A DNA stretch of 38,717 nucleotides from Calditrichota bacterium. Lineage in GTDB: Bacteria; Calditrichota; Calditrichia; RBG-13-44-9; J075. The stretch lies in NCBI GenBank assembly GCA_020434205.1, contig JAGRBF010000005.1, positions 1-38,717 on the forward strand. Reading direction: 5' to 3'. Below the pieces are notes generated by a model, which had not been told where the DNA came from, made no database searches, and saw nothing but the letters and a program-made list of their open reading frames with translations. The position numbers were made by a program, and so were the translations under genes. Shown piece after piece: positions 1-38,717 of this stretch; position 1 is the first letter of the stretch; every line of letters starts with the position of its first letter.

Positions 1-1094
<1,094 letters not shown>

Positions 1095-1137
1095 ATCGGG
1101 GCACTCGGTTCGTCTACATAAATTCTCCGGTTGATAT

Positions 1138-1169
1138 AAAAAAGCCCCTCAGGTGGTCGTGAAGGGCTT
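1138..1169 (-). terminator. Strong intrinsic terminator upstream of the SAM riboswitch
   Basis: On the minus strand AAGCCCTTCA pairs with TGAGGGGCTT (10 bp, one G-U) around the 8-nt loop CGACCACC, followed by six T. It ends about 45 nt before the riboswitch P1. No protein gene is visible upstream on this strand, so it terminates the short unit that starts at the promoter at 1321-1349. Confidence 0.75.
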
Positions 1170-1314
1170 CGTTTGTGTTCTTTTTCAGATGCACCCTCAG
1201 ACTTGCCGGCAAGCCATCATACAGCAACAGCACATCCACATCATGCTGGGTTGGTGGCCGGAAATCTGATCGGTGGTGAAACGCATTGTTTGTCCTGGCG
1301 TTGAATATTTCTAC
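1138..1314 (-). ncRNA. Candidate small RNA or first of two tandem leaders before metY
   Basis: This segment of about 177 nt lies between a consensus-like promoter (1321-1349) and a strong terminator (1138-1169) on the minus strand. It can form internal hairpins, such as CAGCAT pairing with ATGTGCTG and the self-complementary CTTGCCGGCAAG. An open frame of 68 codons runs through it. That frame starts with TTG, lacks a ribosome site and reads through the terminator, so coding is unlikely. It could be a free small RNA or an attenuator stacked in front of the SAM riboswitch. I do not recognise a known RNA family. Confidence 0.45.
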
Positions 1315-1320
1315 AGGCAA

Positions 1321-1349
1321 AACATAATACGGGTTTTCGGGTTTGTCAA
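1321..1349 (-). promoter_or_regulatory. Sigma70-like promoter, minus strand
   Basis: TTGACA (1349-1344) is separated by exactly 17 nt from TATGTT (1326-1321). Expected start of transcription is near 1314. It points toward the terminator at 1138-1169 and, on readthrough, the SAM riboswitch and metY. I found no comparably good promoter between that terminator and the riboswitch. Confidence 0.6.
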
Positions 1350-1474
1350 TAACAAGATTGTCGGAGGAACATTTCAGCCGCTTTTTCGCCTGATTCTTTT
1401 AATCTTCAAGCGTCTATAAATTAAAAACTTAAGAAAGCCACCCCCAGCGGCGAAAAAAAATTATGGCGCCTTTT

Positions 1475-1491
1475 CTTCATCAAATCTTAAT
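1475..1491 (+). promoter_or_regulatory. Putative response-regulator box upstream of the histidine kinase
   Basis: CTTCAT-N5-CTTAAT is a direct repeat with an 11-bp period, the usual geometry for OmpR-family regulators. It is immediately followed by TTGGGG. The htrA promoter region (19075-19098) carries CTTCAT-N5-CTTCAT followed by TTGACA. Binding by the regulator at 20943 is inference. Confidence 0.4.
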
Positions 1492-1508
1492 TTGGGGAAG
1501 ATATTTTT

Positions 1509-1619
1509 GGATGGTTGGATGGTTGAATGGTTTTCACCTTCGGTGAAGGCAAAAAAACGTTAGGTGAAGCCGAATAACCATGTAACCATTTAACCATGTA
1601 ACCATTTAGCCCTTTAGCC
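1509..1619. repeat. ACCAT-rich intergenic repeat, inverted halves
   Basis: Several GGATGGTT/GAATGGTT units (1509-1532) face several AACCATNTAACC units (1575-1605), so the halves are roughly complementary. Related short runs occur at 19018-19060 and 20830-20890, upstream of htrA and the response regulator. The second half runs up to the kinase start codon and leaves no recognisable ribosome-binding site there. Confidence 0.55.
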
Positions 1620-3050
1620 ATGCAAATCAAATCTCGCATTACCGCCTGGTATCTGGGGGTAACCCTGGCCATTCTACTGGCCTTCGGAATCAGCATTTAT
1701 GTGGGTATGCGCCATCTGCTGTATTCGGCGATGGACCGGGAACTGGAGCGGGTTGCCCAGCAGGTGGCGGAAAATTTCGACCCCGCCACCAATCACCTCA
1801 CCACCGCCGGGGAACGCCTGCTCAACCTCAAGCGGGCTATAGACGCCTACCATCTGGTGATTATCAACGCGGACCAGGACACCGTTTTCCAGAGCAGCAC
1901 CGCCCGCACCGTCACCCTGGACATCCCCTCCCCCGGGGAACAGGAGCAGGAAATGCTGACCGTGGAGATCCAGCCATTCACCCGCTTCAATTTCAACAAT
2001 AAGGACCAGAACAGTTTTTCCTTCCGGGCCATTTCCAAGAAGGTGCGCTACAACGAAAACTACAACATCCGGATCGGGGCCGCCCTCCCCCTGGCGGAAA
2101 TCGAAGCCTCTATGGACCAGCTCTTTCTGGCCCTGCTCTTCAGCGCTCTGCTGGTGCTGGCCGGCATGGCCGCCGGCGGCTACGTGCTCACCCACAAAAC
2201 CCTGGACCCGGTAAACGACATCATCACCAAGGCCCAAAAGATCAGCCGCACCAACCTCAGCGAACGCATCGAAATTCGCAACGAGCGGGACGAACTGGGC
2301 AAATTGTCCCGGGTGCTGAACGACCTCTTCGACCGCCTTCAGGACTCCTTCGACACCCAGCAACAATTTATGGCGGACGCCGCCCACGAGCTCAAAAACC
2401 CCCTGGCCATTCTGCGGGCCCATCTGGAGGGCGAAATCAACAATCCGGAATTGTCGGACACCCTAAAAAGCAAGCTGGTGCAGGATGTGGAAACGGTGGG
2501 GCGGATGAATTACCTGATCAACAATCTCCAGTTCCTGGCCAAAAGCGACGAAACCAATCCCTCCTGGGATTTTCGCGATGTCGATCTGGCGGAGGTGATA
2601 CGGGATGTGGGCAGCGACTGCCAGGTGCTGGCGGAAAACAAACATCAGTCCCTGGCGGTGGACACCCCGCGCACGGCCAGGTTTCACGGGGACCCCACCC
2701 GGCTTTACCAACTGTTTTTCAACCTGGTGGAAAACGCCATCAAATACACGCAGAACGGGGGGCAGGTGTCCATCGGCCTCAAGCAGGACGGTCCGGGATA
2801 TCAGGTAAAAGTAAAAGACAACGGGCCGGGGATTCCCCCTAACGATCTGCCGCGGGTCTTTAACCGCTTTTACCGGGTGCACAAGGACCGTTCCCGCCAG
2901 AGCGGGGGAAGCGGTCTGGGTTTGGCGATTGCCCGGGTAATTGCCGAGGGGCATCTTGGAAAACTAACGGTAGAGAACAACAACGGGCCGGGGTGTTCCT
3001 TTACGGTGGAACTGCCGGCCGAACCGGCAGCTTCCCGAAATATGAACTAG
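1620..3050 (+). CDS. Sensor histidine kinase, HAMP type
   Basis: Membrane two-component sensor of 476 residues. TM1 spans about 8-30, followed by a sensor loop of about 135 residues facing the periplasm, TM2 about 168-190, and HAMP about 190-245. The HisKA H-box is FMADAAHELKNPLA with the phospho-acceptor at His256. The ATPase domain has the N-box NLVENAIKYT, G1 DNGPGIP and G2 GGSGLGLAIA. It resembles CusS/'heavy-metal sensor' type kinases in architecture. No regulator gene is adjacent. The only one in the window is at 20943, and both genes have CTTCAT-type boxes upstream. The ATG at 1620 is the first in frame but has no clear ribosome site because repeat DNA abuts it. Confidence 0.92.
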   Translation: MQIKSRITAWYLGVTLAILLAFGISIYVGMRHLLYSAMDRELERVAQQVAENFDPATNHLTTAGERLLNLKRAIDAYHLVIINADQDTVFQSSTARTVTLDIPSPGEQEQEMLTVEIQPFTRFNFNNKDQNSFSFRAISKKVRYNENYNIRIGAALPLAEIEASMDQLFLALLFSALLVLAGMAAGGYVLTHKTLDPVNDIITKAQKISRTNLSERIEIRNERDELGKLSRVLNDLFDRLQDSFDTQQQFMADAAHELKNPLAILRAHLEGEINNPELSDTLKSKLVQDVETVGRMNYLINNLQFLAKSDETNPSWDFRDVDLAEVIRDVGSDCQVLAENKHQSLAVDTPRTARFHGDPTRLYQLFFNLVENAIKYTQNGGQVSIGLKQDGPGYQVKVKDNGPGIPPNDLPRVFNRFYRVHKDRSRQSGGSGLGLAIARVIAEGHLGKLTVENNNGPGCSFTVELPAEPAASRNMN

Positions 3051-3093
3051 GGCGTCCAATTCCCACCCTATCACCCCGGCCCAAAAGCATACC

Positions 3094-3471
3094 CTAGCGG
3101 ATCATGGGCAGGTATTTTTCCCGCTCTTCGAAGAGAACCCAAAGATTGATGGCGAATAGTATCAACGCCAGGGGCAGGCCTTCCGGCATGTTCACGATAT
3201 GGGTGAGCACAATCCCGACCATCACCGGGAAAATCACCACGGCGCCCAGGGCGCGGACTTTGGGGATCATGAACAGAATCCCACCGACCGATTCGGCCAA
3301 TCCCAGCAGAGGCAGCAACCAGCCGAACTTCATCATGGCCCCGAAAAACTCCAGGGATTCCTGAGGCATATCCTCAGGCACCGGCATGTAGTTAAAAAAT
3401 TTATTGAGCCCCCCGTTGAGGAAAACCAGCCCAAACAGGACGCAAACGACCAGCAGAATTTTGTTCTTCAT
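3094..3471 (-). CDS. DoxX-like small integral membrane protein
   Basis: Protein of 125 residues with four hydrophobic segments. It opens MKNKILLVVCVLFGLVFLNG, then GLNKFF, a segment LLPLLGLAESVGGILF, and ends FAINLWVLFEEREKYL. The fold and the N-terminal GLxKF pattern fit the DoxX/DoxD-like superfamily, whose members are often linked to redox or sulfur compounds; a precise role cannot be assigned. I chose the ATG at 3471 over an upstream in-frame start at 3525 because AGGTCAGGA lies just before it and the upstream 18 residues are not DoxX-like. It is convergent with the kinase and appears to be a single-gene unit. Confidence 0.75.
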   Translation of the reverse strand: MKNKILLVVCVLFGLVFLNGGLNKFFNYMPVPEDMPQESLEFFGAMMKFGWLLPLLGLAESVGGILFMIPKVRALGAVVIFPVMVGIVLTHIVNMPEGLPLALILFAINLWVLFEEREKYLPMIR

Positions 3472-3514
3472 ATTTCCTGACCTTTCTGAGAGTGATTCAT
3501 TAATTATGACTGAC

Positions 3515-4040
3515 GTTTCGCGCAAGAAGCGATTTCCGGCCCATTAACCACGAAATCGCGAAAACTGAAACCGGTTTATTCTTTGCGTCTTTGTGTCTTG
3601 GCGGTTAAACAGCAAAAATGGGTTGGGTTGCATAACATGCGTTATGATCTAAAATAACCCATGTTTCCGATTAAGAAAATGGGCTATTGCGTCATTCAGG
3701 TTCCGGCCCATTAACCACGAAATCACGAAATCTGAAACCGGTTTATTCTTTGCGTCTTTGTGTCTTGGCGGTTAAATAGAAAAAACGGTTTGGTTGCATA
3801 AGATGCGTTATGATCTAAAATAACCCATGTTTCCGATTAAGAAAATGGGCTATTGCGTCATTCAGGTTCCGGCCCATTAACCACGAAATCACGAAATCGC
3901 GAAATCTGAAACCGGTTTATTCTTTGCGTCTTTGTGTCTTGGCGGTTAAATAGAAAAAACGGTTGGGTTGCATAACATGCGTTATGATCTAAAATAACCC
4001 ATGTTTCCGATTAAGAAAATGGGCTATTGCGTCATTCAGG
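3515..4040. repeat. Short MITE-like element (family 1, copy A) with threefold tandem repeat
   Basis: An internally deleted copy of the family-1 element (about 122 bp, 3515-3636) has end sequences GTTTCGCGCAA and GGTTGCATAAC. From 3536 the element plus about 60 bp of flank (including AAAATGGGCTATTGCGTCAT) is repeated three times, with units starting at 3536, 3703 and 3869 (167, 166 and 172 bp). The third unit has one extra CGCGAAAT octamer. There are no spacers or cas genes, so it is not a CRISPR array. It fills the whole gap between doxX and the deformylase gene. Confidence 0.85.
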
Positions 4041-4062
4041 GCGGTCATTTCCGACTCAAAAA

Positions 4063-4554
4063 TCACCCCCGCCAGCGGAAGGACTTTGGGTTGAGGGCGC
4101 GCATGGTGCACAGGATGCCGTCCAGATGGTCGACCTCATGCTGAATCAACTCCGCGACATCGTCCGCGGCCTGCCATTCCCGCGGCACCCAATCCTGATC
4201 CCGGTAGCGCAGGGTGAGGTGCCGGTGGCGTTTAACCCGCACCAGCAGGTTGGGAAAACTCATACAGTCGTCCCAGAGCTCGAACATCTCCTCGCTGAGG
4301 CCGTCCATTTCCGGATTGATGATGATACGCGGCTGCCCGAGATCGATGTAGATCAGGCGCTTCATGATGCCCAACTGGGGAGCCGCGATGCCGCGCCCGA
4401 AGTTGTAGGTGCGGCGAATTTCCGCCATGGCGTTGGCCAGATCGGCCACCCACTCGGGCACCAGGGGAAGTTCTTCCCGCAGGACCGGTTGGCAGGTTTC
4501 GTAAAGCAGCGGATCGCCCAGTTGCAGAATGTCTTCGAGGCCTTTACGGGGCAA
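4063..4554 (-). CDS. def: Peptide deformylase-like metalloprotein
   Basis: Peptide deformylase removes the formyl group from the N-terminal methionine of new proteins, using a metal held by one Cys and two His. This 163-residue protein has motif I GRGIAAPQLG and motif III HEVDHLDG intact. Motif II reads WDDCMSFP where typical enzymes have EGCLS; the metal-binding Cys is kept but the preceding Glu-Gly is Asp-Asp. Length is normal for the family. It therefore belongs to an atypical deformylase subgroup and may or may not be the housekeeping enzyme. Its start overlaps the end of the esterase gene by 11 bp, so the two are co-translated. The gene is not next to fmt, its common partner. Confidence 0.82.
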   Translation of the reverse strand: MPRKGLEDILQLGDPLLYETCQPVLREELPLVPEWVADLANAMAEIRRTYNFGRGIAAPQLGIMKRLIYIDLGQPRIIINPEMDGLSEEMFELWDDCMSFPNLLVRVKRHRHLTLRYRDQDWVPREWQAADDVAELIQHEVDHLDGILCTMRALNPKSFRWRG

Positions 4555-5374
4555 GGTTCTGCTCCCGGATGCGCGCCACTTCCTTGAGCAAAAGGGGAAA
4601 TGCCGGGGCGGTCATCCCGTGGTCGTAGCCGTCCATTTCGTAGAGCCGGGTGTCGGGATGCCCGGCCACCTTCATCATGCGCATCATATAGGCATTTTCC
4701 TCATAGCGGCCCAGCAGCTCCAGCTCGCGGTCCCCGGTAATCAGCAGCAGGGGCGGGGCATCGGGGCGCACGTGGTAAAGGGGGGCCAGATCGTCGATGA
4801 GCGGTTGGGTCCCGGGAATCCCGCGCTCCTCGCGAACGGTAAAATGGGTGATGGTATGGCCGCTGAAAGGTATAAGGCCGGCGATTCGGTTGGCGTCTAT
4901 CTCGTGTTTGCCCAGCCAGCGTTTATCCAGCCCCACCATGCTGGCCAGGTAGCCCCCGGCGGAATGGCCGGAGAGGAAAATTTGGGTGGAATCTCCGCCG
5001 AAATCCCCGATATGCCGGAACACCCAGGCCACCGCCGCCGCGGCATCCTCAATGTAAACCGGGGCCTTCACCCGCGGGAACAGGCGGTAGTTTACCCCCA
5101 CCACCGCCACCCCTCTTTCCTGAAGGGCTTCCGGCAGCTCTTTTTCCCCGCCGCGGAGTCCCCCGCCGTGAAACCAGACGATGGTGGCAAAACCCGTTTC
5201 CTGTGCGGGGTAATACAGATCCAGCACGCAGCGTTCCGCGAGGTAGGGATCGGATTGGCGTTCCGCTTCGGAATAGTAAGGCAAATCTTCCCTGGTAAGG
5301 TATTGTTTTTCCTGAGCGAGGAGCCCGGTGGAGAAGATCAGAACAGCAACAAAAGCCAGTAAAATTCTCATCAT
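4544..5374 (-). CDS. Secreted alpha/beta hydrolase (esterase, HSL/BD-FAE type)
   Basis: Protein of 276 residues with a signal peptide (MMRILLAFVAVLIFSTGLLAQ), so probably periplasmic. It has the oxyanion motif HGGG (69-72), the nucleophile elbow GHSAGG (Ser138), an Asp in ITGDRELE (about 214) and the catalytic His in GYDHGMT (about 251). This set is typical of carboxylesterases of the hormone-sensitive-lipase and feruloyl-esterase groups. The substrate is unknown. It overlaps the deformylase-like gene downstream and follows an amidohydrolase gene with about 70 bp between. Two ATG codons lie in tandem; either could be the start. Confidence 0.85.
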   Translation of the reverse strand: MMRILLAFVAVLIFSTGLLAQEKQYLTREDLPYYSEAERQSDPYLAERCVLDLYYPAQETGFATIVWFHGGGLRGGEKELPEALQERGVAVVGVNYRLFPRVKAPVYIEDAAAAVAWVFRHIGDFGGDSTQIFLSGHSAGGYLASMVGLDKRWLGKHEIDANRIAGLIPFSGHTITHFTVREERGIPGTQPLIDDLAPLYHVRPDAPPLLLITGDRELELLGRYEENAYMMRMMKVAGHPDTRLYEMDGYDHGMTAPAFPLLLKEVARIREQNLAP

Positions 5375-5445
5375 TATCTCGTGTTAGGGCGTGTTGATTA
5401 GAAGTACCCAAAAGAGAGGAAGGAGACAAGGTTCATTTGGGCGTG

Positions 5446-6792
5446 CTAACGCTGCACCACCCCGTTTTTGATGACCGTTTGGATGGTCTGGGTATTGCCA
5501 ATATCGTCCAGGGGATTGGCCTTTAACAAAACCAGATCGGCCATTTTCCCGACTTCAATTGAACCGAGCAGCGAATCGGCCTCCACCATCCTGGCCCCGT
5601 TGAGAGTCGCCATTTTGATGATGTCCGGCGGCGCCATTCCCCCCTGAGCCAGAATGGCCATTTCCTCGTGTATGCTGTAGCCGGGGAAGATAAAATCGTT
5701 GCCGACATCCGTGCCCAACACCATATTGATCCCCCTTTCATACAGCTTTTTGACATCATCAACCTGAAAGGCAAAGATATTTTCCGGGGTCACCACTTCG
5801 AAGCCGTATTCACTTCGCCAAAATTGTTCAATTTCCCGCGCTTGTGCCACCCGTTCCGGGGTAAGCATGGCTTTCAGCGCTTCGACCGGATAAAGCTCAT
5901 TGAGGCCCGCAGACGCCAACCATTCCGGATGAAGGGGATAGAGAAACGATTTGTCCAGCACCAGGGTGGTAACCCAGGACCCCTCCCGCGCTTTGATGGT
6001 ATCCACCGCGGCCAGGTGTTCGGGATCTTCCCAGTCTAAATCGATACCTACATAATGGACCAAATGCCGCACCCCACCCCGAACCGCCATCAGGAACTCG
6101 GTATTGTCGCTGGCATGGGCAAAAACCGGCAGGCCGTGGCGGGCCGCTTCTCTGACGATTTTATTGATAAAAACCTGGGGCATCCTTTCCACAATCGGCG
6201 GCGCCGGGCCATCCTCAATGGTCAATTTGATGCCGGCAATGGGATAGGCGGCGACCTGATCGACCAGAACTTCAATTTGGCTGGTATCCTTCAGGAAAAA
6301 AACCGTCTCGCCATCAACCCAGTTGGGGCTGGGGTAGGTTTTAACCGGATGCCTGCCCTCCAGGGTAAAATGTTGGCTGGTGTGGAAAACGCGCGGGGCG
6401 GGGATAGAATCCTGATCGCCCATCTCCCGCATGGCGGCATAAAGGTCGTTGCTGCAGCGGCTCCCGCCTGTGATAAACACCGAGGTTACCCCGTAGTGAA
6501 CAAAACGGGGGAAATCGGCCCGATAATCAGTGGTATGCACGTGCCCGTCAAACAGCCCCGGAATCAGGAATTTTCCGGACCCGTCGATGGTCTTGCGGGC
6601 GGTGAGTTCGCCCTTTTGGATTACCGCGATCCTGCCGTCCCGCACCCCGATGGACACGCCCGCCCGGAGTGGGCTACCGGTGCCGTCTATCAAATTGACG
6701 CGACTGATGACCAGGTCGTACGGGGGCGTTCCGGGTTGCGGAGAACAACTCAAAAAAAGCGCCATAACCAGCCACAGCCCTGTCTTTTTCAT
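5446..6792 (-). CDS. Amidohydrolase-family lipoprotein
   Basis: Metal-dependent hydrolase of the imidazolonepropionase/prolidase-like amidohydrolase group, 448 residues. The N-terminus MKKTGLWLVMALFLSCS has a lipobox with Cys16, so the enzyme is probably membrane-anchored in the envelope. Metal ligands are visible: GLFDGHVHTTD (His84, His86), IAGIKLTIED (likely carbamylated Lys), VFAHAS, LVHYVG, and the catalytic Asp in VLGTDVGND. The C-terminal KMADLVLLKANPL is the usual beta-sandwich segment of the family. Substrate (peptide, amide or cyclic compound) cannot be told. AAAGGTG precedes the ATG. Downstream on the same strand are the esterase and deformylase-like genes. Confidence 0.88.
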   Translation of the reverse strand: MKKTGLWLVMALFLSCSPQPGTPPYDLVISRVNLIDGTGSPLRAGVSIGVRDGRIAVIQKGELTARKTIDGSGKFLIPGLFDGHVHTTDYRADFPRFVHYGVTSVFITGGSRCSNDLYAAMREMGDQDSIPAPRVFHTSQHFTLEGRHPVKTYPSPNWVDGETVFFLKDTSQIEVLVDQVAAYPIAGIKLTIEDGPAPPIVERMPQVFINKIVREAARHGLPVFAHASDNTEFLMAVRGGVRHLVHYVGIDLDWEDPEHLAAVDTIKAREGSWVTTLVLDKSFLYPLHPEWLASAGLNELYPVEALKAMLTPERVAQAREIEQFWRSEYGFEVVTPENIFAFQVDDVKKLYERGINMVLGTDVGNDFIFPGYSIHEEMAILAQGGMAPPDIIKMATLNGARMVEADSLLGSIEVGKMADLVLLKANPLDDIGNTQTIQTVIKNGVVQR

Positions 6793-6820
6793 AAAGCACC
6801 TTTCCCGGGTAATCGGGTGT

Positions 6821-7354
6821 TTATTTTTTCACGTTGTAGTCGAGAATCTGCAATCCGTCCTCAAAGACCTCGCTACCGTTTAGGATGAGTTGGACCTGGG
6901 TTTTGGCCTCGCCAAAAAGCGGAACACCCCCGCCCAGCACGATGGGGTTCAGCTTGAGCTTCAGCTGATCAACCAGTCCATGGTCCAGCAACCAGCCGGC
7001 AAATTGCCCGCCCCCACACAAATAGATGTCCGTGGATGCCTTTTCCTTGAGGTCGTTCACCTGCTCAACGGACCGTTCGACCACATGTACGGAATCGGCA
7101 GCATTATCAAATTTCAGGGAATCCGAAAAAATAAAATGTTCCATGTGAGGATAGGCCGGCTGCCCGGGTTGCAGCCCGAATTGATACCCAAACTCGTAGG
7201 TTTTCCGCCCCATTATCACCGTTTTAAATGCGGCGAGGTCGGCCTGATATTTCTCAACCCCCGCCCCCAGAAATACAAATTTACTGACATCATCGTTAGG
7301 ACCGGCAATAAAGCCGTCCAGAGAACTGGCGACATAATAGATAATCCGTGACAT
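6821..7354 (-). CDS. Dihydrofolate reductase family protein (RibD C-terminal type)
   Basis: Protein of 177 residues. It opens MSRIIYYVASSLDGFIAG, the standard N-terminal signature of the RibD_C/DHFR-like reductase superfamily, and has VIMGRKTYEFG and IYLCGGGQFAGWLL for NAD(P)H binding, then a KLKLNPIVLGGGVPLF segment. Members reduce pterins, pyrimidine intermediates or unknown substrates. Stand-alone forms like this (YyaP/YwjB group) have no established substrate. It lies 28 bp before the amidohydrolase start and 21 bp after the GH92 stop, so it likely shares their transcript. It is not the housekeeping folA type. Confidence 0.85.
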   Translation of the reverse strand: MSRIIYYVASSLDGFIAGPNDDVSKFVFLGAGVEKYQADLAAFKTVIMGRKTYEFGYQFGLQPGQPAYPHMEHFIFSDSLKFDNAADSVHVVERSVEQVNDLKEKASTDIYLCGGGQFAGWLLDHGLVDQLKLKLNPIVLGGGVPLFGEAKTQVQLILNGSEVFEDGLQILDYNVKK

Positions 7355-7375
7355 GGTTTCTCTTTCTGGTTGGGT

Positions 7376-9709
7376 TTATTTGCTTTGCCCGACAGGGCGA
7401 TCGCCCATCTCAAAAACCAGCTCCCCCCCGTTGGCGATATCGCCGTGGGCGAGGGTGGTCCCCTTCAATTCCCGGCCGTTAAGGGAAACCCGCTTCACAT
7501 AAAGGTTCTCCGGACTTTGCCCCCGGGCAATAATGGTTAAATCCGCCCCGTTCTCCAAATGAATGATCGCCTTCTTCACCAGGGGACTGCCCAGAGCATA
7601 GTCCGGAGCACCCGGGGTTACCGGGTAAAATCCCAGGCTGCTGAAGATGTACCAGGCGCTCATCTGGCCGGCATCGTCATTGCCGCACAAGCCGTCCACG
7701 GTCGGGCCGTACATGGTCGCCAAAATCATCCGCACCCGCTCCTGGGTCTTCTCCGGATGACCGGTCCAGTTATACAGGTAGGGAATATGATGCCCGGGTT
7801 CGTTGCCGTGCACATAGTTTCCGATGATCCCGTCGCGGGTAATATCCTCGTGTTTTTCGATGTATTTGTCGGCGATATCCATGGTGAAAAGGGAATCCAG
7901 GCGGGCGGTCAGGCGTTTTTTCCCGCCCATCATTTCCACCATACCCTCGATATCCTGGGGCACATACAGCCCGTAATTCCAGGCATTACCCTCGATAAAA
8001 CCCTGACCGTGGGTATCCATGGGATCAAAATCTTTCCGGAAGGAACCGTCGCTTAAGCGGGGCCGCATAAAGCCGAGGGCCGGATCGTAGACGTTCCGGA
8101 AGTATTGGGAGCGCTGCAAAAATTCCCCTTCCACGCTTCGATTTCCGGTCAGCGCGGCCATTTGGGCGATGCACCAGTCGTCGTAGGCATATTCCAGGGT
8201 TTTGGAAACGGCAGAGTGGCTTAGATCGTCCGGAACATAGCGGTATTGCAAATATTCCCCCAACCCGTCGAAGTAGGGTACATTAGCGGTTATTACCGCA
8301 GCCTGCAGGGCTTTTTCCCGGTCGAAATCGCCCACATTTTTCACCATGGCGTCGGCAATTACCGAGGTGGCGTGATAGCCGATCATACACCAGTTTTCGT
8401 TGGCATAATGGCTCCAGATCGGCAGCATGTGGTGCACGCTCTGTTCCTGATGGGCCAGCATGGACTTGATCATATCGTTGTTGCGGCGCGGCTGGATAAT
8501 GTTAAACAGGGGATGGAGGGCCCGGTAGGTGTCCCAGAGGGAAAAAATGGTGTAGTTGGTAAACCCCTCCGAAACATAAATATTCTGATCCAATCCGCGG
8601 TAGCGGCCGTCCACATCCTCATACAAAACGGGGGACAAACTGGCGTGGTAGAAAGCCGAATAGAAGGTTCGTTTATCCGCATCGCTCAGGGTTTCCACCT
8701 CAATTCGCGAGAGGGTTTCCTGCCACTTGGCCCGGGTTTCCCGGCGGGTTCTGTCAAAATCCCAGTGGGGAATTTCCGCTTCCAGATTTTTGAGGGCCCC
8801 GGCGGTGCTGACCGGCGAAAGGGCGAATTTGATTTTGATCCGCTCCCCCTCCCGGGTCCGGAAATTGAAGTAGGCGCGCAGATCCTTACCCGCCATTTCC
8901 GGGAAATTTTCGGTTTCCTTAAAACGCCGGTAAAATCCGTTGTAGGTTTCGGCGTTGTATTTTTTGTGACCGTAACTGTGGAAGGGTTTAGAGAACTTCA
9001 TGGCAAAATAGACCGTCCGGGTTCTGGCCCATCCTTTGGTCTGGCGGTAGCCGGTTACCAGAGAGTCGTTTTCCACCCGGATAAAGGTCCACACATTTTT
9101 GTTGTCGTGATGATAAACGTTGTACACCAGATCCAGGATGATGTGCGCTTCCCGGGAGGCCGGAAAGGTGTACTGATGGAAGCCCACCCGTTCGCTGGCG
9201 GTTAGCTCGGCCCGAATGCCGTAGCGCTGCAAATCCACCTGATAGTATCCGGGGGAGGCGCTCTCCTGCTCGTGCGAAAAAGTGGAATAAAAGCCCCGGC
9301 TGCCGTCGTCGCCCTGTAACGGGTCCAGAACCAGCTCTCCGGTGGTGGGCATCACCAAAAAATCGCCCAGGTCGGAATGGCCGGTGCCGCTGAAGTTGGT
9401 GTGGGCAAAACCGATCAGGGTGGTATCGCGGTATTGATATCCGGCGCAGTACTCGTAGGTTTCCCGGTTGTAGCTGCCGTCCGCCTTAAACATTACTTCC
9501 CAGTTGGTTTGGGGACTTAGCTGCACCATCCCGAAGGGGGCGGTGGCGCCGGGAAAAACGTGCCCCATCTTGCTGGTGCCGATAAAGGGGTTAACCAGGC
9601 TGGTGAGGTCCTGCCCGGGGGACAAAACAGGTGCTGCGGTGGGGGGATCTTTGGCCAGGACGGCCTGAAAAGCCAGCAACCCCACCAAAACGCGGAAGAA
9701 ATTTTTCAT
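7376..9709 (-). CDS. GH92 family alpha-mannosidase, secreted
   Basis: Calcium-dependent exo-alpha-mannosidase family. GH92 enzymes trim alpha-1,2/1,3/1,4/1,6 mannose from N-glycans and yeast mannans; one branch cleaves mannose-phospho-mannose. The 777-residue protein has a signal peptide ending VLA-KD and opens its domain with VNPFIGTSKMGHVFPGATAPFGM, the family hallmark. Catalytic-domain marks are EGNAWNYGLYVPQD (Glu573, candidate acid), GNEPGHHIPYLYNW, and GLCGNDDAGQMSAWYIFSSLG (Asp678/Asp679). Length is complete. It follows a small lipoprotein gene by 42 bp on the same strand. Linkage specificity cannot be inferred from sequence alone. Confidence 0.95.
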   Translation of the reverse strand: MKNFFRVLVGLLAFQAVLAKDPPTAAPVLSPGQDLTSLVNPFIGTSKMGHVFPGATAPFGMVQLSPQTNWEVMFKADGSYNRETYEYCAGYQYRDTTLIGFAHTNFSGTGHSDLGDFLVMPTTGELVLDPLQGDDGSRGFYSTFSHEQESASPGYYQVDLQRYGIRAELTASERVGFHQYTFPASREAHIILDLVYNVYHHDNKNVWTFIRVENDSLVTGYRQTKGWARTRTVYFAMKFSKPFHSYGHKKYNAETYNGFYRRFKETENFPEMAGKDLRAYFNFRTREGERIKIKFALSPVSTAGALKNLEAEIPHWDFDRTRRETRAKWQETLSRIEVETLSDADKRTFYSAFYHASLSPVLYEDVDGRYRGLDQNIYVSEGFTNYTIFSLWDTYRALHPLFNIIQPRRNNDMIKSMLAHQEQSVHHMLPIWSHYANENWCMIGYHATSVIADAMVKNVGDFDREKALQAAVITANVPYFDGLGEYLQYRYVPDDLSHSAVSKTLEYAYDDWCIAQMAALTGNRSVEGEFLQRSQYFRNVYDPALGFMRPRLSDGSFRKDFDPMDTHGQGFIEGNAWNYGLYVPQDIEGMVEMMGGKKRLTARLDSLFTMDIADKYIEKHEDITRDGIIGNYVHGNEPGHHIPYLYNWTGHPEKTQERVRMILATMYGPTVDGLCGNDDAGQMSAWYIFSSLGFYPVTPGAPDYALGSPLVKKAIIHLENGADLTIIARGQSPENLYVKRVSLNGRELKGTTLAHGDIANGGELVFEMGDRPVGQSK

Positions 9710-9751
9710 GGAAGCCCCGGGTTATTCACAGGGCTAAGTTATACATTTTCC

Positions 9752-10291
9752 TCAATTATCCACGCGTTTTAGCAGGAAAGTTGTTACGTAGCGCCCAAAC
9801 CATTCCGGTTTTTTGCCGTCCGGGTAGGTTTCGTCGAACATGGTGAGGGTTAGTTGATCTCCGGTGAGGGTAAAGCGGTAATACTGTTTTCCCCCTTCGA
9901 AGCCGGGCACCTTGGCGATCATCGCTTCGGTGGTCAGGGTGGAATCGGTGTACTGGTAGCGCCCCGCGTTAAAGACGATGGAGCGAAACCCGGCCTTCAG
10001 TTCCTCATCGGTGGGAGCGGACAATTTTTGGAAGGGCACCCGGGGTTCGTCGGTGGGGGTCCACATAATGGCATAGCGGCTGGGATTGATCATCAGCAGC
10101 CCGGGCTGGGCTTCCTCAATGGAATAGGTGGTATCTTTGGTAACCCAGTGGATCGACGTCATCTGCCAGGAGCCGAGCAGGGGGTTGGCCACCGTGCCCG
10201 CGGGGCTTCCTTCGGATAGCGGACCGCAGGAGATCATCATGCTCAGCAAACAAATCAGGGACATTCCCCAAACCTTATTTTCAAACGACAT
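9752..10291 (-). CDS. Small lipoprotein with lipocalin-like domain
   Basis: Protein of 179 residues with lipoprotein signal (hydrophobic stretch then MISCGPLSEG). The mature part contains NPLLGSWQMTSIHW, a repeated beta-strand pattern, GRYQYTDSTLTTEAMIAKVPGFEGG, YYRFTLTGDQLTLTMFD and an ending RYVTTFLLKRVDN. This matches lipocalin-like domains in secreted proteins of Bacteroidetes-type bacteria; a ligand cannot be named. Start chosen at 10291 (MSFENK) because GAGAGGTG precedes it; a longer frame from 10312 lacks such a site. It is the first gene of the minus-strand cluster and is divergent from padR, so the 170-bp gap must hold both promoters. Confidence 0.7.
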   Translation of the reverse strand: MSFENKVWGMSLICLLSMMISCGPLSEGSPAGTVANPLLGSWQMTSIHWVTKDTTYSIEEAQPGLLMINPSRYAIMWTPTDEPRVPFQKLSAPTDEELKAGFRSIVFNAGRYQYTDSTLTTEAMIAKVPGFEGGKQYYRFTLTGDQLTLTMFDETYPDGKKPEWFGRYVTTFLLKRVDN

Positions 10292-10385
10292 TGTTGCACC
10301 TCTCGGGATCAAACTTCGGTTGATGTTGGCATTGCGGCCGCGCCGCCAGCGCGCCTGATCCGTATTGATGTTTGAGGACTACATT

Positions 10386-10414
10386 TTGACAATTTTCGGG
10401 CGGAAATTTTTATT
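10386..10414 (+). promoter_or_regulatory. Likely promoter of the padR-MATE operon
   Basis: TTGACA (10386-10391) is followed after 17 nt by TTTATT (10409-10414). The predicted start near 10421 lies just upstream of the inverted repeat at 10435-10453, so a repressor bound there would block the polymerase. Confidence 0.5.
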
Positions 10415-10434
10415 TTGCGGATCTCGGCGCCACT

Positions 10435-10453
10435 TATATCGTTTAGTGATATA
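10435..10453 (+). promoter_or_regulatory. Putative PadR operator
   Basis: TATATC-GTTTAGT-GATATA is an inverted repeat of 6-bp arms with a 7-bp centre, 14 bp before the padR ATG. PadR-type repressors commonly bind AT-rich dyads with ATAT cores in their own promoters. Binding is inferred from position and symmetry. Confidence 0.6.
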
Positions 10454-10467
10454 TCGGTGGGCGACAT

Positions 10468-10962
10468 ATGTTTAAATCTCAAATCAAATTTTTGGTCATC
10501 CGGGCGCTCGAAAAGGAGAGTCTGTCCGGCTATGGACTGATGAAACTGCTGAAACAGCAGACGGGTAAAAAACCCTCTCCCGGGTATATGTATCCCCTGC
10601 TGCACGATCTCGAAAAAGATGGTTTTGTGTCGGTTCAGGAAGGCAAACGGAACAAACTGTATTCCATTACCGCCAAAGGTAAAACCTTTCTGGCAGAGCT
10701 TCTGAAAAAGCACCGGAAATCGATTGATGCGGTGGTCAAGGCATTTGAGCCGCTCAACGAAAAGCAGGAATCCGAACAGTTTTACCTGATGCATACCCGG
10801 ATGCTGACCTTCAAGGAGCAGATGATGCAGGACATGGATGTTTTCAGCAATTTCAGGTGCGCGCTCTTCGACATTTACGAAGAGAACGACCCCGCCAAAC
10901 GCCGGAAGCTCAGACGGATTATCCGGGAAGCGACCCAAAAACTGGAGAAAATTTCACGATAA
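10468..10962 (+). CDS. PadR family transcriptional regulator
   Basis: Winged-helix repressor of 164 residues. The N-terminal domain reads FLVIRALEKESLSGYGLMKLLKQQTG, then SPGYMYPLLHDLEKDGFV and YSITAKGKTFL, the classic PadR pattern. The C-terminal half is helical and probably dimerises. The gene overlaps the MATE exporter start by 1 bp (TAATG), so regulator and pump are translated together, as in LmrR- and PadR-controlled drug or phenolic-acid exporters. A dyad sits between promoter and start codon, suggesting autorepression relieved by the transported compound. The inducer is unknown. Confidence 0.92.
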   Translation: MFKSQIKFLVIRALEKESLSGYGLMKLLKQQTGKKPSPGYMYPLLHDLEKDGFVSVQEGKRNKLYSITAKGKTFLAELLKKHRKSIDAVVKAFEPLNEKQESEQFYLMHTRMLTFKEQMMQDMDVFSNFRCALFDIYEENDPAKRRKLRRIIREATQKLEKISR

Positions 10963-12374
10963 TGAAAAAAAACCTCGACCTCACGGAAGGGTCCATACCC
11001 CGGGCATTGCTCACCTTATCCATTCCCATCATTTTTGCCAATATTTTGCAGACCGCCTATCAGCTGACCGACACCTTCTGGGTGGGGCGGCTGGGCACCG
11101 AAGCCGTGGCGGCGGTTTCCCTGAGCTTTCCCATCATATTTTTGCTGATATCTCTCGGGGCCGGATTTGCCCTGGCGGGCACCATTCTGGTAGCCCAGTA
11201 TAAAGGTAAAAAAGACCAGGGCCGCATCGATCATATCGCCACCCAGACCATCATCCTGGTGGTATTCCTCTCCATCCTTTTTGCCATCGCCGGGTATTTG
11301 ATGACCGATCCGATCCTCACCCTGATGGGCGCGGAAAAGGCCATTTTCGCCGACGCGGAATCCTACCTCCGGATCTCCTTCTGGGGGATTATCTTCCTCT
11401 TCGGCTATTTTGTATTTCAATCCCTGATGCGGGGGATCGGCGAGGTGCGCACCCCCCTCTATATCGTAACCGGCACGGTGCTGCTCAACCTGTTCCTCGA
11501 TCCGATGTTCATTCTGGGATTCGGGCCCATCCCCGCTTACGGCGTTTCCGGGGCAGCCATAGCCACCGTTTCCACCCAGGGATTGGCCACGGTGGTGGGA
11601 TTCTCCATCCTCTTCAGCGGCCGCTACGGGATCCACATTCGCCCGGAAAACTTCCGGATCGATTTGGGGGTGATGAAAAAGATGCTGGCCCTGGGGATCC
11701 CCGCTTCCATCCAGCAGTCCACCCGTGCCCTTAATTTTCTGGTGATGACCATTCTGGTGGCCAGCTTCGGCACCCTGGCGGTGGCGTCCTACGGAATCGG
11801 CTTCCGGGTACTAAGCTTTATCATCATCCCCGCTCTGGGACTAATGATGGCCAATTCCACCCTGGTGGGGCAAAACATGGGAGCTAACAAAATCGAACGG
11901 GCGGTTAAGACCTCCTTTTTCAGCGCGATATTTGCTTTTGTGGGATTAACGGTGGTGGGAATTGTCCTGTTTATCTTCGCTCATCAGATTGCCGCGGCCT
12001 TCTTGCCCGGGGAAACTGAGGTTATCGAAGCCAGCGCCCTGTTTATCCGCATCATGGCCCTCAGTTTCGGGTTCCTGGGAATCCAGCGGGTGCTGGGTGG
12101 CACCCTCCAGGGCGCCGGAAGCCCCATGACCGCCATGGCGCTTTCCCTGACCACCTCCTGGGTCTTCAATTTCCCCCTGGCCTATGTGCTGTCCAAACAC
12201 ACTTCGCTGGGAATGGCGGGGATCTGGTGGTCTTTCCCCATTTCCAATGTCCTGGGTGCGCTGATCACCTATATAGTTTATGCCCGGGGAACCTGGAAAA
12301 ATAAACGGCTAACCGAGGACACCGACCTCGGCACCGAGGTCGCCCGGGAAACCGCGATCGAAGACAATTTGTAA
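10962..12374 (+). CDS. MATE family multidrug/cation efflux transporter
   Basis: Integral membrane antiporter of 470 residues with about 12 hydrophobic segments. It opens MKKNLDLTEGSIPRALLTLS, followed by PIIFANILQTAYQLTDTFWVGRLG, the N-terminal MATE signature, with the second half repeating the pattern (IPASIQQSTRALNFLVMTIL). MATE pumps expel drugs and organic cations using Na+ or H+ gradients. The frame extends upstream to 10857, but the ATG at 10962, overlapping the padR stop, matches the family start. It faces the YdeI-like gene tail to tail with only 6 bp between. Confidence 0.93.
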   Translation: MKKNLDLTEGSIPRALLTLSIPIIFANILQTAYQLTDTFWVGRLGTEAVAAVSLSFPIIFLLISLGAGFALAGTILVAQYKGKKDQGRIDHIATQTIILVVFLSILFAIAGYLMTDPILTLMGAEKAIFADAESYLRISFWGIIFLFGYFVFQSLMRGIGEVRTPLYIVTGTVLLNLFLDPMFILGFGPIPAYGVSGAAIATVSTQGLATVVGFSILFSGRYGIHIRPENFRIDLGVMKKMLALGIPASIQQSTRALNFLVMTILVASFGTLAVASYGIGFRVLSFIIIPALGLMMANSTLVGQNMGANKIERAVKTSFFSAIFAFVGLTVVGIVLFIFAHQIAAAFLPGETEVIEASALFIRIMALSFGFLGIQRVLGGTLQGAGSPMTAMALSLTTSWVFNFPLAYVLSKHTSLGMAGIWWSFPISNVLGALITYIVYARGTWKNKRLTEDTDLGTEVARETAIEDNL

Positions 12375-12380
12375 GGGGAG

Positions 12381-12899
12381 TCAGGGTTTTTCCCGCCCGA
12401 CAAAGCGCCCCTTGCCCAGCAGAAAGTCGATGGCCCGCACCACGTTTCGCGCCACCGTCTCCTCGTTCTTCAGGCGGGAAATATAGCGGACAATTTCCAG
12501 ACGCAGGGAAGGACTTAACCCTTCGAATACCGCTCGGGCGGCCGGATTTTTTTCCAGCGCTTCCAGGAGTTTGGGATGGGGATCGATTGTGCGGTCGTCG
12601 GGATCAAATTCTACCCATATCTCCACCGTTTCACCGATTCGTTTTGGGGAGTTCTCCAACATGGTGAGGTTGACGTATAACCGCCACGCGCCGCTGTAGC
12701 GAACCAGGGTTTGTCGGTAAGCCTGCCCGTTCAGGGTGCCGCGAATAGGGATAGGACCGCGATCCTTTCCGGCCTGTTCGAAAAGGGCCGCCAGAATGGA
12801 CTCGGGGACAAAAACAAACGGATTAACCCCGATAATCTGCAACTGCGCCGCAAATTGAAGCACCTTCAGGCCCTCCGCTAGGTACGTTTGTAGAGCCAT
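12381..12899 (-). CDS. YdeI/OmdA-like protein with DUF1905 domain
   Basis: Protein of 172 residues in two parts. An N-terminal DUF1905-type beta domain (about 15-100) contains GPIPIRGTLNGQAYRQTLVRY and WRLYVNLTMLE. A C-terminal helical part, LLEALEKNPAARAVFEGLSPSLRLEIVRYISRLKNEETVARNV, matches the YdeI/OmpD-associated ('bacteriocin protection') family. The biochemical role is unknown; family members were linked to peptide or bacteriocin tolerance. It follows the GyrI-like gene by 27 bp on the same strand and is probably co-transcribed with it. Confidence 0.8.
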   Translation of the reverse strand: MALQTYLAEGLKVLQFAAQLQIIGVNPFVFVPESILAALFEQAGKDRGPIPIRGTLNGQAYRQTLVRYSGAWRLYVNLTMLENSPKRIGETVEIWVEFDPDDRTIDPHPKLLEALEKNPAARAVFEGLSPSLRLEIVRYISRLKNEETVARNVVRAIDFLLGKGRFVGREKP

Positions 12900-12926
12900 T
12901 CCGCCAGAAACAAAATCCGACCATTA

Positions 12927-13409
12927 TTATTTCTTTTGAACGGGGATCCACAGATCTTCTTCCGATTCGGGATCTTCTCCCTTGTATTTGGCGCCCATTA
13001 CCGCCAGATGAGGGCGATTGTCCAGAAGGTAACCGGAAGCGGGTAACCACTGTCCGTAAATATACTGGAAGGTCGGCTGGGCTTCGCTGGGCCGGCCTTT
13101 ATAGTGGAAAACGGCGTAAAGCCCGGCCGGGACAATCAGGCTTTCCATTCCCTCCGGCACCACATCAAAATCCGCAACCGCTACCGCCGCCCATTTTTCG
13201 AATTCCCGGGCCGGGTCGAAATTACGGAAATAATCCGGATCGCCGAACACCTCCACCGAAAACAACTCCGGACCGGCCGGATTTTTAATTTCTCCGCGAC
13301 GCGGCATAAAACTGCGCCAAAGCTCCCCCGTTTTATTGTGCGCGAGGGACATTCGCAGCTTTTGCCCGATCAGTTTTTTTTCCTCAAGCATCTCGATTTT
13401 CGGTTGCAT
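12927..13409 (-). CDS. GyrI-like small-molecule-binding domain protein
   Basis: Single-domain protein of 160 residues of the GyrI/AraC-effector-binding (SRPBCC-type) group. Typical segments are LRMSLAHNKTGELWRSFMPRRGEI, KWAAVAVADFDVVPEGMESLIVPAGLYAVFHYKG and FQYIYGQWLPASGYLLDNRPHLAVMG. Stand-alone members bind or hydrolyse small hydrophobic toxins. The frame extends to 13469, but TTGAGGA stands 9 nt before the ATG at 13409 and the upstream extension runs into the dispersed repeat, so 13409 is the likely start. Its pairing with the YdeI-like gene suggests a two-gene unit for small-molecule or peptide tolerance, which is inference. Confidence 0.8.
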   Translation of the reverse strand: MQPKIEMLEEKKLIGQKLRMSLAHNKTGELWRSFMPRRGEIKNPAGPELFSVEVFGDPDYFRNFDPAREFEKWAAVAVADFDVVPEGMESLIVPAGLYAVFHYKGRPSEAQPTFQYIYGQWLPASGYLLDNRPHLAVMGAKYKGEDPESEEDLWIPVQKK

Positions 13410-13448
13410 GTTTTTCCTCAATTGGGATTGGTAACTCATTTTACACCC

Positions 13449-13680
13449 AGGAAGCAATTTCCGGCCCATTAACCGCGAAATCGCGAAATCGCGAAAACTA
13501 AAACCGGACTGTTTTGACCCTGCACCGGAAGACCTGCTCGTCCTGCGGATATCCGCGGACCAACATGGATAGCTGGCTTACTGCCGCTCCCCTAATCGGG
13601 TGTAGGCACATAAGTTCTGGGTCTGGCAAGGACTAAACCCAAAAATTCTTCGCGTCTTCGCGGTTAAATGGCAGAACAAC
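13449..13680 (-). repeat. MITE-like element (family 1, copy B, long form)
   Basis: Reverse-oriented copy. Read on the minus strand it has CCATTTAACCGCGAAGACGC, then CCTTGCCAGACCCAGAACTT, CTATCCATGTTGGTCCGCGG, GACGAGCAGGTCTTCCGGTG, and the right end TTTCGCGGTTAATGGGCCGG. The same blocks occur in order at 18097 and 37861. It occupies most of the gap between the GyrI-like and LysE genes; no protein gene is seen in it. Confidence 0.85.
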
Positions 13681-13699
13681 ACCCCAAAGATCCCGGTGC

Positions 13700-14329
13700 T
13701 TAACGCTTCGAGAGCGCCAGTTGAATGCCCAGCCCCACAAAGAGACCGCCGGCCACCCGGTCCAGCCAAACTTTGACCCGGTAGTTTTCCCGGATCTTCT
13801 GAGAAAGGCGGGCGGCAAAGAAAGCCAGGACCAGGCACCATATCGTGCCGGTGGTTATGAAGGTCATCCCCAACAGCACAAAGGGCAGGGGACTGGCAGC
13901 GTAGGCCGGATTAATAAACTGGGGCAGAAAAGCCAGAAAAAACAGGGCCACCTTGGGGTTCAACAAATTGGTAAAAATACCGGACACGTATATTTTCCGG
14001 AAACTGACCTCCCGGGTCTCCTTTTTGAGTTCAAACTCCCCACCGGCTCGGGAGAGCAGCATACGGACCCCAAGATAGATCAAATAGGCAGCGCCGGCGT
14101 ATTTAACCAGTTCGAAGGCAAAGGCGGATTTGGCCAGAATAATGGATAACCCCAGGGCGGCAAAGGCGCAGTGCACCAGAGCTCCGGAGGCGATTCCCAA
14201 AGCCGAATAAATGCCCGCTTTTTTGCCCTGGGAAATGCTCCTCCCCAGGATGTACATGGTATCCGCCCCCGGGGTTAGGTTGAGCAGAATGCCGGCCAGT
14301 ACAAACGTCTCGAAGTTTTCAATCCCCAT
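13700..14329 (-). CDS. LysE/RhtB family amino-acid exporter
   Basis: Integral membrane protein of 209 residues with about six hydrophobic segments. It opens MGIENFETFVLAGILLNLTPGADTMYILGRS; the LTPGAD motif is the family hallmark. It continues GKKAGIYSALGIASGALVH and KIYVSGIFTNLLNPKVALFFLAFLPQF, all standard for LysE/RhtB (threonine or homoserine/lysine efflux). The substrate cannot be predicted. AGGATGAGA precedes the ATG. It is separated from neighbours by 126 bp upstream and by repeat DNA downstream, so it is probably monocistronic. Confidence 0.93.
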   Translation of the reverse strand: MGIENFETFVLAGILLNLTPGADTMYILGRSISQGKKAGIYSALGIASGALVHCAFAALGLSIILAKSAFAFELVKYAGAAYLIYLGVRMLLSRAGGEFELKKETREVSFRKIYVSGIFTNLLNPKVALFFLAFLPQFINPAYAASPLPFVLLGMTFITTGTIWCLVLAFFAARLSQKIRENYRVKVWLDRVAGGLFVGLGIQLALSKR

Positions 14330-14455
14330 ATCGAATTCTCATCCTGGGTTAATGTTATTATTCTTGCCAATCCACGACCTGCTCCTGTTTCTGCCACCCA
14401 TAATAAACAGATCAGGCCGGGCCTCCAACCAATTTGATGTTCCTGCCGGTTATCG

Positions 14456-16882
14456 CTACCGGGAGCGGATCACCAGGCGGGCATCCGGTAATCCGTCGCT
14501 TCTGACGGTCAGGTTTATATCCCCGGCTTTGCCGGTATTTTTGATAACCACCAGGGCGCGTCCCTGCCAAACCTTTCGGGAATTGGCAACATAGGGGTCA
14601 TCATCCTTCAGATTGGCATTGTCGACCCCGGCAATGGTTCCCGGCCCGTCGACCCGGAAGGTCAGGCGGTTTTGGGCGCTTGGCACCCGTATGCCCTGCT
14701 CATCGTTGATTTCTACGGTAACATAGGACAGATCCTGGCCACTGGCCACCAGCTCGGGACGATCCGCGCCAAGTTTGATAGCTGCCGGAGCACCGGCCGT
14801 TTTGAGAACGGCAAATTCGACCGCGTTATCGCCGTCCATGCCAACGGCTTTTAACTCTCCCGGGGCATAGGGAATTTCGAAGATAGCTTTGAATTCCGTT
14901 TGCACCGAGACCGGTTGTTCGCCGGCCAATTTCCCGTTCAGGTAAAGCTGCACTTTGGGGTACCTGGAATACACCTCAACCGTCAGCTTTTTCCCTTCAT
15001 ACCCGGGCCAGGTCCAGCTTTCCCAGGTTGGCCAGACCGACCAGATGGTTTCCTTGATCTCCCCGTTTTCCGGATTGGGCTCCCTCACCGCCAGAAAGAG
15101 TTTTTCCGCATCATTGTAAAGCATGCTGCGGTAATGGGAGATGGGCTTGCGCCAGCCGGTCAGGTCGATATCCCCGCAATAGGCGCCGTGCCAGGGATAA
15201 AGGTCCAGTTCCCAATGCTGCCCGTCCGGCTCTCCGGGATAGTAGTAGCGTCCGATGCCCGACTCGCCCAGATAATCCATGGCCGTCCATACGAAATCGC
15301 CAATTACAAAGTCATTTTCCTGAACCAGTTGCCAGTTGGCGAAGGCATCCCGCGGGTAGGATTCGGTCTGGACGATAATGCGCTCCGGTACCCGGTGGTG
15401 ATCCGATTCCGCAAAGTGCAATTGGTAGTTATAGCCGGCCACATCGTGCTCGGCGAAGAGCGAATCGAACCTGGCCCACCCCTGGTCTCCCCAGGTGGTC
15501 ATGGCCGAGGTAACCGGGCGGGTGGGGTCCAGCTTGCGGATGTGATTGTTCAGCATGCGGGCGGTTTGGATGGCCCGGGGTTCGGTGCGTTCCAGAATTT
15601 CGTTGCCACTGCTCCACAGAATGATGGAAGGATGGTTTCGGTCCCGCAGTACCATGGCTTCGATGTCGCGCTGCCACCAGGCGTCAAAAACGGTGCCGTA
15701 ATCGTGGGGGGTTTTGGAAGCTCTCCAGCCGTCGAAAGATTCGTCGATTACCAGCATGCCCAGGCGATCGCAGGCGTCCAGAAAGGCTTCCGAGGGAGGA
15801 TTGTGAGACGTTCTGACCGCATTAAACCCGGCCGCCTTCAGGAGCTCCACCTTGCGCGCTTCTGCCCGGTCGTAAGCCGCCGCACCCAGGCAGCCGTTGT
15901 CGTGATGCACACAGCCGCCATTCAGGACCACCTTTTGTCCGTTCAATTGAAAGCCGTTTTCCGCGCTGAAATCGAGGCGGCGGATGCCAAAGGTGTTGCG
16001 CACCCGATCCAGGACCTCTCCCTTCCGGCGAATTTGGGAGGTCGCGGTATAAAGATGGGGGGATTGGGTATCCCACAGCAAGGGGGCCTTCACCTGAATT
16101 TCCTGAACCACCGTCTTTTGCCCGCCGGCCGGCAATTCGATTTCCGATTCCAGATGTCCCCGGGGCTGGCTTCCGGGATCCTTGAGGGTCGTGGCGAGAA
16201 CAACCTGCTGCGGTCCGCCTGTTTCATTTTTGAGGGTTGCTGAAATCCGCACCGTTGCGGATTCCCGGCTCACCTCCGGCGTGCTGATCCCCACTCCCCA
16301 ATGGTCAAAATGCAGGGGGCCGGTTACCACCAGCCACACATGCCGGTAAATCCCGGAACCGCTGTACCAACGGCAGTTTTTTTGCCGGGAGTTGTCCACC
16401 CGTACGGCAATCAGGTTCTTTTTTCCGGGTTTCAGATGAGGGGTTAAATCGCAAATAAAGGCGGTGTAGCCGTAGGGGTGCGTGCCCAGGGATTCGCCAT
16501 TAACAAAAACCTCGGCATTCATATAAACCCCCTCGAAATAGAGGGAGATCTTTTGCCCATTCCAGGTCTCCGGCACCGCGAAGGTTTTGCGATACCACCC
16601 GACCCCGGTCGGGAAATAGCCGCCGTCGTTGCCGGAAGGATTTGCCGGGTTAACGGTTCCCTCGATGCTCCAGTCGTGCGGCAGGTCCAGGGTTCGCCAG
16701 TTGCTGTCGTCAAAATCCGGCGATTTGGCCGCGGGACTGTCGCCCGGTGCAAATTGCCAGCCCAAATCGAAATTCTGCCGGCGCGATTCCGGTGGGGTTT
16801 CCCCTGCCCAAACAGTTGAATTGAAAATCATAGCCACAAGCAAAACAACCGCTGCAGCAAACAGCTCTAATTGCCGGTTCAT
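14456..16882 (-). CDS. GH2 family beta-galactosidase-like glycosidase, secreted
   Basis: Protein of 808 residues with a signal peptide ending VWA-GE. Order: jelly-roll sugar-binding domain (FDLGWQFAPGDSP, LPHDWSIEG, VGWYRKTF, RWYSGSGIYRHVWL), immunoglobulin-like domain, TIM barrel, then C-terminal beta domains typical of Bacteroidetes-type GH2. Catalytic residues are visible: acid/base Glu428 in SSGNEILERT and nucleophile Glu507 in IIVQTESY. The family includes beta-galactosidases, beta-mannosidases and beta-glucuronidases; galactosidase is the best guess. I chose the ATG at 16882 (MNRQLELF) because AGGGGG lies before it and a clean signal peptide follows. A longer in-frame start exists at 16933. 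Confidence 0.93.
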   Translation of the reverse strand: MNRQLELFAAAVVLLVAMIFNSTVWAGETPPESRRQNFDLGWQFAPGDSPAAKSPDFDDSNWRTLDLPHDWSIEGTVNPANPSGNDGGYFPTGVGWYRKTFAVPETWNGQKISLYFEGVYMNAEVFVNGESLGTHPYGYTAFICDLTPHLKPGKKNLIAVRVDNSRQKNCRWYSGSGIYRHVWLVVTGPLHFDHWGVGISTPEVSRESATVRISATLKNETGGPQQVVLATTLKDPGSQPRGHLESEIELPAGGQKTVVQEIQVKAPLLWDTQSPHLYTATSQIRRKGEVLDRVRNTFGIRRLDFSAENGFQLNGQKVVLNGGCVHHDNGCLGAAAYDRAEARKVELLKAAGFNAVRTSHNPPSEAFLDACDRLGMLVIDESFDGWRASKTPHDYGTVFDAWWQRDIEAMVLRDRNHPSIILWSSGNEILERTEPRAIQTARMLNNHIRKLDPTRPVTSAMTTWGDQGWARFDSLFAEHDVAGYNYQLHFAESDHHRVPERIIVQTESYPRDAFANWQLVQENDFVIGDFVWTAMDYLGESGIGRYYYPGEPDGQHWELDLYPWHGAYCGDIDLTGWRKPISHYRSMLYNDAEKLFLAVREPNPENGEIKETIWSVWPTWESWTWPGYEGKKLTVEVYSRYPKVQLYLNGKLAGEQPVSVQTEFKAIFEIPYAPGELKAVGMDGDNAVEFAVLKTAGAPAAIKLGADRPELVASGQDLSYVTVEINDEQGIRVPSAQNRLTFRVDGPGTIAGVDNANLKDDDPYVANSRKVWQGRALVVIKNTGKAGDINLTVRSDGLPDARLVIRSR

Positions 16883-17034
16883 TATCCGACCCCCTGCAGA
16901 AATTTTGTTGCCGGCGCTGGCCACCAAGGACAATCCCTTATAATCCCCCGGGGTCCTATTCCGGGCCCCCGCATACCGGGATGAGGGATTCAGGGAAAAA
17001 TACGATTTTGGTGATGGCGTTTCGCGCCCGGCGG

Positions 17035-18060
17035 TTAATCGCCATTGACCAGCGGTTTTACCCGGGTGCCGATCAGTTCGATGGCTTTTTTGAGCTGCTC
17101 ATGGGATAAATCCGCCACGTCCATCTGAAAGGTAACCCGGTCGATGCCGCCCAGGGCCTTGCTGTGGCGCAGGATTTTTTCGGCGACCTCTTCGGGGCTG
17201 CCGATCATCATAAATCCCAGCGGACTGCGGCTTTGGTTAAAGCGCTCCATGTTCATGGGCGGCCAGCCGCGCTCCCGGCCCAGGCGGGTCATGTTGCGGG
17301 CGTGGCCCGGATAATAATCGGCCACTGCTTCCTCCATGGTGTTGGCCACATAGCCGAAGGAGTGAAGCCCCACCTTCATACCCTCCTCGGGATGCCCGCT
17401 TTTGAGCCAGGCTTCCCGGTAAATATCCACCAGGGGGCGGAAGCGATGGGTTTCCCCGCCGATCACCGCGACCATCAGCGGCAATCCCAACATCCCGGCC
17501 CGGGCAAAGGATTGCGGGGTTCCCCCCACTCCCAGCCAGATGGGCAGTTTTTGTTGAAGGGGGCGCGGGTAAATCGGCTGGTCGTCCAGGGCCGGGCGAA
17601 ATTTACCGGACCAGGTGATTTTTTCCTTCTTGCGCAATCTCAGCAAGAGGTCCAGTTTTTCCACAAACAAGGCGTCGTAATCGTGCAGGTCGTATCCGAA
17701 AAGGGGAAAAGCCTCGATAGAAGAGCCGCGCCCCACCACCATTTCCGCCCGGCCTTTGGAGATCAGGTCCAGGGTGGCAAAACTCTGAAACACCCGCACC
17801 GGATCGGCAGCGCTGAGCACCGTTACCGCGCTGGTCAGCCGGATCCGTTCCGTTCGCGCCGCGGCCGCCGCCAAAATGGTTACGGTGGAAGCATCGAGAT
17901 ATTCCTCGCGGTGGTGTTCCCCGATGCCAAATACGTCCAGTCCGCAGCGGTCGGCGTGTTCCATGCGCTCCAGCAATTCGGCCATAGCCTGAACGGGTTC
18001 CATACGCCGCCCCGTTTCGTTGGCCATGGTGTAGGCAAAACTGTCGATGCCGATTTCCAT
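17035..18060 (-). CDS. LLM class flavin-dependent oxidoreductase
   Basis: Bacterial luciferase-like monooxygenase fold, 341 residues. It opens MEIGIDSFAYTMANETG and contains GLDVFGIGEHHREEYLDASTVTILAAAAART (the FMN-binding GEHH segment), IRLTSAVTVLSAADPVRVFQ, GRAEMVVGRGSSIEAFPLFGYDL and LPIWLGVGGTPQSFARAG. It is close to the LLM oxidoreductases of the CE1758 type, whose substrates are largely unknown. No flavin reductase gene is adjacent. It stands alone, flanked by repeat copy C upstream and the GH2 gene 152 bp downstream. Confidence 0.92.
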   Translation of the reverse strand: MEIGIDSFAYTMANETGRRMEPVQAMAELLERMEHADRCGLDVFGIGEHHREEYLDASTVTILAAAAARTERIRLTSAVTVLSAADPVRVFQSFATLDLISKGRAEMVVGRGSSIEAFPLFGYDLHDYDALFVEKLDLLLRLRKKEKITWSGKFRPALDDQPIYPRPLQQKLPIWLGVGGTPQSFARAGMLGLPLMVAVIGGETHRFRPLVDIYREAWLKSGHPEEGMKVGLHSFGYVANTMEEAVADYYPGHARNMTRLGRERGWPPMNMERFNQSRSPLGFMMIGSPEEVAEKILRHSKALGGIDRVTFQMDVADLSHEQLKKAIELIGTRVKPLVNGD

Positions 18061-18096
18061 AATTTTTTCCGTCTTTTTTCACCAATCTTAGGGCGT

Positions 18097-18353
18097 GTTG
18101 CGCAACCAAACCCATTATTTGCTATTTAACCGCGAAAGCGCGAAGAATTAAAATGTTTGGTCTTTGCCAGACGCAGAACTTACCTGCCCATACCTGCCTT
18201 GGGGAACGGACGTTAAACCGCTATCCATGCTGGTCCGCGGATAACCGCAGGACGAGCAGGTCTTCCGGTGCAGGGTCAGATCCGTCCGGTTACAGTTTTC
18301 GCGATTTCGTGAATTCGCGGTTAATGGGCCGGAAATTGCTTCCTGCGCGTATC
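18097..18353 (+). repeat. MITE-like element (family 1, copy C, long form)
   Basis: About 257 bp beginning GTTGCGCAACCAAACCC and ending TGCGCGTATC. Inner ends are inverted: TTTAACCGCGAAA at left and TTCGCGGTTAA at right. The middle block GCAGGACGAGCAGGTCTTCC is shared with copy B. No open frame fits its length. It begins just after TTAGGGCGTGTTG, a family-2 repeat half, so the two repeats are nested or adjacent. The rest of the gap to 18442 shows nothing recognisable. Confidence 0.85.
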
Positions 18354-18441
18354 GTCAGTCAGTAAAAGGGCCACGCGAAATAGATTGCCCTGCTGGCGGA
18401 AATATAGAAGGCCTGCCCTTAAAAGGCAAAATGGTTGCGGT

Positions 18442-18921
18442 TTAGCGCATGATATCGGTATCGACCGGAATGTAACCCAGATGCCGGCACAGGGATAATA
18501 TTTGCCCCTTATGATGAAACTCATGGCTGAGGGTATGGGTGAAAATTTTTAGAAAGCTGGCCTTACCGGGAGATCCGTTCAGCTGAAAAGTCGCTTCCCG
18601 GAGCCCGAGGTCACCAGACTCAGCCAGGAAACTGCCCATTACCCGGTCCACCAGATCAAAATGGCGGAGAATCCCCATCAGATCCGGAATGGAATTGTAT
18701 TCGGCATAGGTCATGTCCCGACCCAGGCAAACCTCGCCGATCCAGTACAGGTAAGTGTTGCCGATGTGGGTAAGGAGATTGCGAACGCTACCCCTTCCGA
18801 AAGCGCTGTTTTCCAGAACAAATTCTTCCAAAGCGAGCCGCCCACAAAACTTCAGCAGCTCTCCCCGGGAATCCCTCGCCAAATCGTACTGAACCCGTAA
18901 AAGATCGGGGAAATGGTCCAT
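18442..18921 (-). CDS. DinB-like (YfiT/DinB superfamily) protein
   Basis: Four-helix-bundle protein of 159 residues. Metal-ligand positions typical of the superfamily are visible: NLLTHIGNTYLYWIGEV (first His) and HEFHHKGQILSLCRHLG (C-terminal His pair). Members act as thiol-dependent transferases or dehydrochlorinases, and B. subtilis DinB is damage-inducible; the role here is unknown. The start is set at 18921 because a perfect GGAGGT lies 7 nt upstream. A longer frame from 18969 runs through that site. No partner gene is evident. Confidence 0.88.
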   Translation of the reverse strand: MDHFPDLLRVQYDLARDSRGELLKFCGRLALEEFVLENSAFGRGSVRNLLTHIGNTYLYWIGEVCLGRDMTYAEYNSIPDLMGILRHFDLVDRVMGSFLAESGDLGLREATFQLNGSPGKASFLKIFTHTLSHEFHHKGQILSLCRHLGYIPVDTDIMR

Positions 18922-19074
18922 CTCAGATACCTCCGCATTCAGGGTTGCCCAGGGCGTCTTGACAATCATCTAAACTGTCGAATCTTCTAATTATCAACGC
19001 GCCTAATATAAAATTACCATCCAACCACCCTATTACCCAACCACTTACCCACCCTACCACATTTTTTTGTTTCC

Positions 19075-19098
19075 CTTCATCTTCTCTTCATCTTGACA
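19075..19098 (+). promoter_or_regulatory. Putative response-regulator box and -35 of htrA
   Basis: CTTCATCTT occurs at 19075-19083 and again at 19086-19094, an 11-bp period. The second copy runs into TTGACA (19093-19098). A good -10 is not obvious 16-18 nt downstream, which fits an activator-dependent promoter. The same box geometry lies upstream of the histidine kinase gene. Confidence 0.45.
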
Positions 19099-19180
19099 CG
19101 CTATTCTTTCCATCGAAAGCTTTTTTCCCCGCCGTAAGGCGGATGATTCGGACAATTAACCCAGTAATGGAGGTTTTAAG

Positions 19181-20686
19181 ATGAAACGCACTCACATTTG
19201 GAAGCCCACCTGGACTTTCCTGATGGCCGGTCTGGTTACCGGTCTGCTCCTTTCCGCCGGCATGGGCTGGATGCAATCCGGCCATGCCGACGAACCCAAA
19301 CCGGCCGCTCCCCCCATCCAGCCGGCCCAAACCCCGGCCCTTTCCGCCGCCCAGCAGCTTAGCGACGCCTTTGCCCAGGTGGCCGAGGCGGTCAAACCTT
19401 CGGTGGTCACCATCTTCACCGAAAAAGAGATCAAGATGGATCGCCGCAGCTTTCACATGACCCCTTTCGAAGGCTTTTTCGGCGATCAATTCCGTGAATT
19501 TTTCAACGATCCCCGCAACTCCCAGCCCCAAAAGCAGACCGGTCTGGGCTCGGGCGTGGTGGTCCGCGAAAACGGTATCATCCTGACCAATAACCACGTG
19601 ATCGACGGTGCGGATGAGATCAAGGTTCGTTTTGCCGACGGCAAGGAACTGGAAGCGACCCTGAAAGGGCGAGATCCCAAAACCGACCTGGCGGTTCTGC
19701 AGGTAGAGGCCGACAACCTGGTGCCCATCAGCCTGGGTAATTCCGATCAGGCCCGGGTCGGCGAATGGGTTCTGGCGATCGGCTCCCCCCTCAGCGCCAA
19801 CCTGGCCAGCACCGTCACCAGCGGAATTATCAGCGCCAAAGGCCGCAACGGGGTTGGACTAACCCGCTATGAAGATTACATCCAGACCGACGCCGCCATC
19901 AATCCCGGCAACTCCGGCGGGGCCCTGGTAAACCTGCGTGGAGAGCTGATCGGGGTGAACTCCGCCATCGCCACCCGCAACGGCGGCAATATGGGGATCG
20001 GCTTTGCCATTCCCGCCAAACTCGCCGATAAAATTATGGCGGACATCCTGCGGGACGGCAAGGTAACCCGCGGCTGGTTGGGCGTCTACATTCAGGACCT
20101 CAATCCCAATATCGCCAGCGCCCTCAATATTCCCGTTCAGGAGGGGGTAATCGTCTCTCAGATCCAGGAGAACAGCCCTGCCGAGAAGGCCGGCCTGAAA
20201 ACTGAGGATGTGATCGTTAAGCTGGACGGAGAAGCGGTTCACAACTCGGCCGAACTGAGCAACCGCATTGCCGGTCTCTCTCCCGGCAGCACCACCAAAG
20301 TGACCCTCTATCGCGACGGCGATGAAAAAAACATCAATGTTAAACTGGGCGAACTGCCCGAAGACGAGTTAGCCGAGGACATGCAGGATTCCGGCAAGCG
20401 CGGCAAACTGGGCATGGGCCTCACCGATTTCAATGGTGAGCTGGCCGATCGTTTTAACCTGGACGCGGATCTGAAAGGGGCCCTGGTAACCCAGGTGCAG
20501 CCCGGAAGTCCTGCCGCGGAAGCCGGTTTGCGGACGGGAGACCTGATTCTTCGGGTAAACCGCAAATCGGTCGGCAGCGCCGGAGAAGCCAAAGAGCTGC
20601 TGGCCAACAGCCCCTCGGACAAGCCCATTCTGCTGCAGGTCCGCCGTGGCAACGGCAGCCTTTTTATCGTCATCGAAGCCGAATAA
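19181..20686 (+). CDS. degP: HtrA/DegP-type periplasmic serine protease (Do family)
   Basis: Envelope quality-control protease and chaperone of 501 residues. A signal or anchor segment (about 10-34) is followed by a trypsin-like domain with triad His139 (LTNNHVIDGA), Asp169 (KTDLAVLQV) and Ser245 (NPGNSGGAL). Two PDZ domains follow: RGWLGVYIQDLNPN to about 385, and GMGLTDFNGELADRF to the end. This is the standard Do-family layout. GGAGG precedes the ATG. A response-regulator gene follows 256 bp downstream on the same strand, separated by a perfect palindrome, so htrA may have its own terminator. DegP versus DegQ naming cannot be settled by sequence reading. Confidence 0.95.
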   Translation: MKRTHIWKPTWTFLMAGLVTGLLLSAGMGWMQSGHADEPKPAAPPIQPAQTPALSAAQQLSDAFAQVAEAVKPSVVTIFTEKEIKMDRRSFHMTPFEGFFGDQFREFFNDPRNSQPQKQTGLGSGVVVRENGIILTNNHVIDGADEIKVRFADGKELEATLKGRDPKTDLAVLQVEADNLVPISLGNSDQARVGEWVLAIGSPLSANLASTVTSGIISAKGRNGVGLTRYEDYIQTDAAINPGNSGGALVNLRGELIGVNSAIATRNGGNMGIGFAIPAKLADKIMADILRDGKVTRGWLGVYIQDLNPNIASALNIPVQEGVIVSQIQENSPAEKAGLKTEDVIVKLDGEAVHNSAELSNRIAGLSPGSTTKVTLYRDGDEKNINVKLGELPEDELAEDMQDSGKRGKLGMGLTDFNGELADRFNLDADLKGALVTQVQPGSPAAEAGLRTGDLILRVNRKSVGSAGEAKELLANSPSDKPILLQVRRGNGSLFIVIEAE

Positions 20687-20723
20687 TCCTAAAACCTCTC
20701 CAACGGTAATAGCAGTTCCCTCG

Positions 20724-20753
20724 TGTAGGGACAGGTCGCGACCTGTCCCTACA
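20724..20753. repeat. Perfect 30-bp intergenic palindrome
   Basis: TGTAGGGACAGGTCG is followed directly by its exact reverse complement, with no loop base. It lies 38 bp after the htrA stop and may fold as a 3' hairpin, but it lacks an immediate T run. A T-rich stretch comes about 30 nt later. Confidence 0.85.
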
Positions 20754-20942
20754 TTGGTTTTGGACCCATTTATTTGCTTTTTTTCCTTCAGGATACCCGG
20801 GATTGGATAACCGGATAGTAATCGGGAGCAATCAACCATTCGACGAAGCCGAATAACCATCCAACAATCCAGCCATGTAGCCATGTAGTCTTCCCTTGAA
20901 AGGGCCTTTGTGGTTGGGAAATCTCTTCATTAAATTGGAACT

Positions 20943-21617
20943 ATGCGAATACTCGTTGTCGAAGACGAAGAAACCCTCGCCCAGAGGATTGCCAATATTC
21001 TCGAGGGAGAAAACTACAGCGTGGAAACCGCTTTCCGCGGGGATGACGGCCTGGAAATGGCCCTCACCGAGGAATACGACCTGCTCCTGCTGGACATCCT
21101 GCTGCCGGGCCGCACCGGCATCGAAATTCTCGAGGAAATCCGCAAGGAAGGGCTCTCCACCCCGGTGTTGATGCTCACCGCCCAGGATCGGGTGGAGGAC
21201 AAGGTTAAAGGCCTGGACGCCGGTGCGGACGATTACCTCACCAAACCGTTCGCCCCGCCGGAATTGCTGGCCCGCATTCGATCCTTGCTGCGGCGCCAGA
21301 GTGAGGCCACCACCGCCAGCATCGAGATCGGGGATATCTCCATCCATACCGGGAAAAAGGAGGTTAGCGTTAAGGGGGAAGTACTGAGCCTGACCGCCAA
21401 AGAATTCGCCATCCTCGAGTTTATGGCCTACAACAAGAACAGGGTATTGTCCCGCATTTCCATCTCCGAGCACGTCTGGGGAGATAATTTCGACCTGTTC
21501 AGCATGACCAACTTTCTGGACGTGCATATCAAAAACCTGCGCAAAAAGGTCCTCACCGCCGGGGGGGAGAACCCCATCAAAACCGTGCGCGGGGTGGGGT
21601 ACATGCTGGAGGGATAA
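20943..21617 (+). CDS. OmpR/CusR-type response regulator
   Basis: Two-component regulator of 224 residues. The receiver domain opens MRILVVEDEETLAQRI with acidic pair Glu7/Asp8/Glu9, phospho-acceptor Asp51 (LLLLDILLPGRTG), Thr79 and Lys101 (YLTKPF). The C-terminal winged-helix domain has LSLTAKEFAILEFMAYNKNRVLSRISISEHVWG and VRGVGYMLEG, so it is a DNA-binding OmpR-family member, probably recognising direct repeats. No kinase gene is adjacent; the only sensor kinase in the window is at 1620. A single CTTCAT (20925-20930) lies just before its ATG and may mediate autoregulation. The ribosome site is weak (GGAACT). Confidence 0.95.
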   Translation: MRILVVEDEETLAQRIANILEGENYSVETAFRGDDGLEMALTEEYDLLLLDILLPGRTGIEILEEIRKEGLSTPVLMLTAQDRVEDKVKGLDAGADDYLTKPFAPPELLARIRSLLRRQSEATTASIEIGDISIHTGKKEVSVKGEVLSLTAKEFAILEFMAYNKNRVLSRISISEHVWGDNFDLFSMTNFLDVHIKNLRKKVLTAGGENPIKTVRGVGYMLEG

Positions 21618-21619
21618 TT

Positions 21620-21695
21620 GCGGTAGGTCCATGGCGCGCCATAGTAGGTCCACGGCGCGCCGTGAACCTACTACGACGCGCCATGGACCTACCGC
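21620..21695. repeat. 76-bp near-perfect palindrome between convergent genes
   Basis: Two 38-bp arms, GCGGTAGGTCCATGGCGCG at the outer left and its complement at the outer right, match with about three mismatches. The centre is CACGGCGCGCCGTG. It begins 3 bp after the response-regulator stop and contains the stop codon of the convergent beta-helix gene (21689-21691). It could act as a two-way terminator or barrier. Confidence 0.9.
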
Positions 21696-23215
21696 ACCAA
21701 TAACAATTTGCCGCTGGCCGAATGTTCCCCGGCCGAAATCCGGTAAATATACACCCCGCTGCCCACCGTTTGCCCCCGGGCATCCCGCCCGTCCCAGCGC
21801 AGCGATTGAAGCCCCGCCAGCATCTCTCCGGGATAAAATTCCCGTATTTTTTGCCCCAGCGCATTGAAGATCGTCACTTGCACAACCCCGGGCCCGGGCA
21901 GTTCGAATCTCAGGTTGGTTTCCGGATTAAAGGGATTGGGATAGGCCGGCAACAACCGCAGGGATTTCGGCAGCGCGATACTCAACGGCTCTATCCCCAC
22001 CAGGATGCTGTCGGTCTGGTACGGCTCGAAGGTTACCAGACCGTATCCGGCCCCATCCGGCTGATGAACAATGCGGTCCTCAATGCTGTCCCGCACCGCG
22101 CTACCCCACCAGTTGTTTTGCGCCATAATCGGCAGGGCGTTGTTGTTGAACAACTCATAGCGGGTGGCACCGATCCCGTTGCCGAGGAAGCGGTTATAAC
22201 CGTCGTCCGTGGTATCGGCATTGTTCAGGTTCCCCACATTGGGCTGCCCGCCGTTGATAATGGCAACCCCGTAAAATTGGCCGTAAATATCGTTGCCGGT
22301 AATCACCGGGCGATTGGCCCCGTTGCTGGCAATGCCGAAGCCGTACAGCTGGGTATCCGGGTTAACGGTGTTATCGCGGATAACATTATTGCGGATTAGG
22401 GGATTGGCATTCACCGAATAACACAGAATCCCGAAGGCGCAATTTTCGATAAGGTTGTTTTCGATAAGGGCATTGGAATCGTTCCAGATGGAAATCCCCC
22501 CGCTGCGCGAGTAGCGACCGGTGATGTGATTCCCGGTGATAATCGGCGAATTAACCCCTTGCAGCCCGATGCTGATAATATTATAGGGACTGTTGTTTTC
22601 GATATTGTTCTCCAGGAAGCGACAGTTGCGAATGGTGGGTGAGGAGCTCAGGGTCATGGTGATAGCCCGCTGCCGGTTGTTGGCGATCCGGCAGTCAGTG
22701 ATCAGGCTGCTGGACTCGCCGAGGTCCACCGCCACCTCGCTGGTTTGTTCGATGCGGCAATGGGCAATGGTGGCATCGGCTCCGAAAACGTCGATTGCCC
22801 GGGTGGCGTAGAACAGTTTGGCATAATGCAATTGAAAGTCCGAACCGGGGCCGGTATCGCGAAAACGCAGGCCGTAAAAGGCTCCCGGAACCGCCGCCTC
22901 CGCGGAGATCAGGATAGAGTCCCCCTCACTGCCGCTGGCCAGCAAAACCCCGTTGATCTCCAGGGTCAGAGAACCGCCGCCTCCGCCGGTGAAGATCAAG
23001 GTATCCCCGCCGAAGATGGACAGGGTATCCCCCACCGCCACCTGAATGGTCTGGGAGATGGCATAATTGCCGCTGTCTCCGCTAACCGCCCCGCCGGAGC
23101 GCACCACCAGGCTGTCCATGTTAAAGTGAACCCCGCTGCCGGGCGTTACGTAATCGGCCAGAAGCGCCGGGGCGGAGCAGAGAAACATCAGGAGAAAAAA
23201 TCGTTTGGCATTCAT
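21689..23215 (-). CDS. Secreted right-handed beta-helix protein with T9SS sorting domain
   Basis: Protein of 508 residues with a signal peptide (FFLLMFLCSAPALLA). The central part has many parallel beta-helix turns of the NosD/pectate-lyase type (SPTIRNCRFLENNIENNS, NSPIITGNHITGRY, NALIENNLIENCAFGI, NPLIRNNVIRDN). The C-terminal region reads LLPAYPNPFNPETNLRFELP, then ends SGVYIYRISAGEHSASGKLLLVR, the FlgD-like fold used as a type IX secretion signal. It is probably a surface protein binding or cleaving polysaccharide; no catalytic set is recognised. The ATG at 23215 has AAAGGA before it; a TTG lies just upstream. Its stop codon lies within the 76-bp palindrome. Confidence 0.85.
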   Translation of the reverse strand: MNAKRFFLLMFLCSAPALLADYVTPGSGVHFNMDSLVVRSGGAVSGDSGNYAISQTIQVAVGDTLSIFGGDTLIFTGGGGGSLTLEINGVLLASGSEGDSILISAEAAVPGAFYGLRFRDTGPGSDFQLHYAKLFYATRAIDVFGADATIAHCRIEQTSEVAVDLGESSSLITDCRIANNRQRAITMTLSSSPTIRNCRFLENNIENNSPYNIISIGLQGVNSPIITGNHITGRYSRSGGISIWNDSNALIENNLIENCAFGILCYSVNANPLIRNNVIRDNTVNPDTQLYGFGIASNGANRPVITGNDIYGQFYGVAIINGGQPNVGNLNNADTTDDGYNRFLGNGIGATRYELFNNNALPIMAQNNWWGSAVRDSIEDRIVHQPDGAGYGLVTFEPYQTDSILVGIEPLSIALPKSLRLLPAYPNPFNPETNLRFELPGPGVVQVTIFNALGQKIREFYPGEMLAGLQSLRWDGRDARGQTVGSGVYIYRISAGEHSASGKLLLVR

Positions 23216-23332
23216 CAAAGGTCCTTTGGTTTTGGAAGGGAACGGGCGATCCGCGGCGCCGTGAACATGCGATTAAATTACCCAACTGCACGCAATCCTT
23301 CAAAAGGTTATTTGTCGTGGGTATATTACCCT

Positions 23333-24064
23333 ATGGAAAAAACAACCAAAAACGCCATCATTATCGGGGCCACTGCCGGAATCGGCCGGGAGCTGGCCAT
23401 CCAGCTTAATCTGAAGGGATATCGCCTGGGCCTAACCGGCCGGCGGGAGGAATTGCTTAACGCCCTGCGCGAAGAGCTGCCCGGGGACAACCGCATCGCC
23501 GTCATGGATGTCACCCAACTTCGGGAAAGCCGGGAGACGTTTAATCGTTTGTGCGAGGAAATGGGCGACGTGGAGCTGGTGATCCTCAATGCCGGGATCA
23601 GCGCCGGGCTAAATCCCGACTGGGAAACCCTGCAGCGCATTATAGACACCAACGTCAGCGGATTTGTGGCATTGGGCGAAGCAGCCTTCGATTATTTCTC
23701 CGCAAGAGGCGGGGGACATATTGTGGGCATCTCTTCCATGGCTGCCCTGCTGGGGCTGGCGCGCTCCCGCACCTACAGCGCCTCCAAGGCCTTCGTCTCC
23801 AACTACATGCAGGGCTTGCGCCACCGCTCCGCCCGTAAAAAGCTCAACATCATTGTTACGGACATCAAGCCGGGCTTTGTGGAAACGGAAATGACGGAAG
23901 GCAAGCCGGTTTTCTGGCAGGCCCCGCTGGACAAAGCGGTTCGCCAGATGGTGCTTAGCATCGAGGGAAAACGGCGCCACGCCTATATAACCCGGCGCTG
24001 GCGCCTGGTGGCCTGGACCCTGAAGCTCCTGCCGGAATGGCTCTTTTTGAAATTGCCTTTGTAG
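23333..24064 (+). CDS. Short-chain dehydrogenase/reductase (SDR)
   Basis: Classical SDR of 243 residues. The Rossmann glycine motif IIIGATAGIGREL binds NAD(P); then come LTGRREE, LVILNAGIS (NAG motif), GISSMAALLG (catalytic Ser) and YSASK (catalytic Tyr and Lys). The C-terminal part, IVTDIKPGFVETEMTEG followed by a basic hydrophobic tail, resembles YqjQ/DltE-like oxidoreductases. Substrate unknown. The open frame runs far upstream to 22745, but homology begins at the ATG at 23333 and the upstream part overlaps the beta-helix gene antisense. The ribosome site is weak. It converges with the amylase gene, 13 bp apart. Confidence 0.92.
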   Translation: MEKTTKNAIIIGATAGIGRELAIQLNLKGYRLGLTGRREELLNALREELPGDNRIAVMDVTQLRESRETFNRLCEEMGDVELVILNAGISAGLNPDWETLQRIIDTNVSGFVALGEAAFDYFSARGGGHIVGISSMAALLGLARSRTYSASKAFVSNYMQGLRHRSARKKLNIIVTDIKPGFVETEMTEGKPVFWQAPLDKAVRQMVLSIEGKRRHAYITRRWRLVAWTLKLLPEWLFLKLPL

Positions 24065-24077
24065 GTCCGCACCTTCC

Positions 24078-26975
24078 TTATTTCACCAGCAGCATTTTGC
24101 GCACCTGGTGGAATTCCCCGCCCTGAAGCCGGTAGAAATAAATGCCGGAGGCCACCGCATGTCCGGCATCATCCAGGCCGTCCCACACCACCTGATGTTC
24201 GCCGGCGGCAACCGGTCCGTTGCTCAGGGTGCGCACCAACTGCCCGCGGGCGTTAAACACCTTCAGGCTGATCTCCCCGCTGCGCGGCAGGGCAAAACGA
24301 ATGGTGGTGCCGGGATTGAAGGGGTTGGGGTAATTCTGCTCCAGGACATAACTCTGCGGCAAAACCCCGCCCCGGATTTCATCTTCAATGCCGGTCAGCA
24401 GGTCCGGGGCCGGCGGATCCAGGCGCACACTCGTGTAAATGTGAAATTCCCCGGGAGCCAAAGCCACAATCTGATTGACGTCGGTAACCTCAATGCTGTC
24501 CCCGCTAAAAAAATCGTACCAGGTTCCGGTACTGGCAAAACGGCCGTTGGCCTGACGGGTATCCACCCCGAAATTCCCCACAATATTGACGTTCATGTCG
24601 GGATGGGCAAGGGTGATGATCTTGTAGCCGCTGGTGCTGCCCAGCGATTGAAATACCGCCGTAGCCGGATCGCGGAACACCGCATTATCCCGGCGCAGTT
24701 TCAGCAAGGCGGCATAGGTACGGTACAGCCGCTTGCGGTTGACGTCGAAATTGTAATACCAGCGAATGGGTTTTTCGCAAATCCGGCAGGGATCGTCGAT
24801 GGAAACGTCGTAGCCGAGCTCCCCGAATTGCCAGATCATTTTGGGACCGGGAATGGTCAGGAAAAAAGCCCCGGCCATCTTCATGCGGTTGAGGGCGGTC
24901 TCCGGGTCCTGCACGTTGTAGCTGCCCGAGCTGTTGCCGTAGGCGAGGTTCTTGAACATCAGGCGCTCTTCGTCGTGGCTTTCGTTATAGGTAACCAGAC
25001 CGGCCTTGTTCCATCCGCGCGCCCCGAAGTAACCCCAGGAAAAATCCGACTTGCCGTTGTCGTGGTAGCCCATGGTGGCTTCGTTGTAGTTATAATTGAG
25101 ATTGCCCCAGATCATCATGCCGCGGTTGTACTCGGCCAGGATTTTTTCCTCGGTATTGGCGGCAAAGTGCTCCAGAATGACCACCGCATTGCTGTCCGCC
25201 GCCCAGATCTGATCCGCCATGCGCTTCAGGATCACAATTCGCGCCGCGTCATAAGCGCCGCCGTCTCCGGGGGTATTGGTGAAACCTTTGGTGAAATCGA
25301 AGCGGAAACCGTCCACCTGGTATTCTTCCAGCCAGTAGCGGTTTACCCGATCCACAAAGGCCTGGGTATGGGAACTTTCGTGGTTGAAGTCGCTTCCCCA
25401 GGAAAATACCGGATTGGGGGAAACCTCGTTGAACCAGGGATTGTTGGCGGCGGGGCGATTGAGGGTCCCGTTCCAGTAGAGCCGCACCATGGGATTTTGC
25501 CCGTAGGCGTGGTTGAGCACGATGTCCATGATCACCGCTATTCCGCGGGCGTGGCACTGGTCGATAAAGGTCTTCAGGGCTTCTTCGGTGCCGTAGTATT
25601 TGTCCGGCGCGAAATAAAAGGAGGGATTGTATCCCCAGCTGGAATTGCCCTCAAACTCATTAAAGGGCATTAGCTCGATGGCGTTAATCCCGAGGTTCTT
25701 GAGGTAGTCCAGGGTGTCGATCAGGGTTTGATAATCATGACGGGCAATAAAATCCCGCACCAGCAGTTCATAAATAATCAGCTCTTCCTGGGGCGGGGCC
25801 TGAAAGGTGTCGCTGTAAACCCAGTTGAAGGGGGATTGAGCGGTTTGCAGCACCGCAACCGGCTCGGCGGTCAACCCGGCCGGATAGGCTTTCAGATTGG
25901 GATAGGTAACCGCGGGAATAAACCCGTCGTTCCAGGGATCCAGCACCTTTTCCGTATAGGAATCGGCCACGCGCAGGTCACCGTCGACCAGGTATTGAAA
26001 ACCGTATTCCTGACCCGGGGTGAGGTTGTCCAGGGTAATCCACCAAAGGGTGCTGTCCGGATTGGGGGCGTGGCGGTTCATATAAAACCCGTCGTCCACC
26101 ATCCAGTTGTTGAAATCCCCCAGCACATAGACAAATTCTTTATAGGGTGCGAATAGGGCCAGGGTAACGGAAGTGCTGCTGAGGTAGTTGATCCCGGGTT
26201 TGATGCCTGCCGGAGGTGCTGCATTAACCGGATCGGCATTAACCTTCACCTCAAAATTGACGGTATCGGCCCCGCCGCCGGTGGCATCGGCAATCAGCTC
26301 AAAACTGTGAAATCCCGGGGTCTCACCCAGGGTATGATAGTCATAGGCCAGGGTGTCGGCGCTGCTTTGCGCCACCAGTGCGGCATCGAGATAAAGGCGC
26401 ATGCCCGCCACCGGCGCCCCTCCTGCGGAGGCGCGAACCGCAACCGTATCGTCCTGAGAGGCGAAAACCGGCGAGCGGCGGGGAGATCCGAACGGCGCGG
26501 TAACGGCGGGGCTTTGAACCGTGGCGGAAATCCCGGGCGGGTAGAGCGGTGCAAAGATATCGGCGCCCCCGACGTCCCGGCCGGTGCGGGAACCGTCGTT
26601 ATTGCGAAAAACAAAGGCCAGTTTGCGAATTTCTTCCCCGCCGTTGGTTACCGAATAAAAGGCCCGGGGGTAGCCGATCACCAGTTGGTAAAGATCGGTC
26701 CCGATACGGGTCAATTGCGGTTGAGTGGTGTTGTTTCCCCAGCTTCCGATTACGTGTTTCCAGTCGGTATCCGAGGTGCTGAAATTGGTGATCACCCCGG
26801 TATGAGCCCAGATGTCGCCGGTATAGCCCTGAAGGCCGCCGTCTCCCTGGGTAGCATCGAAGATGAGAATAATGGAGTCATTTTCGGTTGGAAAAGCCGG
26901 GGTGGTGGTTACCACCTGGGCCGCCAGAGGCAGGCAAACGGCCAGAAAACTTAGGGCTGCAAAAAAGGCTTTCAT
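24078..26975 (-). CDS. GH13 alpha-amylase-type protein with T9SS sorting domain
   Basis: Secreted glycosidase of 965 residues. Signal peptide MKAFFAALSFLAVCLPLAAQ, an N-terminal beta region, an E-set/CBM48-like module (VTLALFAPYKEFVYVLGDFNNW), then the GH13 barrel: region I DIVLNHAYG, region II DGFRFDFTKGF (nucleophile Asp560), region III VVILEHF (acid Glu602), region IV YNESHDEERL (Asp668). It ends with YVLEQNYPNPFNPGTTIRFALP and KMLLVK, a type IX sorting domain. It should hydrolyse or transglycosylate alpha-glucans at the cell surface. The start at 26975 has CAGGAG upstream; the frame continues to 27083 without signal-peptide character. A lipoprotein GH13 gene lies upstream on the same strand. 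Confidence 0.93.
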   Translation of the reverse strand: MKAFFAALSFLAVCLPLAAQVVTTTPAFPTENDSIILIFDATQGDGGLQGYTGDIWAHTGVITNFSTSDTDWKHVIGSWGNNTTQPQLTRIGTDLYQLVIGYPRAFYSVTNGGEEIRKLAFVFRNNDGSRTGRDVGGADIFAPLYPPGISATVQSPAVTAPFGSPRRSPVFASQDDTVAVRASAGGAPVAGMRLYLDAALVAQSSADTLAYDYHTLGETPGFHSFELIADATGGGADTVNFEVKVNADPVNAAPPAGIKPGINYLSSTSVTLALFAPYKEFVYVLGDFNNWMVDDGFYMNRHAPNPDSTLWWITLDNLTPGQEYGFQYLVDGDLRVADSYTEKVLDPWNDGFIPAVTYPNLKAYPAGLTAEPVAVLQTAQSPFNWVYSDTFQAPPQEELIIYELLVRDFIARHDYQTLIDTLDYLKNLGINAIELMPFNEFEGNSSWGYNPSFYFAPDKYYGTEEALKTFIDQCHARGIAVIMDIVLNHAYGQNPMVRLYWNGTLNRPAANNPWFNEVSPNPVFSWGSDFNHESSHTQAFVDRVNRYWLEEYQVDGFRFDFTKGFTNTPGDGGAYDAARIVILKRMADQIWAADSNAVVILEHFAANTEEKILAEYNRGMMIWGNLNYNYNEATMGYHDNGKSDFSWGYFGARGWNKAGLVTYNESHDEERLMFKNLAYGNSSGSYNVQDPETALNRMKMAGAFFLTIPGPKMIWQFGELGYDVSIDDPCRICEKPIRWYYNFDVNRKRLYRTYAALLKLRRDNAVFRDPATAVFQSLGSTSGYKIITLAHPDMNVNIVGNFGVDTRQANGRFASTGTWYDFFSGDSIEVTDVNQIVALAPGEFHIYTSVRLDPPAPDLLTGIEDEIRGGVLPQSYVLEQNYPNPFNPGTTIRFALPRSGEISLKVFNARGQLVRTLSNGPVAAGEHQVVWDGLDDAGHAVASGIYFYRLQGGEFHQVRKMLLVK

Positions 26976-27036
26976 AACGGGGCTCCTGTGAACATTGAAA
27001 CAAGGCTTATCGGCGGCACCTCCCAGTGGTGCCAGA

Positions 27037-27087
27037 GCGTGTTGGCAATTGGCAAACCGGGTGAATAATCCAATTGTCAACACGCCC
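27037..27087. repeat. Inverted repeat, GGGCGTGTTG family (family 2)
   Basis: GCGTGTTGGCAATTGG (27037-27052) faces CCAATTGTCAACACGC (27070-27085) with one mismatch, in the leader region of the T9SS amylase. The same sequence occurs as a pair at 36894-36952 and as single halves near 5384 and 18089. Confidence 0.75.
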
Positions 27088-27185
27088 GAATGATCAAGAT
27101 AAGGTGCAGGTTCCCGTATGGAAAGACAAAATTGAATTAGTCACTCTTATTCAAGTGACGAATAAAAAAACGGATATAACATAGA

Positions 27186-27226
27186 AACCCCCTGGTCCCG
27201 AAGTTGAACTTCGGGACCAGGGGGTT
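27186..27226. repeat. Perfect 41-bp palindrome, possible terminator
   Basis: AACCCCCTGGTCCCGAAGTT (27186-27205), one central G, then the exact 20-bp reverse complement (27207-27226). It lies 22 bp after the stop of the lipoprotein amylase (minus strand). A T run after the stem is weak (GTTTCTATG). A second small hairpin, GTCACT/AGTGAC (27140-27159), follows. Confidence 0.85.
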
Positions 27227-27247
27227 AAGAAGGTGGTGAAACTGGGG

Positions 27248-28672
27248 TTATTGGGGATGGCGGACCAATACCTTGTACCCCCAGGCGGGCAGATTGAATG
27301 CCAGCTCGCTGCCCGGAGCAACCACAATTTCCTCTTCCTGATACAAACCGCGGTAGGTGCCGGGCTGTATCTGTCCGCTGATCTTTAAATCCCGGGCCGT
27401 TTTGCCAAGATTAAAAACGGCCAATACCGCGTAGCCTTCCTTTTCCCGAACAAAGGCGAAAACGGATTTTTCCCGGTCGGTGGGCAATTGTTTGAGTTGT
27501 CCCCCGGCTTCTCCGTTCCACAGTGCTTTGTTGACCGCTTTTTCCGCCAGCAGCAGTTGGTAAATCCCGAACATCGGGTGCGATTTCCAGGCGATAAAGT
27601 CCTTGTCAAAAAAGGACAGGCGCTTATCCAACCCGGCTTCCTGCCCGCTGTAGATCAGGGGCATCCCCGGAATTACCGCGCTCAACACCGCAAAGGTTTC
27701 CGCGCCACCGCCCAGGCGTTCAAAGACCGTCCCATTCCAGGAATTTTCATCGTGATTAGAGGTAAACTGCATGCGGTAGGCATCCGGCGGAAATTCCGCG
27801 CTCTCCTCCATCAGCAGAGCGCTTAAATCCGTGGCGTCCTTTTTGCCCTGGGCGATAGCGTTCATCATCTGGTGCACCCGCCAGGAATAGGTCATATCAA
27901 AGGCTTGATGCAGCTCGGGAACCGCCCCCTCCGCCAGCATAAAAACGGGTTTAATGCCATCCAGGCGTTGGCGCACCGCCCGCCAGAAATCCATGGGCAC
28001 CATTTCCGCCACGTCACAGCGGAAACCGTCCAGATCGGTTTCGCGAACCCAGTAGGCCATGGCCTCCATCATGGCGGCCCGCAGGCCGGCCTTCTCGTAA
28101 TTCAGATCGGCGACATCGTGCCAATCCGGCACCGGGGGCATCATATTGCCGGTGCTGTCCTGGGTGTACCAATCCGGGTGTTTGCGGGCCCAATCATTGT
28201 CCCAGGCGGAATGGTTGGCCACCCAATCCAGGATCACGTACATCCCCTCGTCATGGGCTTCCCGGACCAGCCGTTTAAAATCCCCCAGATCCCCGAATTC
28301 CGGATTGACCCCGGTATAATCCCGGATGGAATAATAACTGCCCAGTTCTCCCTTGCGGTTTTTTTCGCCGATCGGCTGAACCGGCATAAGCCAGAGAATT
28401 TTGACGCCGAGCCGCTTGAGACGGGGCAGGGATTTGCGGAATTCGTTCAGGGTACCTTCTTCGGAATACTGCCGGATATTAACCTCGTAGATGGCGGCAT
28501 TCCGGCTCCACTCCGGAGCGCTTTTCTCCACCGTCTCCAGCGAAAGAACCGGGGTAACACTCACCACCGGTGGATCTCCCTGACAGGCAACCAACACTAA
28601 AAAGACCATCAAAAACGGAAAAAACCGCCCCACCTGCGTAAAAGCTCCTTGGCCTTTGCCCACGCTTAGCAT
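27248..28672 (-). CDS. GH13 alpha-amylase-type lipoprotein
   Basis: Protein of 474 residues with a lipoprotein signal (FLMVFLVLVACQGDPP), so probably anchored at the envelope in the manner of SusG. The GH13 barrel is complete: VILDWVANHSAWD (region I), DGFRCDVAEMVP (nucleophile Asp220), FMLAEGAVPE (acid Glu248), FTSNHDENSW (Asp308), and a C-terminal beta domain ending LAFNLPAWGYKVLVRH. It likely acts on maltooligosaccharides or starch. The ATG at 28672 is preceded by AGGAGGT; the frame upstream to 28747 carries no further signal. A TATAAT lies at 28717-28712 on this strand. It is upstream of the T9SS GH13 gene, so both may serve alpha-glucan use. Confidence 0.93.
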   Translation of the reverse strand: MLSVGKGQGAFTQVGRFFPFLMVFLVLVACQGDPPVVSVTPVLSLETVEKSAPEWSRNAAIYEVNIRQYSEEGTLNEFRKSLPRLKRLGVKILWLMPVQPIGEKNRKGELGSYYSIRDYTGVNPEFGDLGDFKRLVREAHDEGMYVILDWVANHSAWDNDWARKHPDWYTQDSTGNMMPPVPDWHDVADLNYEKAGLRAAMMEAMAYWVRETDLDGFRCDVAEMVPMDFWRAVRQRLDGIKPVFMLAEGAVPELHQAFDMTYSWRVHQMMNAIAQGKKDATDLSALLMEESAEFPPDAYRMQFTSNHDENSWNGTVFERLGGGAETFAVLSAVIPGMPLIYSGQEAGLDKRLSFFDKDFIAWKSHPMFGIYQLLLAEKAVNKALWNGEAGGQLKQLPTDREKSVFAFVREKEGYAVLAVFNLGKTARDLKISGQIQPGTYRGLYQEEEIVVAPGSELAFNLPAWGYKVLVRHPQ

Positions 28673-28845
28673 CGATACCACCTCCTGTAAGACATTAAAA
28701 GGTGCTGAGGTATTATAGGTACTGCAATATGGTTCGGTTGGACGCAATTCGTGCCGCGCCGGGTACAGCAGACGAGGATGTCAGGGTTTTGGAAAGCGCG
28801 ACTTATTATATATTACGCTTTTGAAAACTTTATCCCAATTCATTT

Positions 28846-28873
28846 TTGTCAAACCGGCCGCGAGGGTTATCTT
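28846..28873 (+). promoter_or_regulatory. Possible nagD promoter
   Basis: TTGTCA (28846-28851) is followed after 16 nt by TATCTT (28868-28873), about 40 nt before the nagD ATG. The match to consensus is moderate. Confidence 0.35.
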
Positions 28874-28915
28874 GGGGTGATGATTTTAATGGCATCTTTT
28901 GAGGAGGAGCGCAAA

Positions 28916-29674
28916 ATGAGTAAAAAACTCAAGAACATCATCTGCGATATTGACGGGGTTTTGTTACATCAAAACAGCCTGATCGAGGGGTCGGACCGCT
29001 TTATTGCCCGGGTGCTGAAGCAGGGCAATCCCCTGATCATCCTCACCAATTACCCCTCTCAAACCCAGGCCGACCTACAGAACCGGCTCAGAGAGGCGGG
29101 CATTGAGGTCCCCGAATCGGTACTTTACACCTCGGCAATGGCCACCGCTGCCTTTTTGTCCCGTCAGGAAGGACGCAAGGCCTTCGTGGTCGGCGAGGGG
29201 GGGCTTACCCACGAGCTGTACAAAAGCGGCTTTACCATCACCGACATTAATCCGGATGTGGTGGTGGTCGGCGAAACCAAATCCTACAACGTGGACATGA
29301 TTCAAAAAGCCGCTTACTTCATTATGAAGGGGGCTCGTTTTATCGCCACCAACCCGGATGTGGCCGGCCCCAAGGGGGAACCCGCCTGCGGGGCCCTTTG
29401 CGCCCCCATTGAACGCATAACCGGCAAAAAGCCGTTTTACGTCGGCAAACCCAGCGCCTGGATGATGCGCGCCGCCCTCAACAACATCAACGCCCATTCC
29501 GAAAACACGGTCATCATCGGGGACAATCTGAACACCGATATTCTGGCCGGCATCCAGGCAGGTTTGGAGACCATTCTGGTGCTGACCGGTTACAGCCAGA
29601 TGGACGATATTCAAAACGTTCCCTTCCGGCCCAACCACATTTTCGCGCGGGCAGCAGATATCGATGTCGTCTAA
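28916..29674 (+). CDS. nagD: NagD-type HAD phosphatase
   Basis: HAD-superfamily phosphatase of 252 residues. Characterised NagD dephosphorylates UMP and other nucleoside monophosphates and is historically tied to N-acetylglucosamine use. Motif I is IICDIDGVLLHQN (Asp11, Asp13), motif II VNP/ILTNYPSQTQ, a cap with PACGALCAPIERITGKKPFYVGKPS (Lys motif), and motif IV IIGDNLNTDILAG. Whole stretches such as YTSAMATAAFL, FIATNPD and AGLETILVLTGYS match what I recall of E. coli NagD, an unusually close match across phyla. GAGGAGG precedes the ATG at 28916; the open frame upstream to 28751 has no family similarity. No nagA or nagB genes lie nearby. Confidence 0.9.
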   Translation: MSKKLKNIICDIDGVLLHQNSLIEGSDRFIARVLKQGNPLIILTNYPSQTQADLQNRLREAGIEVPESVLYTSAMATAAFLSRQEGRKAFVVGEGGLTHELYKSGFTITDINPDVVVVGETKSYNVDMIQKAAYFIMKGARFIATNPDVAGPKGEPACGALCAPIERITGKKPFYVGKPSAWMMRAALNNINAHSENTVIIGDNLNTDILAGIQAGLETILVLTGYSQMDDIQNVPFRPNHIFARAADIDVV

Positions 29675-29790
29675 GGGGTGCTAACCGCCGGTATGCCGCG
29701 GAGCTAAGGCCGACGAATACCAACAGCGACCTAAATCCTGCAGGGGTTATTCCGATACTGATCTACAGCCACTAAAAAACGGATGTAGAG

Positions 29791-30210
29791 ATGATGATTC
29801 AACTAGTCTATGTAAGCTCCGCCAAAAAGCTGTTGAGCGAGGAAGAACTCCTGACCCTGCTGGAACAAAGCCGTGCTAACAACGAAAAATCCGGTGTTAC
29901 CGGAATGCTCCTCTACCAGGACGGCAATTTTATGCAGGTTCTGGAAGGAGAAGAAGCGGTGGTGAAAGAAATCAATGCCAAAATTTCCGCGGATCCCCGG
30001 CATTACCAGGTGATAACCCTGCTGCAGCGCAACATTAAAAAACGGGAATTTCCGGAATGGTCCATGGGATTTAGGAATCTTTCCGACCTCAACCCCGAGG
30101 ATTATCCCGGTTATACCGAAGTTTTGCGCACCGGCTTGCTCCCCGAAGCTTTTCGGGAAAACCCGGATTTCGCGCATCGCATGCTGGTCAACTTTTGCCA
30201 GACCCGCTAA
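29791..30210 (+). CDS. BLUF-domain blue-light photoreceptor (single domain)
   Basis: Protein of 139 residues, essentially one BLUF domain that binds FAD and senses blue light. The key residues are present at the same spacing as in AppA: Tyr7 (QLVYVSS), Asn31 (RANNEKSG), Gln49 (GNFMQVLEG), Trp90 and Met92 (EWSMGF). GVTGMLLYQDGNFMQVLEG is the core signature. There is no attached output domain; the last about 40 residues form short helices, as in PixD/Slr1694-type short BLUF proteins that act through partner proteins. The neighbours (nagD, HAD phosphatase) offer no obvious partner. Two ATG codons lie in tandem at the start. Confidence 0.93.
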   Translation: MMIQLVYVSSAKKLLSEEELLTLLEQSRANNEKSGVTGMLLYQDGNFMQVLEGEEAVVKEINAKISADPRHYQVITLLQRNIKKREFPEWSMGFRNLSDLNPEDYPGYTEVLRTGLLPEAFRENPDFAHRMLVNFCQTR

Positions 30211-30291
30211 GCTTCTGGCGTTAAGCGCTGAAAGCAGCTTTCGGGAAACTAACCGCGAAAGCGCCAATAAACAGACCCTGAGGACGCCCCT

Positions 30292-30954
30292 CTGAAACAC
30301 ATCTTTCTGGACCTCGACGGCACCCTCTCCGACAACCGGGAGGGTATTATTCGTTCCATTGCTTTTGCCATGAGCGAAATGAACCTGCCCATCCCCCCTG
30401 ACCAAGCCATTTTACCCCTGATCGGTCCGCCCCTTCGCCAGATTTTCACCACCCTGCTCCCGGAAGGCCAGCGACACCGGGCGGAGGAGGGGGTTACCTT
30501 GTACCGGGAGCGCTTCAGTCGCACCGGGTGGGGAGAAAACCATCTATATGACGGTATTTATGGGGGATTGGAGCAGCTCCGCAATGCGGGCTTCGCCCCG
30601 GTAATCGTTACCGGAAAACCCCGGGAGTTTGCCCGAAAAATTGCCGGCAAATTCGGTATCGATCGTTTCCTGACCGGGGTTTACGGGACGGAACTGAACG
30701 GGCGCTTCGACGACAAACGCGAATTGCTGGCTCATGTGCTCCGCCAGGAAAATGCCCTTGCCGCGCATTCGGTGATGATCGGGGACCGGCGCGAGGATAT
30801 GCTGGCCGCGGTGGTTAACGGGGTGCAGGGCTGGGGGGTAACCTACGGATTCGGCTCCGCGGCAGAACTTTATGAAGCCGGGGCCGCCACCCTGTTCGAC
30901 ACTCCGGACAGCTGGATAAAAGCCGTTTTGCAAGCCGGGCCCACTCAAAACTGA
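30292..30954 (+). CDS. HAD-family phosphatase (phosphoglycolate phosphatase-like), apparent CTG start
   Basis: Protein of 220 residues if started at CTG 30292. The HAD nucleophile motif KHIFLDLDGTLSDN lies right at the start, then cap helices, VIVTGKPREFARK (motif II region), and VMIGDRREDMLAAVVNG (motif IV). The overall pattern fits the PGP/GmhB-like phosphatase group. The first ATG in frame is at 30370, after motif I, and would remove the catalytic Asp pair; no ATG, GTG or TTG is available between the in-frame stop (30268) and motif I. GAGGA stands 7 nt before the CTG. Either a true CTG start or a sequence error is needed. It follows the BLUF gene by about 80 bp. Confidence 0.82.
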   Translation: MKHIFLDLDGTLSDNREGIIRSIAFAMSEMNLPIPPDQAILPLIGPPLRQIFTTLLPEGQRHRAEEGVTLYRERFSRTGWGENHLYDGIYGGLEQLRNAGFAPVIVTGKPREFARKIAGKFGIDRFLTGVYGTELNGRFDDKRELLAHVLRQENALAAHSVMIGDRREDMLAAVVNGVQGWGVTYGFGSAAELYEAGAATLFDTPDSWIKAVLQAGPTQN

Positions 30955-31114
30955 TGGCGCTAACGCCTTCTTGACAGTCTACCGGGAAAAAATCAGCGGG
31001 ATTTCGGGAATCATTTGCCATCTGCCCCGGCCCCTTGCATCTTTGGGGGTAATCGGGAGATCACCGGAGTGGCTCCCCACCCGGCCCCCGCCGAAAATAT
31101 CACACGGATCCCAG

Positions 31115-32077
31115 ATGCTTCGACCCCTTTTTGCAGGTATTTCGTTTTGCCTTTTACTGCTCTTCTCCCGGTGTTCCCCCGACGTTGAGCCCCCCACATT
31201 GCCCATGAACTGGCAGGCGGTGGATTCCATCAACCAGCACCTGCCGGCGGGAATCCGCCTGTATCAGGGGCGCAACGATTCCCTGCCCATCAACGCCTGG
31301 TATGTTTACATCGAGGAGCCCGATCCCGATATCCGAACCCGGGTGGTGATGTCCCGGGACAGCACCGACAACCGGGAAAGCATTAGCGATTTTGCCCGGA
31401 ACCTGGGGGCGTGCGTGGTCATCAACGGGGGGTATTTTACCATGAACCTCGTTCCCGCCCGCCATGCCGGGCTGCTGAAAATGGAGGACCGGGTTCATTA
31501 CCCCGCCACCCGCCGGGTTACCCGCAAGGACACTGCCTACGCCACCGCCCGCGGAACCCTGGGATTTCTGGAGGGGGACCGCCCGGACATTAGTTGGGCG
31601 ATCTCGCGGGGCGATTCCCTTTTCCGGCTGGAGCCGCCCTACGACCATCGTCCCGGAAAACCAGACCTCTCGCGGGACAGCACCCATTGGGTTTCCTGGC
31701 CGGTTCGGGAGGCTATCAGCGCCGGTCCGGTGCTGGTAAGCGAGGGCAAACTCAACATCACCGATAACGGCGAGGTTTTTTTCGGCAGTTCCATTCCCAA
31801 TACCCATCCCCGCAGCGCGGTGGGAATTACCCCCAGCGGGGCTTTATTGCTGATGGTGGTGGACGGCAGGCAGGCGGACAGCCGGGGCGTGGACCTCCGG
31901 GAACTGGCCACCCTGATGCTGGAGATCGGGGCCTTCGAAGCCCTCAACCTCGACGGCGGTGGCTCTTCCGCATTGGTGGTCAATCAAACCCTTATTAACC
32001 GGCCGGTGGGCGGCACCTTTCAACGCGAGGTAATGTCCGCTCTGGCGGTTTTTTGCCGCCCCGCCCCCAATCCCTGA
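31115..32077 (+). CDS. NAGPA-type phosphodiester glycosidase lipoprotein
   Basis: Protein of 320 residues whose N-terminus (MLRPLFAGISFCLLLLFSRCS) looks like a lipoprotein signal with Cys about 20. The main domain is the phosphodiester-glycosidase (NAGPA, DUF2233) fold: ACVVINGGYFTMN, HPRSAVGITPSGALLLMVVDGRQ, LRELATLMLEIGAFEALNLDGGGSSALVV. The human family member removes GlcNAc from GlcNAc-phospho-mannose; bacterial substrates are mostly unknown, with wall or surface glycan phosphodiesters likely. The frame is open back to 30971, but that extension lacks signal or family character. The ribosome site before 31115 is weak. Confidence 0.88.
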   Translation: MLRPLFAGISFCLLLLFSRCSPDVEPPTLPMNWQAVDSINQHLPAGIRLYQGRNDSLPINAWYVYIEEPDPDIRTRVVMSRDSTDNRESISDFARNLGACVVINGGYFTMNLVPARHAGLLKMEDRVHYPATRRVTRKDTAYATARGTLGFLEGDRPDISWAISRGDSLFRLEPPYDHRPGKPDLSRDSTHWVSWPVREAISAGPVLVSEGKLNITDNGEVFFGSSIPNTHPRSAVGITPSGALLLMVVDGRQADSRGVDLRELATLMLEIGAFEALNLDGGGSSALVVNQTLINRPVGGTFQREVMSALAVFCRPAPNP

Positions 32078-32285
32078 CGCGCATATCCTGCGCTGCTGCG
32101 CAATCGCTGCACCAAAATTTTCCGGCCGTTCATTCCCTTCCCTCTCCCTTCCACCCAACTGCCCCCGTTTCAGGCAAGCTTTTGGCGCAATTTCGGCAAA
32201 TTTACCCCAATTTGTGAAAAATGGCACATTGATTGATACCCTTTCTCTCAACACACCTAAAACACATCTATAGGAGGATGGTGAG

Positions 32286-34379
32286 ATGAAAAAAGGGCTT
32301 CTTTTTCTTTTAATCGGTTTATGGTGGTCCGCCGCAGTCTGGGCCAACGGGGTTGGCGTCGTGGATGCCAGCGTTAACGCCAATCTGCGCCTGCTGACCA
32401 GTGAGGTAACGGTAAATGCGGAAAGCCAGATTGCCACCGTCATAACCACCCAGGTTTTCCTCAACGACCTGGGGGTTCCGGGGATTCCCCTGGACATCAA
32501 ATACGCCTTTCCCCTGCCGGAAGGGGCCAGCGCCACCGGCCTGCGCTGGCTGCACGAAGGGCAGTGGTATGAGGCCAATATCGCCGGAGAACCGGACACC
32601 ACTCTGCCGGGCTCCGGGGGCAATGTTCACCCCAATCTGGTTACTTATCTGGGAGATACGCCGCTCTATTTCAGCATTCCCCAGCGGCTGCAGCGGGATT
32701 CCCTGCTAACCGTTGAGCTCACTTACGTACAATTGCTGCCCTATTCCTTTGGGGACGTTTCCTTCCACTATCCCGGAGATTATTCCCTGATCCAGTCCGG
32801 GCAGGTTCTTCAGCAGTCGTTTTCCTTCAACCTGACCTCCCCACGGACCATTGACGCCATTACCCTGCTCTCGGGACAAACCCTGACCCAGTTGATCAAC
32901 ACCGGTAATAACGCCAATGTGGAAACCCTGATGCTGGAGGCGCCCGCCGACGAGGATTACCTGCTGGAATACACCCTGGCCCTCGATCAGCTGGGTCTGT
33001 TCGCCTACAGCAGCATCATGGACAGCGCCAACGTCCCCGATGAGTTGGGCAACGGCTTCCTGACCTTCATTGCCGAGCCGGATCCCGGGGAAACCACCGC
33101 TATTATCGACAAGGTTTTTACCCTGATCATCGACCGCTCGGGAAGCATGTCCGGGGACAAGATCGTCCAGGCCCGCAACGCGGCGGTTTACGTGATGGAG
33201 AACCTCAACGAGGGCGATCGTTTCAACATCGTCGACTTCTCCACCAGCGTTTCTTCCTTCCGCAGCAGCCATGTCCTCTACACCCCGGCCACCCGGAACG
33301 CCGCCATCACCTATATTCAATACCTGATCGCCAATGGCGGGACCAATATCTCCGGGGCCTTCGACGTGGCCATTCCCCAGTTCGCCAGCGCGGGAGACAG
33401 CACCGCCAACATCATGATTTTCCTGACCGACGGCATCCCCAACGGGGGAATCACCGATACCGAACTGCTGCTGGCGCATGTTCGCGATCTGGCGGACCAG
33501 ACCGAAACCCTGTTCAGCCTGTTTACCTTCGGGATCGGCAGCAACGTCAATACCCAATTGCTGGCCCTGCTGGCCTCCGAGAACAACGGGCTGGCGGAAT
33601 TTCTGGGCAACGACGAGCTGTACGGCCGGATTACAAGCTTTTATCAGCGCATTCGCAACCCGGTGCTTATCAACACCCAGATCAGCTTTTCCCCGGCGGC
33701 GGTTACCGAGGTGTACCCGGATCCCCTGCCCAATTTGTACAAGGGATCTCAGATGATTATTTCCGGGCGTTTTACGGAGGGGATTCCGGTGACCATCAGC
33801 CTGAGCGGAACGGCCTTTAACCTGCCGGTGAATTACGACTTCACCGTGGATCTGGCGGATTCCCTCAACGACAGCTACCGTTTTCTGACCAAGATCTGGG
33901 CCAAGAGCAAAATCGAACATCTCCTGATCGCCTATTTCCGGCTGGATCCCAACAGCAGCGAAGCCCAGCAGCTTCGCCTGGACATCATTGATCTCAGCCT
34001 CTCTTACGGGGTCATCTCTCCCTTCACCAGCTTCAGCGGCGGAGATCCGGTAGGCATTGAGGAGACTGAGCTTGAGCAACCGGAAACCCTTATCGGGGAC
34101 TTCGAGCTCCTCGGCAATTACCCCAACCCCTTTAATCCTTCAACCACCATTCGGGTGCGGATCCCCCATGCGATTGCCGGGCCGATGGCGGTGCGGATTT
34201 ACAATACCCTCGGACAGCTTGTTAAAACCCTGCGGATTAACATCAGCGGCCCCGGAACCTACGAGATTTTCTGGGACGGCACCTTTGAGAGCGGCCTGAA
34301 CGCTGCCAGCGGCACCTATTTTTACGTCGTGGAAATGGGAAAAACCCTTCTGGCGGGCAAGATGACCCTGCTTAAATAA
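32286..34379 (+). CDS. VIT-VWA domain secreted protein with T9SS sorting domain
   Basis: Protein of 697 residues with signal peptide (MKKGLLFLLIGLWWSAAVWA). An N-terminal vault/inter-alpha-trypsin (VIT) domain (VNANLRLLTSEVTVNAESQ, YAFPLPEGASATGLRW) is followed by a von Willebrand A domain with an intact MIDAS, FTLIIDRSGSMSGDK (Asp283), GGTNISGAFD and IFLTDGIPN. The tail reads LLGNYPNPFNPSTTIRVRIP and ends AGKMTLLK, a type IX sorting domain. This is a metal-dependent adhesion or protein-binding surface protein; the ligand is unknown. AGGAGG precedes the ATG. A strong terminator follows, so it is a single-gene unit. Confidence 0.92.
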   Translation: MKKGLLFLLIGLWWSAAVWANGVGVVDASVNANLRLLTSEVTVNAESQIATVITTQVFLNDLGVPGIPLDIKYAFPLPEGASATGLRWLHEGQWYEANIAGEPDTTLPGSGGNVHPNLVTYLGDTPLYFSIPQRLQRDSLLTVELTYVQLLPYSFGDVSFHYPGDYSLIQSGQVLQQSFSFNLTSPRTIDAITLLSGQTLTQLINTGNNANVETLMLEAPADEDYLLEYTLALDQLGLFAYSSIMDSANVPDELGNGFLTFIAEPDPGETTAIIDKVFTLIIDRSGSMSGDKIVQARNAAVYVMENLNEGDRFNIVDFSTSVSSFRSSHVLYTPATRNAAITYIQYLIANGGTNISGAFDVAIPQFASAGDSTANIMIFLTDGIPNGGITDTELLLAHVRDLADQTETLFSLFTFGIGSNVNTQLLALLASENNGLAEFLGNDELYGRITSFYQRIRNPVLINTQISFSPAAVTEVYPDPLPNLYKGSQMIISGRFTEGIPVTISLSGTAFNLPVNYDFTVDLADSLNDSYRFLTKIWAKSKIEHLLIAYFRLDPNSSEAQQLRLDIIDLSLSYGVISPFTSFSGGDPVGIEETELEQPETLIGDFELLGNYPNPFNPSTTIRVRIPHAIAGPMAVRIYNTLGQLVKTLRINISGPGTYEIFWDGTFESGLNAASGTYFYVVEMGKTLLAGKMTLLK

Positions 34380-34404
34380 GGAAAAATTCGGTGGGAGGCC
34401 CCGG

Positions 34405-34446
34405 GCGGGGTTGGCTTGTTGGGAGCCGGCCCCGCTATTTTTTTTC
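34405..34446 (+). terminator. Intrinsic terminator after the VIT-VWA gene
   Basis: GCGGGGTTGGCT (34405-34416) pairs with AGCCGGCCCCGC (two G-U pairs) around a 7-nt loop and is followed by TATTTTTTTT. It lies 26 bp after the stop codon. Confidence 0.9.
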
Positions 34447-34615
34447 AAAATTTTCCCGGATTATGCGAATCTTTTGACATATACCATATTTTTGGCGGAT
34501 TTCAGGGTTATTTTCTTTCAGGGGTTGACAAATCCGGGCCTTTCACGGCCCATTCTCATTAACAAATTGCCAGGCCTGAGGGCGGCGACACTTTCGGAAA
34601 TACCGTTTACCAAAC

Positions 34616-35287
34616 ATGCAAACAAACCGCCTTCGCGTTAAAATTTGCTGCATCAGCAGCGTGGAAGAGGCTCGCACCGCGATTTCCCTGGGGGCCGATG
34701 CCCTGGGTCTGGTATCCAGTATGCCCAGCGGACCGGGGGTAATTCCGGAAGAAACCATTGCCGGGATTGCCGCCAGCACCCCTCCGGGGGTCAATACTTT
34801 TTTGCTGACCAGCCTGCAGGACCCGGACGCCATTATTGAACAACACCGTCGCTGCGGGACGGACACCATTCAGTTGGTCGATGCCCTGCCGGACGGCGCC
34901 CATCAGGAGATTCGCCGGGCTTTGCCGGGAATACGGCTGGTGCAGGTTATCCACGTCCTGGATCGGGAATCCATTGCCGAGGCGCAGCGGGTGGCCCCAC
35001 ATGTTCATGCGTTGTTACTGGACTCCGGCAATCCCAAACTGGCCGTTAAGACCCTCGGGGGAACCGGCCGGACCCACAATTGGGAAATCAGCCGGGAGTT
35101 GGTCGCCGCGGTGAAAAGGCCGGTTTTTCTGGCCGGCGGGCTGACCGCAGAGAATATCGGGGAAGCGGTTGCCGGGGTTCGCCCCTTCGGGGTGGACCTT
35201 TGCTCCGGGGTTCGCACCGGTGGCAAATTAGACCCGGAAAAGCTGAAACGTTTTTTTGAGGAAGCCGGAAAAATCCGAATTGTTTAG
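34616..35287 (+). CDS. Phosphoribosylanthranilate isomerase-like protein (TrpF family)
   Basis: TIM-barrel protein of 223 residues in the TrpF family, which isomerises phosphoribosylanthranilate in tryptophan synthesis. The catalytic Cys11 (VKICCIS; usually KICGIT) and Asp136 (ALLLDSG) are present, as are GGTGRTHNW and LAGGLTAENI for phosphate binding. The segment that normally reads SPRYV, whose Arg holds the anthranilate carboxylate, is PSGPGVI here, so that Arg is missing. The gene is not with other trp genes. It may be a TrpF paralogue acting on a different amino-sugar phosphate, or a divergent TrpF. No clear ribosome site precedes the ATG. I leave the symbol blank for this reason. Confidence 0.82.
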   Translation: MQTNRLRVKICCISSVEEARTAISLGADALGLVSSMPSGPGVIPEETIAGIAASTPPGVNTFLLTSLQDPDAIIEQHRRCGTDTIQLVDALPDGAHQEIRRALPGIRLVQVIHVLDRESIAEAQRVAPHVHALLLDSGNPKLAVKTLGGTGRTHNWEISRELVAAVKRPVFLAGGLTAENIGEAVAGVRPFGVDLCSGVRTGGKLDPEKLKRFFEEAGKIRIV

Positions 35288-35432
35288 AAACGGCAGAAAG
35301 CGGTCTTTATCCTTTTTGCCCGACATAGAATTATAACCGGAATCATTCCCAATCTGATTCTCCCCAAGCGGTCCGCCATCTGCTCTCCGGTTGATACAAA
35401 AACATCTTACAACCCAGTCAGGAGTTCCGCTT

Positions 35433-36914
35433 TTGTTGCTTTCCGAACTCATCGCACAACTTCCCGGAAAACCGGGCGCCGGGCTAAACGGCGACCGGGA
35501 GATCACCGGAATTGAATACGACCCCCTGCGCATCAAACCCGGTAACCTGTTTGTCCCCATCAATATTTATACCCAGTTGGACAAGGTAGAACTTCCCGAC
35601 GGCCACCTTTTTATCGAGCAGGCGGTGGGTCGGGGGGCCGCGGCGGTAATCCACGACAAAAATGTGACCCTTCCGGAAGGGGTACCGGGAATCCGGGTGA
35701 CCAATTCCCGGGAGGCCCTCAGCCGCCTGGCCGCCCATTTTTTCGGCTATCCCAATCGCAGCCTGAAATTACTGGGGGTAACCGGAACCAACGGAAAAAC
35801 CACCACCACCCATATTCTCGAGGCTATTTTTTCCGAGAGCCATACCTTCAGCCTCACCGGCACCCTCTATTACAAAATCAACGGTGTGGTCCACGGTTCC
35901 AAGGACACCACCCCGGAACCGACCGACCTGCACCAGATTTTTCTGGAGATGAAGGAGGCCGGCAGCGAATACTGCGCCATGGAGGTCTCCTCCCACGGCA
36001 TCGACATGCACCGGGTGGACGGGCTGGATTTCCGGGTGGGGATTTTTACCAATCTTTCCCCGGACCACCTGGATTATCACAAAACCATGACCCATTACCG
36101 GGACACCAAGCTGCGTTTTTTTGAGATGCTGGCGGAACAGGAGCGCTGGGGCATTGTCAATTCCGACGATCCGGTGGGCGAGATGTTCGCCCGTGCGGCC
36201 GGCAAAAACGTTTTGACCTTCGGAATGGGAACGGAGGCGGCAGTGCGGGCTTCCAACCTGCAGATGAACATCAACCAATGCCGCTACGACGTGGAAACCC
36301 CCTGGGGCAATTTCCCCATCGACTCCCGCCTGATCGGCAGCTACAATGTCTACAATACCCTGGGCGCCATTGCCGCGGCCCTCACCTGCGGCATTTCCAT
36401 CGAGGAAGTCCGGCGGGGAGCGGAAAAAGCGATCCGGGTTCCGGGTCGTTTTGAATTTTTGGATGCCGGTCAGGATTTTGCGGTGGTGGTGGATTTTGCC
36501 CACACCCCGGACAGTATGGAAAACGTGCTGAAGCTGGCGCGCAGCCTGACCCAGGAGCGGGTGATCACCCTTTTCGGCTGCGGTGGAGACCGCGACCCCA
36601 TTAAACGCCCCCAAATGGGCCGGGTGGCAGAGCATTACAGCGACCTGATTATCATGACCGCCGACAACCCGCGCAACGAAAGTCTGGACCGCATTATGGG
36701 GCATATCCGGCAGGGGCTCCTGGGGATCGTTCCCACCGTGGAAATTGCCGATCGCGCCGAGGCGGTGGCCCACGCCATCGGCGAAGCCCGCCCGGGAGAC
36801 CTGGTTTTGCTGCTGGGGAAAGGCCACGAGACCAGCCAGACCATCGGCAACCAATCCCTTCCCTACAACGATCGCCAATGTGCGTTGAGTTGCTTAGGGC
36901 GTGTTGACAATTAG
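35433..36914 (+). CDS. murE: UDP-MurNAc-tripeptide ligase (MurE)
   Basis: Cytoplasmic peptidoglycan ligase that adds the third amino acid to UDP-MurNAc-dipeptide. About 493 residues: N-terminal UDP-binding domain, ATP loop GVTGTNGKTTTTH, TTPEPTDL, the lysine of YRDTKLRFF that is carbamylated in Mur ligases, and C-terminal ADNPRNE, the motif of meso-diaminopimelate-specific MurE, with LLLGKGHE. The start is set at TTG 35433, with AGGAG 8 nt upstream; an earlier in-frame TTG at 35391 has no such site. The last six codons (LGRVDN) fall inside a family-2 repeat, which supplies the stop codon. It is not in a mur/dcw cluster, so a second MurE may exist elsewhere. Confidence 0.93.
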   Translation: MLLSELIAQLPGKPGAGLNGDREITGIEYDPLRIKPGNLFVPINIYTQLDKVELPDGHLFIEQAVGRGAAAVIHDKNVTLPEGVPGIRVTNSREALSRLAAHFFGYPNRSLKLLGVTGTNGKTTTTHILEAIFSESHTFSLTGTLYYKINGVVHGSKDTTPEPTDLHQIFLEMKEAGSEYCAMEVSSHGIDMHRVDGLDFRVGIFTNLSPDHLDYHKTMTHYRDTKLRFFEMLAEQERWGIVNSDDPVGEMFARAAGKNVLTFGMGTEAAVRASNLQMNINQCRYDVETPWGNFPIDSRLIGSYNVYNTLGAIAAALTCGISIEEVRRGAEKAIRVPGRFEFLDAGQDFAVVVDFAHTPDSMENVLKLARSLTQERVITLFGCGGDRDPIKRPQMGRVAEHYSDLIIMTADNPRNESLDRIMGHIRQGLLGIVPTVEIADRAEAVAHAIGEARPGDLVLLLGKGHETSQTIGNQSLPYNDRQCALSCLGRVDN

Positions 36915-36952
36915 AAAATTCGCAGTTTAGAGGTTGGACAACACGCCCCTAA
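36894..36952. repeat. Inverted repeat, GGGCGTGTTG family (family 2), overlapping the murE end
   Basis: TTAGGGCGTGTTGACAA at the left faces TTGGACAACACGCCCCTAA at the right with a 23-bp centre. The left arm is in the murE frame. The pair may fold as a 3' hairpin after murE. Confidence 0.8.
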
Positions 36953-37030
36953 AGATTTGGGGTTTGATATTTGAGCTTTTGGGTGGAAATTGCAGGCGCA
37001 TTTCAGCACAAACCCAAACCAGGAGCCATT

Positions 37031-37366
37031 ATGCCCGCCCCAAAATCCTTTCCGGACGATCCCACCGGCGAAGTTCTCCAGCAGTTGAAAGAAGACGGCG
37101 CCAATTTCGACATTCCTCATTCGGTAGACTTCTACATTGCCGTTGCCACGGAGGAAACCGCCCAAAATCTCGGGGAGGCCCTTTCCGAAGCGGGCTACGA
37201 GGTCGAATTAGCCTTCGATGAAGAAGAGGAAGAGTGGGCGGTGGTGTGTATTTGCGAAATGCTGCTGGATTACGACAAAATCACCGAAACGGAAAAAGCC
37301 CTCGAACAACTCAGCCAACCCTTTGGAGGGGAGCTGGATGGTTGGGGAACCTACCCGGAAATGTAG
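37031..37366 (+). CDS. rraB: RraB-family protein (regulator of RNase E)
   Basis: Acidic protein of 111 residues. FPDDPTGEVLQQLKEDG, then IPHSVDFYIAVATEETAQNLGEALSEAGYEVEL, a strongly acidic patch EEEEEWAV, and the ending QPFGGELDGWGTY match the RraB family from end to end. E. coli RraB binds RNase E and alters which RNAs it cleaves; whether this organism's RNase E/G is the partner is unknown. GGAG lies before the ATG at 37031; the frame open to 36971 includes repeat DNA and is not family-like. It stands alone between murE and a small membrane protein. Confidence 0.87.
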   Translation: MPAPKSFPDDPTGEVLQQLKEDGANFDIPHSVDFYIAVATEETAQNLGEALSEAGYEVELAFDEEEEEWAVVCICEMLLDYDKITETEKALEQLSQPFGGELDGWGTYPEM

Positions 37367-37426
37367 GTTGTCTTTCCGGACCAAACGATTATATTTAGTG
37401 AACAAAAACTCACTAAAGAGGTCGTT

Positions 37427-37831
37427 ATGGGTCGCCAGATTATAGCCGTTGTCGCCGGGGTTATTGCTGCAGGAGTGGTCGTTTACCTGATGGAAATGCT
37501 AAGCCACGGCATTTTTCCACCGCCTGCCTCCATGGATCCCATGGACCCGCAGTCCATTAAAGCCCATTTGGATCAACTCCCTGCCGGAGCATTTCTTCTG
37601 GTGCTGTTGGGCTGGGGATTGGGGAGTTTTACCGGGGGTTTTACCGCCGCCAAAATCGCCGGCACCCGAACCCTCCGGGCTGCGGTAATCGTAGGGGTAA
37701 TCCAGATGTTGGGCGGCATTCTCAACATGACCTTAATCCCCCATCCCCTCTGGATGGTCGTTGCCGGCTTGCTGATATTTGTCCCCATGGCCTGGGTGGG
37801 TGGCAAAATCGCCGGCTCTCCCGCCGGTTGA
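37427..37831 (+). CDS. Small four-helix membrane protein, function unknown
   Basis: Protein of 134 residues with four hydrophobic segments (about 4-22, 52-75, 85-103, 107-126). It opens MGRQIIAVVAGVIAAGVVVYLMEMLSH and has GWGLGSFTGGFTAAKIAG and AWVGGKIAG, a glycine-rich pattern common in short uncharacterised inner-membrane proteins. I do not recognise a family with a known role. AAAGAGGT precedes the ATG, and a GATTATATT stretch about 40 nt upstream may hold the promoter, suggesting independent transcription from rraB. Confidence 0.7.
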   Translation: MGRQIIAVVAGVIAAGVVVYLMEMLSHGIFPPPASMDPMDPQSIKAHLDQLPAGAFLLVLLGWGLGSFTGGFTAAKIAGTRTLRAAVIVGVIQMLGGILNMTLIPHPLWMVVAGLLIFVPMAWVGGKIAGSPAG

Positions 37832-37860
37832 CCAGATGCCAATTCATCTTATTATCTCAT

Positions 37861-38124
37861 GTTACGCAACCAAACCCGTTTCTGCTATTTAACCGCGAAA
37901 ACGCGAAAACGCGAAGAATTAATATGTTTGGTCTTTGCCAGACACAGAACTTCCGTACCCACAACTGCTTTGGGAAACGGACGTAAACCACCTATCCATG
38001 GTGGTCCGCGGATAACAACATGCCGGCTAGCTTTTCCGCTACAGGGTCAGGTGAGTCCGGTTTCAGTTTTCGCGATTTCGTGATTTCGCGGTTAATGGGC
38101 CGGAAATTGCTTCTTGCGCGTAAC
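37861..38124 (+). repeat. MITE-like element (family 1, copy D, long form)
   Basis: About 264 bp, the best-preserved long copy. The left end GTTACGCAAC and right end TTGCGCGTAAC are imperfect inverted repeats. Just inside are TTTAACCGCGAAA and TTTCGCGGTTAA. The left side carries three CGCGAAAA/G octamers. Its right end lies 9 bp from the stop codon of the hydrolase remnant at 38133. Confidence 0.85.
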
Positions 38125-38132
38125 GTCAGTTA

Positions 38133-38258
38133 TTATTTGATGGCCTTCCCTATCAAATGCGCCTCAAAAAAGCTGAGGATACGGGTCCGGTATTCCGCGC
38201 CGTCGATAATCCACACCTGGCACGGTTTTCCCGCTGCCTGATAAAGCTGCCCGGTTTT
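38133..38258 (-). pseudogene. Remnant of an alpha/beta hydrolase C-terminus
   Basis: Forty-one codons on the minus strand between a stop (38259-38261) and TAA at 38133 read GQLYQAAGKPCQVWIIDGAE, then YRTRILSFFEAHLIGKAIK. This resembles the C-terminus of alpha/beta hydrolases, where a 'W-I-I-x-G-A-x-H' segment is followed after some 10 residues by 'EYRxRILxFFxxHL'. The catalytic His and the linker seem deleted, and nothing of the N-terminal part is found. It lies right beside repeat copy D. It is a degraded gene fragment; the similarity is from pattern memory only. Confidence 0.5.
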
Positions 38259-38325
38259 TCAAAAAAACCTTCCGGTTGGGGAATACCTTCAAAAGCCCCA
38301 TTGGTTCGATACCCCGGAGGAAAAA

Positions 38326-38717
38326 ATGCGCCGTTTGTCGATTTTTCTTATGCTGGTTCTCACAGGATGCGCCGTTGGACCGCAAAAAACCGGCGGATTG
38401 TCCCATCCGGATTCCCAGTCGCCGGAAACCGGCACCTACCCCGATCGCAAGATCGTCATTACTGCGGCAATGGAACTGGAAAGTGAGGCGCCGGAAAGCC
38501 TTAATGCCGTTCTGGCCGCCCTGGCGATGCGCAATGAGGGTTATATCCTGTCCTCGGGCGACGGGCAGGCAACCCTGCGCATTCCCTTCAGCCGCTTTTA
38601 TACGGTGCTGGACACTGTGGCAAAACTTGGAGAGGTGGTCCATCAACACATCGAAGGTCGGGAGGTAACCGAAGCGTATTACGATATTTCCCTGCGCCTG
38701 GAAAGCACCCTCGCATC
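38326..38717 (+). CDS. DUF4349-type lipoprotein, 5' part only
   Basis: The frame opens at ATG 38326, 6 nt after a perfect GGAGG, and stays open to the window end (130 codons). MRRLSIFLMLVLTGCAVG is a lipoprotein signal with Cys15. The following part, KIVITAAMELESEAPESLNAVLAALAMRNEGYILSSGDG, ATLRIPFSRFYTVLDTVAKLGEVVHQHIEGREVTEAYYDISLRL, matches the first half of DUF4349 domains (normally followed by a coiled coil and a membrane helix). Function unknown; the family consists of envelope-attached proteins. Nothing can be said of its C-terminus. Confidence 0.8.
   Translation, partial: MRRLSIFLMLVLTGCAVGPQKTGGLSHPDSQSPETGTYPDRKIVITAAMELESEAPESLNAVLAALAMRNEGYILSSGDGQATLRIPFSRFYTVLDTVAKLGEVVHQHIEGREVTEAYYDISLRLESTLA

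Follow-up and report, generated by a model that had tools for sequence, protein, structure and literature searches.

What purpose would a complete promoter-terminator unit serve when it is stacked in front of a gene that already carries a SAM-I riboswitch? The question arises at the beginning of a 38,717-nucleotide stretch of a Calditrichota contig (hereafter the window), where segment 1349-1138 of the minus strand precedes the riboswitch of metY. A preliminary description of this DNA, drawn from its letters, had offered two readings, namely an unannotated small RNA, or control of metY by two serial terminators with an unknown signal acting at the first. We conclude that the segment is very probably a classical ribosome-mediated attenuator with a Met/Cys leader, placed in series before SAM-I, with metY integrating two signals.

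Arrangement of the metY upstream region

The elements of the region are listed in Table 1; on the minus strand the promoter is followed by terminator 1, the SAM-I aptamer, a second terminator and metY. The promoter, the terminator with six T and the SAM riboswitch about 45 nt farther on had all been described beforehand on the metY strand and were recovered here, the terminator stem being counted as 11 pairs where 10 bp had been given. In agreement with the earlier claim that no good promoter separates the two units, no promoter-like site was found in the gap of ~45 nt between terminator 1 and the riboswitch. Both units lie in series on the same strand and would be read as a single transcript. 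By pattern alone, 3.6 kb contained 2 promoter-like sites (1.5 expected) and 5 terminator-like sites (6.0 expected). Since neither count beats shuffles, these were not used as evidence; the promoter and terminator 1 are credible because they are conserved in relatives. TTGACA and TA---T are also found directly 5′ of the leader ORF described below in loci L034, L035, L036 and L063, and terminator 1 has a counterpart at the equivalent place in relatives.

Table 1. Features of the metY upstream region in the window.
Feature	Position	Strand	Remarks
Sigma-70-type promoter, TTGACA-N17-TATGTT	1349-1321	-	10/12 consensus matches; arrangement repeated in relatives
Shine-Dalgarno-like AGGA	1296-1293	-	6 nt before leader ATG; from sequence
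Leader peptide ORF MRFTTDQISGHQPSMMWMCCCCMMACRQV	1286-1197	-	29 codons + stop; unannotated; functional equivalents in 12 other metY units
Region 1	1275-1257	-	Pairs with 1210-1192 in minimum-energy fold of untranslated transcript; predicted, window only
Control codons	1244-1209	-	5 Met + 5 Cys within codons 15-26; from sequence
Region 2, antiterminator strand GUCUGAGGGUGC	1202-1191	-	Includes leader stop codon 1199-1197; equivalents covary in 13 units
Region 3, GCCCUUCACGAC	1167-1156	-	5′ arm of terminator 1; alternatively pairs with region 2
Intrinsic terminator 1	1170-1138	-	11-bp stem 1170-1141 (5 G-C), then T6 1143-1138
SAM-I (S-box) riboswitch aptamer	1094-981	-	Rfam RF00162, 84.7 bits (gathering 44.4)
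Intrinsic terminator 2 (SAM-I expression platform)	955-924	-	From sequence and fold
metY, O-acetylhomoserine sulfhydrylase	1-871	-	ATG at 871; cut by contig end; TIGR01326 E 4e-134 (fragment)

An Rfam scan over 1349-1138 returned no known family; the T-box family gave no match on the leader, and SAM was the only family returned by the scan of the window. The riboswitch is, by its Rfam match, an ordinary member of SAM-I, and it is the only one in this assembly (90% complete). The 3′ strand of P1 offers the 5′ arm of terminator 2 an alternative partner (antiterminator fold z -4.3). The metY fragment scores below the full-length cut-off of TIGR01326 because the gene is truncated at the contig edge. 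Elsewhere in the window, degenerate ATGGTT repeats and their complement AACCAT, which can form hairpins, lie at 1511-1620 before a histidine kinase gene.

A leader ORF rich in Met and Cys codons

The decisive feature, absent from the preliminary description, is a short ORF between the promoter and terminator 1, whose ATG lies ~28 nt past the likely start of transcription. The best 10 codons of this ORF include 9 Met+Cys; the intergenic region, dinucleotide-shuffled 3000 times, reaches at most 5, and the other short ORFs of the window at most 4. Such an enrichment fits the regulated pathway, in which metY makes homocysteine for Met.

Distribution of the leader upstream of metY

Searches for metY covered 40 genomes of the window's class and, as the wider sample, a scan in which each species was represented by one genome (the class of G092 holding one metY only), and SAM-I was searched for in the relatives. 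Met/Cys-rich short ORFs were defined as those with at least 5 Met+Cys in 10 codons, within 600 nt upstream of metY. They were found at 33/79 loci outside the class and 6/19 inside it, while the controls yielded 0/79 on reverse strands, 1/395 in shuffles and 0/76 in other segments. Thirteen units at metY combine leader and terminator in a common layout, within the window's class and in Ignavibacteria/Bacteroidetes MAGs; the loci outside the class belong to Melioribacter, Ignavibacteria and one Bacteroidetes MAG. The full order of leader, terminator, SAM-I, terminator and metY is present in 6 loci: the window itself (L033), L035 (genome G021), L036 (G031), L050 (G010), L065 (an Ignavibacteria MAG) and L075 (the Bacteroidetes MAG). 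Loci L034 (G002) and L063 (Melioribacter) have no SAM-I; a Met/Cys leader with its terminator occurs there twice in succession before metY. The closest relatives differ, G002 being a member of the window's own family. Most of the window's class has SAM-I and no leader, and in these leaderless relatives the riboswitch unit directly follows a TTGACA promoter, which suggests that the attenuator is a module set between these two elements. Also in the window's family, two tandem SAM-I riboswitches were seen before a gene whose start resembles metX (G002:C45:58175-58534).

Mutually exclusive helices at terminator 1

The 5′ arm of terminator 1 has an alternative partner in a strand that overlaps the leader stop codon (regions 3 and 2, respectively). 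In the window the GUCUGAGGGUGC:GCCCUUCACGAC pairing has a dG of -14.9 as a duplex and -12.6 when folded, and its register is shifted by one base relative to relatives. Over the 13 units, 17 cells of this 2:3 (antiterminator) helix changed on both sides, a count that 0/500 shuffles attained, and 11 cells did so in the 3:4 (terminator) helix (7/500 shuffles). The region 2 blocks for this count were hand-cut around the best complementarity. A comparison of region 2:3 complementarity with shuffled tails is the fairer test, since the shuffles are given the same freedom; here the combined p for the 13 units was 3e-15, and that for the window alone was 0.04, only moderately beyond chance. Alignment in related genomes with covariance analysis had been suggested at the outset as a check, and it revealed a layout kept in the 13 units together with a covarying antiterminator helix.

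The spacing is equally regular. From the last codon of the Met/Cys run to region 2 there are 12-20 nt in 13/13 units, and 15 nt in the window; 12-20 nt is the distance from the A site of a ribosome to its leading edge. A ribosome placed within the run leaves region 2 free; one that has moved beyond the run covers it, and the predicted 2:3 pairing then falls to zero. The window thus has an antiterminator that excludes the terminator, that is free at the predicted stall and that is masked at the stop codon. At about -12.6 kcal/mol, compared with -16 to -19 kcal/mol for the terminator, this antiterminator is the less stable of the two, and to prevail it would have to form before its competitor, as happens in known attenuators. 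In the fold predicted for the untranslated transcript of the window, pairing by region 1 would sequester region 2 and favour termination without translation, much as region 1 does in trp-type attenuators. Every feature of a leader-peptide attenuator that can be tested on sequence was found, namely a codon-enriched ORF, a terminator between ORF and gene, and an exclusive antiterminator; from these we infer translation and stalling.

With these data the first of the two original readings can be weighed. If the segment were a small RNA gene in its own right, closed by the terminator, with metY under SAM-I alone and another promoter, this would account for a defined transcript of ~175 nt with its own promoter and terminator, and attenuated trp leaders act in trans in other bacteria (rnTrpL, as cited in PMC9373788). 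However, the stretch that separates terminator 1 from SAM-I holds nothing promoter-like, leaderless relatives have their TTGACA promoter directly before SAM-I, and a small RNA needs neither a conserved Met/Cys ORF nor an alternative helix, always before metY. We consider this reading very unlikely. What may survive of it is the attenuated transcript of ~175 nt as a possible by-product; the conserved ORF and its position before metY it leaves unexplained.

Putative attenuators at other genes of the class

A covariance model was built from region 2, the spacer and the terminator of metY units only, and run over the class. Most weak matches of this region 2-terminator model (R2) were ordinary terminators at the 3′ ends of genes and were discarded. 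The model also recovers leaders whose codons match the downstream gene. In the window's own genome an Ile/Leu/Val-rich leader, MIRISQLILSIILISILVLISSERE, precedes ilvD (L178, G000:C652:4239-4315); its region 2 includes the stop codon and is complementary to region 3 (p 0.001), and a terminator lies before ilvD. Judged by these features, L178 is a classical ilv attenuator. Class-mates (G019, G031) contributed L179, where a His-rich leader precedes hisG (2:3 pairing p 0.011), L151, where a leader rich in Lys stands ahead of a homocitrate/isopropylmalate synthase family gene, and L154, where a Thr/Met/Asn leader is followed by an aspartokinase gene. Moreover, Met/Cys leaders with terminators precede an O-succinylhomoserine sulfhydrylase-like gene in G021 and G031 (L183 and L184), and this gene is a predicted second target of the Met/Cys leader kind. 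In L151, L154, L183 and L184 the 2:3 pairing did not reach significance. Going by these sequences, leader-peptide attenuation looks like the house style of the window's class, which puts the interpretation of the metY leader on much firmer ground.

These leaders also bear on whether the ORF might encode a genuine short Met/Cys-rich protein with a function of its own, for example in metal or redox binding, that merely happens to lie upstream. Cys-rich peptides are able to bind metals, and the next gene, on the other strand, encodes a sensor kinase that, among protein families, best matches the heavy-metal sensor kinases. However, the sequence of the leader peptide is not conserved; what is conserved is its Met/Cys content, its position and its spacing to the terminator, and in the other attenuators of the class the codons fit their own pathways. 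A separate protein function is therefore extremely improbable.

Proposed mechanism

The codons of the ORF, the antiterminator strand and the conserved geometry support the second of the original readings, in which metY stands under two serial terminators and the first answers to a separate signal. They point to aminoacylation of tRNA-Met and tRNA-Cys, sensed by the translating ribosome, as the signal that the preliminary description had left unknown. We propose that transcription would start at ~1314 and that the leader ORF would be translated while emerging. A shortage of charged tRNA-Met or tRNA-Cys would stall the ribosome in codons 15-24; region 2 would then pair with region 3, terminator 1 would be blocked and the polymerase would continue into the SAM-I riboswitch. 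When both charged tRNAs are plentiful, the ribosome would reach the stop codon and cover region 2, and terminator 1 would form. A polymerase that had passed terminator 1 would still be stopped at terminator 2 if SAM were bound. Transcription would thus reach metY only under low SAM combined with low Met/Cys-tRNA charging.

A reversed order in Bacteroidota

In Bacteroidota (Pontibacter, Chryseolinea, Pedobacter and others) the order upstream of metY is reversed, with SAM-I first (L091, L093, L095, L097, L108, L110, L121, L128, L129, L132, L135, L140 and L141). A short leader ORF follows, its ATG mostly 6-9 nt past the 3′ end of the riboswitch, and the majority of these ORFs finish with a poly-Cys run ~70-130 nt upstream of metY. 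No clear terminator was seen between the poly-Cys leader and metY in these loci. This close spacing suggests that SAM-I in Bacteroidota probably gates translation of the leader peptide.

The missing terminator raises the possibility that in the window, too, the leader acts by another route, such as Rho-dependent termination or translational coupling, and that terminator 1 is constitutive. The mycobacterial cys leaders likewise have no terminators (PMC1262725). However, the window and its 12 counterparts have an intrinsic terminator with a covarying antiterminator at fixed spacing, and we regard such a route as highly improbable here. It seems reasonably likely that metY is widely controlled by Met/Cys leaders and SAM-I together, in Ignavibacteria and Bacteroidota as well as in the window's class, and that this system has two architectures. 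In one, a leader attenuator is followed by SAM-I, with serial terminators and AND logic; in the other, SAM-I lies 6-9 nt ahead of the poly-Cys leader's start codon, with SAM gating leader translation.

Relation to known systems

The closest parallel is with T-box(Met)/SAM-I tandems, which likewise place a sensor of tRNA-Met charging in series with SAM-I, with separate expression platforms and two-input logic; these occur in either order, and some precede metX and metY. Here the tRNA sensor would instead be a translated leader peptide that reads Cys too, and the leader version is found in Gram-negative lineages (the window's class, Ignavibacteria and Bacteroidota). With the classical trp, his and ilv attenuators the unit shares control codons, alternative 2:3 and 3:4 helices, an intrinsic terminator and a stop codon at which the ribosome sits on region 2; it differs in mixing Met with Cys codons and in sharing one 5′ leader with a riboswitch that lies downstream of it. 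The SAM-I half (RF00162) is ordinary, and the difference lies in its tandem partner. A 2014 study of sulfur-metabolism gene regulation by Lyubetsky et al. reportedly concerns Cys leader peptides.

Runs of Cys codons in short ORFs, sensing Cys-tRNA, are shared with the poly-Cys leader peptides of actinobacterial cys/cbs genes, which have no terminators (PMC1262725), and with uORFC-8-2, a Cys-codon leader at Rhodobacterales cysS (PMC8632094); work on mycobacterial Cys leaders is also cited in PMC13236596 (Canestrari 2020). Those leaders belong to other genes and taxa, with no Met codons described and no riboswitch partner. A search of open-access literature brought up no case of a leader peptide combined with a SAM riboswitch, and with this scope the novelty of the tandem is provisional.

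Implications

Ribosome-mediated attenuation is, to our knowledge, the oldest known RNA switch. Its union with a metabolite riboswitch in one 5′ leader would make a natural two-input gate. Since a T-box version of the same logic exists in other bacteria, the analogy suggests that the combination of tRNA-Met charging with SAM was invented more than once. Unannotated leader genes may be located by a rule of spacing, with an antiterminator strand 12-20 nt beyond a run of Met and Cys codons. Lastly, the Bacteroidota arrangement, if real, would be a riboswitch acting on a leader peptide, and it occurs in cultured species such as those of Pontibacter and Pedobacter.
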